Shown here in pieces: positions 1 to 64,000 of a stretch of DNA of 64,000 nt (the stretch's first letter is position 1; each line of letters begins with the position of its first letter). Made by a program: the position numbers and the translations under genes. The notes below the pieces were generated by a model, which ran no database searches, was not told where the DNA came from, and saw nothing but the letters and a program-made list of their open reading frames with translations. The stretch lies in NCBI RefSeq assembly GCF_900100255.1, contig NZ_FMTS01000001.1, positions 434,001 through 498,000 on the forward strand. The letters are read 5' to 3'. Source of the DNA: Asticcacaulis taihuensis (lineage in GTDB: Bacteria; Pseudomonadota; Alphaproteobacteria; Caulobacterales; Caulobacteraceae).

Positions 1-893
1 CGACCGGCCTGATCGACAGCGTTGGCCGTTCGGGCCATATCAGCAACGTCGTTACCATCACCACACCGGTCGGCGGGGCGATACAGACCCTCGATGTTCG
101 CCAAGGCATGACCGTCAGTCAGGGACAGACCTTGGCCCAGGTGACGGGTCTGTCGACAGTCTGGCTTACAGCGTCTGTGCCTGAGGTCCAGGCCGGCCGC
201 ATAAGACTGAACCAGGCTGTGACGGCTGAGTTGGCGGCCTTTCCGGGTGAAACCTTCAGCGGCAGTGTCGCCGCCATTCTGCCGACAGCCCAGGCTGATA
301 GCCGGACGCTCAACGTGCGTGTCGAACTGCCCAATACGGGCGGCAGACTGCGTCCCGGCATGTTTGCCACGGTTCATCTCAGCGGAGATACTGGTCAGGC
401 CCTCTTCGTCCCGTCCGAATCCCTAATCCGTACCGGCAAACGCACCTTGGTGATGCTCGCTGCGGGCAAAGGCCGGTTTACACCGGTTGAGGTCCAGACC
501 GGCCGCGAAAGCGGTGACCGCACCGAAATCCTCGCCGGCCTCAATGAGGGCGACACGGTCGTAGCCTCCGGGCAATTCCTGATCGACTCGGAAGCGAGCC
601 TGGCCGGTATCAATGCCCGTCCCTTGACCTCTGCCCCACCGGCAGCGCCCGCCTCACCCCAAACGCTTTATCGGACCGACGGGGTGATTGAGCAGCTGAA
701 GGGCGAGTCGATTACCCTGAGCCATGGCCCTGTCCCCGCCATCGGTTGGCCGGCCATGACGATGACGTTCAAACTGTCATCGGCCACGCTCGCGAAGGGC
801 ATGAAGACAGGTGATCATGTGACATTCGGCTTTGTCCAAAAGCCCGATGGCCCGGTCATCGAACAGATCCGGCCGATGGGGGCGGTGCGATGA
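1..893 (+). CDS. cusB: CusB-like efflux adaptor with C-terminal CusF domain (5' partial)
   Basis: The frame is open from the window edge, so the N-terminus is missing. The visible part is the membrane-fusion adaptor of a heavy-metal RND pump: the end of the barrel-sandwich domain, then the beta-barrel and membrane-proximal domains (for example the stretches [17 protein letters not shown] and [11 protein letters not shown]). The last ~75 residues form a CusF-like domain with the copper motif [11 protein letters not shown], where W and the two M residues are the expected Cu(I)/Ag(I) ligands. Such fusions are known in CusB-family proteins. It would link the inner-membrane pump to an outer-membrane channel and pass Cu(I) on in the periplasm. 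The stop overlaps the next start (ATGA), implying translational coupling with cusA. Confidence 0.9.
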
Positions 894-3800
894 TCGCTGC
901 CCTCATCCGCTGGTCCGTCACAAATCGCTTCTTCGTCATCCTGGCGACGATCGCCGTTATCGCCGGCGGCATATTCGCCATCAAGGCGACAGCCGTGGAC
1001 GCCTTGCCCGATCTCTCCGACGTGCAGGTCGTCATCCGCACCTCCTATGCTGGCCAGGCGCCTCAGATCGTCGAGAACCAAGTTACCTACCCGCTCGCCA
1101 CAACCATGCTGTCTGTGCCGGGGGCCAAAACGGTGCGCGGCTATTCCTTCTTCGGCGACAGCTTCGTCTATGTGCTATTCGAGGACGGCACCGACCTCTA
1201 CTGGGCGCGCTCGCGCGTCCTGGAATATCTCAATCAGGTACAGGGGCGCCTGCCGGCCGGCGCCAAGCCGTCCTTGGGTCCGGACGCAACCGGCGTGGGC
1301 TGGGTCTATGAATATGCGCTGATCGACAAGACCGGTCAGCACGACCTATCGCAATTGCGCGCCTTGCAGGACTGGTTCCTGCGCTACGAACTGAAGTCCC
1401 TGCCAGGCGTGGCCGAAGTCGCCAGCATCGGCGGCATGGTCAAGCAGTATCAGGTCGTGCTCGATCCGGTGAATCTCGCCGCCTATGGTGTCACCCACCA
1501 GAACGTGGTCTCCGCCATCCAGAACGCCAATGGCGAAAGCGGCGGCTCCGTGCTGGAACTGGCCGAAGCCGAATACATGGTCCGGGCGGGCGGCTACCTG
1601 AAGACGCTCGATGACTTCCGGGCCATCCCGTTGAAGACCGTGGCCGGCGGCGTCCCCGTCACTTTGGGTCAAGTCGCCACCATCCAGATCGGACCTGAGA
1701 TGCGCCGGGGCATCGCGGAACTGAACGGCCAGGGCGAGGTTGCCGGCGGCGTGGTCATCCTGCGTTCCGGCAAGAACGCCATGGAAACTATTTCCGCCGT
1801 CAAAGCCAAGCTGACTGAGCTGAAGAAAAGCCTGCCGCCGGGCGTCGAGGTCGTCACCACCTATGACCGGTCGCAACTGATCGACCGCGCCATCGGCAAC
1901 CTGCGCGAAAAGCTGATCGAGGAATTCCTGGTCGTTGCTATCGTCTGCGGCCTGTTCCTGTGGCATGTCCGCTCGGCGCTGGTCGCCATCCTCACCCTGC
2001 CAATCGGCGTTCTGATCGCGCTGATTGTCATGCACAGCCAGGGCGTCAACGCCAACATCATGTCCCTGGGCGGCATCGCCATCGCCATCGGCGCCATGGT
2101 GGATGCTGCCGTGGTCATGATCGAGAACGCGCACAAGAAGATCGAACACTGGACCCACGATCATTCGGGCGAGGTCCTGGAAGGCAACGAACGCTGGCGG
2201 GTTATCACCGAGGCCGCAACCGAAGTCGGCCCGGCCCTGTTCCTCAGCCTGCTCATCATCACCTTTTCCTTCATCCCGGTCTTCACCCTGCAAGGACAGG
2301 AAGGCCGGCTGTTCTCGCCGCTGGCCTTCACCAAGACCTACGCCATGGCGGGCGCGGCCATCTTGTCGGTCACGCTCGTGCCGGTGCTGATGGGCTATCT
2401 GATCCGGGGCAAGATCCCGGCGGAATCGTCAAATCCCCTCAACCGCTTCCTGACTCACATCTACCGTCCGGTCCTGGATGCGGCCATGCGGCGGCCGAAG
2501 ACCACCCTGCTGATCGCGGCTTTGGCTTTCATGACAACGGCCTGGCCGCTGACACGGCTCGGCGGTGAGTTCATGCCGCAGCTCGATGAGGGGGATCTGC
2601 TCTATATGCCGTCCGCCCTGCCCGGCCTGTCGGCGGACAAGGCGTCCGAACTGCTTCAGCAAACCGATCGCCTGATCAAGACCGTCCCCGAAGTCGCCAC
2701 CGTCTTCGGCAAGGCCGGGCGCGCCGAGAGCGCCACCGATCCGGCGCCGATGGAAATGTTCGAGACCACGATCCAGTTCAAGCCGCGCGATCAGTGGCGG
2801 CCGGGTATGACCCCGGACAAGCTGGTCGATGAACTGGACAAGACCGTCAAAGTTCCCGGCCTCGCCAATGTCTGGGTACCGCCGATCCGCAACCGGATCG
2901 ACATGCTGGCGACCGGCATCAAGAGTCCGATCGGCGTCAAGGTCTCCGGCAGCAATCTCGCCGAACTCGACCGTATCGCCCACGACGTCGAGACGGTGGC
3001 CAAAACCGTGCCGGGCGTCAGCTCGGCCCTGGCCGAACGCCTGACCGGCGGGCGCTATGTCGATGTCGACATCGATCGGACGACGGCGGGGCGCTACGGC
3101 CTCAATATCTCCGACGTCCAGTCGATCGTTTCCGGCGCGGTCGGCGGTGAGAACGTAGGTGAGACGGTCGATGGCCTGGCGCGCTATCCGATTAGTGTCC
3201 GTTACCCACGCGAACTCCGCGATAGCCTCGAAGGCCTCCGCCAACTGCCGATCCTTACCCCGATGGGCCAGCAGATAACGTTATCGACGGTTGCCAAGGT
3301 CGAGATCGCCGATGGCCCGCCGATGCTGAAGACCGAGAATGGCCGGCCTTCGACCTGGGTCTATGTCGATGTCCGAGACCGCGACCTCGCCTCGGTCGTC
3401 GGCGATTTGCAGAAGGCGGTTGCCAAGGACGTCAAGCTGTCGCCCGGCGTGTCGGTGGCCTATTCCGGCCAGTTCGAATATCTGCAACGGGCCCTCGAGC
3501 GTCTGAAGCTGGTCGTGCCGGCGACGCTCGTCATCATTTTCCTGCTGCTCTACGTCACCTTCGGCCGGTTTGACGAAGCCGCTCTGATCATGCTCACCTT
3601 GCCGTTTGCGCTGACTGGCGGGATCTGGACGCTGTATCTGCTGGGCTTCCACCACTCAGTCGCCACCGGCGTTGGTTTTATCGCGCTGGCCGGCGTTTCG
3701 GCCGAGTTCGGCGTGATCATGCTGATCTACCTCAAGGACGCGCTACGCAACCGGGGCGCCGACCCCACCCCTTCGGACGTCGAAGCCGCCATCCATGAAG

Positions 3801-4045
3801 GCGCACTGCTGCGCGTTCGTCCCAAAGCTATGACCGTCTGTGTTATCCTGGCCGGCCTCCTCCCCATCCTGTTCGGACACGGCGCCGGCTCCGAGGTCAT
3901 GAGCCGCATCGCGGCGCCCATGATCGGCGGCATGCTGACCGCGCCACTTTTGTCCATGCTTGTCGTACCCGCAGCGTATCTGTTGATCCGCCGGCGGCAA
4001 AGCGTACCTTCCCCGCAGCCTCTCAATCAAAGGAGATCATCATGA
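890..4045 (+). CDS. cusA: CusA-type Cu(I)/Ag(I) RND efflux pump
   Basis: A 1051-residue heavy-metal RND transporter of normal length, proton-driven, in the inner membrane. The TM4 signature [15 protein letters not shown] (about residues 398-412) is the monovalent-copper/silver type rather than the DFG...DG type of Zn/Co pumps. The three methionines lining the CusA metal path are all present in recognisable context: [16 protein letters not shown] and [12 protein letters not shown]. The gene starts inside the adaptor stop and its own stop overlaps the cusF-like start, giving a tight cusB-cusA-cusF operon. The outer-membrane cusC partner is probably upstream of the window. Copper/silver assignment is strong from motifs; actual substrate was not tested. 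Confidence 0.95.
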
Positions 4046-4446
4046 GAGCGAACCTGGTAACCACCCTATACATCCTGGCCTTCACCGCGGCCGTTTCGGC
4101 GTGCAGCCCCAAGCCCGCCGCCGACACTTCCTCCGCCTCTACCGAAAGCCCTGCTGCCGGGATGTCCGAAATGTCGGGTATGGCCGGCATGTCGGACATG
4201 TCCGGAATGACCATGGACTCGGCCGCGATGACCGGAACCGGTGTCGGCACCGTAACCGCCGTCGACAAGGCGGCCGGGACGATCACCATACAGCACGAAG
4301 CCATTCCGGCGGTCGATTGGCCGGCCATGACGATGGCCTTCAAGGCCAATCCGTCGTCGTTGCTCGACAAGGCCAAGGTGGGCCAGAAGGTGACGTTCGG
4401 CGTGTCCGTCAAAGGGAGCGACGCCGAGGTGACCTCCATTCAATAG
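4042..4446 (+). CDS. cusF: CusF-like copper-binding lipoprotein
   Basis: A 134-residue secreted protein. The N-terminus is hydrophobic and ends in a lipobox (residues AVSAC, Cys21), so it is probably a lipoprotein. A Met-rich stretch follows (repeated SxMSGM motifs, about residues 34-60). The C-terminal ~75 residues are a CusF domain with [11 protein letters not shown], the Cu(I)/Ag(I) site. It overlaps the cusA stop by 4 bases. By family knowledge it shuttles periplasmic Cu(I) to the Cus pump. It duplicates the CusF domain fused to the adaptor upstream. Confidence 0.9.
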
Positions 4447-4464
4447 CACCTGCGGCGGGCTGGC

Positions 4465-5076
4465 TTAGCCGACGCCATGCTCGATCAGCCGGCGGAAATG
4501 GGTGTCCATTTCCGCCGGTGTCGTCTTGGCGCCGTCGTCAAGCCATTGCGTCATCACGGCCATGAAGGCGCCGACGACAAAGGCAACGGTCGTATCGCGG
4601 CCGTCAGCCTTTCCACGCCCTTTCAATTCGGCGCGAACGAGGTCAGCCAGAATATCCCGGATGCTGCCAAGGCTGACGGACAGCCCCTCGCTTCCAATGA
4701 GCGCCCGGTAGGCCGGCAGATGGCGACGGGCGTGTTCGAACATGGCCAGTGTAAATCCAAATGGCCGCAGGTCGTCTGTCGTTTTCAGCCTGGCGTGGCT
4801 TTCGAGCAGCTCGACGCGGAGGTACTCCAGGCTCCGGCGCTTCAGGTCGTCCTTGCCCGTGAAATGCGTATAGAAGGTGGAACGGCCGACGCCGGCCCGG
4901 TCGCAAATTTCATGGATCGTAACCGCGTCGTACCCCTTCTCCTGCATCAAATGGAAAAAGGCACGTTCAAGCTTTGTCCGGGTTCGGGCAACCCGCCGGT
5001 CGATGGCCGGCAAGTTTGCTTCCTGGCCGTGCGCACCATGCATGTGCTGGTGGCCGTCGCCAGGTCTTTCCGTCAT
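4465..5076 (-). CDS. TetR/AcrR family transcriptional regulator
   Basis: A 203-residue protein with a typical TetR N-terminal HTH: the helix pair VTIHEICDRAGVGRSTFYTHF lies around residues 52-72, followed by a ligand-binding C-terminal domain. The first 20 residues are His-rich (GHQHMHGAHG), unusual for the family and possibly metal-binding. The start overlaps the stop of the upstream reductase gene (ATGA), so the two are cotranscribed. It lies convergent with the cus operon, 18 bases from the cusF-like stop. It may control the reductase or neighbouring efflux genes; the ligand is unknown. Confidence 0.88.
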   Translation of the reverse strand: MTERPGDGHQHMHGAHGQEANLPAIDRRVARTRTKLERAFFHLMQEKGYDAVTIHEICDRAGVGRSTFYTHFTGKDDLKRRSLEYLRVELLESHARLKTTDDLRPFGFTLAMFEHARRHLPAYRALIGSEGLSVSLGSIRDILADLVRAELKGRGKADGRDTTVAFVVGAFMAVMTQWLDDGAKTTPAEMDTHFRRLIEHGVG

Positions 5077-6077
5077 GTTCGATGTCCCGATCGCAGGAAG
5101 AATACGAGTTTCGCCAAAAGTAGCACGGCAGCAACGCCACCGACAGCGATCATGGCGGGATTCGACAGCTCGAAGCTACCAAGGCGCAGGACGAAAGCGC
5201 CGGCGGCAAGATGAGCGACGACGACCGCGGCGACCGCCAATACGATTCCGATCGTGAGAAGACTGCCCCGCTTTTTGCCGTGACCATGCGCCATGGTGAA
5301 CCCTCCGAATTCCTCGGCGAGCACATTTGCCGCCGGGACTTTTTCAGCCTTCAACACCGAACGCATGGCGGAAACCATGTCCGGCAGACCCGCGATGTAA
5401 TAGGTTGCCGGCATGAAGTTGCCGATGTGCCGCTTGATCAGGTTGGCATCGCTGCGGCCGCTCTCGCCGGCCCACGACGGCAGGTCGCCGCCGGTCATGG
5501 TCGGAACGAACACGAGATTGGCGTTTCGAGCGGCGAGGTCCTGCAACTCCACGAGAAACGGCGCGTCCTCGGGGGTGCGCGAGGCATAAAACAGCACAAG
5601 CTTCCGTGGCGTGGACCGCTCGAGAGTATCCCGAATCATGGAATAGGCCGGAACGACCCCTATTCCGCCGACGAGAAAGACGGCCGGCTCGATGGCGTTT
5701 TCGTCGAGGGCAAAGGCGCCATGCGGGGCGTTGACCAGCATCTCGATCCGCACGACCTCGCCCGTGTTCAAAGCCATGAGAGAGCGCTTGAAAGCCGTGT
5801 CGCGCATGCGCATGACGAAGACCAGGTCCTCATCATGGGGCGCGCTGGCGAAGGAGAAGAATCGCGTCTCCCCGCCCCTGTCGCGATAGGCCGGGTTAAG
5901 CATGGTCATCCGGACGTGCCGGCCGGCCTTGTAGACGAACCCGGCAGGCCGCTCGAAGCGGAATTCCCAGGTGTCTGTGGCAACCGGCGCCTTGCTTTTC
6001 AAAGCGACGTCGAAACCGACACGCTCCAATCCACCGGATTTGCCGCCATGCAGCCTTCGCATGCGTTCGTGATCCAT
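5073..6077 (-). CDS. Membrane-anchored FAD/NAD(P)H oxidoreductase
   Basis: A 334-residue protein using the ATG at 6077; the open frame extends further up but runs through the csoR operator and coding region. It has a ferredoxin-reductase-type FAD domain (RHVRMTML, then RFFSFASAP in place of the RxYS motif) and an NAD(P)-binding domain (VFLVGGIGVVPAYSMI). There is no 2Fe-2S domain. The last ~70 residues hold two transmembrane segments, so the enzyme probably sits on the membrane. It is divergent from csoR and translationally coupled to the TetR gene. Electron acceptor unknown; a role in copper or quinone redox stress is inference from context. Confidence 0.75.
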   Translation of the reverse strand: MDHERMRRLHGGKSGGLERVGFDVALKSKAPVATDTWEFRFERPAGFVYKAGRHVRMTMLNPAYRDRGGETRFFSFASAPHDEDLVFVMRMRDTAFKRSLMALNTGEVVRIEMLVNAPHGAFALDENAIEPAVFLVGGIGVVPAYSMIRDTLERSTPRKLVLFYASRTPEDAPFLVELQDLAARNANLVFVPTMTGGDLPSWAGESGRSDANLIKRHIGNFMPATYYIAGLPDMVSAMRSVLKAEKVPAANVLAEEFGGFTMAHGHGKKRGSLLTIGIVLAVAAVVVAHLAAGAFVLRLGSFELSNPAMIAVGGVAAVLLLAKLVFFLRSGHRT

Positions 6078-6217
6078 CGCCGTCGTCCTGTCGCCAAAAA
6101 CCTTGTCCGAAGCTATTCCACGCCCGAATTGATTCAAATCAGTTTTCCGGGACGAAATGGACCTACTGTCCAGCATGCGGGGAATTCTTCGCGAATGATT
6201 GGTTCGGGACCTTGCGA

Positions 6218-6256
6218 ATATACCCCATGGGGTATATATACCCCCTATAGGTATAT
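6218..6256. promoter_or_regulatory. Two adjacent CsoR-type palindromic operators
   Basis: A perfect 20-bp palindrome (ATATACCCCA and its complement, 6218-6237) is followed by a second imperfect one, ATACCCCCTATAGGTAT (6238-6254), that runs up to the csoR start codon. TACCC...GGGTA dyads with a G/C tract are typical CsoR/RcnR-family sites. Position fits autoregulation of csoR-copA; it may also affect the divergent reductase gene, whose start is ~140 bases away. Confidence 0.8.
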
Positions 6257-6542
6257 GGAGCCCCCCGTGTCGCAACATCCCAGTCACACCGAAGAAACGC
6301 CCCGTCTTAACCGCGCCATCGGCCAGCTTGAAGGCATTAAGCGGATGATCGGCGAAGGCCAGTACTGCGTCGATATCCTGACGCAACTGCGTGCCGTACG
6401 CAGCGCGATCAAGACGATCGAACTCAGCGTTCTGGAAAGGCACATGACGTCGTGCCTGGTGAAGTCCTGCCAGTGTGGCGACGAAACTCAGCGTGACAAG
6501 CAGATTGGCGAGATCATGCTGCTCCTCAAGAAGTACGAGTAA
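6255..6542 (+). CDS. csoR: CsoR-family copper-sensing repressor
   Basis: A 95-residue all-helical metal sensor. The family ligand set is visible: Cys38 (GQYCVDIL), His63 and Cys67 (ERHMTSCL); a further C-x-C lies at residues 72-74. The ATG at 6255 overlaps the second operator, while a GTG a few codons downstream is an alternative start. Start choice is uncertain because the ATG lies inside the palindrome. It is 5 bases upstream of the copper ATPase gene, so one transcript is likely. By family knowledge, Cu(I) binding releases it from DNA and induces the operon. Confidence 0.88.
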
Positions 6543-6547
6543 ACACC

Positions 6548-8899
6548 ATGGACCATGAACACCACGGCGACGGCGCGACGAAGTCCTGCTGTCACGGAAA
6601 GAACGAAACGGCCGAAGCCGGCCAGTTCACCTGCCCGATGCATCCGGAAATCCGCCAGGACGGTCCCGGCCATTGCCCGATTTGCCACATGAACCTCGTT
6701 CCCGTCGATGAACAGACCGCGGAAAAGACGGCGGATCCATCGGATCACGACCATTGCAATCACCATGGGCACGACCAGGCTGCCAAACCGGTCCCGACAC
6801 CAAAGGCTGGCCAAGCCGTCATCTATACCTGTCCCATGCACCCGCAGATTCGCCGGGAAGGTCCGGGATCCTGCCCGATCTGCGGGATGGCGCTCGAACC
6901 CGAGACGATTACCCTGGAAGACACCGACAATCCTGAGCTTCGGGACATGACGCGCCGACTGTGGATTTCGTCGATCCTGTCGGCGCCGGTGGCGATTCTC
7001 GCCATGGGCGCCCACTTCGGGCTGTCTACCCTTATTCCCGACAGGATCTCCGTCTGGATACAGCTCGTCCTGGCGACGCCGGTCACCCTGTGGGGCGGAT
7101 GGCCGTTTCTCACGCGCGGCTGGGATTCACTGAAGACCCGCAACCTCAACATGTTCACCCTGATCGCCCTGGGCATCCTCGTCGCGTGGGGATATTCCGT
7201 CGTCGCCGTCCTGGCGCCGGACGCCTTCCCGCATATGCCCGGCATGACGCCCGACATCTATTTCGAGGCGGCGGCCATCATTACGACGCTGGTCCTGGTA
7301 GGCCAGGTTCTCGAACTGAAGGCCCGGGCCCAGACCGGTAACGCCATCCGGGCTCTTCTGAAGCTCGCACCGGCCACCGCGCATCGCCTGAAGGACGGTG
7401 ACGAAGAGACCATCCCGCTGGAGCAGGTCCAGGCCGGCGATCTGCTCCGCGTACGTCCGGGGGAGAAAATCCCGACCGATGGCGAAGTGGTCGAGGGATC
7501 GAGTCATGTCGACGAATCCATGCTGACCGGCGAATCGATGCCGGTCGCCAAGCAGACGGGCGACAAGGTCACCGGCGCTACCGTCAACCAGGCCGGAAGC
7601 TTTGTCATGAAGGCGACACGGGTTGGCAACGATACCCTTCTCGCCCAGATCGTGGCGCGTGTCGGCCAGGCCCAGCGCTCGCGCGCGCCCATCCAGCGCG
7701 TCGCCGACATCGTATCCGGTTACTTCGTGCCCGCCGTCGTCGCCGCTGCCGCTCTGACCTTCATCGCCTGGATGGTCTGGGGTCCCGAACCGAAGCTCGG
7801 TCACGCCATTCTGAACGCCATCGCCGTATTGATCATCGCCTGTCCCTGCGCGCTTGGCTTGGCGACGCCGATGTCGATCATGGCCGGGACCGGCCGCGCC
7901 GCTCGCGAAGGCATATTGGTACGCGATGCAGCGGTTCTAGAGGCCTTCGAAGGCGTCGACACGCTGGTCTTCGACAAGACGGGTACGCTGACGGAAGGCA
8001 AGCCGAAGCTGATCGCCGCCAAGGCCGTCGCCGGCTTTTCCGACGATCACCTGCTGGCCCTGGCCGCGGCCCTGGAAGCATCGAGCGAGCACCCGATTGC
8101 CGATGCCATTGTCCGCGGCGCGAAAGAGAAGGGACTGCCGAGCCTGAAGGTCGCGGACTTCCAATCGCCTACGGGCAAGGGCGTAACCGGAACGGTCGAC
8201 GGCGTTGCCGTGGCGCTCGGCAATTCCGCCCTGGTCGGAGAGAACGCGGAATTGACCGAGCTGGCCCGCCCCTTCCGGGAACAGGGACAGACCGCGGTCT
8301 ACGCGACCGTCGATGGCAAGCCCGCCGGCATAATCGTCGTCGCCGATCCCGTAAAGGCTTCCACACCCCAGGCCCTGAACGCCTTGAGGGCCGAAGGCCT
8401 TCGTCTCGTCATGTTGACCGGAGACAACGAAGCCACCGCCCGCGCCGTTGCCCGGACCCTCGGCATCGAGGATGTTGAAGCTGGCGTCCTGCCCGACCGA
8501 AAGGCGGAGGTGATCGAAGGGCTGATGGCCAAGGGCCGCAAGGTGGCCATGGCCGGGGACGGCGTCAACGACGCACCGGCACTTGCCGCCGCGACCGTGG
8601 GCATTGCCATGGGCAACGGCACCGACATCGCCATGGAAAGTGCGGGCATTACCCTCATCAAGGGCGATCTGCGCGGCATAGTCAAGGCGCGGACACTGAG
8701 CCAGGCTGTCATGCGTAATATCAAGCAGAACCTGGTTTTCGCCTTTGCCTATAACGTGGTGGGTGTGCCGATCGCCGCCGGCGTGCTTTATCCGGCCTTC
8801 GGTCTGCTGCTGTCGCCCATCATGGCCTCGGCAGCCATGGCCTTCAGCTCGGTTTCGGTCATCGCCAACAGCCTGCGCATCCGGAACACTCGCCTGTGA
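6548..8899 (+). CDS. copA: Cu(I)-exporting P1B-type ATPase
   Basis: A 783-residue CPx ATPase of the inner membrane. Instead of the usual N-terminal HMA domain it has a His/Cys-rich start and two heavy-metal-binding HMBD repeats (CPMHPEI...CPICHMNL near 29-52 and CPMHPQI...CPICGMAL near 97-120). Core motifs: [10 protein letters not shown] (Cys432/Cys434), phosphorylated Asp476 in [13 protein letters not shown] in the nucleotide domain, and GDGVNDAP (Asp671). It follows csoR by 5 bases and should export cytoplasmic Cu(I) (possibly Ag(I)) at the cost of ATP. Confidence 0.95.
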
Positions 8900-8904
8900 G
8901 GCTT

Positions 8905-8935
8905 GCGCACCATACCCATTAGGGGTATGGTGCGC
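8905..8935. promoter_or_regulatory. 13-bp perfect inverted repeat containing a CsoR-like dyad
   Basis: Arms GCGCACCATACCC (8905-8917) and its complement (8923-8935) flank a 5-base loop. Its core ATACCCATTAGGGGTAT resembles the operators at 6218-6256. It lies just after the copper ATPase stop and ~50 bases before the next gene. It may be a terminator-like hairpin, a third CsoR operator for the cop genes, or both. No T-run follows directly. Confidence 0.6.
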
Positions 8936-8985
8936 ACTGCCGCTTTCTCATTTCTTTTTAACAACAATTGCTCTAACTGGCACAC

Positions 8986-9408
8986 ATGCTGAAGCTCTGG
9001 ACACGGTTGATTGTCGGACTGATATTTGTCTTCGTGACGATATCGGCGCCGATGCATGCCGCCGCCATGGGTGTCATGCATGAAGCCGCGTCGGCCTCGA
9101 CCGCACCGGCGGCAATGCCCGAAATGTCAGGCATGAGCGATGCGTGCGCCAAGGCCATGGCGGCCCAAATGTCGGCCGAAACGTCCGATGCCAAGGCGAA
9201 GCCGTCCAAGGCACCAAAAGGGCATGCTAACGGCTGCTGTTCTGAGGGCTGCAACTGCCCGCTCAGCCACTGTCCCGCCACCGCGCCGATCCTGGCGCTC
9301 GCGGAATATACCATTCTCCATGTCGAACCGATGACCGGTATCGGCACGGAGACGCAGACCCTGCGTTCCTATCTCGTCGAGACTTTGAAACGGCCTCCGA
9401 GAGCCTGA
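8986..9408 (+). CDS. Secreted Cys/Met-rich protein of unknown function
   Basis: A 140-residue protein with an N-terminal signal peptide (about residues 1-25). The mature part contains Met-rich sequence (MPEMSGMSDA) and a dense Cys/His patch (GCCSEGCNCPLSHCP, about residues 83-97), a plausible metal site. I do not recognise a named family. It sits between the copper ATPase and the multicopper oxidase on the same strand, after a CsoR-like dyad, so a periplasmic copper-binding role is inferred from composition and context only. Confidence 0.75.
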   Translation: MLKLWTRLIVGLIFVFVTISAPMHAAAMGVMHEAASASTAPAAMPEMSGMSDACAKAMAAQMSAETSDAKAKPSKAPKGHANGCCSEGCNCPLSHCPATAPILALAEYTILHVEPMTGIGTETQTLRSYLVETLKRPPRA

Positions 9409-9483
9409 TCCTGACAGACAAGACATCCCCGGTCACGCTCTGGCGTGCGCCTTCCCTTGTCCCTTTCCAGGAACATTTTCCCC

Positions 9484-11574
9484 ATGAAACGCCTGCTTTG
9501 CGCGGTGTTGGGCTGGCTTGCCGTGGCGCTCTCGCCGGCGGTGGCCCAGGCCGAAATCCGCGAATATAATCTCACCATTGCGCACAAGGTCGTCTCCGTC
9601 GACGGACATCCGCGCAACAAGATCACTATCGACGGAACGATTCCGGGCCCCGTTCTGCGCTTCACGGAAGGCGACGAGGCCATCATCCATGTGACCAACA
9701 CCCTGAAGGAAGAAACGTCCATCCACTGGCACGGCTTGATCGTGCCGGGCTCGCAGGACGGCGTCCCGGGATTCAACGGCTTCCACGGCATCGCACCCGG
9801 CCAGACCTTCACCTACCGCTTTCCGATCAGGCAGGCCGGGACCTACTGGTACCACGCCCACTCGATGGGCCAGGAACAGGACGGTCTTTACGCCGGCATG
9901 GTCATTGCCCCGAAAACCGCCGATCCCGTTCAGTCCGACCAGGACTACACGATAGTGCTCGCCGACGAGAGCCTGGAGGACGCGGAGGACATCCAGGCCC
10001 ATTTGAAGATGGCGCCGGACTACTACCAGTATCATCGCCGTACGCTCGGCGACTTCGTCAACGATGTTGGCAAGATGGGATTGGGCAAGGCTGTTGCCTC
10101 TGCCGGCATGTGGGGCAAGATGAACATGCTCCCGACCGACTTGTCCGACGTCGAAGGCTACCACTTCACGGTGAATGGGATGACGCCCGACCAGAACTGG
10201 ACGGGCTTGTTCAAACCCGGCCAGCGCATCCGTCTTCGCTTCATCAACGCCGCCAGCATGACGATGTATGACGTGCGCATCCCAGGGCTTAAAATGACCG
10301 TGGTATCGGCGGACGGTCAATCGGTCGAACCCTTTGTCGTTGACGAATTCCGGATCGGCAATGCCGAGACCTATGATGTCATCGTCACGCCCGAGGATGA
10401 CAGGGCCTATACGATTGCCGCCGAGGCGATCGACCGGACAGGATTCGCCATAGGCACGCTGGCGCCCCGCGAGGGCATGAAGGGTGAAAGCCCCGCCCAG
10501 CGTCCACGGTCGATCCTGACCATGGCCGACATGAACATGCAGAAAATGATGAAGGACGATTCGAAGATGGACATGTCCGCCATGGACATGCCGGCGGCGT
10601 GGGGCGACCACCATGCCCCCGCCGGCACGACGATCCTCGACTACAGCGACCTGAAGTATCTCGGGCAGCAGCCGGACGTACGCGAACCGACCCGAGAGAT
10701 TACCGTCCGTCTCGACGGCAACATGGAGCGCTACATCTGGACCGTGAACGGCAAGACGTTCGACCCGGCCATCGGCATCCATGTCGCCTACAACGAGCGG
10801 GTCCGCATCACCTTCATCAATGACAGCATGATGGCCCACCCGATGCATTTGCACGGCATGTTCGTGCAACTCGACAATGGCCAGCCGGCGGAAAAGATGC
10901 CGAACAAGCATACGGTCATCGTTCCTCCCGGCCAGACCATGTCCGTTATCCTGACCGCAGACAATGCGGGTACGTGGGCCTTCCACTGCCATCTGATGTT
11001 CCACATGCTGTCCGGCATGATGACCGACCTGGTCGTGTCGCAGCCCGGCCAGACCGTTCTTCCCGACGACAAGACCGCTGACGGCGCGCCAATCCGGCCG
11101 ATCCCTGGAATGATGATGCCCATGGCCGCAGACATGAATACGGGCCATGACGACATGAAGGGCATGGAGGGCATGGACATGGGTGGCTCACCTCCCAAGC
11201 CCCAGGACCAGCCGCAGACGGACATGCCCGGCATGACCATGGATCATATGGACATGCAGATGAGCGCGCCTGATGCCGCGCCGACGACGGCGCCCGCACC
11301 GAAGCCGGATGGCATGAGTCAGATGGACATGCCGGGCATGGATATGAGCCACGACGACACGGACAAGTCGGCTGCTGCCACGACCACGGCATCGCCGAAC
11401 GGTCCAGCAACCCAACCGTCCCAGGCGACGACACCTGCCAAGGCGACAAAGGCGAAGCCCAAGGCCAAGGCCAAATCGAAGGTGAAGCCGGCCGCCTCGA
11501 AGAAGAAGTCGATGCCCGGCATGCCGGCAATGGACATGAGCAACATGAACATGGGAGGCGATCATGCGCACTAA
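9484..11574 (+). CDS. copA: CopA-type multicopper oxidase
   Basis: The ATG at 9484 gives 696 residues with a clean Sec-like signal peptide (ending near AVAQA); an upstream in-frame ATG at 9445 lacks this logic. All copper ligand motifs are present: HWHG (His81), WYHAHS (His124), HPMHLH (452-457) and HCHLMFHMLSGMM (His501, Cys502, His507) for the type 1 and type 2/3 centres. From ~residue 540 there is a long Met/Asp/His-rich tail and then a Lys/Ala-rich stretch. It likely oxidises Cu(I) and binds copper in the periplasm. The stop overlaps copB by 11 bases. Note that the ATPase upstream is also conventionally named copA. Confidence 0.93.
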   Translation: MKRLLCAVLGWLAVALSPAVAQAEIREYNLTIAHKVVSVDGHPRNKITIDGTIPGPVLRFTEGDEAIIHVTNTLKEETSIHWHGLIVPGSQDGVPGFNGFHGIAPGQTFTYRFPIRQAGTYWYHAHSMGQEQDGLYAGMVIAPKTADPVQSDQDYTIVLADESLEDAEDIQAHLKMAPDYYQYHRRTLGDFVNDVGKMGLGKAVASAGMWGKMNMLPTDLSDVEGYHFTVNGMTPDQNWTGLFKPGQRIRLRFINAASMTMYDVRIPGLKMTVVSADGQSVEPFVVDEFRIGNAETYDVIVTPEDDRAYTIAAEAIDRTGFAIGTLAPREGMKGESPAQRPRSILTMADMNMQKMMKDDSKMDMSAMDMPAAWGDHHAPAGTTILDYSDLKYLGQQPDVREPTREITVRLDGNMERYIWTVNGKTFDPAIGIHVAYNERVRITFINDSMMAHPMHLHGMFVQLDNGQPAEKMPNKHTVIVPPGQTMSVILTADNAGTWAFHCHLMFHMLSGMMTDLVVSQPGQTVLPDDKTADGAPIRPIPGMMMPMAADMNTGHDDMKGMEGMDMGGSPPKPQDQPQTDMPGMTMDHMDMQMSAPDAAPTTAPAPKPDGMSQMDMPGMDMSHDDTDKSAAATTTASPNGPATQPSQATTPAKATKAKPKAKAKSKVKPAASKKKSMPGMPAMDMSNMNMGGDHAH

Positions 11575-12334
11575 CCCCGTCATCTTCGCAGTTGCCGCCA
11601 TCGTCTTGGCGACGTCCGCGCAGGCCCAGAACCAAGCCCGCCAGCCGGGTCTCGATGCCATGGCCGATATGCACAAGCCGGGCCTCTACCACAGTTTTAC
11701 ACTCGAAACGGATCTGTCACGCCAGAACGACGAGACGACCGGCACCTGGGACCTCGACGGCTGGGCCGGTGGCGACATCAACAGGCTGTGGCTGAAAAGC
11801 GAAGGTGAGATCACGGGCGGCAAGACGCAAAAGGCGGAACTGTGGGCGCTCTACAGCCGCAACGTCGCGACCTATTGGGACGCCCAGGTCGGTATACGGG
11901 AGGATTTCAAACCGTCCTTGCCAGCCGTACCCGGGCTGCCTGCGCCAAAGGCGCATACCTATCTCGCCGCCGGCGTCGCAGGGTTGGCGCCCTACTTCTT
12001 CGAGACGGAAGCGCACCTGTTCGTTCGGGACGACGGCGCGATCAGCGGGCGGCTACGCCACGAGAACCAGTGGCTGGTCACGCAACGCCTGATTCTTCGG
12101 CCTCGCCTGGAACTGAACCTCAACGGAAAGGATGATCCGGCCCTCGGTCTCGGAACCGGCCTGACCGACGCCAGCCTCGGCCTGCAGGCCCGCTACGAAT
12201 TCAGGCGCGAATTCGCTCCCTATATCGACCTCACCTACGACCAAAAATTCGGCCGCACAGCGGACTATGCCCGCCTGCGCGGCGAAAAACCAACGGAAAC
12301 CCGGCTCAGCGCCGGCATCCGGTGGATGTTTTAA
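11564..12334 (+). CDS. copB: CopB outer-membrane copper resistance protein
   Basis: A 256-residue protein with a signal peptide (about residues 1-21) and alternating hydrophobic/charged beta strands ending in an aromatic residue (final WMF), as in outer-membrane barrels. Sequence such as LSRQNDETTGTWDLDGWAGGDINRLWLKSEGE is characteristic of CopB. It lacks the long Met/His-rich N-terminal segment of many homologues; that function may be supplied by the tail of the oxidase. It starts 11 bases inside the oxidase gene. Confidence 0.92.
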   Translation: MRTNPVIFAVAAIVLATSAQAQNQARQPGLDAMADMHKPGLYHSFTLETDLSRQNDETTGTWDLDGWAGGDINRLWLKSEGEITGGKTQKAELWALYSRNVATYWDAQVGIREDFKPSLPAVPGLPAPKAHTYLAAGVAGLAPYFFETEAHLFVRDDGAISGRLRHENQWLVTQRLILRPRLELNLNGKDDPALGLGTGLTDASLGLQARYEFRREFAPYIDLTYDQKFGRTADYARLRGEKPTETRLSAGIRWMF

Positions 12335-12359
12335 CCTTTAAACCAGAAAGACCTGACCC

Positions 12360-12722
12360 ATGAAAATCCTGTCCAGACTAATCTTTTCCGCTGCCCTGGT
12401 CGCTGCACCGTTTGTTACGTCCGAAGCTTCGGCGCACGCCAAACTGGTGAAGGCCACACCGGCCGACGGTTCGACCGCGGCGTCCCCCCAAATGATCATG
12501 CTCACCTTCAATGAGAAGCTTGCCGGAAAGCTGTCGGGCTTTGAGGTCGTCAAGGCCGACGGCACCAAGGTCGATGTCATGGCCTCGGTTGCCGGCGGCG
12601 GCACAATGCTCCACGCCATGCCATCCAAGCCACTCGCGCCCGGTGCTTACAAGGTGAACTGGCACGCCGTGACCGACGACGGCCACCGTACCGAAGGCAC
12701 AGTCTCCTTCACCGTGAAATAG
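12360..12722 (+). CDS. copC: CopC periplasmic copper-binding protein
   Basis: A 120-residue secreted protein: signal peptide to about residue 24 (ASAHAKLV), so the mature protein begins with His as expected for the copper site of CopC. The remainder matches the CopC beta-sandwich (LTFNEKLAGKLSGFEV, then YKVNWHAVTDDGHRTEGTVSFTV, with conserved His and Asp). Mature length of ~96 residues is normal. It is 10 bases upstream of copD; the pair typically moves copper between periplasm and membrane. Confidence 0.93.
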   Translation: MKILSRLIFSAALVAAPFVTSEASAHAKLVKATPADGSTAASPQMIMLTFNEKLAGKLSGFEVVKADGTKVDVMASVAGGGTMLHAMPSKPLAPGAYKVNWHAVTDDGHRTEGTVSFTVK

Positions 12723-12732
12723 GGGGCGGACC

Positions 12733-13671
12733 ATGGAAGCGGCAGGCATTCTGGCGGACATCGCCCGCTTTCTTCAGTATGCTGGCGCGGTCGTCGTCTT
12801 CGGGACGGCGCTCTTCTGCCAGTCAAGCCTGCCATCTTCCGGCGAGACTTCGGCCAGCCGCCTTGGCTGGCCGAAGCCTTTGCTTGTCAGTGCGGCCTTG
12901 CTGATTGTCGTCGGTAGCCTTCTGTCCTGGGCCGCGCAATCGGCCATGATGACCGGCGTGACGATAGACAAGCTGGATCCTGATGCGGCCATGTCGATCT
13001 TGACCGACATGCAATGGGGCCACGGCCTTGCTGTTCGCCTCATTGCAGGCCTTCTCGCCGTGTTGTGGACCCTCATCGCAAAACCAGGGCGCAGCCTATT
13101 CGTCGGCAATATCGTGTCCGGCACGATAATTCTCGGCAGTTTCGCCTTTACCGGCCATGGTGCAGCAAGCGAGGGACCGTGGGCTCCGGTTCACCTGCTC
13201 AGCGACATCCTGCACAGCGTGGCGGCCGGGGTCTGGCTGGGCGCACTTGTGGCTTTTCTGGGCCTTCTGTGGCAATCCCAGGTCGCTGATCCCGCGCAGC
13301 AAACGGCACTCGCCGCGGCCCTCAGGGGGTTCTCGGGAACGGGTTCGCTTTTGGTCGCGGTCCTTGTTGCCACAGGCCTCATCAATGGCGTCTTTCTGGT
13401 CGGCCTGGACCACCTCGACGGCTTGGTCAAGACACCATACGGCCTATTGCTAAGCGCGAAAATCGCCGTATTCGGCGGAATGCTGGCCCTCGCCGCACTC
13501 AATCGATTCCGGCTGACGCCAGGGCTTGAAACCGCCCTCGATACCTCGAGCGGCGTGGATCACGCCCTTGCCGCCCTTCGCCGCAGCCTCTTCGTTGAAA
13601 CCATGGCTGGCCTTCTTGTACTCGCTCTGGTCGCCGTGTTCGGCATGATGGAGCCGCCCGCGGCCCAATAG
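12733..13671 (+). CDS. copD: CopD copper resistance membrane protein
   Basis: A 312-residue integral membrane protein with about eight hydrophobic helices and a CopD domain near the end (KTPYGLLLSAKIAVFGGMLALAALNRFRLTP). The motif WLGALVAFL with nearby His (LLSDILHSVAAGVWLG) is typical. It follows copC in the same operon and is thought to work with CopC in copper uptake or delivery across the inner membrane. Confidence 0.92.
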   Translation: MEAAGILADIARFLQYAGAVVVFGTALFCQSSLPSSGETSASRLGWPKPLLVSAALLIVVGSLLSWAAQSAMMTGVTIDKLDPDAAMSILTDMQWGHGLAVRLIAGLLAVLWTLIAKPGRSLFVGNIVSGTIILGSFAFTGHGAASEGPWAPVHLLSDILHSVAAGVWLGALVAFLGLLWQSQVADPAQQTALAAALRGFSGTGSLLVAVLVATGLINGVFLVGLDHLDGLVKTPYGLLLSAKIAVFGGMLALAALNRFRLTPGLETALDTSSGVDHALAALRRSLFVETMAGLLVLALVAVFGMMEPPAAQ

Positions 13672-13731
13672 TTGCATTCCCCTCACGCGTGAACGGAAAT
13701 TCCCCTTTTTGGGGTCAAATCGGAACAGACG

Positions 13732-14829
13732 ATGCCACAGAACCTCAAACCGTTGACCGCCTTGCGCTTCTTCGCCGCCATGTGGGTCGTCGGCTTTCAT
13801 TTCTGGCCCAATCTGGGCATCGCCATGCCGGCCATCGTCGGCAAGGGTTATCTCGGTGTCGAGCTGTTCTTCGTGCTGTCCGGCTTCATCCTAAGCCACG
13901 TCTATCTGGAACGCTTCAAGGCCGGGACCTTTCACTATGGGGAGTTCATCTGGGCCCGCCTCGCGCGTATCTACCCCGTCCATATCTCGATCCTGCTCGG
14001 TCTCGCCATCCTGATGGCCGGCCTCGCGATCTCCGGCATCCAGGCCGGAGACAAACTTCTCGTCTGGTCTTCCCTGCCCGCTCAACTGACCCTGACCCAG
14101 GCTTGGGGCTTAGCCCCTCACGGTGGCTGGAATCATCCATCGTGGTCGATCTCGGCTGAATGGTTCGCCTACCTGACGTTTCCGGCGTTCGCTTTCCCGA
14201 TGGTCCGAATGTGGAATCGCCCTCGCCTTGCCGTCGGTCTGGCCGCGATATTCCTCATCGCTCTCTATATCGGCTTTGGTGCCATTGCCGGATTCCCCTT
14301 GACGCGCGCGACCATCCTCTGGGGTGCCTTGCGGATCGTCCCCTGCTTCGCATTGGGGTGCACCCTGTGGCTTCTGTGGAAGTCCGGCGCCATCCGGTCA
14401 CGTGCGGGCGCCTTCGGATTGCCAGTGGGCGCACTGGCCGTGCTTGTCGCTTCAACCTCCTTTGGGCTCCCCGACTTCGTGAGCGTGCTCGCCTGCGGTG
14501 GCCTCATCCTAGGGCTTGGCGCCCTCGCGAGAAACGGCTCTGCCATATTGTCGGCGCCGTGGCTGGTCTATCTCGGCGAGGTGAGCTTCGCGGTTTACAT
14601 GGTCTGCATCCCGTGGCAGCTCATCTTTGGCCAAGGCCTGCAGAAGCTTGTCCATCTCGACTCTGAGCATATGCCCCTGGTTTTCTGGCTGGTCATGGTC
14701 GCAGGCGTCGTACCTGCCGCCATGGTCGTGCATCACCTGGTCGAGCGCCCGGCGCGCAATCTGATGCGTCGAGTGGAGTTCAAGCGTGACGTCGTGAATG
14801 TGCGCGGGCGCCTGAAGATAGAATATTAG
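13732..14829 (+). CDS. Acyltransferase 3 family membrane protein
   Basis: A 365-residue protein with around ten transmembrane helices and the family N-terminus LTALRFFAAMWVVGFHFWPNL; the His is the conserved catalytic residue. The motif VELFFVLSGFILSHVY also fits. These enzymes transfer acyl groups to exported sugars, lipids or peptides. It is 60 bases downstream of copD with no clear terminator, so it could be cotranscribed, but a copper role is not established. The substrate cannot be predicted. Confidence 0.88.
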   Translation: MPQNLKPLTALRFFAAMWVVGFHFWPNLGIAMPAIVGKGYLGVELFFVLSGFILSHVYLERFKAGTFHYGEFIWARLARIYPVHISILLGLAILMAGLAISGIQAGDKLLVWSSLPAQLTLTQAWGLAPHGGWNHPSWSISAEWFAYLTFPAFAFPMVRMWNRPRLAVGLAAIFLIALYIGFGAIAGFPLTRATILWGALRIVPCFALGCTLWLLWKSGAIRSRAGAFGLPVGALAVLVASTSFGLPDFVSVLACGGLILGLGALARNGSAILSAPWLVYLGEVSFAVYMVCIPWQLIFGQGLQKLVHLDSEHMPLVFWLVMVAGVVPAAMVVHHLVERPARNLMRRVEFKRDVVNVRGRLKIEY

Positions 14830-15007
14830 TCTGGAGCGTTAATATAACTGATCAATGCCCAACAAGGGTTTGAATATTCCTTGTAATTTCGGCACGCACT
14901 CACTTCGCCGCAACTGGACTGCTTATAGTACTTTTGCAATGCAGACACGCCCTCATCATCGAAATACCGAATATTCTGCTTTAGGTTCCTGGGACACGGA
15001 GGTCGCT

Positions 15008-15508
15008 ATGGAAAAGCATGAAGCCGGACACGCAAGCCATGACATGGCGATGAAGGGCAACAGCCACTACGTCAAATTCTGGATATCGCTCGCCGTCAAC
15101 GCAGTGCTGATGTTTGTCCTCATGTTCGTGATGATCGACACTTTCGCCGAGTTCATCCCAAACATAAATTTCGTCTACATGGCCTTGGTCATGGCGGCCC
15201 CGATGGGCATCATTATGCTGGCCAGCATGCCCATGATGTATGCGGACAAACGCAAGAACCTGATCAGCTACGCGGTCCTTGTACTGCTCTTCATCGCCAG
15301 CTTTGCCTTCATCCGCAACCAGACCCTCGTCGGCAACAGCGGTTTCCTGGCGTCCATGATTCCGCACCACTCCGGCGCCATATTGATGTGTCGCAAGGCC
15401 CGGATCACCGATCCGGAAATCGTGGCCTTATGCAAGAACATCGAGACGTCTCAACGCCAGGAAATCGACGAGATGAAAGCAATCCAGAAGCGTCACTCGG
15501 AACGCTAG
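15008..15508 (+). CDS. DUF305 membrane protein
   Basis: The ATG at 15008 follows a good ribosome site (GGAGG) and gives 166 residues. Three hydrophobic helices are followed by a DUF305-type region with MIPHHSGAILMCRKA, the His pair and Cys/Met being candidate metal ligands. The N-terminus is His/Met-rich (EKHEAGHASHDMAM). Small proteins of this kind are frequent in copper-resistance islands; the exact role is unknown. Confidence 0.85.
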   Translation: MEKHEAGHASHDMAMKGNSHYVKFWISLAVNAVLMFVLMFVMIDTFAEFIPNINFVYMALVMAAPMGIIMLASMPMMYADKRKNLISYAVLVLLFIASFAFIRNQTLVGNSGFLASMIPHHSGAILMCRKARITDPEIVALCKNIETSQRQEIDEMKAIQKRHSER

Positions 15509-15833
15509 CGATCGCCACCGCAATTCATACCGGCGATTGTCTTACATCTTCACACATAAGGATCGGTTGCCGCATGACCAGCGCATTGGCACATCGCTGT
15601 ATTTCAATTCTCTCCTCGGCTTTTGGCTGGCTGGCGGATTCGCTAACGCCGGGCGGCCGGCCACTGATTGCGCCAGGGCACGAGGACAATGATGTTTGCA
15701 CGTCCGATTAGTCCAGCCGATAAATGCAGCACCCGTCGCCTCCCTCCTCCGCAAGCGACCCATTCCGCGTGACTGCAAATGAGTTGCATGATAAGAAGCG
15801 CCAATCCTCCGTCCTGACAAAGTCCTCAGTAAA
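15509..15833. other. Non-coding gap with one possible iron-responsive site
   Basis: No convincing gene in these 325 bases. The only site I note is an inverted repeat, TGCAA-N5-TTGCA, at 15774-15788, about 45 bases before the FTR1 gene. It resembles Fur-family operators in alphaproteobacteria, but one short dyad is weak evidence. Confidence 0.4.
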
Positions 15834-17777
15834 ATGCGCTTTAAATACCTGGCGACACTCGCCGCCGCTCTGGTCGCCTGCCTTTTCGTGACCTTACCCG
15901 TGTCTGCCGCCCCGTCCCAGACAGACACCGACAACGTCCAGGTGGCTTGGCGCCTCCTCGATTACCTCGCCGTGGACTATCGCGGCGCCGTCAAGGACGG
16001 CAAGGTGATCAGCGAGGGGGAATATGCGGAGATGACGGAGTTTTCCGCCTCGGTGGTTGAGCGCTTCAAGGCTTTGCCGAATGGCCCGGACAAGCCGGCG
16101 TTGCAAAGCGAGGCCGCCGATTTCCAATACGCGGTCAAAACAAAGGCCTCACCCGAGGTGGTCGCCGGAAAGGCCCACGCCCTGGGCGCGCATCTTCTGA
16201 CCGCCTACCCCGTGGTGATTGCCCCGAAGACCGCGCCTGACTTTGCGCTTGGGCAAAAGCTCTACACGGACAACTGCGCGGCCTGTCACGGTGTGTCCGG
16301 CGACGGCAAAGGTCCCAATGCGAAGGGCCTTGATCCGCAACCGGTGGCGTTTGCCGATCTCGGCCGCGCCCAGCATCGGAGCGTCTTCGGCCTCTACCAG
16401 GTCATCGGCCAGGGGCTTGATGGCACAGCCATGCCCAGCTTTGCCCATCTTCCGGATACCGACCGGTGGGCCCTCGCCTTCTATGTCGGCAGCTTCGCGT
16501 TCAAGGACGCCGCCAACGGCGAAGCTCTCTGGAAATCGGACGCCGCCCTGCGCAAGCGCTTCCCGGACCTGGCCACCCTCGCGAAGACCGCGCCGGCCGA
16601 TCTCGCCGCCGAGATTGGCCCGGAAAAAGCCTACGCGCTGACCGCCTATCTGCGGACCCACACCTCCGCTGTCACCAGCTCTACAAGTACCATCTCCATT
16701 TCGCATCAGCGCCTGCAAGAGTCGCTGGCCGCCTATCAAAAGGGGGATTTCAAGCAGGCAGAAGAACTCGCCCTGTCGGCCTATCTCGATGGATTCGAGC
16801 CAGTGGAACCCTCCCTGGCCGCGCGCGATGGCACGCTGTTGAGCCGCATCGAGAAAGAGATGGGCGGTCTGCGCAGCAGCATTCATCAACACGCGGACGC
16901 AAAGGTCGTCGCCACGCAGATTGGCTCACTTCAAGCCCTGCTTGGCCAGGCCGACAAAGCGCTCGCGCCAGAAGCCGGCAGCAATACCTCGACCTTCATC
17001 GGCGCTTTCACGATCCTGCTCCGCGAAGGGCTTGAAGCGCTGCTGATCGTCACCGCCATGCTCGCGTTCCTGAAGAAAGCCGAGCGCACGGAAGCGCTGC
17101 CTTATGTGCATGGCGGCTGGATTGTCGCCCTGCTTGCCGGGCTGGCGACCTGGGGTGTGGCCACCTTCCTGATCGGTATCAGTGGCGCCAGCCGGGAATT
17201 GACCGAAGGCTTTGGTTCGCTCTTCGCCACCGTCGTCCTGCTGTGGGTCGGGATATGGCTGCACGGCAAATCCCAGGCCCAGGAATGGCAGCGGTTCATT
17301 CAACAAACCATGGGCAACGCCTTGTCGAAAGGCTCTTCCTGGTTCCTTTTCGGCCTGGCGTTCATCGTCGTCTATCGGGAAGTGTTTGAGACCATCCTGT
17401 TCTATGCGGCGCTATGGACGCGGGACAACGGCCTGATCATCCTGGCCGGGGCTGGCCTGGCGAGCCTTGCGCTTGTCGCCATCGCGTGGGCTATGCTGCG
17501 CTTCAGCAGCCGTCTGCCTGTTGGTCAGTTCTTCGCCTTCAGTTCAGGGCTGATCGCGATCCTGTCCGTTGTTCTGGCCGGTAAAGGCGTCGCCGCTCTC
17601 CAGGAAGCGGGTCTGATTGACGTAACCCAGCTGTCGTTCGTGCCGCAGGTGGAGCTGCTGGGCGTCTTCCCGACGGTTCAATCCCTGGGCGCCCAGCTGG
17701 CGGTGATCCTCGTCATCGCGGCCTGGCTTGGCTATACCCGCTACAAGGACCGCCAGGCCACGGCGACCCCGCTTTAG
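15834..17777 (+). CDS. Cytochrome c / FTR1 iron permease fusion
   Basis: A 647-residue protein. After a signal peptide (to about residue 25) come a helical region, a c-type cytochrome domain with haem motif CAACHG (about residues 147-152) and distal Met (TAMPSF), a second helical linker, then a C-terminal FTR1 permease with seven TM helices. Both iron-binding REXXE motifs are seen: REGLE and REVFE. FTR1 permeases import Fe(III) produced by a ferroxidase; the fused cytochrome may supply the redox step. The nearby multicopper oxidase could also do so, which is inference. It is the last plus-strand gene of the metal island and is convergent with the ATPase gene. Confidence 0.9.
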   Translation: MRFKYLATLAAALVACLFVTLPVSAAPSQTDTDNVQVAWRLLDYLAVDYRGAVKDGKVISEGEYAEMTEFSASVVERFKALPNGPDKPALQSEAADFQYAVKTKASPEVVAGKAHALGAHLLTAYPVVIAPKTAPDFALGQKLYTDNCAACHGVSGDGKGPNAKGLDPQPVAFADLGRAQHRSVFGLYQVIGQGLDGTAMPSFAHLPDTDRWALAFYVGSFAFKDAANGEALWKSDAALRKRFPDLATLAKTAPADLAAEIGPEKAYALTAYLRTHTSAVTSSTSTISISHQRLQESLAAYQKGDFKQAEELALSAYLDGFEPVEPSLAARDGTLLSRIEKEMGGLRSSIHQHADAKVVATQIGSLQALLGQADKALAPEAGSNTSTFIGAFTILLREGLEALLIVTAMLAFLKKAERTEALPYVHGGWIVALLAGLATWGVATFLIGISGASRELTEGFGSLFATVVLLWVGIWLHGKSQAQEWQRFIQQTMGNALSKGSSWFLFGLAFIVVYREVFETILFYAALWTRDNGLIILAGAGLASLALVAIAWAMLRFSSRLPVGQFFAFSSGLIAILSVVLAGKGVAALQEAGLIDVTQLSFVPQVELLGVFPTVQSLGAQLAVILVIAAWLGYTRYKDRQATATPL

Positions 17778-17809
17778 CGGACAGTCACCGTGAACAAGCC
17801 CCTGCCCGG

Positions 17810-19948
17810 TCATTTCCGGCTGGGCGCGCGGAAGCCTAGCAGACGCAGGGCGTTGATCGTGACGAGCACGGTCGCGCCCGTGTCGGCCAGGATCGCCATC
17901 CACAGGGTGGTCGTGCCCATTAGGGTTGTCACCAGGAAGATGGCTTTCAAGCCCAGTGCTAAGGCGATGTTCTGCCAGATATTGCCAAGTGTCGCCTTCG
18001 ACAGATAAACCAGGTCAGCCACGCCGCCGACGCGATTAGAGAACAAGGCCACCTCAGCGGTTTCGATGGCGACATCCGTGCCGCCGCCCATGGCGATGCC
18101 AACAGACGAGGCTGCGAGTGCCGGCGCATCATTGATCCCGTCACCAACCATGGCGACGGGCCCGCTGGCCTTCAGCTCGCCGATAATCTTCAACTTCTCT
18201 TCCGGAATCAGCTTGGCGCGCGCCTGTAAGCCGACCGACGCGGCGATGGCCTTGGCTGCGCGTTCGTTGTCCCCCGTCAGCATGATCGACTGGATGCCCA
18301 AGGCGGTCAGTGCCTGAATGCCCGTCGTGGCGTCATCGCGAAGTTCGTCCCGGATTGCGATCAAGCCCTGCGCCCCGGTGCCAGTCATGACGACGACCAC
18401 CGTCTTGCCCTGTCCCTCCAGATCATCGATGGTCTTTTGCACCTCGGGTGTGAACGGTGCCTTCTCAGCGGCAAACGACGGCGAGCCAACCGAGACGAAG
18501 CCGGATTTCAGGCGCGCTGTTACGGCTTTGCCAGGTTTGGCGACGGCCCCCCCGAAGCTGGCCGGAAGGTCCAGCTTTCGGGCTTCCGCCGCTTCGACGA
18601 TCGCTACGGCGAGCGGGTGGGATGATGTTTTTTCCACGGCGGCGGCAATGGCGAGGACACTGTCTTCCTCGCCCTCCAAAGCAATGATGTCAGTTACCGT
18701 GGGCTTGCCTATAGTCAAAGTCCCGGTCTTGTCGAAAGCTACGGTCTTGATCTTGCCTAGGGTCTCAAGCGCTGCGCCGCCCTTTATAAGCAGGCCTTGA
18801 CGCGCACCGGCCGACAAGCCTGACGCGATGGCCGCAGGTGTGGAAATGATCAACGCACAAGGGCAGGCAATCAGGAGCGTCGCGAGACCGCGATAGATCC
18901 AGGTCATCCAGTCCGCCCCGAACAGGAGTGGGGGTATAACAATGACCAGGGCGGCAACGACCATGGCGCCGGGGGTGTACCACAGGCTGAAACGATCGAT
19001 CAGCCGTGCCGTCGGCGCCTTCGACTCTTGCGCCTCCTCGACCATGTGCACGATGCGGGCAATGGTATTGTCGGCTGCTTCATTCTCGATTTCGATGCGC
19101 AGTTCGGCATTGGCATTGATGCTGCCGGCAAATACCTTAGCGCCCGGTTCTTTGAGCACAGGTACGGATTCCCCCGTCACCGGCGCTTCGTTGACATCTG
19201 ATGCTCCCGACACGACCTTACCGTCCGAAGGCACGCGGTCGCCCGGCCGTACCACGGCGATGTCACCGATCTTCAGATCGGCGACCGGGACTTCCGATAT
19301 CTGCCCGTCTTTTTCGCGAAAAGCCGTCTTCGGCATCAGGTTGATCAAGGATTTGATGCCGCGACGCGCACTGGCGGCCGCGACGTTTTCTAATAGTTCG
19401 CCAACGGCAAACAGGAAGACGACTACCGCCGCCTCTTCCGCCTTGCCGATGCAGATGGCGCCGACCGACGCCACGGTCATCAAGGTTTCGATCGTGAAAG
19501 GCGTGCCTGACAGGATACCCTTGACCGCCTTGCGGGCAATCGGCAATCCCCCGATCAGGGTCGCCGCGACAAAGACCCATTGACGGGACGGCGGGAACAG
19601 CTGACCGATGAGAAAGGCGATGCCGACGGCGACCGCGGTGTAAAACACAAGTTTCGCCTTTGCGGTTTTCCACCAAGGACCCGTTTCGGCGGATTCCTCG
19701 TGGCCCGACGCGCCGTGTTTTTTCGGCTCAACGGGGACGGGTTTATAGCCCAACTTCGTCACCTTTGTTTCCACGTCCGCCTGTGAGGCCTGCGTCTCGT
19801 CCAGATCCAGGGACAACATGCAGGTTTGGTAATTGACGCGAATATTGGAAACCCCCAGCACCTTCTCCAGGGCGGTCTCTATCTTCAGCGCGCAAGAGGC
19901 ACAGTCCATGCCCTCGACGCGGGTTCGATATGCAATCGTGTCGGCCAT
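17810..19948 (-). CDS. zntA: Zn/Cd/Pb-type P1B ATPase
   Basis: A 712-residue heavy-metal ATPase. The N-terminal HMA domain has GMDCASC (Cys16, Cys19). Core motifs are CPCALIISTPAAI (Cys362/Cys364), DKTGTLTIGKP, SSHPLA and GDGINDAPAL. CPC followed by ALIISTP, rather than ALGLATP, is characteristic of divalent Zn/Cd/Pb exporters, so it differs in substrate from the copper ATPase at 6548. It lies upstream of, and away from, a Czc-type efflux set on the same strand, giving two export steps for the same class of metals. Confidence 0.92.
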   Translation of the reverse strand: MADTIAYRTRVEGMDCASCALKIETALEKVLGVSNIRVNYQTCMLSLDLDETQASQADVETKVTKLGYKPVPVEPKKHGASGHEESAETGPWWKTAKAKLVFYTAVAVGIAFLIGQLFPPSRQWVFVAATLIGGLPIARKAVKGILSGTPFTIETLMTVASVGAICIGKAEEAAVVVFLFAVGELLENVAAASARRGIKSLINLMPKTAFREKDGQISEVPVADLKIGDIAVVRPGDRVPSDGKVVSGASDVNEAPVTGESVPVLKEPGAKVFAGSINANAELRIEIENEAADNTIARIVHMVEEAQESKAPTARLIDRFSLWYTPGAMVVAALVIVIPPLLFGADWMTWIYRGLATLLIACPCALIISTPAAIASGLSAGARQGLLIKGGAALETLGKIKTVAFDKTGTLTIGKPTVTDIIALEGEEDSVLAIAAAVEKTSSHPLAVAIVEAAEARKLDLPASFGGAVAKPGKAVTARLKSGFVSVGSPSFAAEKAPFTPEVQKTIDDLEGQGKTVVVVMTGTGAQGLIAIRDELRDDATTGIQALTALGIQSIMLTGDNERAAKAIAASVGLQARAKLIPEEKLKIIGELKASGPVAMVGDGINDAPALAASSVGIAMGGGTDVAIETAEVALFSNRVGGVADLVYLSKATLGNIWQNIALALGLKAIFLVTTLMGTTTLWMAILADTGATVLVTINALRLLGFRAPSRK

Positions 19949-20003
19949 TGTCTACCTACTGGTTCTGTCATGCGCACAGGCACGACCTTAAATTCAAAGG
20001 GCA

Positions 20004-20034
20004 CATGTCCAGGCGGAGCGCTCGCCTGGACATG
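20004..20034 (-). terminator. 12-bp perfect hairpin after the RND pump gene
   Basis: Arms CATGTCCAGGCG (20004-20015) and the complement (20023-20034) with a 7-base loop lie 7 bases past the stop of the minus-strand RND gene. On the minus strand only short T clusters follow, so it may be a weak intrinsic terminator or an mRNA-stabilising hairpin. Confidence 0.55.
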
Positions 20035-20041
20035 CGTAGGC

Positions 20042-23000
20042 TTATTCTGCGGGCGTCTCAACACCTGCCGGCAGTGACCGCGTCGGCTTGACCCTTTGGC
20101 CGGCCGACAAGATCACTTGTGTGATTGCCGGCAGGACCAAAAGCGTGAGGATCGTCGCGGCCACGAGCCCACCGATCACGACGGTTGCCAGCGGCTTCTG
20201 CACCTCCGCGCCCGTGCCGCTCCCGATGGCCATCGGGATGAACCCGATCGCGGGGACGAGCCCGGTCATGATGACAGGTCTCACTCGTTCCATCGTACCG
20301 GTAACGATCGCCTCCGTGAGTTCAACACCCGCTTCCAGGCGCTCACGGATACTGGACATGACGACCAACCCGTTGAGGACCGCGACGCCGGACAGGCATA
20401 TGAAGCCCACCGCTGCCGACACCGAGAACGCGATGCCTGTCCCAGCCAGGGTGAACACGCCCCCCGCCAAGCCAAGCGGGATAGCGGCAAAGACCGATAT
20501 CGCCCGGCCTAGACCGCCCAGAGCCAGGTACAGGAGGAGGAAGATAACCACGAAGCATATGGGCACCACGATCATCAGACGGTCCGATGCCGCTTTCAGG
20601 TTCTGGAACTGCCCGCCCCACTCCAGCCATGAGCCGGTTGGCAGGGCAACAGACTCGACCTTAGGCATGGCGTCCTTGACGAAGGAACCGACATCGCGGT
20701 CACGGACATTCGCCTGGATGACGATGCGCCGCTTACCGTTTTCCCGGGAGATTTGGTTCAATCCTTCGGTCACACTGAATTGCGCGACCTGGGACAGAGG
20801 CACCGAACCCCGCACGCGGCCGCCCTCTTCCGGCAGCATGACCGGAAGCGCCTTCAAGGCATCGAGGTTGTCGCGTGTGCCTTGCGGCACCCGCACCACG
20901 ATGTCGAACCGGCGATCCCCTTCGAAGACCAAGCCGGCCTCCCGCCCCCCCATGGCGGTCGCCACCGTGTCGGCGACCTCCTCGACGGTCAGACCATAAC
21001 GGGCGATTGCGGCCCGATCGAACCGAACGTCAAGCGTCGGTGAGCCATCCGTCTGCTCGGCCTTGACGTCGGCCGCACCGGGTATGGTCTGGAGCTGGGC
21101 CACGATTTTCGCGGCCGAAGCACTCATCTTTTCCAGATCGTCGCCATAGAGCTTGATGGCGACATCGCCGCGAACGCCCGCGATCAGTTCGTTGAACCGC
21201 AGTTGGATCGGCTGGCTGACCTCATACCCCTGGCCGATCTGGCCGTTCGCCTTCTGCTCGATGCGCTCCAGGATGTCCTGCTTGGTCCTGACACCCTTCG
21301 GCCATTCCTTTTCCGGCTTCAGGATGACGAACCCGTCAGAGATATTGGCCGGCATCGGATCGGTGGCGACTTCGGCCGTCCCCGTTTTCGAGAACATCAA
21401 AGCCACCTCCGGCAGAGACGTGACGGCGCGCTCCACGCCTTTTTGCATGGCCACCGATTGCTCCAGCGAGGTGGAGGGCACGCGCTGCGAGGCCAGGGCC
21501 ATATTTTTCTCGTCGAGTTGCGGGATGAACTCCTGGCCGAGCAGGGTGAAAACAAACCCCGACACGACAAATATCCCGAAGCCACCGGCAATGAAGGGCC
21601 AGGGCCGAGCAACGACCCTGGACAGGATCGGCGCGTAGATGCGCTTGATGTAGCGAATGATACCGACCTCCTTTTCCGTCACCTTGCCGCGGATCAGCAG
21701 GGCGATCAGGGCCGGCACGAAGGTCAGGGAGAGGACGAACGCCGCCGCCAAGGCTAACATGATGGTGATGGCCATGGGGGTAAACGTCTTGCCCTCGACC
21801 CCCGTGAACATCAGCAGTGGCGTGAACACCAGGAAAATGATGGCCTGGCCGAAAACGGTCGGCTTGATCATCTCCTGACTGGATAGCGTCGTTTCCTGAA
21901 GGCGTTCACTTAAGGTGAGCAAACGTCCTTCGTGATGCTGGCGTTCAGCCAGCCTGCGCAGGCTGTTTTCGATAATGATCACGGTGCCATCGACAATCAG
22001 GCCAAAATCGAGGGCGCCCAGGCTCATCAGGTTGCCCGGCACTTTCAGGGCGTTCATACCAATCGCCATCATCAGGAAAGAGAACGGAATGACCAGGACG
22101 GCGATGATCGCCGCCCGAACATTGCCGAGGAGGAAGAAGAGCGCGGCCGCGACCAGAATCGCCCCTTCCAGCAGGTTCTTCTGCACCGTATGGACCGTGG
22201 CATTGACCAGTTTGGACCGGTCAAGGGTCGGGGTCACCTTGATGCCAGGCGGCAGGGATTTGTCGACAGTCTTGAGTTTATCACCGACCGCCTTTGCCAC
22301 GGTGCGGCTGTTTTCACCGATGAGCATCAGGGTTGTCCCGACCACGACCTCGTGGCCGTTCATGGTCGCCGCGCCCGTGCGCAGTTCGCCGCCAAGCTTC
22401 ACGTCGGCCACGTCTCGAACGGCCACAGCAACGCCGCCCCGCGTGGCGACGACCGCCTCCCGGATCTCATCGAGGGACCGGATGCGGGCGTCGGCGCGGA
22501 CGAGATAAGCTTCACCGCCGCGATTGAGAAAGTTGGCGCCAACCGATAGATTGGCCTTTTCGAGCGCCGTGGCCAGATCCGAGAAGGAGATGCCGTAGGC
22601 ACTGAGTTTGACCGGGTCAGGTTCGACTACGAATTGCTTCTCGTAGCCGCCGATCGTATCGACGCCGGCGACACCAGTGACGGATCGCAGTTGCGGGGAA
22701 ATAATCCAGTCCTGAACGGTCCGGAGATAGGCGGCGCGCGCCACCTCGTCCGACAGGCGATCCCCCTCCGGTGTCAGATAGCTGGCGTCGGACTGCCAGC
22801 CAGGTTCACCGTCCTTGATGGTTGCGCCCTTCCCGTCGGGACGGGCGAAGTCGATGGCATACATATAGACTTCGCCAAGACCCGTCGTGACGGGGCCAAC
22901 CTGGGGCTGACTGCCTTCCGGCAGACTGTCGCGGGCCTGGGTCAGGCGCTCACTGACCTGTTGGCGCGCAAAATACAGGTCCGTGCCTTCGGAGAAAATG

Positions 23001-23284
23001 GCTGTAACTTGCGAAAACCCATTCCGTGACAAGGAGCGTGTCGTCTCCAGGCCGGGAATGCCGGCCAACGCGGTCTCTACCGGAAATGTCACGCGTTTTT
23101 CGATTTCGACAGGCGACAGGCCGGGATCAACAGTGTTAATCTGTACCTGTTTGTTGGTGATGTCCGGCACGGCGTCGATCGGCAGTTTGGTGAGCTGCCA
23201 CGCGCCGATCCCGGCGATAAAGGCAAACAGAAGGACAACGGCCCAGCGGGCGCGCACGCTCAGGGCAATGAGGTTGGCGATCAT
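20042..23284 (-). CDS. czcA: CzcA-type divalent metal RND efflux pump
   Basis: A 1080-residue heavy-metal RND transporter. The TM4 signature DFGLIVDGTVIIIEN belongs to the DFG-x3-DG group found in Zn/Co/Cd and Ni/Co pumps, unlike the AIGAMVDAA type of the copper pump at 890. Other family stretches include KLPIDAVPDITNKQVQINT at the N-terminus and GLVPAIGFIPMAIG near the end. It is the last gene of a czcC-czcB-czcA operon with a one-base overlap to czcB. Exact metal (Zn, Co, Cd, Ni) is not determinable. Confidence 0.93.
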   Translation of the reverse strand: MIANLIALSVRARWAVVLLFAFIAGIGAWQLTKLPIDAVPDITNKQVQINTVDPGLSPVEIEKRVTFPVETALAGIPGLETTRSLSRNGFSQVTAIFSEGTDLYFARQQVSERLTQARDSLPEGSQPQVGPVTTGLGEVYMYAIDFARPDGKGATIKDGEPGWQSDASYLTPEGDRLSDEVARAAYLRTVQDWIISPQLRSVTGVAGVDTIGGYEKQFVVEPDPVKLSAYGISFSDLATALEKANLSVGANFLNRGGEAYLVRADARIRSLDEIREAVVATRGGVAVAVRDVADVKLGGELRTGAATMNGHEVVVGTTLMLIGENSRTVAKAVGDKLKTVDKSLPPGIKVTPTLDRSKLVNATVHTVQKNLLEGAILVAAALFFLLGNVRAAIIAVLVIPFSFLMMAIGMNALKVPGNLMSLGALDFGLIVDGTVIIIENSLRRLAERQHHEGRLLTLSERLQETTLSSQEMIKPTVFGQAIIFLVFTPLLMFTGVEGKTFTPMAITIMLALAAAFVLSLTFVPALIALLIRGKVTEKEVGIIRYIKRIYAPILSRVVARPWPFIAGGFGIFVVSGFVFTLLGQEFIPQLDEKNMALASQRVPSTSLEQSVAMQKGVERAVTSLPEVALMFSKTGTAEVATDPMPANISDGFVILKPEKEWPKGVRTKQDILERIEQKANGQIGQGYEVSQPIQLRFNELIAGVRGDVAIKLYGDDLEKMSASAAKIVAQLQTIPGAADVKAEQTDGSPTLDVRFDRAAIARYGLTVEEVADTVATAMGGREAGLVFEGDRRFDIVVRVPQGTRDNLDALKALPVMLPEEGGRVRGSVPLSQVAQFSVTEGLNQISRENGKRRIVIQANVRDRDVGSFVKDAMPKVESVALPTGSWLEWGGQFQNLKAASDRLMIVVPICFVVIFLLLYLALGGLGRAISVFAAIPLGLAGGVFTLAGTGIAFSVSAAVGFICLSGVAVLNGLVVMSSIRERLEAGVELTEAIVTGTMERVRPVIMTGLVPAIGFIPMAIGSGTGAEVQKPLATVVIGGLVAATILTLLVLPAITQVILSAGQRVKPTRSLPAGVETPAE

Positions 23285-24441
23285 CAGTGCTCCTCCCCTT
23301 CACCCTTGCCCAGTTCCGCTTTCAAGACAAACGCATTGCGGGACGCAATGGATTGGCCTGCCGACAAGCCGCTCAGGACCTCGACCCGGCCGGCCGAGGC
23401 CTGTCCGATCGTCACGGGTGTCGGTTTGAAACCATCGGCCGTGCGCACGAACACGACCGGCTTGCCTTCGACGGTCTGGACCGCATCTTCCGGGACGACA
23501 ATGGCGCCGCTCCCGCCGGCCTGACTTGGCAGAAGACGCACCTTGACCGACATGCCGGGCGTCAATTCAGCGGTATCCGCGTCGATGACCGCCGTCGCAG
23601 CGCGCGTCTCCGCGTTCAGCGACGGGGTGACCGCTCGGACGCGCGCCTCCAGCACCTGACCGTTTGCCAAGTCAACCTGGACTCGGTCGCCCACCGCGAG
23701 ACGCTGGGCGTCAGAGGCGCTAACAGGCGCCTCGATCTGAACGTGTTTGGGATCGGACACCCGGAACAGCTCTGTCTCCGGCTGGACGAAGGCGCCCAAT
23801 GTCACCGTACTTGTTGTGACGCGACCCGTTATCGGACTGTTGACAGCGACGCTGTGACCGTCTCCGGTCACATGGGCGGCGCCGGCCGCCGCCTCGGCGC
23901 GGTTCAGTTCTGCCTGCGCGGCACTGGCTTCTGCCTGTGCCCGCTCGTAATCCGCGCGCGGCGATACCTTTTGCTCGAACAGCGACTTTTCGCGGACAAG
24001 ATTCAGTTGGGCCAGGTTGGCTCTTGCCCTCGCGCTCGTCCGGTCGGCAGATATCTGTCCGGCATCGCGACTTTCTATTATCGCAACGGTTTCTCCAGCG
24101 CTCACTGGATCGCCAAGGCGTTTCAGTATGCGTGTGACCGCGCCACCGGCGCGGGCTGTCAGGATGGCCTGGCCGGTTGGCGTGGCCGTGACACTCCCTT
24201 GCGACAGGATTTCCGAGGACAGGCCGCCGACATTGATCGACGTGACGCCGATCGCCGCGGCCTGGATGGCTTCCGGAGTCACCTTGATCGTATCCAGGTG
24301 GCCGGCATCCTCAACGGACTCAGGCGCAGCGGTCGCTGCGGGTGTGTCTGCCGTCAATCGCGCCAGTCCGAAACCGCCGGCGGCCGCAAGCACGACGGCG
24401 AGCGCGCCGCCAAAGATCAGTTTGTTGTTGGTGCGGTTCAT
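23284..24441 (-). CDS. czcB: CzcB-type periplasmic adaptor
   Basis: A 385-residue membrane-fusion protein with a single N-terminal membrane helix (LIFGGALAVVLAAAGGFGLARL), a lipoyl/barrel-sandwich domain interrupted by a coiled-coil hairpin (rich in Ala, Glu and Arg around residues 140-190), and a beta-barrel domain (LTPGMSVKVRLLP). It bridges CzcA and CzcC. Overlaps czcA by one base and czcC by four. Confidence 0.92.
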   Translation of the reverse strand: MNRTNNKLIFGGALAVVLAAAGGFGLARLTADTPAATAAPESVEDAGHLDTIKVTPEAIQAAAIGVTSINVGGLSSEILSQGSVTATPTGQAILTARAGGAVTRILKRLGDPVSAGETVAIIESRDAGQISADRTSARARANLAQLNLVREKSLFEQKVSPRADYERAQAEASAAQAELNRAEAAAGAAHVTGDGHSVAVNSPITGRVTTSTVTLGAFVQPETELFRVSDPKHVQIEAPVSASDAQRLAVGDRVQVDLANGQVLEARVRAVTPSLNAETRAATAVIDADTAELTPGMSVKVRLLPSQAGGSGAIVVPEDAVQTVEGKPVVFVRTADGFKPTPVTIGQASAGRVEVLSGLSAGQSIASRNAFVLKAELGKGEGEEH

Positions 24442-25691
24442 GACGCATCTCCAAAAGGGGCAATGCCTTGCAGGCGCGCCAGCGCGGCTTCGGCGTTCAG
24501 GCGTTCCAGTTTGGCGGTGAGCGTTTGCTCGCGGGCCTCAACCAGCGTACGCCGGGCCGTTACCAGCTCACTGAGCGGCAACTTACCGCTTTCGTAGCCA
24601 ATGCGGGTCAACCGATAGGCCTCCGCCGCTGACTGCTCATTTGAGGTTGCGGCCTTCACCCGGCTGAAGGCGGCCCGCAAGCGCGCGCTTTCTGACTGAG
24701 CCTCCGCCTGTGCGTCCAGGCGCGCGATATTCATTCGTTGTTCGGCAGCGGCGAGGTCGGCCTGAGCGGCGCTGATATTGCCGCGATTGCGATCAAAGAT
24801 CGGGAATGGCACGGACACACCCCCGACCAACGCATTGGCATCGTCACCGGCCAGGCGCCGCACGCCCACAGAGACAGTCAGTTCTGGACTGGCGCGTGTT
24901 TGCTCGACACGAATGAGCTTCGCCATCCGATCACGCTCGGCGCGCGCGGCCAGATAGACTGGACTTTGTACCGGATTGATTACCGGTATGGCTTCCGTCG
25001 TCTCAGCATGTGCCAGCAAATTACCGGCAATGGATGTGAATGGCGCCGGCGCATCGACAAGGGCGGATAGTTTGGCGAAAGCGCTGTCGCGCTCCGCCAG
25101 GGCCTCATCAATGTCCGCCTGCGCCGCGTCAACGGCGGCATTTGCCTGAATGGATCGCAGATCCGGCTCCTTGCCGGCTTTCACCAGGGCATTGGCAATC
25201 CGGGCATCCTCTTCGACCAGACCGCGCGCGTCGCGCGCCAATTGCAGTCGCACGTCAGCGGCTTCAGCCCCGGCATAGGCCTGTGCCAGATCGAAGGCGA
25301 AATCGGCCTGTGACTGCACTGATTTCGCCGTCGCCGCGTCGACACCCGCCTGCCCGGCCTCACGGCGAGCCAAACGCTTGCCGCCGAGTTCGAGAGTCTG
25401 TTCCACAGAGGCGGTCGTTTCCGCATTGTCACCACCGCGGAATGGGCCCTGCCCGCCAAAATTCTCCACTTCCAGGCTTAAGGTGGGGTTGGGTCGGGCA
25501 GCGGCCTGGCGGAATTGCCCTTGGGCGGATTGAACCCCCGCCTCTGCTTCTCGCACGCGTGGTGCCGTGTCCGACTGCCGCAGCAGCTCGGTGAATGAAG
25601 GCGCCTGCTCGGCGCACGCGGGCATGGCCAGCGCATACAGGCTCGCGCCTGCGACAGCCGCGCACAGCGGCCTTATCGATCGAAATCGCAT
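24438..25691 (-). CDS. czcC: CzcC-type outer-membrane channel
   Basis: A 417-residue TolC-superfamily protein with a signal peptide (to about residue 27), two repeats of long Ala-rich helices typical of the periplasmic tunnel, and family motifs LSLEVENFGG and GVSVPFPIFDRNRGNI. It completes the tripartite CzcCBA complex that exports divalent metals to the outside. Confidence 0.92.
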   Translation of the reverse strand: MRFRSIRPLCAAVAGASLYALAMPACAEQAPSFTELLRQSDTAPRVREAEAGVQSAQGQFRQAAARPNPTLSLEVENFGGQGPFRGGDNAETTASVEQTLELGGKRLARREAGQAGVDAATAKSVQSQADFAFDLAQAYAGAEAADVRLQLARDARGLVEEDARIANALVKAGKEPDLRSIQANAAVDAAQADIDEALAERDSAFAKLSALVDAPAPFTSIAGNLLAHAETTEAIPVINPVQSPVYLAARAERDRMAKLIRVEQTRASPELTVSVGVRRLAGDDANALVGGVSVPFPIFDRNRGNISAAQADLAAAEQRMNIARLDAQAEAQSESARLRAAFSRVKAATSNEQSAAEAYRLTRIGYESGKLPLSELVTARRTLVEAREQTLTAKLERLNAEAALARLQGIAPFGDAS

Positions 25692-25717
25692 GAAATACCT
25701 CGAAAAAGATTAGAACA

Positions 25718-25735
25718 GCGCGCCTTCCGGCGCGC
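25718..25735 (-). other. GC-rich hairpin between the His-rich gene and czcC
   Basis: Arms GCGCGCC (25718-25724) and GGCGCGC (25729-25735) with loop TTCC lie in the 61-base gap. On the minus strand TTTTT occurs ~17 bases later. It could attenuate czcCBA relative to the upstream gene. Confidence 0.45.
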
Positions 25736-25752
25736 GCGTCGATTGGACGGAT

Positions 25753-26160
25753 CTAAGCTTTCGGAGGTTGGTCGGCCTGAGACGGGTCTATGCCTTGCAG
25801 AACGGTGATGCGGGCGGGCGCGAGGCGCGCGTCACCCAGTTGGTGTGGCGACGACGCTTCCATCGGCAAGGCGGGTGTACCCGAAGGCGCTTCTGCGTGA
25901 TGGTGATGATGCATCTCCAGGACGTCGTTGCCGTGGTCCGCACCGTTGTCAGGGATATGTTTAATGCAGCCGGCTTCCCCGGGCTCGCAATTGCAGACCC
26001 AACCGCCATCGGGCAGTTGATGATCGCCGCACGCAATATGAGACAGAACGGAGGCGTTGGCTTGGACCGCCGTCATGCCCATACCTAAGGTCAGCGCGAT
26101 GCAAAGCATCGTGCCAAACGCCCAAAGGCGAGACAAGACTGGCGAAACGGGTAATCTCAC
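25753..26160 (-). CDS. Secreted His/Cys-rich protein at the head of the czc set
   Basis: Using the GTG at 26160 gives 135 residues with a good signal peptide (VLSRLWAFGTMLCIALTLGMGMTAVQANA); a TTG at 26196 is also possible. The mature part has a Cys cluster (ACGDHQLPDGGWVCNCEPGEAGC) and a run of five His (MHHHHHAE), both fit for divalent metal binding. It lies directly upstream of czcCBA on the same strand. I do not recognise a named family; periplasmic metal binding is inferred. Confidence 0.7.
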   Translation of the reverse strand: MRLPVSPVLSRLWAFGTMLCIALTLGMGMTAVQANASVLSHIACGDHQLPDGGWVCNCEPGEAGCIKHIPDNGADHGNDVLEMHHHHHAEAPSGTPALPMEASSPHQLGDARLAPARITVLQGIDPSQADQPPKA

Positions 26161-26283
26161 GGGTTCATCTTTGCGGCGGATAGGCCGGCAAGTCAATGAC
26201 GCAGCCGCCGAAGATCACCTCGATAGCCGCATTCCGCTCTTGACGTCGCCCGATGGAAGTCAGACCGCTCAGATAGGCTGTGG

Positions 26284-26499
26284 TCACAATCTGCGTGTAT
26301 TCCGGCTAACGCCCTTATCGGCCTGAAGGAAGGCTTCGACGATGTAGGGCACCAGGTCCGCGACCTGCTCAGCCACCCCGTAAGCCGCTTCATATCGCGC
26401 GGCGTACTCCTTCAGCGCTTGGTTCAGATCGGCACCGATGGTGATGGTCAATTTAACGGGTGTGCGATCGGGCAGTTTCGGCAATTTCAGGTCGGTCAT
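26284..26499 (-). CDS. DUF2274 protein
   Basis: A 71-residue protein beginning MTDLKLPKLPDRTPVKLTI and continuing with a helical region (LNQALKEYAARYEAAYG). This is the DUF2274 family, found almost always directly after trbI in alphaproteobacterial Trb operons, as here with a 4-base gap. The short beta-strand plus helices suggest a ribbon-helix-helix-like fold. Function unknown. Confidence 0.88.
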   Translation of the reverse strand: MTDLKLPKLPDRTPVKLTITIGADLNQALKEYAARYEAAYGVAEQVADLVPYIVEAFLQADKGVSRNTRRL

Positions 26500-26503
26500 T
26501 GCG

Positions 26504-27682
26504 TCAGTCCTCCGCTGCTTCTGTCAGGTCGAGGTCCTTCTCCACAATCAGCCGAAGCGGCCAGCCAGGGCGAACCGTCAAGCTGGGTTGGATTTGAAGG
26601 GCGCGATCGACGATCCGCTGGCCAGCCACATTGGCCGTGTCCTGCGTGGACTGGCGCAGCGCGGCGACCAGGCGGTCGTCGTCGTCACGGCCCAGCTCGC
26701 CGGCTATGCCAAGCAAGGTGGACAATCCCATGCCCTTGAGTAACTTCGCGGTGTGCGCGTCGACGCGATCTTCAAGGCCGGCAAACCCCTGCGTATCCGC
26801 CGCCGGCAGATTGTCGATTTCCAGGGAACGGCCGTCCGGCCACACAAAGCGCTTCCAGACGATCAGGATGCGGGATTGTCCATAGGCCACCTGGCTGTCG
26901 TATTTTCCGATGATCCGCGTGCCGCGCGGGATCACGACGGTCACGCCGGTCGCGGAATCCCTGACGTCACGGGTCACCTGCGCGAGCACAAGCCCTGGTA
27001 GGTCCGAATTCAGGCCCGTGATGAGCGCGGCCGAGATGACCGTGCCCGCCAACACGACCTGGGAAGTTGGCGCCGGACGCAGGGCGTGCGGGTTTAGGGT
27101 GCCGGCTTGGTTCGCTTGGGTGAGGAACGCTATCTTTTGACTCTGCGCGTTCGCGGAGATGTCCGACGCTCCCCGTGTCAGACGAGAAACCGTTGTCTCT
27201 GCCGGATCTGCTCGCACACCCGTGAGCGCCACGGCCGGCGAAGACGGCGCCCCCGTCATAGCGAAAAACAGTCCGTTGCCCGCCTGCGCTGTTGAGGTGC
27301 TCACCGCGTGGCTGCCCGGTTCGGCCATCGGACCGTCAGCCGACCCGGCATGCCGCTGGTGGTGCTCCAGGATCGGACGCCCCAGATCGCCGGGCAAGGG
27401 CGCACCCAGCTGCGGGACATCCGCATAGGTCTTCGGCAGGGCCGCGATCTGATCGGGCACACCGGCCTTATGCTTCTCCGGATCGCTCTCCTGACCAGAC
27501 GATATTGTCGGATGGACCGACGTCGGGCCCAGGGATAGCCACACCATACCTGCCAAAGCCAGGCAACCGACGGCGGCACCGACGATCAGGACGTGACGCT
27601 TGATCCGGATGACCCGACGTGGCCGGGCGCGCAAGACCAGCATTTCCGGGTCAACCTTTTCGACGGGGACCGGCTTAGTCAT
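26504..27682 (-). CDS. trbI: Conjugal transfer protein TrbI (VirB10-like)
   Basis: The ATG at 27682 gives 392 residues and overlaps the trbG stop by 8 bases. There is a short cytoplasmic start, one TM helix (HVLIVGAAVGCLALAGMVWLSL), a Pro-containing periplasmic linker, and the VirB10/TrbI domain (VLAGTVISAALITGLNSDLPG, then VVIPRGTRIIGKYDSQVAYGQSR). TrbI spans both membranes as part of the core complex of the type IV secretion channel. Confidence 0.95.
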   Translation of the reverse strand: MTKPVPVEKVDPEMLVLRARPRRVIRIKRHVLIVGAAVGCLALAGMVWLSLGPTSVHPTISSGQESDPEKHKAGVPDQIAALPKTYADVPQLGAPLPGDLGRPILEHHQRHAGSADGPMAEPGSHAVSTSTAQAGNGLFFAMTGAPSSPAVALTGVRADPAETTVSRLTRGASDISANAQSQKIAFLTQANQAGTLNPHALRPAPTSQVVLAGTVISAALITGLNSDLPGLVLAQVTRDVRDSATGVTVVIPRGTRIIGKYDSQVAYGQSRILIVWKRFVWPDGRSLEIDNLPAADTQGFAGLEDRVDAHTAKLLKGMGLSTLLGIAGELGRDDDDRLVAALRQSTQDTANVAGQRIVDRALQIQPSLTVRPGWPLRLIVEKDLDLTEAAED

Positions 27683-28670
27683 GGCGACCTCCGGAAGCGG
27701 TGGTCGCGGTAATGCGGACAATTGCCTGCGGCTTTTCCCCGAGGCGAAGTTCCGCAACCTGGAACAGGCGGTCGACGATATAGAAGTTCCGGCTGACGCG
27801 GTAGTTGGTCAATTCCGCCTTCCCGTCTGGCCCGGCGAGGAAGAGCGGTGGCATCTCGGCCGCGTCAAGCGTCTTTGGGAACTCGATATAGACCCGCACT
27901 CCGTCATCAAAGGCGCGCACAGGCCGCCAGGCCGGCGCGCTTCCGGTGATCGCATAGCCGAAATGCAGGTCGTCGAGGGCGATCCCGTCCGCCGTCGGCG
28001 CCTTGACCGCCTGTGCTTTCGCGGTGGCCTGTACCGCCAGCAGTTCATCCTGCGGGTAACGCCACGAGATGGCGGCCATCGCGGTCGCGGGCGTGCTTTC
28101 GACCTGGAGGTGGTAGGTCCGGCGATCGGTCGCAATGACCAGATTAGTCGCCAGGCCCGATAGCTGCGGCTTGACCAGAATATGGACGGTTTGGTCCGTG
28201 CCGGCGCCGCTGTGTGTATTCCCGATGGTCCAGCGGGTGGTATCGCCCGCCGAAATCGCGATCAATTGCTCGCCGCCTTGCAGGGCGATGTCTGTCACGC
28301 GATCCGGCGCGGTATAGACACGGTACAACGCCCCGGCCCAATACGGAAACACCTGGATCGCGTTGATGAATCCGTCCGCGCGCGGCTCCTGAACGGCCGC
28401 TTTATTGGCGGCTGCGATACGATCCAGGGGCTTGGCGCCACCCGTAGCCACCGGGGTGACCTGGGGTACGGGCATGGAGAGGATCAGGCCCGCCGGCAGA
28501 ACGGCTGTGTCCAGAGGGCGGACCGTCACGGCCGAAGCGATGGGCATCTGGCGCTGGGCGGGCGCAAAACGGGGTTCTACCGGTGGCCGCAGAGCGGTTC
28601 CTGCCGTCGCGCAGCCGGCGAGACCGGCGATCGACAGGGAGAGCGACAAAGTCCAAACGAGAGCATGCAT
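27675..28670 (-). CDS. trbG: Conjugal transfer protein TrbG (VirB9-like)
   Basis: The ATG at 28670 gives 331 residues and a lipoprotein-type signal (LSIAGLAGC). The VirB9/CagX domain shows in IQVFPYWAGALYRVYTAPDRVTDIALQGGE and in the C-terminal YIVDRLFQVAELRLG. It forms the outer-membrane part of the T4SS core with TrbI. It follows trbF by 10 bases. Confidence 0.94.
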   Translation of the reverse strand: MHALVWTLSLSLSIAGLAGCATAGTALRPPVEPRFAPAQRQMPIASAVTVRPLDTAVLPAGLILSMPVPQVTPVATGGAKPLDRIAAANKAAVQEPRADGFINAIQVFPYWAGALYRVYTAPDRVTDIALQGGEQLIAISAGDTTRWTIGNTHSGAGTDQTVHILVKPQLSGLATNLVIATDRRTYHLQVESTPATAMAAISWRYPQDELLAVQATAKAQAVKAPTADGIALDDLHFGYAITGSAPAWRPVRAFDDGVRVYIEFPKTLDAAEMPPLFLAGPDGKAELTNYRVSRNFYIVDRLFQVAELRLGEKPQAIVRITATTASGGRHD

Positions 28671-28680
28671 GGGGAAGTCC

Positions 28681-29409
28681 TTAGGGCTGGGGGTGAGACA
28701 CGGGTGAACTGGAGGCTGGGGCCAGGTCACCGGCATAGTCTTTCGACCAGGCAAGACTGGTGACGTAGAGCCCGAGCGGATTCTTGCGGAGCACATCGGC
28801 CAGGGTCGGTGTCTTCTGGCGAATGCCCAGAAGCGCGGTCCATCTCGTGGTCGAGGTCAGGACGCCCGCCTCGTACGTCTGCTCGATCCACTTGATTTGG
28901 AAGCTGTTGGCGGAGGCCCGCACGGTACTGGCGATGCTGACCGTGACGGACCGCTTGCCGACGTCGGCCAGGGGGTCGTTGACCCTTGCCTGATCGCTGA
29001 GGAAACGCGCGGCGTCGTCTACGGCGAACACATAGGCCTCCAGCCAGTTCTGGCGCGCGACGATCGGATCGGTCGGCAAGGCTCTGACGTCCGTAATGAA
29101 CCGCGAGAGGAACCAAGCAATCTGCGCATCCGTCGGCTTGATCTCCAGCTCGGCGGGCGCGACGGCACGCACCCCCTCGGTTGGCCCGACCTCGACCACA
29201 TAGGGCGTGACCCGGCTTTGGCTGCCCTGATAGATGAGACCGCCGGCGAGGATCGCGCTGACCGCGACCGCGCCAAAGGCCAGGGCGCGCCAATTCGCCG
29301 CCTGAGCCAAGGCTGAGCCCATGCGGTTATCCCAGACCTGGGCGGCCTTTTGATAGGGGGTCTCAGGTGTGGGAGTGTCGCCGTAGCGCTGGAGAGGTCG
29401 TTTGAACAT
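28681..29409 (-). CDS. trbF: Conjugal transfer protein TrbF (VirB8-like)
   Basis: A 242-residue protein with an N-terminal cytoplasmic tail (FKRPLQRYGDTPTPETPYQKAAQVWD, highly typical of TrbF), one TM helix (residues ~43-64) and a VirB8-like periplasmic domain. It is an assembly factor of the secretion channel in the inner membrane. Confidence 0.94.
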   Translation of the reverse strand: MFKRPLQRYGDTPTPETPYQKAAQVWDNRMGSALAQAANWRALAFGAVAVSAILAGGLIYQGSQSRVTPYVVEVGPTEGVRAVAPAELEIKPTDAQIAWFLSRFITDVRALPTDPIVARQNWLEAYVFAVDDAARFLSDQARVNDPLADVGKRSVTVSIASTVRASANSFQIKWIEQTYEAGVLTSTTRWTALLGIRQKTPTLADVLRKNPLGLYVTSLAWSKDYAGDLAPASSSPVSHPQP

Positions 29410-29465
29410 GAGGGCTCCTTCGGCGGATCGCCGTTTGCGGGTGGGAACGTTCAGAATGTTTAGGC

Positions 29466-30644
29466 TTAGGACTTGTCGGCGATATCGGGTGCGGGCCCGC
29501 TACCGCCTTGATCGCCAGAGGACAGGGCCGACTGCACCATATGAATCTGCGTTTGGCGTTGGTGTTGGGCGTGCTGGCGCCGGGCCCAGGCCGGCGGCAC
29601 GGTGTCTGTAGTTGGCGGGCCGCCGCCCCCCGGTCGCTGCGGCCCCGGACCGGGTGCGCCGCTCGGTGACCCGCCGGCGGGCGGTGACGAACTGTTGCCT
29701 GGCCCCTTTGGCACACCCGCCGCGGCCTTGATCGCCCCCAAGGCTGAGGCGCCCCCGCCGAGGACGGCGCGGGCGGCGCCGCCAGCCAGCAAACCTGCGC
29801 CCACGGCGGCGGCCGCTGTGCCGACGGCCGCGCCGGCCCCAAGCTGCGGCGCGCCGGAGACCAAACCGGAGGCGACGGTTGGACCAAATATGCCAAGGCC
29901 CAGCAGGGTCAGGGACGCCAGGGCCAGGGTGAGCGCTTCGACCAGGCTCGGGGTGGCCCCATTCAAGCCCGTCACATATTGCCCAAAAAAGGACGATCCG
30001 ATGCCGACGATGACGGCCAGGACCATCACCTTGATGCCGGACGTCACGACGTTGCCGAGCACCCGTTCCGCCAGGAAGGCCGTCTTGTTCCAGAGGGCAA
30101 ACGGAACAAGGGTAAAGCCCGCCAGGGTCGTGAGCTTGAATTCCAGAATGGTAATGAAGAGCTGGATAGCCAGCACAAAGAAGGAGAGAATGACGAGCAA
30201 CCAAACGATCAGCAGGACGGCGATGGTCAGAAAGTTGCTGAAGAAGGTGTCCAGCCCCATCAAATCAGCCAGTTGCGTCATCAGCGGCTGAGCGGCGTCG
30301 AAGCCAATGCCTGCCAGCCGCCCCGGTTTCAGGAGGTCGCTCGCCGACAGGGTATTGGCGCTGGCATCCAGACCCAGCGTGGAAAAGGAGCGGAAGATCA
30401 GGTCCGCGAGATGTTTGAAGTTGTTGATGATGTAGGCGAAGGCGCCGACAAACAGGATCTTGCGGATAAGCCGGGAGAGGATATGGGCCTCTTCGTCGAG
30501 CAACCAGAACAGTGCGGCAAGCGTGACGTCGATGGCAATCAGAATGCTGGCGAGATGGCCAACATCGCCCTTCAAGAGGCCGAAGCCCGTGTCGAGATAT
30601 TGGCTGAACACGGCCAGAAACTGATCAACGATGTTTAAGTCCAT
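29466..30644 (-). CDS. trbL: Conjugal transfer protein TrbL (VirB6-like)
   Basis: A 392-residue polytopic membrane protein starting MDLNIVDQFLAVFSQYLDTGFGLLKGDVG, typical of TrbL. Six or so TM helices are followed by a long Gly/Ala/Pro-rich tail (from ~residue 300), which is low-complexity and probably unstructured. It corresponds to the VirB6 inner-membrane channel component. There is no trbK gene between trbJ and trbL; the gap is only 27 bases. Confidence 0.93.
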   Translation of the reverse strand: MDLNIVDQFLAVFSQYLDTGFGLLKGDVGHLASILIAIDVTLAALFWLLDEEAHILSRLIRKILFVGAFAYIINNFKHLADLIFRSFSTLGLDASANTLSASDLLKPGRLAGIGFDAAQPLMTQLADLMGLDTFFSNFLTIAVLLIVWLLVILSFFVLAIQLFITILEFKLTTLAGFTLVPFALWNKTAFLAERVLGNVVTSGIKVMVLAVIVGIGSSFFGQYVTGLNGATPSLVEALTLALASLTLLGLGIFGPTVASGLVSGAPQLGAGAAVGTAAAAVGAGLLAGGAARAVLGGGASALGAIKAAAGVPKGPGNSSSPPAGGSPSGAPGPGPQRPGGGGPPTTDTVPPAWARRQHAQHQRQTQIHMVQSALSSGDQGGSGPAPDIADKS

Positions 30645-30671
30645 TTTCCCCTCCCGGAGCTTTCGGGGTTT

Positions 30672-31391
30672 TTAGTGTGGCGTGTAGGCGGAGCCGCTGC
30701 CGATGAAGGCCTTGGTCAGGGCCCGTGCGGCAGCCTCGGCCTGGGCCTTCCGGGCGAGGTCGAGCGCTTCGGCCCGGTACTGCGCGGACAAGAGGGTCGC
30801 AATCTGCATCTGCTGCTTGATGTTGAGGGCCTGTAACTGATTGGCCGCCTGCTGCGCCTGAAGCCCGCCTTCGCTGCCTTGAGAGGCCGTAACCAGATCG
30901 CTCAAGGTGGCCGCATCGGTGCTCAGACTTTCGTTGACCTTGGCTTGCACGAGAAGGGTCTGCTCGAACGCATCCATACTGGCCTGCCAGCGGGTCGTGG
31001 CCTCGTTGACCAGCCCACTCGACGTGGCGGCGGCGTAGGCGGCCGGGTACTGGGCCTTGAACGCTGCCTGCGTGCTCTGCAGGGTAAAGGCGATGCCTTT
31101 CGCCTGCTTCATCAGGTCCGTGATGGCCGCAAGATCGCCATTGAGACGGCCGAGCGTGTTCAGGTCCAGGGACTGCAGGTTCTTCGCCATGCCGATCAGC
31201 ATTGTGGCCTCGTTCGACAGGCTCTTGATCTGGTTGTTGACCTGCTGCAGGGCCCGTGCCGCCTGGAGCACATTTTGCGCATAGTTCGACGGGTCATAGA
31301 CCGCCATTTGCGCGCCCGCCGGCGCCACCGTCGTTGTCGCAAGCGTTAAAGCGATGATCGAGGACAGTAGGCAAGATTTCAAGCTAAACAT
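30672..31391 (-). CDS. trbJ: Conjugal transfer protein TrbJ (VirB5-like)
   Basis: A 239-residue secreted protein: signal peptide to about residue 27 (APAGA), then AVYDPSNYAQNVLQAARALQQVNNQIKSL, the hallmark of TrbJ, and long amphipathic helices. It is a minor pilus or adhesion component of the mating apparatus. Confidence 0.94.
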   Translation of the reverse strand: MFSLKSCLLSSIIALTLATTTVAPAGAQMAVYDPSNYAQNVLQAARALQQVNNQIKSLSNEATMLIGMAKNLQSLDLNTLGRLNGDLAAITDLMKQAKGIAFTLQSTQAAFKAQYPAAYAAATSSGLVNEATTRWQASMDAFEQTLLVQAKVNESLSTDAATLSDLVTASQGSEGGLQAQQAANQLQALNIKQQMQIATLLSAQYRAEALDLARKAQAEAAARALTKAFIGSGSAYTPH

Positions 31392-31421
31392 CTGATACTC
31401 CTTGTATAAATGATGAATGAT

Positions 31422-33860
31422 TCACGCTGTGACTGAGCTGACTTTTGCGCTGTCGAAGGCCGGCAAGAGGTCCTTCGCCCAGGCTGGCCCCCGCGCGTTC
31501 AACAGGGCGGACGCAAAGCCGTCGGCCCCGTGTTCGGCCCAGAGCCGGTCGATCAGGGCCTGGTCGGCGGGGCTCGACGCGGTACAGATGGCCAGGGCCA
31601 GGGGACCGAGGTTGAGATCGAACAAGCGGTTGCCCTGGCGCGACTGGAGATAATAGTGCCGCTTAGGCGTCGCCTGCCCGATCAGCTCGATCTGACGTGC
31701 GTTCAGGCCGAGCGCCTCATAGGCGGCGCGGCTCTGCAGTTCGGTGGCCCGGAGGTTTGGCAGGAACAGCCGCTGCGGACACGACTCGATCACTGCGGGG
31801 GCGACGGCGCTGTCGATGATATCGGCCAGGGATTGGGTGGCGAAAACGACGCTGACATTTCGCTTGCGCAGGACCTTCAGCCACTCGCGAATGCGCGCCG
31901 CAAACAGCGGGTTATCGAGAAAAACCCAGGCCTCATCCAGGATCAGCAAGGTTGGCCGGCCGTCGAAGCGGGCATCCAGCTGATGAAACAGGTAGGTCAG
32001 GACCGGCGCCATCAAGTTGGGTGCGGCCATCAGCTCTTCCGTTTCAAAGCAGACGCACGCGCTTAGATCCAGGCGCTCGTCGTCCGAATCCAGACATTGG
32101 CCGAACACCCCGTCCAGGGTGTAAGGCTGAAGGGCCTGCTTCACCGCGTTGGAGGCGAGGAGCATCACCAGACCTGTCAGTGTCCGTTCCGACACCGGGG
32201 CCTGAGACAGGCTGGACAGCGCCGACCATAGGGTTTCCTTGATCTCCGGGGTGATGGCGACATTTTCCTGCGTCAGCAACAAGATCAGCCAATCGAGGGC
32301 CCACCCCCGTTCTGTCACGTCATCGATCCGCCGCAGCGGCTGAAACGCTAGCCCGGCTTCGCGGCCGAGCGGATAATGGCTGCCTCCGAGCGCCAGGGTC
32401 ACGGCGCGCGCCGACGCCCCCTTGTCAAAGATGAAGACCTGCGCCTCAGGATAGCGCTGGAACTGAAGCGCCATGAAGCTCAGGAGGACCGATTTGCCCG
32501 CGCCGGTTGGCCCGACGATCAAGGTGTGTCCGACATCGCCGACATGCAGATTGAAGCGAAACGGCGTGGCCCCGGAACTCAGGGCGTGGAATAGCGGTGG
32601 ACCGTCCAGGTGGCCATCCCTCACCTCGCCGGCCCACACGGACGACATCGGCATCAGATGCACCAGGTTCAGGCTGTGGATCAATGGTTGACGGATATTT
32701 GCATAGAGATGGCCGGGCAAGCTGCCGAGCCAGGCTTCGACGGCGTTCAGGCTTTCATCGATCGTCGTGAACCCAAGCCCGTTGATGACCTGCTCGACCT
32801 GACGCAGCCGGTCGTCCGCCACACTGCGCTCGGGATGGCTGACGGTGACCGTCGTCGTCAAATAGCCGAAACTGACCTGGTCGGCGCCGACGGCCTGCAA
32901 CGCTGCATCGGCGTCCAGCATCTTGTTGTCGGCATCGGTATCGACCAGCCGGCTTTCCTGCGCATACATGACTTCGCGGAGGATCGCGGTCACCGACTTG
33001 CGCTTGGCAAACCATTGCCGGCGCAACCGCGTCAGGCTGGCGACCGCCGCGGTTTTGTCCAGAGGGATGAAGCGCGTAACCCAGCGATATGGCAGGTCCA
33101 GTTGGTTCAGGTGATCCAGGAGGCCCGGCACCGTGTGGTTCGGGAAGCCCTGAACAGTCAGGGTCCGCAGCCAGTCGTCGCCGAGACGTGGCGCGACGCC
33201 GCCCGACAGGGGCATGTCCGCCAGGATGGCGTCGAGGTACACCGGCGTTTCGGGCACCGCGACTGGATGCGCTTTCGTCGACACACAGGCGTGCAGGTAG
33301 GTCAGGGTCGCCGCGTCATCGAGCGGGTCGATCTGGGCAAAACAGCCAGCCAGCAGGTCCAGGCAGGCATCCGTGCGGCGGACGAAGCGCCCGATGGCAT
33401 CGTGCCAGTCCCGGCCGCCAACCGTGCGGCTGGTCTCGATCATCGCCGCATTCAGGCTGTCCGTCTGATCGGCCTCTGGAAGACAGGTGAGTGTCAGGTA
33501 GTAGGTTGTCTCGAAGGTATGGGCGAGTTCGCCCTCGAACGCCGCGCGCCGTTCCGCCTCGATCAGGCGCGCGAGACCACGCTCGGCGCCGGTGTCGGGA
33601 TAGCTGTGGGCGGGCGCCCGCAAGGCTTCGAAGCAGAAGGCCCAACCGGACCCAAAGCGGCGCAAGGCGTTGTTCAACCGGGCACACACGCCGACTAGCT
33701 CTTCCGGCGTCGCGCTCTCGATATCCGGTCCCCGGTAACGGAAGGTGCGCTGTAAACTGCCATCCTTGTTGAGGATGACGCCCCGCGCCACCAGGGCGGC
33801 CCAGGGCAGATGATCGGTGAGGCGATCGGCGGTGCGGCGGTATTGAAAGAGGTTCAGCAT
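31422..33860 (-). CDS. trbE: Conjugal transfer ATPase TrbE (VirB4-like)
   Basis: The ATG at 33860 gives 812 residues; a TTG two codons earlier is the alternative. N-terminal CagE/VirB4 domain begins MLNLFQYRRTADRLTDHLPW. Walker A is GPTGAGKSVLL and Walker B is PTLLILDEAWVFL. It powers pilus assembly and substrate transfer. It overlaps the trbD stop by 7 bases. Confidence 0.95.
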   Translation of the reverse strand: MLNLFQYRRTADRLTDHLPWAALVARGVILNKDGSLQRTFRYRGPDIESATPEELVGVCARLNNALRRFGSGWAFCFEALRAPAHSYPDTGAERGLARLIEAERRAAFEGELAHTFETTYYLTLTCLPEADQTDSLNAAMIETSRTVGGRDWHDAIGRFVRRTDACLDLLAGCFAQIDPLDDAATLTYLHACVSTKAHPVAVPETPVYLDAILADMPLSGGVAPRLGDDWLRTLTVQGFPNHTVPGLLDHLNQLDLPYRWVTRFIPLDKTAAVASLTRLRRQWFAKRKSVTAILREVMYAQESRLVDTDADNKMLDADAALQAVGADQVSFGYLTTTVTVSHPERSVADDRLRQVEQVINGLGFTTIDESLNAVEAWLGSLPGHLYANIRQPLIHSLNLVHLMPMSSVWAGEVRDGHLDGPPLFHALSSGATPFRFNLHVGDVGHTLIVGPTGAGKSVLLSFMALQFQRYPEAQVFIFDKGASARAVTLALGGSHYPLGREAGLAFQPLRRIDDVTERGWALDWLILLLTQENVAITPEIKETLWSALSSLSQAPVSERTLTGLVMLLASNAVKQALQPYTLDGVFGQCLDSDDERLDLSACVCFETEELMAAPNLMAPVLTYLFHQLDARFDGRPTLLILDEAWVFLDNPLFAARIREWLKVLRKRNVSVVFATQSLADIIDSAVAPAVIESCPQRLFLPNLRATELQSRAAYEALGLNARQIELIGQATPKRHYYLQSRQGNRLFDLNLGPLALAICTASSPADQALIDRLWAEHGADGFASALLNARGPAWAKDLLPAFDSAKVSSVTA

Positions 33861-34117
33861 GACCAATAGCCTTTCTGGCGCAGGTGACGAAGCAGGACCG
33901 GCAGAATGTCCGGATCCTTGCGGGCGGCGAACACGGCGAGGCTATGCCCGACCAGCCAAAGGGCCAGGCCGGGCAGCCACAGGTGAAGGCCGAGGCCCAG
34001 GGCGGCCGCGAGTGTGCCGTTGATGATGGCAATGCCGCGCGGGGCGCCGCCCAGTAGGATGGGCTGGGTCAGCGCCTGATGGACTGGCACCTCGAACCCT
34101 TCGACCGGATGTGACAT
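33854..34117 (-). CDS. trbD: Conjugal transfer protein TrbD (VirB3-like)
   Basis: An 87-residue protein from the ATG at 34117, which overlaps the trbC stop (ATGA). It shows the VirB3/TrbD pattern: EGFEVPVHQALTQPILLGGAPRG, then two adjacent hydrophobic helices, then a short basic tail. Inner-membrane partner of TrbE. Confidence 0.93.
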   Translation of the reverse strand: MSHPVEGFEVPVHQALTQPILLGGAPRGIAIINGTLAAALGLGLHLWLPGLALWLVGHSLAVFAARKDPDILPVLLRHLRQKGYWSC

Positions 34118-34455
34118 CAGACGACTGCGCCTCCGCCGAAGCTGAAGAAGGTCAGGAAGAAGCTGGAGGCGGCGAAGGCGATCGATAGGCCGAAAACGAT
34201 CTGGATCAGCTTGCGAAAGCCGCCGCTGGTCTCCCCGAAGGCCAAGGTCAGGCCGGTCACGATGATGATCATCACGGCGATGATCTTCGCCACGGGGCCT
34301 TGCACGGAGTCGAGGATTTGCTGGAGGGGCTCTTCCCACGGCATATTGCTGCCGGTGGCACGGGCCAGGGTGGCGAGACAAAGGAGCGGCAGGGCAAGCG
34401 CGGCCGCGCGGGAGGTCCGGTAAAGGCGTATCGGTCGTGTGCGTTTAGCAAACAT
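34117..34455 (-). CDS. trbC: Conjugal transfer pilin TrbC (VirB2-like)
   Basis: A 112-residue prepilin: long signal sequence (ending near ARATGS), then a small mature protein with two hydrophobic helices (IIAVMIIIVTGLTLAFG and LIQIVFGLSIAFAASSFFL) and a Gly-rich end. This is the major pilus subunit; in RP4 the protein is circularised by TraF, and a traF gene is present at 42086. Confidence 0.92.
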   Translation of the reverse strand: MFAKRTRPIRLYRTSRAAALALPLLCLATLARATGSNMPWEEPLQQILDSVQGPVAKIIAVMIIIVTGLTLAFGETSGGFRKLIQIVFGLSIAFAASSFFLTFFSFGGGAVV

Positions 34456-34490
34456 AGGTATCTCCTTGATTTTGGGTGGGATCTTCGCCC

Positions 34491-35462
34491 CTAGATGAGA
34501 GGCTGAAGCAGGTAGTCGCCGGCTGCGTCGAGACCGACCACTTGGGTGATGGCCTCCACCCGCCTCGGCGAATGGGTGTGCGGATTGTATCCGGCAATGA
34601 ACACAACGATGTCGATGGCGTCGACGATCAGCACGCGCGGCACATGGCTGACAGCCTCCTGAATCAGCTGCTCAAGCCGATAGAGGGCGCCGCGGGCGGA
34701 ATTGGCGTGCAGGGTGGCAAGGCCACCGGGATGGCCGGTATTCCACGCCTTGATCATGTCGAGGGCTTCGCCGCCCCGCACCTCGCCGACGATGATGCGA
34801 TCCGGGCGCAAACGCAGGGTCGACCGGACGAGGTCGTTCAGGGTGACCAGGCCGGGCCGGGTACGGAGCGCCACACAGTCACGGGCGGCGCAGCGCAGTT
34901 CGCGGGTGTCTTCGATCAGGATAATGCGTTGGTCCAGCTCGGCGATTTCGGCCAGAAGCGCATTGGTCAGGGTGGTCTTGCCGGAACTGGTGCCTCCGGC
35001 GACGAGGATATTGCGGCGATCCTGTACGGCCGTGCGCAGCGCCTTCACCTGGCGGGAGGTCATCACGCCATCCGCGACGTAGTCCCCTAAGGTATAAACG
35101 CGATGCGCCGGCTTACGGATCGAGAAACAGGGTGCGGTCACCACCGGCGGCAGAAGCCCTTCGAAACGTTCGCCGGTCAGGCCCTCGCCGGCCGGCAATT
35201 CCGCGCTAACGATCGGACTGTCCTGGTGCACTTCGGCACGGACATGGCTGGCGACGAGCCGAATGACGCGCTCGACCTCGGCGCGCTCCAGCTTATGGCC
35301 GGTTTCGACGCGGCCTTGCCCCAGTCGATCCACCCGGATGTGGCCGTCGGGATTGACCATGATCTCACTGATTTCGGGATCGGTCAGGGCCTGGGTCAGC
35401 ACGTCGCCCATGGCGGTCCGCAACATGCGCCGTAACCGGCTGGCGGAAATGGTTTCAGTCAT
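34491..35462 (-). CDS. trbB: Conjugal transfer ATPase TrbB (VirB11-like)
   Basis: The ATG at 35462 gives 323 residues and overlaps the stop of the CopG-like gene by 8 bases. Walker A is VAGGTSSGKTTL, then IILIEDTRELRC (Asp box), GEVRGGEALDM (Walker B) and the His box ATLHANSARGAL. It is the hexameric traffic ATPase of the secretion system. Confidence 0.95.
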   Translation of the reverse strand: MTETISASRLRRMLRTAMGDVLTQALTDPEISEIMVNPDGHIRVDRLGQGRVETGHKLERAEVERVIRLVASHVRAEVHQDSPIVSAELPAGEGLTGERFEGLLPPVVTAPCFSIRKPAHRVYTLGDYVADGVMTSRQVKALRTAVQDRRNILVAGGTSSGKTTLTNALLAEIAELDQRIILIEDTRELRCAARDCVALRTRPGLVTLNDLVRSTLRLRPDRIIVGEVRGGEALDMIKAWNTGHPGGLATLHANSARGALYRLEQLIQEAVSHVPRVLIVDAIDIVVFIAGYNPHTHSPRRVEAITQVVGLDAAGDYLLQPLI

Positions 35463-35874
35463 CGAGACCTCCCAAGATGTCTGGATCAAAGCTCGGCTGG
35501 TCCTGCGCCAACCGACGGCCGACTTCGGCGATGAACGCGCGGAACCGCTCCGTGCCGCGGGCGCGCGTGGCCGCGTCCGTCTCCGGCAGGAAGGCGTCGC
35601 GTTGCAGGTTGAGGCGAATGAAGAGCGCCAGGGTCTCCATCAGAATGCGTTGGTCCCGCTCGAAGCGGTCCAGTTGCGCGGCATAGGCGCGGAAGCGAAT
35701 GCTAAAGCGATCATCCAGCTCATTGCCGCCGTTCCGGTCCAGCCAATGGGTGATGGCCATGGCGAGGATGGCGGACTTGTTGGCGCCCGGCTTCGTGGCA
35801 AGCGCCTCAAAGCGCTCGGCGACCGGTCCGTAGAGGTAGATCTGATATTTTTTCTTGAACGGGAGCAGGGTCAT
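35455..35874 (-). CDS. CopG-like conjugation-region regulator
   Basis: A 139-residue protein with a possible ribbon-helix-helix N-terminus (KYQIYLYGPVAERFEALATKPGANKSAILAMAITHWL) and a helical C-terminal part. Proteins annotated as CopG family regulators occupy this exact position, between traG and trbB, in related conjugative elements. Probably a repressor of the tra/trb operon; DNA target unknown. Confidence 0.8.
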   Translation of the reverse strand: MTLLPFKKKYQIYLYGPVAERFEALATKPGANKSAILAMAITHWLDRNGGNELDDRFSIRFRAYAAQLDRFERDQRILMETLALFIRLNLQRDAFLPETDAATRARGTERFRAFIAEVGRRLAQDQPSFDPDILGGLDD

Positions 35875-35875
35875 C

Positions 35876-37924
35876 TCAGTTGTCCCGGAACAGATCGAGG
35901 TTCAGACCCCGGGCCGCGAGCTTGCGATCGGAGGCGAGGGTCGCGGCGGCCGTGGCGGCACGCCCCATCCGTGCGCGATCCATGGCCTTCTTGTCGGCGG
36001 CCACATCGGCCTCGTCTTCGATGCCCGCCTGGGTCTCGGGCTCGACCGGCTTAGGCGCCGTCCCGCACGCCGCCAAATCCGGGGCCTGCTGTAAACTCTT
36101 GCCCTCGTCCGCCCCGTCCCGTGCCTCTTCGGCCTTCAGGGCATCACGCAAGGCGTTCGAGACACCGCAGACATGACCCGCCCAGTCGTCAGGCCGCGCG
36201 ACGGGCGCATCCGCGTACTTTCCGTCCCCCAAAGCCGGCGGCGGCAAGCGCCTGGCAATAAAGTTAGCGTCCTCAAAGTAGCGCAGCTTCTTGGCGCGGA
36301 TCGGGGCGAGGCCTGAGACGAGGACCAGTTCGTCCGATGGCGGCAATTGCATGATTTCACCGGGGGTCAGGAGCGGCCGCGCCGTTTCCTGGCGAGACAC
36401 CATCACATGGGCGAGCCACGGTGACAGGCGGTGGCCGGCATAGTTGCGTTGCGCCCGCTGCTCGGTGGCGGTGCCGAGGGCATCGGATATCCGTTTGGCG
36501 GTGCGCTCGTCATTGGTCGAAAACGCAATACGGACATGGCAGTTGTCTAAGATCGAGTTGTTCTCGCCGTACGCCTTGGAAATCTGGTTCAGGCTCTGCG
36601 CGATCAAAAAGGCGCGAATGCCGTAGCCGGCAATAAAGGCCAGCGTCGTCTCAAAGAAGTCGAGGCGCCCGAGGGCCGGGAACTCGTCGAGCATCATCAG
36701 CAGCTGGAAGCGATGCTTGAAGCCGTCGTTCCCTTCCAGCTTTTCCGTCAGGCGCCGGCCGATTTGGTTGAGGATCAACCGAACCAGGGGTTTGGTACGG
36801 CTTATGTCTGACGGCGGCACGACCAGATACAGGGAGGCCGGACGGTCGCCATCCATCAGATCGGCAATCCGCCAGTCACAGGCCGCCGTGGTCATGGACA
36901 CCACGGGATCGCGGTACAGGCCGAGGAACGACATGGCTGTCGACAGGACGCCGGAGCGTTCGTTTTCCGACTTGTTCAGGATCTCCCGGGCCGCCGACGC
37001 CACCACCGGATGCACAACAGGGGCTTTGACGGTGCCGAGGTGATTGGAGGTCATCATCCGGCGCAGGGTGTTCTCGAACGTGCGTTCCGGATCGGACAGG
37101 AAGGTGGCCACTCGGGCGAGGGTCTTTTCCGGCTCGGCATACAAAACGTGCAGGATGACGCCGACCAGGAGCGAATGGCTGGTTTTCTCCCAGTGTGAGC
37201 GGTGCTCCAGGGCGCCTTCCGGATCAACGAGCACATCGGCAATGTTCTGCACATCGCGCACCTCATCGGCCCCTCTGCGCACTTCCAGCAACGGGTTGAA
37301 CCGGGCGGACCGGACGTCGGTGGGGTTGAACAGCAGGCAGTTCGAGAATTGCGCGCGCCACCCGGCCGTCAGTTCCCAGTTTTCGCCCTTGATGTCATGG
37401 ACGATGACGGACCCGGTCCAGGATAGAAGTGTCGGGACGACAAGGCCGACGCCCTTCCCGCTCCGGGTCGGCGCGAAGGCCATGACATGTTCGGGGCCGA
37501 CATGTCGGAGATAGCCCTGTTTCCAGCGACCGAGAAACACACCGGCATCGCGCAACAGACCGAACTTTTCAATTTCCCCATTGGTGGCCCAACGCGCGGA
37601 GCCATAGGTCGTGACCCATTTGGCCTGACGCGCGCGCCAGACCGAGCCGACAATGGCCGTGAGGCATCCGGCCAAGCCGCTGCCCGCTGCCAGCGCACCG
37701 CACCGCGCAAAGACGCCGGGGGCATAGGCGTCGTAAAAGTACCACCAGATGAACAGCTGCCAGGGACGATAGACCGGGACACCGAACACGACCGCCCAGG
37801 CAGGCCCTAGTTGCGACTGATACCCCAATTGCAGGGCCGCCCACTGGGTTGCGCACCAGACGCCCAAAACGGCCGTCAGCAGCACGATCAGTATTTGCCC
37901 GATGAGGAGCTTCGTGGGGGTCAT
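35876..37924 (-). CDS. traG: Type IV coupling protein TraG (VirD4-like)
   Basis: The ATG at 37924 gives 682 residues, the usual TraG length. Two N-terminal TM helices with periplasmic loop precede the ATPase: Walker A APTRSGKGVGLVVP and Walker B LLMMLDEFPALGRLD. It couples the relaxase-DNA complex to the secretion channel. It begins 206 bases from the divergent TIR-like gene. Confidence 0.95.
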   Translation of the reverse strand: MTPTKLLIGQILIVLLTAVLGVWCATQWAALQLGYQSQLGPAWAVVFGVPVYRPWQLFIWWYFYDAYAPGVFARCGALAAGSGLAGCLTAIVGSVWRARQAKWVTTYGSARWATNGEIEKFGLLRDAGVFLGRWKQGYLRHVGPEHVMAFAPTRSGKGVGLVVPTLLSWTGSVIVHDIKGENWELTAGWRAQFSNCLLFNPTDVRSARFNPLLEVRRGADEVRDVQNIADVLVDPEGALEHRSHWEKTSHSLLVGVILHVLYAEPEKTLARVATFLSDPERTFENTLRRMMTSNHLGTVKAPVVHPVVASAAREILNKSENERSGVLSTAMSFLGLYRDPVVSMTTAACDWRIADLMDGDRPASLYLVVPPSDISRTKPLVRLILNQIGRRLTEKLEGNDGFKHRFQLLMMLDEFPALGRLDFFETTLAFIAGYGIRAFLIAQSLNQISKAYGENNSILDNCHVRIAFSTNDERTAKRISDALGTATEQRAQRNYAGHRLSPWLAHVMVSRQETARPLLTPGEIMQLPPSDELVLVSGLAPIRAKKLRYFEDANFIARRLPPPALGDGKYADAPVARPDDWAGHVCGVSNALRDALKAEEARDGADEGKSLQQAPDLAACGTAPKPVEPETQAGIEDEADVAADKKAMDRARMGRAATAAATLASDRKLAARGLNLDLFRDN

Positions 37925-38129
37925 TCGCGCGGTCCAAAAATCCGATGGCAGGATCGGCATCCTCGGGCACTGGCGCGAAATGAAGGAGTCACCTAAGAAG
38001 GTCAGGTACGGACTGGTTTGGTCAACATCGACTTCGGCATCAAGCCGCAACTGCACCTGACCATCGCATTCGCATTGAACCGCTTAGGGCCGAACACCAC
38101 CAAGCGAGTTCCAAACCTGGGTGGGGATC

Positions 38130-39341
38130 ATGAATTCGATATTTTGGTCATGGCAAAGCGACCTTGATCCCAGAGTGACGCGGAACCTTATCCGCGAAGC
38201 TTTAGCTGGCGCGATCGCCGAACTCGATGCCGAATTGGAGGAACGACATGAGCTCACCTCTGATACGATGGGCGTCGCGGGTAGCCCGGATATTGTTGCA
38301 ACCATTCTGGCCAAGATAGATGCAGCCAAGGTTTTCGTCGGCGATGTAACACCTATTGCGTTCAGTGCAGGCGGCAAGGCCTTGGCGAACCCCAACGTTC
38401 TCATCGAACTTGGCTACGCCAAGCGGGCCATTGGTCTGGAGCGTGTCGTCCTCGTTTGGAACACAGCGTTTCCGGGTGCGACGATCGAAAACCTGCCTTT
38501 CGACATGCGCGGACGCCGGGCGCCAATGGCGTTTCACCTTCCGACGGGCGCCACGACAGCTGACCTCAGAACCGCGCGCGAGGGTCTTCGCAATCAGTTG
38601 CGAGAGGCATTGCGGCTCAGCATCGCGGTTGCTTCGCCATCGTCGCCTCCACCACTCCCAGAGTGGCAACAATCCACATCTACACCGGCCCTTTGGTTTG
38701 ATCCTGGCGAACGCCTAACAATAAACGAGTTGGGAATGGCGGGCTCAAAGCCCATGGCTCCTGGACCTTATCGGTATGTGCGAATATTGCCGCGACGGTG
38801 GGCGGCGCCGGTTAATTTTGGCAACGATGGCACCAACCCCAGAATTCTTGGCCCGACTAGTGGATACAGCTACGGCACTACAAAAGGTGGCTTCCTGACC
38901 TACACGGGAAGCCTGCGCGCTGGTGAAAGTCAGCTTGGAAATATGGTGATGCAGTTTCGGAAGACTGGTGAGTTGTGGGGCGTAGACCCTTTCGCCTTCA
39001 ATGGTGAGTCTGGAAATCGCTTCTTCGCCGACGCCGCTATCAGCCACTTCTCACGTTTCATAAACGATAACCTGCCTTACCTTGCAGAACATGGCGGTCA
39101 GGGACCGTACCGGATCAAGCTTGGTGTCTCCGATTTGTCAGGGATGTTATGGAGTTCTGAAACGCGATGGGGGGGATCACCGATTGCGCTCGAAAATCAG
39201 GTAGAAGTCGAGTTTGAAGTCGCTTCCACAGATCGAGATCAGGTATTCGACGCACTTCTTACCGCTTGGGCCGAGGTTGCTGCGGCATTCGGGTTAAGCG
39301 CTCCGCCGCGCCAGATTATGGTGAGTCAAATACAGGTGTGA
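38130..39341 (+). CDS. TIR-like nucleotide-binding domain protein, possible defence gene
   Basis: A 403-residue protein from the ATG at 38130 (a GTG at 38121 is possible). The first ~150 residues look TIR-like: IFWSWQSDLD at 4-13, then NLIREALAGAI, AAKVFVGDVTPIA (66-77), and NPNVLIELGYA (87-97), where Glu93 is in the position of a catalytic Glu. Related short TIR-like domains occur in antiphage and conflict systems as NAD-consuming enzymes. The C-terminal ~250 residues are not recognised. It is the only plus-strand gene inside the conjugation block, between coupling protein and relaxase, so it is likely inserted cargo. Function inferred. Confidence 0.75.
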   Translation: MNSIFWSWQSDLDPRVTRNLIREALAGAIAELDAELEERHELTSDTMGVAGSPDIVATILAKIDAAKVFVGDVTPIAFSAGGKALANPNVLIELGYAKRAIGLERVVLVWNTAFPGATIENLPFDMRGRRAPMAFHLPTGATTADLRTAREGLRNQLREALRLSIAVASPSSPPPLPEWQQSTSTPALWFDPGERLTINELGMAGSKPMAPGPYRYVRILPRRWAAPVNFGNDGTNPRILGPTSGYSYGTTKGGFLTYTGSLRAGESQLGNMVMQFRKTGELWGVDPFAFNGESGNRFFADAAISHFSRFINDNLPYLAEHGGQGPYRIKLGVSDLSGMLWSSETRWGGSPIALENQVEVEFEVASTDRDQVFDALLTAWAEVAAAFGLSAPPRQIMVSQIQV

Positions 39342-39348
39342 TGACGCC

Positions 39349-41313
39349 TTAAGAAATGCCAACACCACGCCCTCGGGCGATCGACCAGTTGATCCCCTCG
39401 TCGCGATAGATGCCCGAGACCGTTTTGCCGAGATGATTTTCGAGCACCGGTCGCCACGGCACGAGCGTGAATTCCTTCCCGTGCTCGACCACCGCGAACT
39501 TGCCGCTGGGCAAGTGAAGCGATTGACGAAGCTGTCCCTCCACCCGGTCGCCAACCTTTGCCGGCCGATAGGTCAGTCCGGTCTCCTTCACTAATCGATC
39601 ACTGGCAGCGGTGAGGTCACGGGTTTCCAGGTGCGAGAGCAGTCCGGATATTGGCCGGATCTCACCATCGAACTCAAACGCAAGTTCTTCCTGCAACAGC
39701 CACACTTGCCGTTGACGTAGGGCATCAGTCAGTTCCTTACCGAAGCCGGCTTCAGCCACCGAAACGGACGGCTCCACCAGTTCCCTGTCCAGCCAGGTGG
39801 CGCCGTTGTATTCCGGCAATCGCGCCAAGGGTATGGGTGACACAAGATCGACCGATACGGGCGCCTGCTGCAACCGCTTCTCTTCATAGGTCAGTGCGGT
39901 CTGCAAATAGCTTTCCGGTATCGTGAAACTGCCCGTGTCCGATCGCTCCACGCCTCCGGTCGTTCGACGAATGGCTTCCAGTCGCCGGACATGGGTTTCA
40001 GCGAAGGCCTCAGTCGCGGATTGATCGTGGTTCAGATGCGCCGCAACGTCATAGGATCCGCCATTGGCGCCGGCGACGGCGACAATCGTGCGATCAGCCT
40101 GTTTGATTTCCGCCCGGCGGAACTCGACTCGGACCAAAGCATCGTCCGCGAGAGGGCGTGTCCGATCCGCCTGACCGATGTCTATCCAGTGGACCTTACC
40201 ATCGACGCCATCGATCATCAGGAAGTGCCGGTCGCCTTCACCGTCGAGGAGCCCGCGTTTGATCACCCTCCCAACTAAAGGTCCGGCGTCTGTGCGATCC
40301 TGCGCCACGCGATGAATGACGCTCTCCTCAGTGGCGCGGGACATACCTTTCAGGGCCAGCTCGCGATGAAGAGATTTAATGATGTCGCCCCGTTCACCCA
40401 TATCGCGCAAAGTCGTATCGAAGTGTTCGGCGAGGCGCCAGAGCCCCTGCCCTAAATGCTCTGCCAGTCCAAAAGCCTGGAGCTTGGTCAGGCGTCCCGT
40501 CAGCACAGCCCGATTTTTTTGATCCAATTCGTCCGTACCGACGATCCGCTCGACGGACATGGTGCGGACCAGGTGCCGGTCCAGACTGGTCAATCGCGCC
40601 TGGTCCACTTCCTGCCAGCGCGCCAGGTCGATTTCGCGCTGGGTACGTGGCCCCAGATCTAGGGTGACCAACGCCTCCAACCGGTCGCGCATGCCGTCCT
40701 TTATGTAATCTCGGGCAATGACGAGATCCTTGCCGTTTTCGTCCCGGCCCCGGATGACGATATGGGTGTGGGGATGGCCCGTGTTGTGGTGGTCCACCGC
40801 CACCCAGTCGAGGCCGGTCCCCAGGTCCTTTTCGACCTGCGCCATGAACCGCCGGGTGAGTGGCTTCAGATCCGCGTATTTGTCGCCATCCTCTGCCGAC
40901 ACGATCAGTCGGAACTGTAGGGGATCTTCAGCTGCCCGATCCATGAACGCTCGACCATCAGCCTGGTCACCGCTACGGTCATATAACTGCCCGGCCTGCC
41001 TGTCGGGCGTTACGCCATCCCGCTGCAGATATCTGAGGTGCGCACGCGCCGCGCGCACGCCCTTGCCGGCGAGCTTCGTGTATCGCGTTTTGACTACGAC
41101 GCGCCGGGCGCTCGGCCCGCGAAGCCGGCCACCGGCGGTCACGGCTGCAATTCCTGCCCCGCGGCCTCGGCTCCAACCCCGCCCCTTGCTGGCTGACGTT
41201 TTCAGTCCCCCCGCCTTTTGGGCGGCCTTCAGGACTTTTGGCAGGTACGACTGACCGCCTTTGGACCGAATTCGGCCGAGACGCGGCGTCACCTCATCCC
41301 GATCACCAGCCAT
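39349..41313 (-). CDS. VirD2-type relaxase with DUF3363 region
   Basis: About 654 residues (an ATG at 41319 adds two). The relaxase three-His motif is clear: VAVDHHNTGHPHTHIVIRG (about residues 190-208). A Tyr in ARAHLRYLQRDG is a candidate nicking residue. The C-terminal part is the DUF3363 region typical of this relaxase group (EKRLQQAPVSVDLVSPIPLARLPEYNGATWLD). It would nick oriT and lead the strand into the recipient. The start is Arg/Lys-rich. Confidence 0.9.
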   Translation of the reverse strand: MAGDRDEVTPRLGRIRSKGGQSYLPKVLKAAQKAGGLKTSASKGRGWSRGRGAGIAAVTAGGRLRGPSARRVVVKTRYTKLAGKGVRAARAHLRYLQRDGVTPDRQAGQLYDRSGDQADGRAFMDRAAEDPLQFRLIVSAEDGDKYADLKPLTRRFMAQVEKDLGTGLDWVAVDHHNTGHPHTHIVIRGRDENGKDLVIARDYIKDGMRDRLEALVTLDLGPRTQREIDLARWQEVDQARLTSLDRHLVRTMSVERIVGTDELDQKNRAVLTGRLTKLQAFGLAEHLGQGLWRLAEHFDTTLRDMGERGDIIKSLHRELALKGMSRATEESVIHRVAQDRTDAGPLVGRVIKRGLLDGEGDRHFLMIDGVDGKVHWIDIGQADRTRPLADDALVRVEFRRAEIKQADRTIVAVAGANGGSYDVAAHLNHDQSATEAFAETHVRRLEAIRRTTGGVERSDTGSFTIPESYLQTALTYEEKRLQQAPVSVDLVSPIPLARLPEYNGATWLDRELVEPSVSVAEAGFGKELTDALRQRQVWLLQEELAFEFDGEIRPISGLLSHLETRDLTAASDRLVKETGLTYRPAKVGDRVEGQLRQSLHLPSGKFAVVEHGKEFTLVPWRPVLENHLGKTVSGIYRDEGINWSIARGRGVGIS

Positions 41314-41350
41314 GACCATATCCCATAGAAATCAACCCCTTACAGCGATT

Positions 41351-41380
41351 TAAATCCTGCCGAACGGTCCTAAATCCTGA
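41351..41380. other. Candidate oriT/nic region
   Basis: TAAATCCTGC at 41351-41360 and TAAATCCTGA at 41371-41380 form a direct repeat 20 bases apart, just upstream of the relaxase gene. The conserved nic core of IncP-like origins is YATCCTGY, matched here except for the first base. Location fits; strand and exact nick site unproven. Confidence 0.45.
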
Positions 41381-41465
41381 AAAACGATGTGCAGACAATC
41401 ACTTACGAGAAACAGGAGTTGAGCCTTTATCTTGCCTTATCTCCCCCTCCCTTTCACACGCCTGG

Positions 41466-42089
41466 TCAGTTCTGGTCGATCGGCACGAACACGGTCGGTA
41501 ACGGTGGAATTTCCCGATCGGACCCTCCGCGCCCGTCGAGCTCCACGAACAGCCGATCTGCCGGCGGCGGTGTCTCGCCCAGGTAGCGCAAGACGGTGGT
41601 GAGATAGGTGCGTGTTTCGGCGGGCAAAGGCGTGCCGGTGAGACTGAGGGCGTACCGGTCGGGACCACAGTTGTACGCCGCGAACAGCCCCGGAAATCCG
41701 AACCGGTCGTAGGTCAGGCGCAGATAAGCGGTGCCCGCGAGAATGTTGTCCGATGGCCAATAGGGATCAGGGCCCAATCCGTAGGTCCGGCGCATATCGT
41801 CGTAGGTGGCGGGCATGAGTTGCATCAAGCCCATCGCGCCTTTCACGGAGATAATGGGCCGTCCGGCGCGGGTGGTTTGTCCCGCGCATTCCGCCGCCAT
41901 GACGGCCTCAATCCACGGTATGGGGACGCCGAAGCGCAGGGACGCGACCGCGACTTCGGGACGCCAACGCAGCACCGACGCGGTGTGTGATTCCCCGGCG
42001 GCGTGAGCTTCCTTCGCATCAACTGACGGGGCCAGGACATCCATCACCATGGTCGTGGTCAGCCCGGCAAGCACGTGTCTCCGGTTCAT
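41466..42089 (-). CDS. Lytic transglycosylase, conjugation-associated
   Basis: A 207-residue secreted SLT-type protein: N-terminal signal (NRRHVLAGLTTTMVMDVLAPS, with RR), predicted catalytic Glu in VMAAECAGQ, then ISVKGAMGLMQLMPATY and AYNCGPDRY, the conserved SLT motifs. The usual ES-GG context after the catalytic Glu is ECAG here. It opens the peptidoglycan locally for pilus assembly (TrbN/VirB1 role). Overlaps traF by 4 bases. Confidence 0.9.
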   Translation of the reverse strand: MNRRHVLAGLTTTMVMDVLAPSVDAKEAHAAGESHTASVLRWRPEVAVASLRFGVPIPWIEAVMAAECAGQTTRAGRPIISVKGAMGLMQLMPATYDDMRRTYGLGPDPYWPSDNILAGTAYLRLTYDRFGFPGLFAAYNCGPDRYALSLTGTPLPAETRTYLTTVLRYLGETPPPADRLFVELDGRGGSDREIPPLPTVFVPIDQN

Positions 42090-42622
42090 AATGGCACCAG
42101 CCGCGCGCGGATGGCTGAGCGCTTCACCGGGCCAAAATAACGCCCATCGAACGAGTTGACCGCCCGGACGTTCAGAAGAAAGACGTCATCGTGGCCGAGG
42201 GTCGTACATCCCTGCCACCACGGCAAGGTCCGGCCCTTATGATCGACCGCCAGGCGCATCGCCACGGCCTGTCCATTGATAGAGATTGTCTTGCCGTGGG
42301 CGCAGATGCGATCGCCCGCCAGCCCGGCTATGGCTTTGATCATCGGCACGGTCGACGGCAGATACCCGCGCGCGTCGGCTAGGGTCCGCGCCGCGTCGGG
42401 CGCGTCCACCAGCACCCAATCGCCAAGACGGATAGAGGTCGGTGCGAGGGCGCGATAATATCCCAGCGGCGCGCTGGGGCTCGGATTGTAGATCAGAACC
42501 GGGCGAACGGTGTGGGTGGACAGGGCCAAGAGCCCGGCGCCGACGGCGGCCGTTGTCAGAACCAGGCGCACATCACGGCGGCTCGCTTTTGACCGCGCCG
42601 GGCGTTGCCAACGCACCGTCAT
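42086..42622 (-). CDS. traF: TraF conjugative signal peptidase (S26)
   Basis: A 178-residue protein from the ATG at 42622. One N-terminal TM helix, then YNPSPSAPLGYY (Ser catalytic region) and MIKAIAGLAGDRIC (Lys catalytic box), and near the end LLNVRAVNSFDGRYFGPV. TraF is the peptidase/cyclase that matures the TrbC pilin in RP4-like systems. Start and stop overlap both neighbours (ATGA). Confidence 0.93.
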   Translation of the reverse strand: MTVRWQRPARSKASRRDVRLVLTTAAVGAGLLALSTHTVRPVLIYNPSPSAPLGYYRALAPTSIRLGDWVLVDAPDAARTLADARGYLPSTVPMIKAIAGLAGDRICAHGKTISINGQAVAMRLAVDHKGRTLPWWQGCTTLGHDDVFLLNVRAVNSFDGRYFGPVKRSAIRARLVPL

Positions 42623-42864
42623 GACGATTTCCCCGGTGTGCGCGGTGGCAGTTTGGTGATGGTTTCGGCGTCGCACCAAGCCTTCAGATCGTCCACGTGA
42701 TATCGCACGGTGGCCCCCAGTTTCCGGAAGGCCGGGCCGCCGCCGTTGACCCGCAGCCGCTGCAGCGTTTTGGGGGATAGGCCGAGGTAAAAACAGGCCT
42801 GTTTGACGCCCAGATAGGGCGTGCCTTTGCGCGCCAGGGCCGCGCGGGAAATCTCGTCATCCAT
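42619..42864 (-). CDS. Excisionase/AlpA-type helix-turn-helix protein
   Basis: An 81-residue HTH_17-type protein: YLGVKQACFYLGLSPKTLQRLRVNGGGPAFRKLGATVRYHVDDLKAWCD is a complete winged-helix DNA-binding domain of the MerR/Xis fold. It precedes traF in the same operon. Could regulate transfer genes or, if the element is an ICE, excision. Confidence 0.85.
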   Translation of the reverse strand: MDDEISRAALARKGTPYLGVKQACFYLGLSPKTLQRLRVNGGGPAFRKLGATVRYHVDDLKAWCDAETITKLPPRTPGKSS

Positions 42865-42999
42865 GGGAAATCTGTCCTGTCAGCGCCGGTGGCGGGAGGC
42901 GACCGGTCGTGTGGACAGCTTGGTTGCGGGGTCCCCCTTCCGGGAGATTCGGAAACGAGGGGCTCCAAAATCGAATCCCGTTGTGCGATCGACCCGCGA

Positions 43000-43050
43000 G
43001 CCATGCCGCAGGCATGGCGAGCGCCGGGGCTCTCTTCAGACCCCCGGCGC
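43000..43050. repeat. Two adjacent perfect hairpins downstream of the DUF932 gene
   Basis: GCCATGCC/GGCATGGC (43000-43007, 43011-43018, 3-base loop) and GCGCCGGGG/CCCCGGCGC (43021-43029, 43042-43050, 12-base loop). They lie just past the DUF932 stop on the minus strand. No T-run follows, so a Rho-independent terminator is not clear; transcript processing or stability is possible. Confidence 0.55.
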
Positions 43051-43071
43051 AACCTCAGAAAACCGCTGGCT

Positions 43072-44268
43072 TTAGGCTACGCCTGCCATCAGTTTCTTGG
43101 CCTTGCTCTCCAGATCGAGACGGCTGTCCTGATGGGCTTTCGTTCGGGCCAAGGCGGTTATGCCCTGCACAAAATCGAAGAGACTTTCCGGCTTTTTGCC
43201 TTCTTCATTCAGCACGGTTTGAATGATTTTGGCTGTCTCCGGCTTGGTAAACCCGCGCTTTTTCAGGAAGGTTTCGCGGTCGTCGTCATCCTTGGCCACG
43301 ATCGTTTCACGGGCCGCCTTAATACCGGCGATGAACCCGGCGGGAGACGAGTCCGCGAACTTCGTCAACGCTGGCGCGGCTTCATAAGCGAAGCGCTGGG
43401 CCGCGAACTTGCTGTGACGGATGGTGATTTCTTCAAAGTTCTCGACGCCCCACAGGTTGCGATTTTGGCAGACGGCGCGCAGATAAAAGCTGGCGATGCC
43501 GAGGGTTTTGGAGCCCACTTCCGAGTTCCATGCGTAAAATCCCCGGAAGTACAAGTCGGGCTCCCCATTGGGCAAACGGCCCGCCTCGATAGGGTGCGTA
43601 TCGTCCACAAGAAACAGAAACACGTCCCGATCGCTAGCATAGAGCGTGGTGGTTTCCTTGGTGACATCGACATAGGGATTGTGCCGCATGGTGCCCCAGT
43701 CGAGCACGCCGGGCACCTTCCAGCGGGTGTCCCCGAGACCGTTTCCGGCAATCTTGCGCACGGCGGACACCAGTTCATGGTCCCAAATCCGGCCATAGTC
43801 CGGCCCGGTGACGGCGCGCATTTCGACGCGCCCGTCGTCGGTCTCCAAGCTCTTGATCAGTTCGCTGCGATGGTTCAGCAGACCATGCTGCAAGTTGATC
43901 CCGGCCAGCGGCGCGGGAAGTGTACGCAGATACTGAGCGGGTGCGCCGACCAGCCCGCTTAACTGGCCAAAACTCCAATGGGTGGGACTGACCGGCGTGT
44001 CCCGTCCGGGCAGGATCAGGGCCAGACTTTCCATGTCGTCGCGGCTGGCTTCCACGCGAACCGCGCTGCTTGCAACCGTGCGGACGTGTGCGCCATCCGC
44101 CCGTTTACGGGTGGCGGCATAGAGGTCATCGAGGTTCAGGAAGCGTTCGTCGTCGGGGCGGGAAAACCATTGCGAGGACACGCGGCCATTATGGCCGCCA
44201 CGCGTCACATCGACGGCAAACGCGCCGGACACAGGGGCATCTTTGGGCAGACTGATAGGGACATTCAT
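43072..44268 (-). CDS. DUF932 plasmid/phage-type protein
   Basis: The ATG at 44268, with AGGAGA just upstream, gives 398 residues. The DUF932 domain is clear: DMESLALILPGRD, WSFGQLSGLVGAPAQYLRTLP and ALTGPDY-type sequence (AVTGPDYGRIWDHELV). Such proteins are common on plasmids, ICEs and phages with no settled function; roles in DNA protection or replication have been suggested. Its leader at 44284-44345 matches that of parB. Confidence 0.85.
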   Translation of the reverse strand: MNVPISLPKDAPVSGAFAVDVTRGGHNGRVSSQWFSRPDDERFLNLDDLYAATRKRADGAHVRTVASSAVRVEASRDDMESLALILPGRDTPVSPTHWSFGQLSGLVGAPAQYLRTLPAPLAGINLQHGLLNHRSELIKSLETDDGRVEMRAVTGPDYGRIWDHELVSAVRKIAGNGLGDTRWKVPGVLDWGTMRHNPYVDVTKETTTLYASDRDVFLFLVDDTHPIEAGRLPNGEPDLYFRGFYAWNSEVGSKTLGIASFYLRAVCQNRNLWGVENFEEITIRHSKFAAQRFAYEAAPALTKFADSSPAGFIAGIKAARETIVAKDDDDRETFLKKRGFTKPETAKIIQTVLNEEGKKPESLFDFVQGITALARTKAHQDSRLDLESKAKKLMAGVA

Positions 44269-44283
44269 TTCGATCTCTCCTAA

Positions 44284-44345
44284 TGGGCTTGGGTTACAGC
44301 GGCCTTGCTTGGTCCGCTGAAACCCTGCCCCTCGGCGAGAGCGGG
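44284..44345 (-). promoter_or_regulatory. Hairpin leader element, copy A (before DUF932 gene)
   Basis: Stem GGGTTACAGCGG (44291-44302) with CCGCTGAAACCC (44314-44325), one mismatch, 11-base loop, then the conserved block CTCGGCGAGAGCGGG. The stem sits about 10 bases from the ribosome site. The parB copy at 47589 has the same outer stem but inner pairs C-G/G-C exchanged, which supports RNA pairing. A further 9-bp stem (44361-44369 with 44413-44421) lies upstream in the same leader. The rest of the 377-base gap, apart from the terminator at 44601, shows no gene. Confidence 0.65.
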
Positions 44346-44600
44346 TGTGCAAACGGAGTAGGTGCCTTCGCGGGGAACCGGCTGCAGGGTGCGCAGCGCC
44401 CGAAGCTGGGCGGAAGGCACCTCGAAGTGCGCCGAGGGCGGAGCCCTAAGTCCCTTTCTTTTCTGCGGCGACACACTACGGCCCCATTTCTCGCCTAGCA
44501 GGAGAATTCGCCACCACCTTCAATTCCCCCCAGAATTGGGTGGCGTGCGGGTGTCCCTGCCCCCCTCGGACACCCGCCCCTTCCCCGAAATTCAACCAAG

Positions 44601-44629
44601 AAAAAGCCCCACATCGGATGATGCGGGGC
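44601..44629 (-). terminator. Intrinsic terminator of the DUF736 gene
   Basis: On the minus strand a 10-bp stem (GCCCCGCATC with GATGTGGGGC, one G-U pair) with 4-base loop is followed by TTTTT. It is 16 bases past the DUF736 stop. Confidence 0.85.
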
Positions 44630-44645
44630 CTGCTCTGTTAGTCTA

Positions 44646-44954
44646 TCAGTTGCTGCGCGGACGCGACCACAGGAGATTGTAGGTGTCCGGGTCGTCGCCG
44701 GGAAACAGGCTGGCGAAGATCGGGTTGGTCAGGGAGGGATCGTCAAGCTTGAGCGAAATATATTCGCGCTGATTGTCGCTCGTCTTCTTCCACCCGGCCC
44801 CGATTTCGGCATCGTCCGAATAGACCCGGTAGGCGGGCGCCTGATCCGATCCGCCTTCGATCGGGACCAGTTTCGCCTTGAACTTGAAAGCGAGGGTCTT
44901 GACCGTGCCGGTAAAGGTGTCGCCCGATTTGGTGAATGTACCGATGATTGACAT
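44646..44954 (-). CDS. DUF736 protein
   Basis: A 102-residue protein starting MSIIGTFTKSGDTFTGTVKT, with YRVYSDDAEIGAGWKKTS and YISLKLDDPSLTNPIFASLF: the full DUF736 family pattern, normal length. These small beta-rich proteins are near-universal in alphaproteobacterial conjugative elements close to parB; function unknown. A decayed inverted copy lies next to it at 45156. Confidence 0.9.
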   Translation of the reverse strand: MSIIGTFTKSGDTFTGTVKTLAFKFKAKLVPIEGGSDQAPAYRVYSDDAEIGAGWKKTSDNQREYISLKLDDPSLTNPIFASLFPGDDPDTYNLLWSRPRSN

Positions 44955-45155
44955 GGTGTCGTCCTTTCTGTGCTCGGGCCGCGACCATCGCGACCTCGAT
45001 GGCGGTCGTTCGAACGGGACCGGGCCGACCGCACCCGCAGGGCCGGAACGCAGTGGAGGACAGCCGACAGGCTGTTGCGGTCCAAGGACCGGTTTCGTTT
45101 AGACCCCAACGTGGAGAGGTCGCCTTGTCGCGTTCCCCACAGACCGGGCGACGTC

Positions 45156-45441
45156 CTGTCACTCATCGGGGCGTTTGCCAGGTCGGGCGACACCTTTACC
45201 GGCACGGTCCCTCGATTTCACGGTCAAGGGGGAACGGGCTGTCGCCGAACGCCCTCTCTTGCTCCCGCCCGCCGGGTCTATCCGGACGATGCCAACGTCG
45301 GGGTTCGCCTCACCGCTGCGGCAATCCTGTGAATGGGTTTCGGTCGCGCGCGACGATCCGTCCCCGACAAACCCGATCTTTACCCCTGCCCGCGATCCGG
45401 ATGCCTCGTATCTCCTGTGGTCCTGTCCGCGTGGACCCTGA
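45156..45441 (+). pseudogene. Decayed inverted copy of the DUF736 gene
   Basis: On the plus strand, facing away from the intact gene, one frame reads LSLIGAFARSGDTFTGTV and a later frame reads DDPSPTNPIF and YLLWSCPRGP before a stop, matching both ends of DUF736. Between them DNA such as GGGTCTATCCGGACGATGCC is still close to the intact gene. There is no good start codon and at least one frameshift. The remaining DNA between 44955 and 45550 holds no other gene I can support. Confidence 0.75.
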
Positions 45442-45516
45442 TGGACCAACAGTCAGGCCCTGCCTCAGCCGATGCGGGGCTTTGGCCCATACCCACCGCC
45501 CGTGGCGGTGACACAT

Positions 45517-45544
45517 AAAAAAAGGGACCGCCGTAGCGGTCCCT
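45517..45544 (-). terminator. Intrinsic terminator of parB
   Basis: GGGACCGC (45524-45531) pairs with GCGGTCCC (45536-45543) over loop CGTA; on the minus strand it is followed by seven T. It is 7 bases past the parB stop. Confidence 0.9.
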
Positions 45545-45550
45545 CCCCAT

Positions 45551-47572
45551 CTATGCCGCCGCCTGTGGCAAGGCGTCCGGATCAATCTCTATTTCAGATG
45601 CCGGACTATCGGGCTCCGTCATGTCCGGGGTGGCCGGTTTGGTGCGCAGCGCCACCGGCAACCATTTGCTGGTGGCCAACAGGTCCGCCGCCATGGCCGC
45701 CATCTCCGGCTTTTTCAGGCTGGCGATGCGACTGGCCGCCTCATCACCCACCGCCTCCCTAACCGTCTCCTCGATCTGGGCCTTGGTGATCCGGCCCAGA
45801 TAGGTGCCGACCGTGGGCCGCCAATGCTCCGTCATATCGAGGGTGAGACAGGTGGCCAGACGGTCTGCGGGCAAACGGTTCGCACCGGATTGCTGGTGGG
45901 TGTGCTGGACGGCATCGACGGTCTGCGCCACGCAGTGGGCCAGCAGCGCCCCAAGTGTTTCCGGCTCCATCGCCCAGATGTACTCCCAGAGATCGGCGGG
46001 CTCATCCGGCATCTGCGAATGCCATGCGTCGTGGCGGGCCTGCACCGCATCGATCACCGCCGTGTCGCCGCCGTCATCGATGAAGTGGGTAAAGCCGGGC
46101 GACGTGGCGGAAATCGTCAGGCACCCGCCATAGGACCGGCGGTAAAAGACCGTCAGCACAAGGGTGTGCGCCAGAAGACGGGTGGTCAGTTCGGGTTGCT
46201 CGCCCAAAGCCAGACGCAGGGCATAGGTCTTGTGGGCAGTCAGTTCCCGGACCAAACTGTCCGGTAGCGGACGGGACGGCTCCGGGTCTTCCGCCCCCTC
46301 GCCGTCCTGATCATCGCGGAAGTCGCCGCCGTCACCGCCCTCAGCGGCGGATTCGTCGTCGTCGCCCGTTTCCGGCTCGGGGTCGGGCGTCAGGTCTTCG
46401 AGACGAATAAAGCCGCGCTCGAACTTGGGCTGGCCGTGATAGTCCAGGCTGACGATCACGCCGCCGCGCGCGATGTCGTCGGGATCGTAGGCTGAGGTCA
46501 GGGCTTCAATCCGGGCGATTTCGGCTTCGAGTTCGGTCATGCGTGTATCAACGTCATCGGGGATTTCGTCCGCCTCCGCGTAGTCCTCAGACAGGGCCAG
46601 CAGCGCGTCCTGTGCAGTTTGCAGAACCTCGGCGTCTTCCGCCGACAAAGCTACCTGCTTGGTGTAGACGCGACGATGGCCGTGGCCATGCGGGAAATCG
46701 ATATAGGCATCCGCCCATTTCCAGCCTTCGGCATTCTGAACGCCGAGCACAATGGCAGTCAGCCGGTCCAGCGTCATCTGGTTCAGCTTCTCCGGATCAT
46801 CGAAATAGCCTTCCCCGGCATCGGTGAACAGGTCGCGGTCGATGTGACCGCCCGCCGCTTCGTACGCTTCGATCCCGACGAACTTGGCCCGGCGATCATT
46901 GGACCCCACCCGACCTTCGGACACAGCGCGGCGGATTTGATACGGGTCCCGCTGGTAGGCTGGGAGCCGATCGAAGACGGCTTCCTGCCGCTGGTGATCC
47001 TCGGTGACGCAGAAGGCCATCAACTGGCCCAAGGTCAGGCTATCGTCACGATAGGCCTGCATCAACCGGGGAGACGCCGCGCCAAGACGGAGGCGCTGCT
47101 GCACGGTCTTGGCGCTGACGCCGAAACGGGCGGCAATGTCCTCGACGCCCATCCCCCGCTCGACATTGAGCGCGCGAAACGCGTCGAACTGGTCGGCCGG
47201 GTGCATGTCTTCGCGGGTGACGTTTTCATCAAGGCTGATTTCCTGCGGGTCGTTGACGGTGTCGATGACACAGGGGATCGGCTCGGCATCGGTGATTTCG
47301 CCACGCGCGACGCGGAGCAACTGGGCCAGCCGACGCCCCTCCCCGATGGTGACGAAGAACTTGCCGGTCGGCGTGTTTGCGCCATCGACTTCCGGCTCGA
47401 CCACGAGGTTTTGCAGGATGCCCTTGGCGGCGATACTGGCCGCCTTGGCTTCGATGGCGGCGGGGCTATGCGGGGTTTTCCGGGCGTTCCGGGGGGATTT
47501 GAGCAACTGGCTCAGGGGGATCAGGGTGTGCTGACCGGCGATCAGGGCGGCGGTAGAAACATGTTTGGTCAT
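45551..47572 (-). CDS. parB: Large ParB/RepB/Spo0J-family protein
   Basis: A 673-residue protein, about twice a normal ParB. N-terminal ParB nuclease-like domain (LIPLSQLLKSPRNARKTP, then TIGEGRRLAQLLRVA and LDENVTREDMHPADQFDAF), then an HTH (VEDIAARFGVSAKTVQQRLRLG). An acidic linker (~residues 385-440) leads to a long C-terminal region without recognised domain. No parA is visible. Such long ParBs are typical of conjugative elements and may regulate or segregate the element. Leader at 47589-47647 matches that of the DUF932 gene. Confidence 0.9.
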   Translation of the reverse strand: MTKHVSTAALIAGQHTLIPLSQLLKSPRNARKTPHSPAAIEAKAASIAAKGILQNLVVEPEVDGANTPTGKFFVTIGEGRRLAQLLRVARGEITDAEPIPCVIDTVNDPQEISLDENVTREDMHPADQFDAFRALNVERGMGVEDIAARFGVSAKTVQQRLRLGAASPRLMQAYRDDSLTLGQLMAFCVTEDHQRQEAVFDRLPAYQRDPYQIRRAVSEGRVGSNDRRAKFVGIEAYEAAGGHIDRDLFTDAGEGYFDDPEKLNQMTLDRLTAIVLGVQNAEGWKWADAYIDFPHGHGHRRVYTKQVALSAEDAEVLQTAQDALLALSEDYAEADEIPDDVDTRMTELEAEIARIEALTSAYDPDDIARGGVIVSLDYHGQPKFERGFIRLEDLTPDPEPETGDDDESAAEGGDGGDFRDDQDGEGAEDPEPSRPLPDSLVRELTAHKTYALRLALGEQPELTTRLLAHTLVLTVFYRRSYGGCLTISATSPGFTHFIDDGGDTAVIDAVQARHDAWHSQMPDEPADLWEYIWAMEPETLGALLAHCVAQTVDAVQHTHQQSGANRLPADRLATCLTLDMTEHWRPTVGTYLGRITKAQIEETVREAVGDEAASRIASLKKPEMAAMAADLLATSKWLPVALRTKPATPDMTEPDSPASEIEIDPDALPQAAA

Positions 47573-47588
47573 GGTCTTAGCTCCTTAG

Positions 47589-47647
47589 TGGGCTTGGGTT
47601 ACAGCGCACAAAACGCGCTGCAACCCTGGCCCTCGCCGAGAGCGGGG
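47589..47647 (-). promoter_or_regulatory. Hairpin leader element, copy B (before parB)
   Basis: Stem GGGTTACAGCGC (47596-47607) with GCGCTGCAACCC (47615-47626); one position is a G-U pair on the minus strand; 7-base loop, then the conserved CTCGCCGAGAGCGGG block. It abuts the AGGAG ribosome site of parB. Upstream, to 47938, I see only GC-rich intergenic DNA with a small hairpin at 47790-47806. Confidence 0.65.
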
Positions 47648-47938
47648 GGTAGCAAGGGCAAGGGCGGCGCAGCGGAGGGGGATCGCCCGGCCTGCACGCG
47701 CCCTCGCCCTCTCAATAATCGTCGTCCTGTACCGCGGAAGGCTGGGGACACCGCCGCGCCGGTCCGCAGGATGCACCCTTGCGTGCGCGAGGGGGCCGCG
47801 CCCCCTTAGCGGATGACGTCGCGCCGGGATTCGAGGGCCTGCGGCCAGCGACCGGGCAGTCCCAACAATCGCTTGACGGAAATCGAATTGCTTGGTGAAA
47901 TCGCTTCCAGTGCTCTTTACGCGAAGGAACGGACGGCC

Positions 47939-48271
47939 ATGGGCCAGCGAACGCCTCCGAAAGACAGGGATACGCCATCAGCCACCGCTTTTGACGTTGG
48001 TGCCGCGACGGACGCCTTATTCGCCGAGATCCTGCAAAAAGCCAATAATCCGCTTTTGACCACCAGTCTGGCGCTTCTGCGGGAGGAGACCCTGGCGACG
48101 CGCCCCTATGAAGCGGATCTGTTGCCCGACCGTGAAGCCGAATATCAACGACTGCTCGCCTGCTGGCGCCAGCGCGACAAGCGCGGTCTGCAACGCGAAC
48201 TGACCGCTTATCTGCAACGGCGTTACGACATCGCGGCCCAGGTCGCCGCGCGTATGGATCGGCTCAACTGA
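47939..48271 (+). CDS. FCD-like C-terminal fragment of a GntR regulator
   Basis: From the ATG at 47939, 110 residues (an upstream ATG at 47813 would add 42 poorly conserved residues). The sequence LFAEILQKANNPLLTTSLALLREE and the following helices resemble the last part of the FCD effector domain of GntR regulators. No winged helix is present, so it cannot bind DNA in the usual way. It is either a remnant or a stand-alone effector-domain protein. A complete GntR-like gene follows 160 bases downstream. Confidence 0.55.
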   Translation: MGQRTPPKDRDTPSATAFDVGAATDALFAEILQKANNPLLTTSLALLREETLATRPYEADLLPDREAEYQRLLACWRQRDKRGLQRELTAYLQRRYDIAAQVAARMDRLN

Positions 48272-48432
48272 TCCGGTCCCGGACGGTCTTGCAATGACTG
48301 ATATTGATCGCATCACTTGCATTTCCCAAATCATGGCTCTAGTATAGCGCGATTAAATCCTCTCCAAAAAAAGAACGGCTGGGCTGAATCAGGGGCATTA
48401 CACCCTGCGGTCTGTCGTCTGTAAGGGACCAC

Positions 48433-49041
48433 ATGGGGAAGCCGTCTCGCATCGAACGCATCTACAGCGACCTAAAGGAGGTCCTGTTTTCCGGTCCGGT
48501 CCGTCCGAGCCAGCGCATCGATGTGGATGCCCTGGCTGAGCACTATCATGTCAGCACGATGCCGATCCGCCTGTTGTTGAATCGCATGGTCGGCGCGGGC
48601 GTGCTCGACGTCGTCCCCCACGAGGGCTATGTGATACCGGGTGCCACGGAGCGTCGCATCCGGGATGTGCATCGCTGGAATCAGAAAATCCTGATGCTGG
48701 CGCTGGAAACGGCGATGGACGATGACGTGCCGGCCGAGTTTCCGGAGTTGAGCCTCGACGCAGAAGACGTGGTTGCTGAAACCGAAGCGCTATTCCTGGC
48801 GATCGCCGATTTCAGCGACACTGGTGAGACTCGCCGGGCGATCTCCAATGTGAACGACCGCCTCCGGCCTATCCGGCGTCTGGACACCGGCGACCTGATC
48901 GACGTCGCCTCGGAAATCAAAGCCTTTCGAGAGGCCTGGCAGTCGCGCGACCTCCACACCTTGCACCGTCTCGTCTGGCAGTATCATGACCGACGGTTGG
49001 CCTTGGTCCCGCATTTTGTGGCCCTCGCCTATAGCCAATAG
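48433..49041 (+). CDS. GntR/FadR-type transcriptional regulator
   Basis: A 202-residue protein with an N-terminal winged helix of GntR type (SRIERIYSDLKEVLFSGPVRPSQRIDVDALAEHYHVSTMPIRLLLNRMVGAGVLDVVPHEGYVIPG-like pattern across residues 4-70) and an all-helical FCD-like C-terminus. Ligand and target unknown. It is the nearest plus-strand regulator to the lasso region, but several unrelated genes lie between. Confidence 0.8.
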   Translation: MGKPSRIERIYSDLKEVLFSGPVRPSQRIDVDALAEHYHVSTMPIRLLLNRMVGAGVLDVVPHEGYVIPGATERRIRDVHRWNQKILMLALETAMDDDVPAEFPELSLDAEDVVAETEALFLAIADFSDTGETRRAISNVNDRLRPIRRLDTGDLIDVASEIKAFREAWQSRDLHTLHRLVWQYHDRRLALVPHFVALAYSQ

Positions 49042-49065
49042 TATCGGCTCGGCCGTGAGCGGTCC

Positions 49066-49701
49066 TTATGCTTGTGCACCGAGACTGCGCAAATAAGCGC
49101 AGACCATATCCGACAGCGCGTCAGCCTGTGCGCTGATTTCCGCTTCAGCGCGGGGGACCTCGGAAAACTCTCTGCCGATTGCACTCATAGTCGTGTTGAT
49201 CATACCGGCGACGCGATCGCGGTCGGCAGCGGTCAGGTCTGGCAGGATTTCAGCTATGAACCGTTCGAACAGCGGCTCCCCCGCCCCGCGAACCGCCTGG
49301 GCTTCCGGCGCATCCCTGTAGAGAGGCGCGGCGTCAGCGAGCGCGCCGCGTACCGCGGCTTCATCGCATTCCGACTGGATGAAAGCGCGCACTAGCGCCC
49401 GAAGACGTTCAAAAGGCGCCAATGCGTTGTCCCCCAACATGTCGCTCAATAAACCCGTGGTTTGTTGCCACTCCTCGCTCTGCAGGCGGAACAGGATCGC
49501 GGCCTTGTTTGGGAAATATTGATATAGCGATCCCACGCTCACCCCGGCCCGTTCGGCAACGCGCGCGGTGGTAAAGCGGGCCGCGCCTTCCTGCGCCAAA
49601 ACCTGAACAGCCGCCTGCAGGATGGCCGAAACCAGCTCGTTCGACCGGGCTTGTTTGGGCTGTTTTCGTGAGGAAATTCTGCGACTTGCCGGTTCTGTCA
49701 T
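49066..49701 (-). CDS. TetR family transcriptional regulator
   Basis: The ATG at 49701 gives 211 residues. HTH: FTTARVAERAGVSVGSLYQYFPNKAAILF, a textbook TetR motif, then a TetR_C-type ligand domain. Divergent from the methyltransferase gene, with a 13-bp palindrome in between, so it probably represses that gene and itself. Confidence 0.9.
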   Translation of the reverse strand: MTEPASRRISSRKQPKQARSNELVSAILQAAVQVLAQEGAARFTTARVAERAGVSVGSLYQYFPNKAAILFRLQSEEWQQTTGLLSDMLGDNALAPFERLRALVRAFIQSECDEAAVRGALADAAPLYRDAPEAQAVRGAGEPLFERFIAEILPDLTAADRDRVAGMINTTMSAIGREFSEVPRAEAEISAQADALSDMVCAYLRSLGAQA

Positions 49702-49733
49702 TGGCGGGCTCCGCAATGCGATTAGCGAATGCG

Positions 49734-49746
49734 ACGAATTATTCGT
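49734..49746. promoter_or_regulatory. Palindromic TetR operator candidate
   Basis: ACGAAT-T-ATTCGT is a perfect palindrome in the 86-base divergent gap between the TetR gene and the methyltransferase gene. Confidence 0.6.
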
Positions 49747-49787
49747 ATTTTCACTCCAACGCAAGTCCCTACTCGATGGAGCTATTT

Positions 49788-50444
49788 ATGAGTACTTTAA
49801 ACCAATCCCCCCTCGCCCCCCTCCTCGACACACTGTTCGCGGAGGCAGAAGCCGCCACCAGCCCTGCCCTGGCGCAGCTGCCACGCACGGAACGAGAGCG
49901 GCTGATGCAGAGCAAAACGGAATATCGCGATTTTTATGGCCTTTTGAAAGACCTGTGGTTGCCCGTATCGCGGCAGACGGGCGATCTGCTGTATATCCTG
50001 ACGCGCGGCACCGCCGCCCGCCACATTGTGGAGTTCGGCACCTCGTTCGGCATTTCCACCCTGTATCTGGCCGCCGGACTACGTGACAATGGCGGCGGTC
50101 GGGTGATCAGCAGTGAGTTCGAGCCGCAGAAAGTCGCCCGTGCGCGTCGCAACATGATGGATGGCGGCGTTTCGGATCTTGTCGAAATCCGGGAAGGCGA
50201 CGCCCTGGAAACCCTAAAGGACAACCTGCCGGACAGCATCGACTTGCTCGTACTTGACGGCGCCAAGTCGCTGTACACCGAGATCCTGGCTTTGGTTGAA
50301 CCGCGTCTCCGTCCGGGCGCCCTCATCCTGGCGGACGATGCGGACTTTTGTCCGGAATACCTCGCCCGCGTGCGTGCCCCGAAAGGCGGCTACATGTCGG
50401 TGTCCCTGTCGCAGGATATCGAGCTGTCCATGCGCGTCGCCTGA
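49788..50444 (+). CDS. Class I SAM-dependent O-methyltransferase
   Basis: The ATG at 49788 gives 218 residues. Family motifs: VEFGTSFGISTLYLAAGLRDNGGGRVISSEFEP (SAM site) and IDLLVLDGAKSLY (metal/substrate region), as in caffeoyl-CoA/catechol O-methyltransferase-like proteins. Substrate unknown. It is controlled probably by the divergent TetR gene and shares a strand with the broken epimerase gene 59 bases on. Confidence 0.85.
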   Translation: MSTLNQSPLAPLLDTLFAEAEAATSPALAQLPRTERERLMQSKTEYRDFYGLLKDLWLPVSRQTGDLLYILTRGTAARHIVEFGTSFGISTLYLAAGLRDNGGGRVISSEFEPQKVARARRNMMDGGVSDLVEIREGDALETLKDNLPDSIDLLVLDGAKSLYTEILALVEPRLRPGALILADDADFCPEYLARVRAPKGGYMSVSLSQDIELSMRVA

Positions 50445-50503
50445 CACCCTTCTCTCTCACTTCTCATGCAGCCGCAACTGGCTGTCTAATCTGGAGACTT
50501 TCC

Positions 50504-51370
50504 ATGCATATCTTTGTAACAGGCGCGACCGGCTGGGTCGGCTCCGCCATCGTCGCCGAATTGGTCGGCGCCGGTCATTCTGTCAGCGGCTTGGTCCGCA
50601 CGACCGACAAGGCGCCGTCACTGAGTGCTGCCGGCGCCCAGGTCATCCTGGGATCGGTCGATAACCACGGGACTTTGCGGGAATCGGTCCGCGCCGCGGA
50701 TGCCGTCATTCATACCGCCTTCAACCACGACTTTTCCAAATTTCACGACGGCATCGCCCAGGACTAGCGTACGATTGAGATCATAGGCGAAGCCCTCGCG
50801 GGCACGGACAAGCCGCTGCTGGTGACGTCCGGCCTGGCCGGTTTGCCCCGAGGCGCGGTGGAAACCGATCTGCCAAATTCCGCCGTCCCGCGGCAGTCGG
50901 AGCCGTCGGCCCGCCGCTTGGCCGAGGCCGGCATCCGCGCCGCGACTGTGCGACTTGCGCCCTCGGTTCACGGCATCGGCGACTGGGGCTTTGTGCCGAT
51001 GCTCATCCGCATGGCACGGGAAACGGGTGTGTCTGCCTACCCGGCCGATCATGACAATGCCTGGTCCGGGGTACATCGGCTGGACGCCGCCCGCCTCTAT
51101 CGCCTGGCGTTGGAGACCGGGGTCACGGAACCGGTTTATCATGCCGTGGCCGATGAGGCGGTCCCGTTCAAAGACATCGCGTATCTAATTGGCAAGCATC
51201 TTGACCTGCCGGTCGAACCCAGAGACCGCGCGCACTTCGGCTGGTTCGCCAATTTTGCCTTCGCAAGTATGGCGGCCTCCAGCGTCTTCACGCGCTTCGC
51301 TCTGGGATGGACACCGAAGGAACCCGGTCTTCTGTCAGATCTCGATCGGCCTGAATACTACCGACAGTAA
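50504..51370 (+). pseudogene. NAD-dependent epimerase/dehydratase, interrupted by an in-frame TAG
   Basis: Begins MHIFVTGATGWVGSAIVAEL, a classic extended-SDR NAD site. At codon 88 (50765-50767) a TAG follows HDGIAQD; the same frame then continues with 200 codons of good SDR sequence (LLVTSGLAGLP, RLAPSVHGIGDWGFVPMLI, WSGVHRLDAARLYRLALE) to 51370. No frameshift or other damage is seen, so this is a recent nonsense mutation, a sequencing error or a read-through case. The conserved Tyr-x3-Lys of active SDRs is also not evident. Confidence 0.85.
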
Positions 51371-51411
51371 CCTGAGCCAGGTCGGCAACAAGGACAGAAT
51401 TGATAATCGCT

Positions 51412-51440
51412 TGATCAGTAAATGATCAGTTTGGGATCAT
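51412..51440. promoter_or_regulatory. Three GATC-centred repeats at 11-base spacing before the lasso precursors
   Basis: TGATCAGTAAA, TGATCAGTTTG and GGATCATTTT start at 51412, 51423 and 51434; GATC cores are exactly 11 bases apart, i.e. on one face of the helix. The spacing suggests protein binding. The promoter for the lasso operon should lie in or near here. Confidence 0.4.
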
Positions 51441-51465
51441 TTTCGCGCAGGCTTACCGTCGGAAG

Positions 51466-51488
51466 GCCATGACTTTTCATGGCTTTTT
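51466..51488 (+). terminator. Intrinsic terminator or attenuator just before lasso precursor 1
   Basis: GCCATGA (51466-51472), loop CTTT, TCATGGC (51477-51483), then five T (51484-51488). The ribosome site AAGGAG (51501-51506) starts only 12 bases later, leaving no room for a promoter between. It therefore lies either in the 5' leader of the lasso mRNA or ends upstream transcription with a promoter overlapping it. Confidence 0.7.
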
Positions 51489-51512
51489 CCCTGATAGGCA
51501 AAGGAGCCTGCT

Positions 51513-51653
51513 ATGACCAAGAACCAGCATAAGGCCGAAGACCTGATCGATCTCGGCAATTCCACTGTCGAAACCCGTGGCTCGGTGCCGGGCAAGACGC
51601 CCGACAACATCCAGCCGCTGCAATACCCGGCGTTCGGTCTGTCGGCCGACTAA
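51513..51653 (+). CDS. Lasso peptide precursor 1
   Basis: A 46-residue peptide too short for usual gene callers, with AAGGAG 6 bases upstream. The leader (22 residues) ends IDLGNSTVETR with Thr at -2, the residue required by lasso leader peptidases. The predicted core is 24 residues: ring GSVPGKTPD, where Gly1 would form an isopeptide bond to Asp9, then a tail containing QPLQY and ending GLSAD. This matches the astexin type (leader end ETR, Gly1, Asp9). Acidic C-terminus as in other isopeptidase-linked lasso peptides. Confidence 0.93.
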   Translation: MTKNQHKAEDLIDLGNSTVETRGSVPGKTPDNIQPLQYPAFGLSAD

Positions 51654-51661
51654 ACCCGCTT

Positions 51662-51691
51662 GCGGCATGCGCATCGCCGTGGGCATGCCGC
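51662..51691 (+). other. Hairpin between the two precursor genes
   Basis: GCGGCATGC (51662-51670) pairs perfectly with GCATGCCGC (51683-51691), 12-base loop. Only a short pyrimidine run follows, so it may stabilise or process the mRNA rather than terminate it. Confidence 0.6.
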
Positions 51692-51743
51692 TCGCCTTTC
51701 CCTTAAACCTGACGCCATAAACGTCAAAGCCTGGAGCATTCCC

Positions 51744-51884
51744 ATGCATAAGGTTATTCAAGATAGCGCGGCTTTCGTCGACCTCGGTTCCGCCACGGAC
51801 GCCACCAAGGGGTCCACGCCTGGAACCCGTCCGGACGGTACGCAGCCGCTGCAATACTTCATGGACGGCCTCGCCGCCGACTGA
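51744..51884 (+). CDS. Lasso peptide precursor 2
   Basis: A second 46-residue precursor, clearly a paralogue of the first. Leader ends VDLGSATDATK (Thr at -2). Predicted 24-residue core: ring GSTPGTRPD (Gly1 to Asp9) and tail with the same QPLQY motif, ending GLAAD. Ring positions 3, 6 and 7 and tail residues around the middle differ, so the two products should have different charges and perhaps different plugs. Gap to precursor 1 is 90 bases and to the B gene 62. Confidence 0.93.
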   Translation: MHKVIQDSAAFVDLGSATDATKGSTPGTRPDGTQPLQYFMDGLAAD

Positions 51885-51890
51885 TCGGTA

Positions 51891-51920
51891 ATGGCCCGAG
51901 CCTTGCGCCGGGCCATTTTT
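51891..51920 (+). terminator. Intrinsic terminator between precursor 2 and the B gene
   Basis: ATGGCCCG (51891-51898) pairs with CGGGCCAT (51909-51916), 10-base loop, followed by a T run to 51920. It would keep precursor mRNA in excess over B and C mRNA, a pattern described for other lasso operons. Confidence 0.8.
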
Positions 51921-51946
51921 CCCATTCCCAACCGAAGGGTTCGCAC

Positions 51947-52621
51947 ATGGCGTTAAGCCTGCGTCCGCAACTTCATTACTGCGTCGCAAATGGTCGCGTG
52001 GTCTTGCTCGACTTGGCCAAGGACCGATATTTTGCACTGCCCGACCCGCTAGATGAGGCCTTTCAGACCCTCACCGCGCGCGGTGGTTCTTTCGGAGACC
52101 ACACTACTGGTATTCGCAACCTCGTTGAGCAAGGCATTCTGACACAGAAATCCGACGTGACGGGGCCGCCGCACGCTCCGTCTCTTCCTCGCCCAGCGCA
52201 CAGTTTTGTTGACAGCCCACCCGCCGGATGGGTGAACCCCATTACTTTTCTCCAAGCGCTATTGGCGCAAAGACGTGCCAATGCGGACCATTCCGGCCTG
52301 ACGCTTCCACACTATGTGCGCCGCGTTAGCGACATGTTGGCGAAATCAGACGACGCACGGATTGAAGCGCCGTCAGCCCAAACCTTAGGGGCGCTGCGGG
52401 CATACCTTGCCACGCGCTGGCTGATCACTACACGAGACCAATGCTTATTGCAGTCGGCCACGCTATTCCAATTTCTGGCGCGTCGAGGGTGGCACCCGCG
52501 TTTTGTCGTTGCTGTGCGCATGGCGCCTTTCGCCGCACACGCCTGGGTCCAGTCCGGCGAAACGGTCTTGAACGATCGCCTCGATCATGTGCTCCCCTAC
52601 ACGCCGATATTGGTGCTGTGA
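51947..52621 (+). CDS. Lasso peptide leader peptidase B (B1-B2 fusion)
   Basis: A 224-residue protein. N-terminal PqqD-like leader-recognition domain (about 1-80; LRPQLHYCVANGRVVLLDLAKDRYFALP), then a transglutaminase-like Cys protease with triad Cys166 (CLLQSATLFQFL), His198 (HAWVQ) and Asp210 (LNDRLDH). It binds and removes the leader peptide. Its stop overlaps the C gene start by one base. Equivalent to astexin AtxB. Confidence 0.94.
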   Translation: MALSLRPQLHYCVANGRVVLLDLAKDRYFALPDPLDEAFQTLTARGGSFGDHTTGIRNLVEQGILTQKSDVTGPPHAPSLPRPAHSFVDSPPAGWVNPITFLQALLAQRRANADHSGLTLPHYVRRVSDMLAKSDDARIEAPSAQTLGALRAYLATRWLITTRDQCLLQSATLFQFLARRGWHPRFVVAVRMAPFAAHAWVQSGETVLNDRLDHVLPYTPILVL

Positions 52622-54333
52622 TGACCCGTCGCTATCTGGTTGTCCTCAACAAGACCGCTAACGATGTTCCCTTTACCGCGCCATCTGGCTTCATTCAGGT
52701 CCATCGACTCCGCAATGTCGTAGTTTGGGCTGACAATGCCACCAATGTCCTCGGGTTTGAAAGCGAAAACGCCATTGTCATCGGCCACCTGTTCCCGAAG
52801 GCGCATAATGCCGCTCCACTGCGGGAGCTGCCATGCGACGCCAGTCAGCAAATCACCCGCACGCAAGGGCAGGTTCTGATTGATCAGTATTGGGGCGGCT
52901 ACTGCTATTTCCAAATTGATAGCCCCGCGATGGGGCTTTTCGTCGTACGCGACCCGTCAGGCATGATGCCCTGCTATTGGCACGAGGGCGCCACGCATTG
53001 GGTGCTGGCGTCGGACGCCGAAACCCTCGCCAAGGCGCTAGGGCGCCGGCCGGAAATCGACTGGAGCATGCTGCGCCGGCATCTGCACGCCTACGATTTG
53101 CGATCCGCCCGAACGTGCCTAGAAAATGTAACCGAGGTGTTGCCCGGCCAACGACTGCATCTGACACCCACATCATCTACCGTTGAAACCTGTTGGTCGC
53201 CATGGGCATTCACACGCCCTACGCGGCCTGCGTCTCCGCAAGACCTGCGAGAGACGGTCGATGCATGCGTTCAGACGTGGGCGAATGCTTTCAGTAGAAT
53301 CCTCTTAACGGTTTCGGGTGGGTTGGATTCGTCGATCTGCACCGCTGCGCTCCGCGACGCTCCCAACTTGTACGCCTGCCTCACCATGACCACTGACGAA
53401 GCTGAGGGAGATGAGACGCCCTATGCGCGCCTGTTAGCTGGGACTTTCAATCGACGGCTGATTGAGGCGCGTCACGAGTTGAGCGACATCGACTTCACCC
53501 GTACGAGTTCCGGCCATCTCCCTCGCCCTGTCAATTATGCCTTAGGCCAAAGTGAGCTTCGTCACCGTCGCGTCCTGGCAGAAGCGGAAGGTCTCGATGC
53601 CATCTTCACCGGTGTGGGCGGAGATAATGTTTTTTGTCATGTACGATCTGCGACGCCTGTGGTCGATCGGCTGATAGCCCAAGGCATTATGGGCGCCTTT
53701 GCCGCGACCTTGGATATTTGCCGAATGACGGATGCCAGCTTATCCGAGGTCATTCAGGCGGCGCGAGAACGCAGAAAGCGTTCAGCGGCCTATACTTGGC
53801 ATGTCGACGATAGTTTCCTGACGGGCCAGATATCCTTAACGCTTTACCATCCATGGCTGGAATATCCCAGCGCGGCGCTGCCGGGCAAGGCCGTCCATAT
53901 TGCGATGCTGGAGCGGCTACAGGCAACGACCGACGGCTATGATCCAGCGACATGGCCCCAGCAGGTTAACCCTCTGGCCTCGCAACCCATTATGGAACTG
54001 TGCCTGGGCATCCCAAGTTGGCGCTGGTGTGCCGGAGGGAGAGACCGCTCGGTTGCTCGCGCGGCGTACTCGGATATCCTGCCGGCCGCGCTCATCAATC
54101 GACGGTCAAAGGGTGGCGCTAACAGTTTCGCGCACCAGATCGTCTCCCGGCGCCGCGAAGATCTAAGAATGTTCCTTTGTGCGGGCTTGTTAGCCGAGCA
54201 TCAGGTAATTGACGCGCGTAGTCTGGATGTCGCCCTGGCACCATCGCGCGACATCCCATTTTCAGAGCATTTACGTTTGCTGTTTTTAGCCGAAGCTGAG
54301 AGTTGGGCGCGCCATTGGATGTGTATCACCTGA
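52621..54333 (+). CDS. Lasso peptide cyclase C (asparagine synthetase-like)
   Basis: From the ATG at 52621, 570 residues. The N-terminal region resembles a glutamine amidotransferase fold but starts MTRRYL, with no Cys2, so it cannot use glutamine, as usual in lasso cyclases. The ATP PP-loop is SGGLDSS at 232-238, and GVGGDNVF follows further on. It adenylates Asp9 and closes the ring with the core N-terminus. Equivalent to AtxC. Confidence 0.95.
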   Translation: MTRRYLVVLNKTANDVPFTAPSGFIQVHRLRNVVVWADNATNVLGFESENAIVIGHLFPKAHNAAPLRELPCDASQQITRTQGQVLIDQYWGGYCYFQIDSPAMGLFVVRDPSGMMPCYWHEGATHWVLASDAETLAKALGRRPEIDWSMLRRHLHAYDLRSARTCLENVTEVLPGQRLHLTPTSSTVETCWSPWAFTRPTRPASPQDLRETVDACVQTWANAFSRILLTVSGGLDSSICTAALRDAPNLYACLTMTTDEAEGDETPYARLLAGTFNRRLIEARHELSDIDFTRTSSGHLPRPVNYALGQSELRHRRVLAEAEGLDAIFTGVGGDNVFCHVRSATPVVDRLIAQGIMGAFAATLDICRMTDASLSEVIQAARERRKRSAAYTWHVDDSFLTGQISLTLYHPWLEYPSAALPGKAVHIAMLERLQATTDGYDPATWPQQVNPLASQPIMELCLGIPSWRWCAGGRDRSVARAAYSDILPAALINRRSKGGANSFAHQIVSRRREDLRMFLCAGLLAEHQVIDARSLDVALAPSRDIPFSEHLRLLFLAEAESWARHWMCIT

Positions 54334-54357
54334 ATGGCCAGGTTTATGTAAACGTCG

Positions 54358-55170
54358 CTACGTGGTGTTCTCTGGTGTCGCTGGAGCAGGCAGTTCTGCT
54401 TTCGGTTTTGAAGCGGCCCGTTTCGGTACCACCGCATTACTCTCCGCAACAGCTGCGCTCAGCTTCTCCTTTCGGGCCGGCTCTATAAACGCGCGGTGTA
54501 TAAACGACTCTAGGACATCCATCATCGTCGAGATCTGGCTGCGGTCAGCAACCCAGCCCCTGTGCGCCGACGCGTTGCCTGCCTCTACCAGAAATTCCAA
54601 ATGATCCATGTCGACCTGACCGATATGGCCATCCTTCACGAGTTGATTCAATTTGTCCTTAAATGTCTGGTTTTCCGCGATGCCCAGGAGTTCAGAAGCG
54701 ATATCAAAGCACGTCCTGACGCCTATGCCCGCAAGCATGAACAGATCATTGTCGAGCGCAGTGTACAGTTCCCGCAAGGCTTTGGCGAGACGCGCTGAAT
54801 CCACTTTTGGAACGGCGACTTCCGTCCATAAGTCATCTATGGAATACCCCAGCCCATTAAGCCATTCTGGGGGTTTTCGTTTGGCCAAGGCTGGCCAATA
54901 GGCATTGGTTTCGTAGTGTTCTTCTACGGGCTCTCCGTCCTCATTGTGGCCATATGCCCGCTGATCTTCATCGCCATAAGCCGTTTGCACGAAGACGTGC
55001 TCGCATCCACGACAGGCCAGGATATACCATTTCTTGTACCAGGAAATGTAGTCATTCAGACCACGGCGATCGTTGTGAAAGCCGAGGACATCGCAATTTC
55101 GCATGCCTCCACACTCTGAACATTCGGCCTTGATCGATTGGCCTAGCTCAGATGCATTCGTGTCAGTCAT
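54358..55170 (-). CDS. DUF4145 protein with zinc-finger-like motif
   Basis: The ATG at 55170 gives 270 residues. Pairs CSECGG and CRGC look like a zinc ribbon, and the C-terminal half has the DUF4145 pattern (GVRTCFDIASELLGI, GNASAHRGW). The tail is Ala/Pro/Lys-rich. DUF4145 proteins occur next to restriction and defence genes, but their function is unknown. It sits between the lasso biosynthesis genes and the isopeptidase, where no such gene is needed, so it is probably an unrelated insertion. Confidence 0.8.
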   Translation of the reverse strand: MTDTNASELGQSIKAECSECGGMRNCDVLGFHNDRRGLNDYISWYKKWYILACRGCEHVFVQTAYGDEDQRAYGHNEDGEPVEEHYETNAYWPALAKRKPPEWLNGLGYSIDDLWTEVAVPKVDSARLAKALRELYTALDNDLFMLAGIGVRTCFDIASELLGIAENQTFKDKLNQLVKDGHIGQVDMDHLEFLVEAGNASAHRGWVADRSQISTMMDVLESFIHRAFIEPARKEKLSAAVAESNAVVPKRAASKPKAELPAPATPENTT

Positions 55171-55235
55171 AGTATCCCCCTCGCCGGTTGTGCGTTCATT
55201 TTGCGCAATCGCCCTCGGATAGCAACTGTTTGGCA

Positions 55236-55275
55236 AAAATGAACGGCTCCGCCGGATACGCGTACGGAGCCGTTC
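55236..55275 (-). terminator. Intrinsic terminator of the isopeptidase operon
   Basis: GAACGGCTCCG (55241-55251) pairs with CGGAGCCGTTC (55265-55275); on the minus strand ATTTTT follows. A second hairpin (CAGGTGCC 55276-55283 with GGCACCTG 55311-55318) lies between it and the isopeptidase stop. Confidence 0.8.
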
Positions 55276-55326
55276 CAGGTGCCTGGGCTTAGGGGTTCCC
55301 GGAGAGTGCTGGCACCTGTTTTCAGT

Positions 55327-57429
55327 TTAGCGTTTCAGCCTATGCCAACGCTCGTATTGGCGGGCTTTTGCTGGGTCGGGGTCTTCCCGCCCCTGTAACC
55401 AGAAGCCGAACCAGTCCACGGATCGTTGGTAGACAGCCAGGCGATGCTGAGGCTGCCATTTTACGTGGTACTCGTTCGGGAACACATAAACTTCGACTGG
55501 TTTACTCTGCTCGACCAGGGCTGTCCGCGCGGCCAACGCGTCGAGGTATTCCCGGTCGGACAACTGCATGAGCATTGGCGTGTCAATCTTGGCGGCGTTT
55601 TGCTCCAGAGAGATCGGTGCCCAGAAATGGCTGTCTCCTTGTGACAATGCCGGATAACCCATCTTCGCGAACCAAGTCCGCGTCGCGTCGCCGACCAACA
55701 CAGACATAGTGTCGGGTTCGCTGCAGCAGCTGCTCATGGCGACGGCGGCATAACGAGGATGATTTATAAGCGCAAATTGAGTGGTGGTCGCTCCGTCGCT
55801 CAAGCCGGTAAGGCCGACCTTGCTCGCATCGATCGTTCCCGTCGCGATTGCCGCATCGATCCCGCTGTCGAGTGCACTTTGAATGCTCCGGCGGTCGGCC
55901 CAGTCGGTCATATCGTACGCATTCAACTCATCGAAGGTCGCGACACCGTGAACGACACCCAGGCTTGCCGGTCTTTGGAAACTCAGAACCGCCATTCCAT
56001 TGGCTGCGAGAAGCTGGATCGGATACTCTTCACCAGTGCCGCCGCGTAAAAAGCCGCGCGACTCGTACTGAACCACGACCAAAGGGTGGATTTGTCCAGG
56101 AACATGATCAGGCGGTAAAACCAAATCACCCCAAGTCTGGATGCCGAAAGCATTTTTCCAATGCAAGCGTGTGACCTGCCCCAGTTCCAGGCTCGGCACT
56201 TCCGGATTTGGATCGTAGAGCGTCGCTACCTTGCCCGATGCCAAGTCTATGCCGACAATCGCCCGTGGACGGATACTGGTTTCGTGGCCGCAGACCAGTC
56301 CTTCGTTGGCCAAACTGCAGCCTATGAGGACGTCGGTGGTGGACAACAAGATCTCCGGGCGAGCCTGGCCAAATCGCCACCGCAGGAGGTCGGTGCGTTC
56401 GGTCTGCCAACCGGCTCGAAGTACGTAGACCTCGCGACCATCCCTGGACCACCAAAGACTTGAAACTGGCCCGCACACCTCTGCCAAACAGTTCGCAACT
56501 CTACCATCGTGCCAGCGAACGTGTAACGTCTTCGCCGAGAACAGGTTTTTTGGATCGTCGGCGACAGTCCAGGCTGCCTGGTCATTTGGCCCGGGGTAGA
56601 AGGCGCTAGCTTCGGCCGGCTTACCCGTCACGGGCGGCGCGCTTAACATTGTTTTCTCCTGAGCGGTGGCAGGCCTTGATGCCCCGGTGACCACGTCGAT
56701 CACCGTAACGTCTATGTCGATGGGTTCACGAGGCACCGGTACGCTTCCGCTGACCGGCGCAAAGCGTTCGTCATACAGGTATCCCTGCAGCCCTTCCTTC
56801 TCGATGTCGGCTTTGGCGACGGCGAGCGCCGGGCGGGCACTGACGATCAGGCCCGTGCCATCCGAGGTCCAGGCCAAATCGTCGACGTCGTAGGCCAGGC
56901 GGGAAACCGCGTTCCCGCCGGTGCCGTCGGCCTGAGCTCGCCACACCTGTGTAATACCCCCATCCCGTCGCAGATAGGCGATCCACTGTCCGTCAGGCGA
57001 CCAGTGCGGCGTGATCGTCGGCATAGGACCGGGAGAGGTGAACGCCGCGAAGCCGAGTTGACTATAGGTGGCGTGGAAAAACTCGCCGCCCCTGTCGATG
57101 CGAACCGGGGCTGATTTTCCATCAAGCCGCAATGTGTACATTTCCAGACAGTAGCTGTTGGTGGCGATATTGGCCTGGCGCTGTTGGAAAGCGATCGATT
57201 GTCCATTCGGTGAAACCGACAGGATTTGCGCGTGGATGTCTGTATTGGCGACCGGGCCGATGTCCCTCAGTTCAATCAAGTCTTTGGCCGTGACGGTGCG
57301 AGATCGCACCGGCAATGCCGACGCCTCCCGTTGACGACAGTCGTTTGCCGCCGGGTCGGCGTGCGAAACCGTGACAGTCAGCGCGCCAAACCCGAAAAGA
57401 CTTATGAGAAGGCAAGCTCGGCTTACCAT
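55327..57429 (-). CDS. AtxE-type lasso peptide isopeptidase
   Basis: A 700-residue secreted S9 prolyl-oligopeptidase-family hydrolase: signal peptide to about residue 24, an N-terminal beta-propeller, and an alpha/beta hydrolase with Ser544 in GLSDG, Asp625 in LSDREYL and His655 in NEYHVKWQ. Spacing of the triad closely follows AtxE2 (Ser527, Asp610, His638). It opens the isopeptide ring of the cognate lasso peptides. It overlaps the receptor stop by 7 bases. Confidence 0.93.
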   Translation of the reverse strand: MVSRACLLISLFGFGALTVTVSHADPAANDCRQREASALPVRSRTVTAKDLIELRDIGPVANTDIHAQILSVSPNGQSIAFQQRQANIATNSYCLEMYTLRLDGKSAPVRIDRGGEFFHATYSQLGFAAFTSPGPMPTITPHWSPDGQWIAYLRRDGGITQVWRAQADGTGGNAVSRLAYDVDDLAWTSDGTGLIVSARPALAVAKADIEKEGLQGYLYDERFAPVSGSVPVPREPIDIDVTVIDVVTGASRPATAQEKTMLSAPPVTGKPAEASAFYPGPNDQAAWTVADDPKNLFSAKTLHVRWHDGRVANCLAEVCGPVSSLWWSRDGREVYVLRAGWQTERTDLLRWRFGQARPEILLSTTDVLIGCSLANEGLVCGHETSIRPRAIVGIDLASGKVATLYDPNPEVPSLELGQVTRLHWKNAFGIQTWGDLVLPPDHVPGQIHPLVVVQYESRGFLRGGTGEEYPIQLLAANGMAVLSFQRPASLGVVHGVATFDELNAYDMTDWADRRSIQSALDSGIDAAIATGTIDASKVGLTGLSDGATTTQFALINHPRYAAVAMSSCCSEPDTMSVLVGDATRTWFAKMGYPALSQGDSHFWAPISLEQNAAKIDTPMLMQLSDREYLDALAARTALVEQSKPVEVYVFPNEYHVKWQPQHRLAVYQRSVDWFGFWLQGREDPDPAKARQYERWHRLKR

Positions 57430-59957
57430 GACCGGCCAACCGTCAGGCTGACGAAACGGCCCATGATCGATGCGTTGGTACTGTCGAAGTTCAGCCCGGG
57501 GTAAGATGCCGGACTTACTGTCCGGGGTGGATCCTTGTCAAACAGGTTGGAGGCGATCACCGCGACCTTCCATCCGGGCCTACCCGACCCGGCGCCAAAA
57601 TCATAAGCCAGGTTTACATCAAACGTGGTCCAGCTAGCGATTTCGGCAGTTGGCATAACCCCCGTGTCGTCTTCCGATGCGATGAAGTTGACAATCCCGG
57701 TCGCCGACAGACCACGATCGAGATAGCTCAGTCCGCCCCGCGCCTTGAATTTAGGCGCGTTGAAAATCGTACCGGACAACTTCGTCTCTGGGCTAGTCGA
57801 GATCGTTTTTTGCCGCAAATCAAGCCAGGACCCGTTGGCGAACAAATTCAACGTCCGACTGCCTGCCAGAGTAACCGTCTGCCGGTAGCTCAAGTCGAAG
57901 CCTTTCACCGTCTGGGCGGATGCGTTGGCGTAACGGTTGTGCAGGATGGCCACTATGGTCGCTGGGTCGTACGGCGCCCCTGTCGAATTATAGACGGCGT
58001 CGACATCGGCCATCAGGGCCGCCTGAGTGGACGAGCTGGGATTCCAATCTACGAACGGTGCATATAGCGGGTCACTCAATCCCAATACATAGTTAGAGAT
58101 CGGCTGCAAAACGCGATCTGTGTAGTCGATATCAAACCAAGTGGCAGATATCTTTAAAGAACGGATTTTCGCAGGACTGTAGTCAAAGCCGAACGTTTTC
58201 GATGTCGCCCGTTCTGGCTTGAGGTCGGGATTGCCACCCCATTCGAGGAACCCGTTGCCCGCACCGCTGTAACCCAGCCATACGCCCGGATAGATATACA
58301 GCGTGTGGGGGTCATACATCTGAACGAAGGACGGCGCCTTAAAGGAGGTGCCCCACGTCGCGCGGAGTGTCAGATCATCCACCGGGACGTAACGCAGTCC
58401 GACACGGGGATTGGTCGTTGTGCCGAAGTCGCTATAGGTCTCGGTTCGCGCCGACAGGCTGAGTTCTACTTCTTTTAGACCCACGCGGTCGGTCGATGGC
58501 GTAACCAAGGGCGCCAGGGCTTCGACATAGGCATAGGTGACATGTCGCGAGACGTCCTGCTCGTCACCGGATGCGAAGTGTTCCTGGCGGTAGCCGCCGC
58601 CCACGGCCATCTTCAAATCGCCGGTGGGCAACGCTAAGGCTGTACCGTCTGCCGTCACTTCGGCATATTGGGTGTCGTTTTCATATTGCGCGACGCCTGT
58701 AATGCCATAGGCCGGGTACGCAAACCGTTGACTGTTTCGACTGCCGGCGGTGGCGGCGGTTGCCCGGACCTTCCAGTCCGCCCCGAGCCGGGTTTCGAAT
58801 GTCAGGGCCGAGCTGTAGTTGGGCGTGTAGACGGAGATATCGCTCTTGGCGCTGGTGGTGCTGTAATGGTAACTGCCTTCTGCCGTGCGGTCGCTGACCA
58901 TACCATCGAACAGAAGCGTGCTGCGGTCATTGATGTCCCAGCCGCCAGCGACAAAGAGGGAGTGGCGCTTGTTGGATTGAAGCAAGTTGCCGTCGGCGGG
59001 TACAGCCGATGCAAACGCGCGGTCGGCCGCCAGGACGGGATCGGTCTCGTCGATTTCCGCATTCACGAGCAAATAGCTGGATTTGCCGGACCATCCTTGC
59101 AACAGGCTCAGGAAACGCTGCGCCCCTCCCCCTTGCGCGCTGTCTCCCAACCGCGCAACCGCCTCGCCGCCGCTATAGTTTTTTCGGAGGATAAAGTTGA
59201 CTACACCGGCCACCGCGTCGGAGCCGTAGATCGCCGACGCACCATCCGGAACCACTTCGATGCGCTGAACTGCCGCCAACGGAATGCCGGAAATGTCGCT
59301 GCCTTGGTAAAAGGAGTCGGCTGCGAGCCGATGCCCGTTCAACAAGACCAAAGTGGCGTCGCTGCCAAGACCGCGCAGGTTGACAGTCGAGGCATTGGAG
59401 ATGTTCTGATTGGCGAGATTGGTGGCGCCGGCGGCAATGACGCCTGGATTCTGACCTCCCGCGAAGTTTTCCGGCAGGCTGCGCATTACGTCACCGATCT
59501 GGGCGTAGCCGGAGACTTCAATGTCCTTGCGGGAGATCGTATGAACCGGCGACGTAGGATTTCCACCGCGGACGTGCGACCCCGTAACGATCACTTCGGT
59601 CGGCCGCTCAGCAGCCGCTTCCGGCTTGGACACGACCCGCAGCGTAATGGTGTCTTCCGTGGTTCCTGCAACCTCCAGGCCCGAATTCACCAAGATCAAG
59701 GTTAGCGCCTCTTCGATCGTGTAGGTGCCCTTAAGCGCGGCGGTGGTGGTGTGGGAAGCGGCGTCGTATGGAAACAGAATATGGAGTTGCGCTTGGCGGG
59801 CCAGGTCGTTGAGCGCGGAAGCAGTGCTCTCTGCCGGAATATCCAAAGAGACCTCGCGGCTGTCGGCGAAGGCGCAATTACCGGAGAGCAGAGTTGCGCC
59901 CACTATGAGCGCAATGATGGAGGTCCGGATGCCGGGCCTCGGACGTGTGTTGTGCAT
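57423..59957 (-). CDS. TonB-dependent receptor with STN signalling domain
   Basis: An 844-residue outer-membrane receptor. Signal peptide, then an STN domain (SLDIPAESTASALNDLARQ, about 34-105), plug domain (from TEVIVTGSHVRGG; VVPDGASAIYGSDAVAGVVNFI) and a 22-strand barrel ending in W. The STN domain indicates FecA-like signalling to FecR. Ligand is probably the lasso peptide, by analogy with the astexin cluster, to bring it in for cleavage. Confidence 0.93.
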   Translation of the reverse strand: MHNTRPRPGIRTSIIALIVGATLLSGNCAFADSREVSLDIPAESTASALNDLARQAQLHILFPYDAASHTTTAALKGTYTIEEALTLILVNSGLEVAGTTEDTITLRVVSKPEAAAERPTEVIVTGSHVRGGNPTSPVHTISRKDIEVSGYAQIGDVMRSLPENFAGGQNPGVIAAGATNLANQNISNASTVNLRGLGSDATLVLLNGHRLAADSFYQGSDISGIPLAAVQRIEVVPDGASAIYGSDAVAGVVNFILRKNYSGGEAVARLGDSAQGGGAQRFLSLLQGWSGKSSYLLVNAEIDETDPVLAADRAFASAVPADGNLLQSNKRHSLFVAGGWDINDRSTLLFDGMVSDRTAEGSYHYSTTSAKSDISVYTPNYSSALTFETRLGADWKVRATAATAGSRNSQRFAYPAYGITGVAQYENDTQYAEVTADGTALALPTGDLKMAVGGGYRQEHFASGDEQDVSRHVTYAYVEALAPLVTPSTDRVGLKEVELSLSARTETYSDFGTTTNPRVGLRYVPVDDLTLRATWGTSFKAPSFVQMYDPHTLYIYPGVWLGYSGAGNGFLEWGGNPDLKPERATSKTFGFDYSPAKIRSLKISATWFDIDYTDRVLQPISNYVLGLSDPLYAPFVDWNPSSSTQAALMADVDAVYNSTGAPYDPATIVAILHNRYANASAQTVKGFDLSYRQTVTLAGSRTLNLFANGSWLDLRQKTISTSPETKLSGTIFNAPKFKARGGLSYLDRGLSATGIVNFIASEDDTGVMPTAEIASWTTFDVNLAYDFGAGSGRPGWKVAVIASNLFDKDPPRTVSPASYPGLNFDSTNASIMGRFVSLTVGRSW

Positions 59958-60061
59958 TTTAAATTCCCCTCAGTTACATGTCACTTTTGTGACCCTGAGG
60001 AGAAAGACTGAGCGACAGCGGAATACCCCACATACCGCCACAAATAAAGTTTCACACGAGA

Positions 60062-61021
60062 CTATCGCGTCAGATTGATCACCTGTCCGTCGTCAGTTGC
60101 GCGGATACCGAAGCTCTCGTTTAACCCCCGCAAGAAACCCGAAGCGTTATGGACGTTGAAGCGTCCGCCGAGACGCACCCCTGCGATGGATGGATCTTTG
60201 ATGACAATCTTGCGCGACAGGTAGCGGTTGAACTCGTCCACCACCATTGACAGCGGCTGGCCGGTAAACACCATTTCGTCAGATTGCCAGGCGGTCACTG
60301 TCTGCATCGTCTCGTCCGACAGCGCGCGCACCGTTCCGCCGTCTTTGCCAGCAAGTACCGATTGGCCGGCTGCCAGGGCCAATTTGCCCGTCCCGCCAAT
60401 ATGTTCGGCGAGGATAACAATGCCTGGTCCCTCTATCACCGTGACTTCGACCGCTTGCCCTTTTAGACGCGCATTGAGTTTCCCCGCCAAACCCATAATG
60501 ACCCGTCCCTGAGCATGGAGCCGCCAGGGGCGATCTCCTGCCGGCAGGTTTAGTGACACCTCCCCGCGCTCAAGCCATATTTCTCGCGACGCGTTGTCGT
60601 AACGCCAGGCGATACGCGAGTCAGTGTTCAGGTCAATATGTCCGCCATCCGGCAGAGCCACATTTGCCCGGCCGCCGACAGTCGTTTCGGCGTGCACCCG
60701 TCGATTCGCCAAAGCTACAAAGCTGCCTCCGCCGACGATCACGGCAGCGACGCCGACCAGTGCCCCAGCCAGCCAACGCCGCCTGTCTACTACCCGAACG
60801 GGCCCCTCGAAGTCATCGGCTTCGCTATCAATGTGACCCTCGGCTAAGCCAAACGTCGCATCAGTGCCCACCATACGGGCAAAGGCGGAAGCGTGACGGG
60901 GATCGGCATCCCGCCAGCGCTCAAACGCCTTCTGGTCAGCCGTGCCCAGATCGAGCCGCGTATGCCATGCGGCCGCGGCTTCGAGGATGTCGTTCAGGTC
61001 TTTGTCGAGGGCGTCAGTCAC
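60062..61021 (-). CDS. FecR-type anti-sigma/sigma regulator
   Basis: A 319-residue protein from a GTG at 61021. The N-terminal DUF4880 region (WHTRLDLGTADQKAFERWRDADPRHASAFARM), a single TM helix (about 85-107), the FecR domain (DGGHIDLNTDSRIAWRYDNASREIWLERGEVSLNL) and a C-terminal secretin-like STN-partner part (LSRKIVIKDPSIAGVRLGGRFNVHNASGFL). It relays receptor occupancy to the sigma factor. Confidence 0.93.
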   Translation of the reverse strand: MTDALDKDLNDILEAAAAWHTRLDLGTADQKAFERWRDADPRHASAFARMVGTDATFGLAEGHIDSEADDFEGPVRVVDRRRWLAGALVGVAAVIVGGGSFVALANRRVHAETTVGGRANVALPDGGHIDLNTDSRIAWRYDNASREIWLERGEVSLNLPAGDRPWRLHAQGRVIMGLAGKLNARLKGQAVEVTVIEGPGIVILAEHIGGTGKLALAAGQSVLAGKDGGTVRALSDETMQTVTAWQSDEMVFTGQPLSMVVDEFNRYLSRKIVIKDPSIAGVRLGGRFNVHNASGFLRGLNESFGIRATDDGQVINLTR

Positions 61022-61076
61022 GTGGGTATCCGGTAATGGGAGGCAGCGCTCCCGGCGGCTACCAGCTTAAGGCAAC

Positions 61077-61949
61077 TCAATCAGAGATGGAAGAGTTAGG
61101 TGCATTCTCTTTGTCAGAGACAATCGCGGCCAGGCCTTTCCCCACATCGTCCGCTTCCAATAGTTTATTGAGCGCGACCATGCCACGGGTCAAATGGATC
61201 TCCACGCCCTTCAGACTGATCCCCATACGTTTGGCAATTTCATTCCCAGACAGGCCATCAATCTTGCGCATGACCATCACCCGCCGACTTTTCGGCGGCA
61301 ATTTGCTGATGGCCATCAGGACACGACGCAGGTGGTCTCGATCCGCCGCGAAGGCGCCTGGGCCCGGCGCCTCGTCTTCGACGTCGCCGCCGCCCATCCC
61401 GGGCTCAAGCCGCGCCAGTGGCGCCACCCGATGCTTGGCAACGAAGTTACGCGCCAGGTTCAGGACGGACTGACGGACATAGGCTTTGGGATTGTCTATG
61501 GTGCGCCAGCGGTCATCGACCATGAGTTGGGTATAGGCGTCATGGACCAGATCGCGGGCCGCACTGTGCGATCCGACCAAGCGCTTTGCCACGGTCAGAA
61601 ACAAGCCTTCGTGCGGCGAGACGCAATCCCGGAACCAGCAATCGACCTCGCGAACCCAGCCCGGTCGTCGCTCACCCTCGCCCATCGTCGGGTTGAAATC
61701 CATGAAGAAATAGCGGTCGGCGACATCCAGTGCGACCGCGATGAATGCCAGCCGGCGCGGACCAATCTTGAGGGTTCCCGCCTCCATGGCGGTCAATTCA
61801 CCAAAGCTCAGGCCCAGTGCATCCGCGAGCCAAACCTCGGACATTTGCAGCATGATCCGGCGAGTTCGCAACCGTGCGCCCACATGCCGGTCCAATGCGC
61901 CCACCGCGCGGGCATTCATATAAAGCTGTTCAACCTGATCGGCGTCCAT
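61077..61949 (-). CDS. FecI-type ECF sigma factor with N-terminal HTH-like extension
   Basis: A 290-residue protein, about 110 longer than FecI. The first ~90 residues look like an XRE-type HTH (GARLRTRRIMLQMSEVWLADALGLSFGELTAMEAG). Region 2 follows (VGSHSAARDLVHDAYTQLM, about 130-150) and region 4 at the end (LPPKSRRVMVMRKIDGLSGNEIAKRMGISLKGVEIHLTRGMVAL). It should direct transcription of the receptor and perhaps the lasso genes when FecR signals. The HTH-sigma fusion is unusual. Confidence 0.9.
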   Translation of the reverse strand: MDADQVEQLYMNARAVGALDRHVGARLRTRRIMLQMSEVWLADALGLSFGELTAMEAGTLKIGPRRLAFIAVALDVADRYFFMDFNPTMGEGERRPGWVREVDCWFRDCVSPHEGLFLTVAKRLVGSHSAARDLVHDAYTQLMVDDRWRTIDNPKAYVRQSVLNLARNFVAKHRVAPLARLEPGMGGGDVEDEAPGPGAFAADRDHLRRVLMAISKLPPKSRRVMVMRKIDGLSGNEIAKRMGISLKGVEIHLTRGMVALNKLLEADDVGKGLAAIVSDKENAPNSSISD

Positions 61950-62022
61950 CTCTGACTCCGGAAAGGCTCGATCGCGGTACGCCCCCGCATTGAGCCTCCA
62001 TTGATCCTGGTGATCAGGGAGT

Positions 62023-62156
62023 TAGAAAACCGGTCTTACTCGGTCCCTATGGCCTTTAGCCGGAGCCTATTGCATACGCCATAGGCTCCCCGACCGAAGG
62101 TCAAGGAGGGTGTACCGGAGTGGCCGGCAACAACCAGTAAGACTAGGGGTTTTCTA
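62023..62156. other. Structured non-coding region between the sigma gene and the PRTase gene
   Basis: Long-range pairing: TAGAAAAC (62023-62030) with GTTTTCTA (62149-62156) and GTCTTACT (62033-62040) with AGTAAGAC (62136-62143); nested inside is a perfect 9-bp hairpin GGAGCCTAT/ATAGGCTCC (62062-62070, 62081-62089). Could be a structured RNA, the leader of the sigma gene on the minus strand, or a small mobile element. The rest of 61950-62418 (469 bases) has no gene I can support and becomes AT-richer after ~62200. Confidence 0.5.
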
Positions 62157-62418
62157 CGACCCCAGGCCCGCGCGTACGGACCCGGATCGACTATAGCGTG
62201 AGCCGGTTTGCAGAGCTAGTCAAAATGACAGAGCATCTTTGGCCGCGGATAAGCGTAATTCTGTAATAACTTGATTGAACGAGCTGGGAGGTGGAAGTAT
62301 TCTAAAAATTGCCGATTCTCTCCGCAGCCGCCAATCGTCGGTTGTAGAACTTTTCTCAGGTGTTGCGGGCAAAGCCTTCATACAGTTGTTCCGTTAAGAA
62401 AGCCGTCAAGTACCGCAA

Positions 62419-63315
62419 ATGTCACGTGCTCTTATTAACGACCGGATTGATCATTTTCGCGATTTTGGAATTTGGCCTCGGGTTCAAGAGTTGAACGCTG
62501 AACAATGGCTAGGAAATTTCGCAGAACACGAATTGTTCATTGCAGAAAGACTACTTTCCCACTTTACCTATTTTAACCGTACAATGACTGATGCTTTACT
62601 GAAGCAAGCAATCCAAAACTTTTTGACTAGCAAATGGCTGGTTGCCGATTTTGGTCAGCCGCCCTCATCAGCTGATTTGTCTTCGGTTCGATTTGTAGTT
62701 AGCGAGGGCGAAGATCCAAATGCGACTGACAGTGGAAATTTATTCGCACGGAAGTTACGTGACATAATTCGCATCCCTGAAGTCTACATACGGACGCCCG
62801 AGAAGGCATTAAGGGAAGCTTCTGCCGCTAAGCACTTCGTGTTCGTCGACGATTTTGTGGGCAGCGGCAATCAATTCATTGCGACTATCGAAAGGCAATA
62901 TTCAAATACTGGAAAATATTCATCTTTCGAACAGCTGCTTGCGACGCCGGGCTATTCGATTTCCTATTGCCCATGCGTAGCCACAGCATATGCGCAGCAT
63001 CAACGAATTGCGGTCCGCTTCCCAACGATTAATTTATTCCCAGCACACCTGCTAACATCAAGTCACAACTGTACACTACCAAGCTCACGAGTGTGGCACG
63101 GAATGTCCTCCGGCGACTTGACGACTGCATTGTCGTCTTTGAGAGCCATTTCTCTCCGTGCAGGTTTTTCAGAGGATGATGGTGGCCAAGACTCGTGGCA
63201 CGGCTTCCATAGATTGGGCCTCTCCCTTGCTTTTGATCATGGGATTCCTGACGCAAGCCTCCCAATCTTTTTCTCCGAACGAAACGGCTGGAAGCCATTA
63301 ATAGGGAGAGCATAA
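62419..63315 (+). CDS. Phosphoribosyltransferase-like (PRTase-CE type) conflict protein
   Basis: A 298-residue protein. FVFVDDFVGSGNQFI (Asp144-Asp145 then a Gly-rich loop) matches the PRPP-binding loop of phosphoribosyltransferases. No nucleotide-salvage enzyme family fits the rest. The stop overlaps the next start (TAATG) and the next gene is an AAA ATPase; this pairing has been described in predicted prokaryotic conflict systems. Base composition is clearly lower in GC than the neighbours, suggesting recent transfer. Confidence 0.75.
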   Translation: MSRALINDRIDHFRDFGIWPRVQELNAEQWLGNFAEHELFIAERLLSHFTYFNRTMTDALLKQAIQNFLTSKWLVADFGQPPSSADLSSVRFVVSEGEDPNATDSGNLFARKLRDIIRIPEVYIRTPEKALREASAAKHFVFVDDFVGSGNQFIATIERQYSNTGKYSSFEQLLATPGYSISYCPCVATAYAQHQRIAVRFPTINLFPAHLLTSSHNCTLPSSRVWHGMSSGDLTTALSSLRAISLRAGFSEDDGGQDSWHGFHRLGLSLAFDHGIPDASLPIFFSERNGWKPLIGRA

Positions 63316-64000
63316 TGCCGACCGACTCCAACATCGCCGAAAAGCTAGAGCAATTGTTTGGGAGCTTCAGAGCAGAATCGTTACGGGATGATCTCTACCC
63401 ATTATTCAATGAGCCTGAATACTTTTATTATCTGATAGCGCCCAAGTCATGCCTACTTGAAGGCGGGCGTGGATCTGGAAAGACAACCGCGTTGCGCTGC
63501 ATGACTTACGAGGGACAAGCAGCACTTACCAGCAACGACTTTTCGGAACCGAAATTTGTTGGCCTATACACGAAAATTAATACGAATACGGTAGCCTCTT
63601 TTTCTGGTCCTGAGTTAAATATAACTTCATGGCAAAGGTTCTTCGGCCATTTCATCAATTTGATGATATGTGAAGAAGCGTTGATTTATATCAAGTGGCT
63701 TAAAGATTACCGTAAAAGTAATCACCTAGATGCGAAGATGAATTATACGCGCGTGGGCCAGGCTCTTGGATTCGCAAACGTTACAACTCTAAACGACTTA
63801 TTCAACGCAATAGACCACTCCAGAATGAGTCTGGAGATATATATTAACAATTTCGGCGATTCAAAGCCAACAATTTCGCCCCTTCAAACGCCCGTCAATA
63901 TACTTATGGAAGAGATGCGGGAACTAGATGGGCACAAAGACACTAACTTCTTCATAATACTTGATGAATACGAAAACTTTCTAGATTACCAGCAAAAAAT
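63315..64000 (+). CDS. ORC/CDC6-like AAA ATPase (3' partial)
   Basis: An open frame of 228 codons runs from the ATG at 63315 to the window edge without a stop. Walker A is EGGRGSGKTT (residues 49-58) and Walker B is FFIILDEYENF (212-222). The protein begins with a short region (LFGSFRAESLRDDLYPLFNEPEYFYYLIAP) and has no signal peptide or TM helices. It overlaps the PRTase-like gene by one base, so the two work together. Low GC. The C-terminal part is outside the window. Confidence 0.8.
   Translation, partial: MPTDSNIAEKLEQLFGSFRAESLRDDLYPLFNEPEYFYYLIAPKSCLLEGGRGSGKTTALRCMTYEGQAALTSNDFSEPKFVGLYTKINTNTVASFSGPELNITSWQRFFGHFINLMICEEALIYIKWLKDYRKSNHLDAKMNYTRVGQALGFANVTTLNDLFNAIDHSRMSLEIYINNFGDSKPTISPLQTPVNILMEEMRELDGHKDTNFFIILDEYENFLDYQQK

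Follow-up and report, generated by a model that had tools for sequence, protein, structure and literature searches.

Two short open reading frames lie in tandem in a 64,000-nucleotide stretch of the Asticcacaulis taihuensis genome (contig NZ_FMTS01000001.1, positions 434,001 to 498,000; this whole stretch is referred to here as the window, and coordinates are counted from its first letter). Does each encode a distinct lasso peptide, and what do the surrounding genes and related clusters suggest about how such peptides are produced and used? We think it highly probable (about 0.88 for the explanation as a whole) that these genes, A1 and A2, are lasso precursors giving rise to two class II peptides of the astexin/benenodin (subterisin) family, predicted to be threaded macrolactams and served by the cluster described below.

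Two tandem precursor genes

51513 to 51653, + strand: lasso precursor A1, 46 codons, leader MTKNQHKAEDLIDLGNSTVETR, core GSVPGKTPDNIQPLQYPAFGLSAD
51744 to 51884, + strand: lasso precursor A2, 46 codons, leader MHKVIQDSAAFVDLGSATDATK, core GSTPGTRPDGTQPLQYFMDGLAAD

A first-pass annotation had proposed two 46-codon precursor genes here, and both are present, each with a 24-residue core. The features it had listed are readily seen: a threonine at position -2 and a glycine at core position 1 (T-R before G in A1, T-K before G in A2), a common QPLQY motif at core positions 12–16, ring differences at positions 3, 6, and 7, and the C-termini GLSAD and GLAAD. Its proposed Gly1-Asp9 ring also agrees with the sequences, as D9 is the sole acidic residue at core positions 7–9 in both, and is the ring we predict; two distinct lasso products are expected from sequence, with predicted monoisotopic masses (M) of 2453.22 for A1 and 2476.13 for A2. 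Only its description of the genes as being of 'unannotated length' has no clear meaning, the lengths being ordinary (43–51 amino acids across the 30 precursors compared below).

A1 scores 39.0 bits against the Pfam Subterisin family PF24178 (cut-off 27) and falls narrowly under the cut-off of the NCBIfam benenodin family NF033522 (32.5 bits, cut-off 33), while A2 is below both cut-offs (18.8 and 16.7 bits, respectively); by score, A1 is thus a member of PF24178 and A2 lies below it. The two cores are identical at 15 of 24 positions and the leaders at 7 of 22. Because A1 exceeds the PF24178 cut-off and the A2 core shares 15 of 24 residues with it, these are not chance reading frames. There is no further subterisin-family match at E≤10 in the 3.97-Mb assembly, and a PDB sequence search with both cores returned no relevant relative. 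The annotation also held that the cores differ from those of the astexins, caulosegnins, and benenodin. We found neither core in the main texts of the literature searched or among the known lasso peptides tabulated in PMC12427821; the peptides therefore look new within those sources, in a family that is already known.

An astexin-type gene cluster

48433 to 49041, + strand: GntR-family regulator, probably of the lasso cluster (PF00392, 35.0 bits, cut-off 27)
51947 to 52621, + strand: B, a leader-binding RRE fused to a leader peptidase (family models)
about 52618 to 54333, + strand: C, asparagine-synthetase-like macrolactam cyclase (PF00733, 62.8 bits)
55327 to 57429, - strand: lasso isopeptidase (NF033523, Atxe2-family isopeptidase, 802 bits, cut-off 400)
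57423 to 59957, - strand: TonB-dependent receptor (PF00593, 133.5 bits; PF07715, 65.7 bits)
60062 to 61021, - strand: FecR anti-sigma factor (PF04773, 45.2 bits)
61077 to 61949, - strand: ECF sigma factor with an N-terminal helix-turn-helix (PF08281, 53.5 bits)

A1 and A2 are followed by the fused RRE-protease gene B and the cyclase gene C, which are convergent to the isopeptidase, TonB receptor, FecR, and sigma factor genes; family models match each of the B, C, isopeptidase, and receptor genes that the annotation had noted nearby, and the six genes from B to the sigma factor stand in the published order. The receptor, FecR, sigma factor, and GntR genes of an astexin-type cluster are all present. 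That the cluster is of this type, as the annotation had recognized, is further indicated by the NF033523 match, by AtxE2 as the best PDB match of the isopeptidase (E 2.5e-154), and by the genus-mates that encode astexins 1–3 and benenodin-1. S544, E627, and H655 of the isopeptidase align with S527, E610, and H638 of AtxE2, giving a Ser-Glu/Asp-His triad. A structure model of B contains both the lasso RRE and a papain-like domain, the latter with a Cys-His-Asp protease triad; B has no PDB relative by sequence and a relative by fold only, Foldseek returning none at E≤0.001. C is the one lasso-type cyclase in the genome, the other two PF00733 matches being weak. We found no ABC transporter among the cluster proteins, which are the part of the window that was scanned for one.

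The signalling genes carry some additional features. The STN signalling domain of the receptor scores 22.5 bits, under its 28.4 cut-off, and is likewise sub-threshold in five of the six sister receptors scanned. In the sigma factor, the N-terminal Cro/C1-type helix-turn-helix (HTH_3) scores 21.2 bits, below the cut-off of 23. Of the six sisters scanned, L073 is likewise under the cut-off for this domain and the other five (L068, L072, L074, L082, and L083) exceed a Pfam cut-off for it; several other sister sigma factor reading frames look too short to include it. A distance of 2.5 kb, containing other genes, separates the GntR gene from A1; the closest sisters of this regulator (67–69% identical) lie beside the lasso clusters of two other genomes, G406 and G416. 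A GntR-like regulator ahead of the precursor is part of the published architecture (PMC9266682).

Several neighbouring genes are not of lasso type. A DUF4145 protein (54358 to 55236, - strand; PF13643, 44.9 bits) is encoded between C and the isopeptidase; scanning the 23 lasso loci gave no match to it, and it is probably a passenger. A TetR gene, an O-methyltransferase gene, and an SDR-like gene (49066 to 51370) separate the GntR gene from A1, unlike in most sisters, in which the regulator adjoins the precursor; the SDR-like gene, so called by eye from its glycine-rich start, has an in-frame TAG at 50765–50767, and the part scanned has no Pfam match. At the far end (62419 to 64000), a PRTase-CE protein (PF24390, 151.6 bits; PADLOC PRTase_III-A, 64 bits) is immediately followed by a reading frame that resembles a P-loop NTPase (a weak Mad8 match) and runs off the window, and these are possibly a defence or conflict gene pair.

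Sister clusters in the genus

A search with C in 25 genomes of the genus gave 28 matches in 17 of them, of which we kept the 21 with E<1e-50, the window included, and dropped the seven weakest (E 2e-8 to 7e-5), which are asparagine-synthase-like. The 20 sister clusters, whose C proteins are 29–46% identical to that of the window, were taken with about 20 kb each, and a Sphingomonas locus (L037) was added; with L035 and L036, which are repeats of L068 and L069, this makes 23 loci scanned. B, C, and the receptor were seen in all 23, the isopeptidase in 20, FecR in 16, and the sigma factor in 15, and because the last two are seen in only part of the loci a signalling role is not general. A GntR gene like that of the window lies within 3 kb in 18 of the 20 sister clusters.

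All 21 fetched clusters contain precursors, giving 30 precursors in 22 clusters when the window is counted; reading frames distant from B that fit the loose precursor motif by chance were excluded by eye, and the start of a frame with several candidates was likewise picked by eye for its better Shine-Dalgarno sequence, which generally meant the start furthest downstream. Two or three precursors are found in six of the 20 sister clusters. By identity with the sequences in Table 1 of PMC12427821, three of the 20 encode astexins and one encodes benenodin-1: genome G402 has astexin-1 in one cluster and astexins 2 and 3 in another, A. currens also encodes astexins 2 and 3, and G399 encodes benenodin-1. 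That table leaves off the last five residues of benenodin-1, and the isolated peptide is described as lacking five tail residues (PMC13352647).

Core position 1 is a glycine in all 30 cores, and the first acidic residue at positions 7–9 is at position 9 in 16, position 8 in eight, and position 7 in six. The C-terminal residue is an aspartate in 27 of 30 and there is a glycine at position -5 in 21 of 30, showing that GLSAD and GLAAD are an ordinary family tail; GLSAD is also the exact C-terminus of astexin-2 (PMC12427821).

Relationship to known lasso peptides

The astexin-2/-3 cluster of Asticcacaulis excentricus, which encodes AtxE2, belongs to the same genus and likewise has two precursors with 24-residue cores, G1, and D9, and astexin-2 shares its GLSAD tail with A1. 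The isopeptidase and receptor of the window are 41–42% and 49–50% identical, respectively, to those of two astexin-2/-3 clusters, but C is just 43–44% identical, the loop is NIQPLQ in A1 and GTQPLQ in A2 as opposed to SVSGQ, and FecR and sigma factor genes, present in the window, were not seen in the two astexin-2/-3 loci. The benenodin-1 cluster of Asticcacaulis benevestitus is alike in leader type and gene order (isopeptidase 45%, receptor 53%), but differs in that one precursor was found, with an acidic residue at core position 8 and another core. The rings also share Pro-Gly and Pro-Asp at positions 8–9 with capistruin (GTPGFQTPDARVISRFGFN) and paeninodin (PMC12427821). The tails of those two peptides are unrelated to the A1 and A2 tails. 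To our knowledge their clusters have no isopeptidase, and the likeness of the rings is probably convergent.

Constraint on the mature peptide in sister clusters

To avoid choosing by core, cluster pairs were selected by cyclase identity; the three with C more than 65% identical (89, 76, and 67%) give five precursor pairs, the same five that we had picked by eye. The leaders of these pairs have 83 identical codons, 13 synonymous changes, and 23 nonsynonymous changes, while the cores have 85, 30, and just one, respectively (Fisher p 8.8e-8 against the leaders). Astexin-3 is the clearest case, with all 24 core residues kept through 12 synonymous changes and 13 of 25 leader codons changed in meaning; in the astexin-2 pair the leader is unchanged as well. 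Adding five pairs from other families, which were picked for similar precursors and so are biased, and two of which share one locus, gives 24 synonymous and 36 nonsynonymous leader changes against 43 and three in the cores (p 4.3e-9). Because core codons change almost only synonymously and leaders have many nonsynonymous changes, the codon comparison indicates that the mature peptide is under constraint in the sister pairs, the nearest C to that of the window itself being only about 45% identical. The next cluster pairs (C 61% and 52% identical) have differing cores, which suggests that cores are held and then replaced. Between A1 and A2 there is only a trend, with seven synonymous and nine nonsynonymous core changes and three and 15, respectively, in the leader.

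That cores stay fixed between species while the cyclases diverge by 11–33% and the leaders change points to a conserved partner for the whole mature product, its tail as well; the adjoining receptor would be the simplest candidate. The biological role of isopeptidase-type lasso peptides has been called enigmatic (PMC9266682).

Hairpins behind the precursor genes

51658 to 51695, + strand: 3′ hairpin after A1, -25.4 kcal/mol, z -3.5 (55 nt after stop)
51889 to 51920, + strand: 3′ hairpin after A2, then a T run, -22.5 kcal/mol, z -2.3, stem ATGGCCCG/CGGGCCAT

For all 30 precursor genes, the first 55 nt past the stop codon contain a stable fold, with negative z values (-1.3 to -5.1). Its mean energy is -24.4 kcal/mol, compared with -15.2 for 90 background genes of the same loci (p 1.7e-8), and 29 of the 30 precursors but 31 of the 90 background genes reach -18 kcal/mol or lower. 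By eye, most of these hairpins have no long T run, although that of A2 does. The astexin-1 operon is already known to have a hairpin, since Table 2 of PMC7549694 includes its removal among strategies for production. Putting a ribosome-binding site in place of the stretch that separates precursor and B is likewise a published means of increasing yield (PMC6092494 and PMC7549694).

A covarying stem-loop ahead of the first precursor

51411 to 51439, no strand: three TGATCA/GGATCA repeats, putative regulator site (by eye)
51431 to 51436: possible -35 TTGGGA, overlapped by these repeats
51454 to 51459, + strand: putative -10 box TACCGT (TAnnnT in 17 of 21 genus clusters)
51466 to 51483, + strand: 5′ hairpin GCCATGA-CTTT-TCATGGC, a covarying helix in 21 clusters, at the putative mRNA 5′ end

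We aligned positions -75 to +6 of the first precursors of the 21 genus clusters, omitting L037, whose best hairpin is -1.0 kcal/mol (L037 and L083 were omitted from the alignment of B). The hairpin begins 6–7 nt after a -10-like box in all 21 rows, while its distance from the ATG varies from 17 to 29 nt; a consensus promoter scan gave no sigma-70 match at the putative -10. The helix is paired in 93.2% of 147 cells, five pairs are changed on both sides compared with 1.8 in shuffles, and the covariation score is 0.325 compared with 0.176, with none of 500 shuffles reaching any of the five measures and slid controls reaching at most 50.7% paired, three pairs, and a score of 0.172; related rows inflate these covariation counts. 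RNAalifold, unaided, predicts six of the seven pairs, the seventh being mismatched in nine of 21 rows. Among the 126 cells of the six inner pairs there are eight one-sided departures, seven of them G-U and one a mismatch. Between -65 and -14, the best hairpin reaches -7 kcal/mol or below for 17 of 22 first precursors, compared with 17 of 91 genes of the background set (Mann-Whitney p 7.5e-8).

Two other roles for this region were considered and set aside. As to Shine-Dalgarno sequestration, the site is more paired than in shuffles over the 22 first genes (mean unpaired probability 0.23, compared with 0.36; Wilcoxon p 1.5e-4), but this does not hold in the window (0.34 compared with 0.28, with 72% of 60 shuffles at or below) and is not seen in eight later genes (0.41 compared with 0.36); moreover, the pairing arm is probably not transcribed, because by eye it overlaps the putative -10 box. 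For upstream reading frames starting from the hairpin ATG, the frames by eye vary among clusters.

Some further elements were noted by eye. The second precursors of L067 and L069 have upstream hairpins of their own, TGAGCC[CAGG]GGCTCA and TGAGCC[TTCG]GGCTCA. Among the 21 upstream regions, TGATCA-like repeats are also present in L071 and L073, whose GntR proteins are 67–69% identical to that of the window, and in L079, L082, L084, and L085 repeats of about 11 bp (for example TTATAATCGGATTATAATCGGATTATAA) lie right before the putative promoter and change from clade to clade; these are possible sites of the cluster GntR regulator.

In the A. taihuensis genome the 5′ hairpin is the only match to its covariance model (R1) at E≤0.1. 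Over 398 genomes of the order there are matches at this threshold in 10, four of them genus genomes used in training and six others. Four of the six (in G064, G104, G129, and G233) are directly before an independently found subterisin-family precursor; the match in G098 precedes an unrelated 225-residue reading frame, and that in G330 has no clear gene. Subterisin-family matches occur in 69 of the 398 genomes, and most such precursors therefore have no detectable R1 match at E≤0.1. Among 26 precursor loci from other genera, 10 have an R1 match at E≤1, in every case immediately ahead of the precursor, and the other 16 and L037 have none; since R1 includes the Shine-Dalgarno sequence and start codon, the weakest of these 10 matches lean on them. 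Three loci in training-genus genomes (L008, L009, and L018) were excluded from this test. By eye, one family in other genera keeps GCCATGATCCCCATGGC exactly and another has stems like TGCCGTTG[TTTT]TGACGGCG, with some loci, L015, L020, and L022 among them, showing little or no hairpin. No Rfam family scores over its cut-off, the two sub-threshold matches near the genes being chance ones, and a search of the lasso-peptide literature, several primary papers of which lay outside it, found no description of a conserved 5′ hairpin.

On balance, and with limited confidence, we favor the view that the lasso precursor mRNAs of the Caulobacterales carry an undescribed cis-acting RNA, a covarying 5′-terminal stem-loop whose position would be fixed relative to the promoter instead of the start codon, and which would have its counterpart in a hairpin after each precursor gene. 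By analogy, the 5′ hairpin most likely shields the mRNA 5′ end: a 5′ hairpin appended to bla mRNA stabilizes it, and such hairpins impede RppH conversion and RNase E entry, as in the ompA and papA cases (PMC3997798). Like those stem-loops, the window hairpin is near a (putative) mRNA 5′ end; unlike them, it is covarying, stands before lasso precursors, and is known here from sequence.

A proposed pathway and its alternatives

With the precursors, enzymes, receptor, and regulators identified by sequence and the hairpins as conserved or stable folds, we infer the following scheme. The RRE of B would bind the leader and its cysteine protease would cut before Gly1; C would then close the ring about the threaded tail by linking the amine of Gly1 with the side chain of Asp9, yielding two 24-residue lassos with a loop (residues 10–15) above the ring and Tyr16 as the likely steric lock. 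The peptides would exit the cell by some route and be bound and re-imported by the TonB receptor, which may also pass a signal on by way of FecR and the sigma factor. They would be linearized by the isopeptidase, presumably reading the common loop QPLQ; isopeptidases are said to read the loop region (PMC9266682), which is common to A1 and A2. The 5′-terminal hairpin and the hairpin behind each precursor probably protect the mRNA and so provide an excess of precursor over enzymes, and together would give short, long-lived precursor messages.

The main alternative to an RNA element is that the 18 bp before A1 act at the DNA level, as a dyad to which a repressor would bind at the start site. The fixed spacing of 6–7 nt from the putative -10 box is what such a site might show, as repressors often sit close to the -10 box, and 18 of 20 sister clusters have a GntR gene no more than 3 kb away. 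We nonetheless consider it doubtful, since the seven G-U departures to one mismatch in the six inner pairs are tolerated by RNA, whereas a DNA dyad has no reason to prefer them (a ratio weakened by kinship among the rows), and CCATG/CATGG is mostly retained in the element as the identity of nearby GntR proteins drops to 26–47% and the upstream repeats change. As regards the peptides, A2 could be a paralogue that has been drifting and has lost its maturation or expression, leaving A1 as the only source of a lasso; its scores below the Pfam and NCBIfam cut-offs and its leader, just 7/22 identical to that of A1, are consistent with this. It is quite improbable, however, as A2 retains the DLG and T-x-G signatures, D9, QPLQY, the G-L-x-A-D tail, and a 3′ hairpin. 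The greater identity of the two cores (15/24) than of the leaders also argues against drift but is suggestive only; among five other paralogue pairs core identity is clearly above leader identity in three and about equal or lower in two.

Methylated lassos are known, and the O-methyltransferase gene (49668–50444) lies about 1 kb upstream on the same strand, so that methylated products could be imagined. This is very improbable: the gene is found here and in no other of the 25 genus genomes, and with its position between GntR and A1, beside the TetR gene and the SDR-like gene with its in-frame stop, it looks like a passenger insertion. We also regard it as improbable that the peptides are antibacterial weapons and not self-recognized signals or scavengers. 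Bacteriocins diversify fast, whereas these cores are held between species while the leaders change, and the cluster proteins scanned include no ABC exporter. Astexin-1 does have narrow-spectrum activity, but it is the exception, the other known isopeptidase-type lassos having no antimicrobial activity (PMC9266682).

Implications

We thus return to A1 and A2 as precursors of two probable lasso peptides that enlarge a known family, although the comparative facts on core constraint and on the hairpins are more useful than the new members themselves. The conserved 5′ hairpin offers a way into the control of production as well as a model with which to search for such precursors. If the precursor messages do carry a cis-acting RNA, it would either govern how far precursor exceeds the enzymes or act as the target of an RNA-binding lasso regulator.
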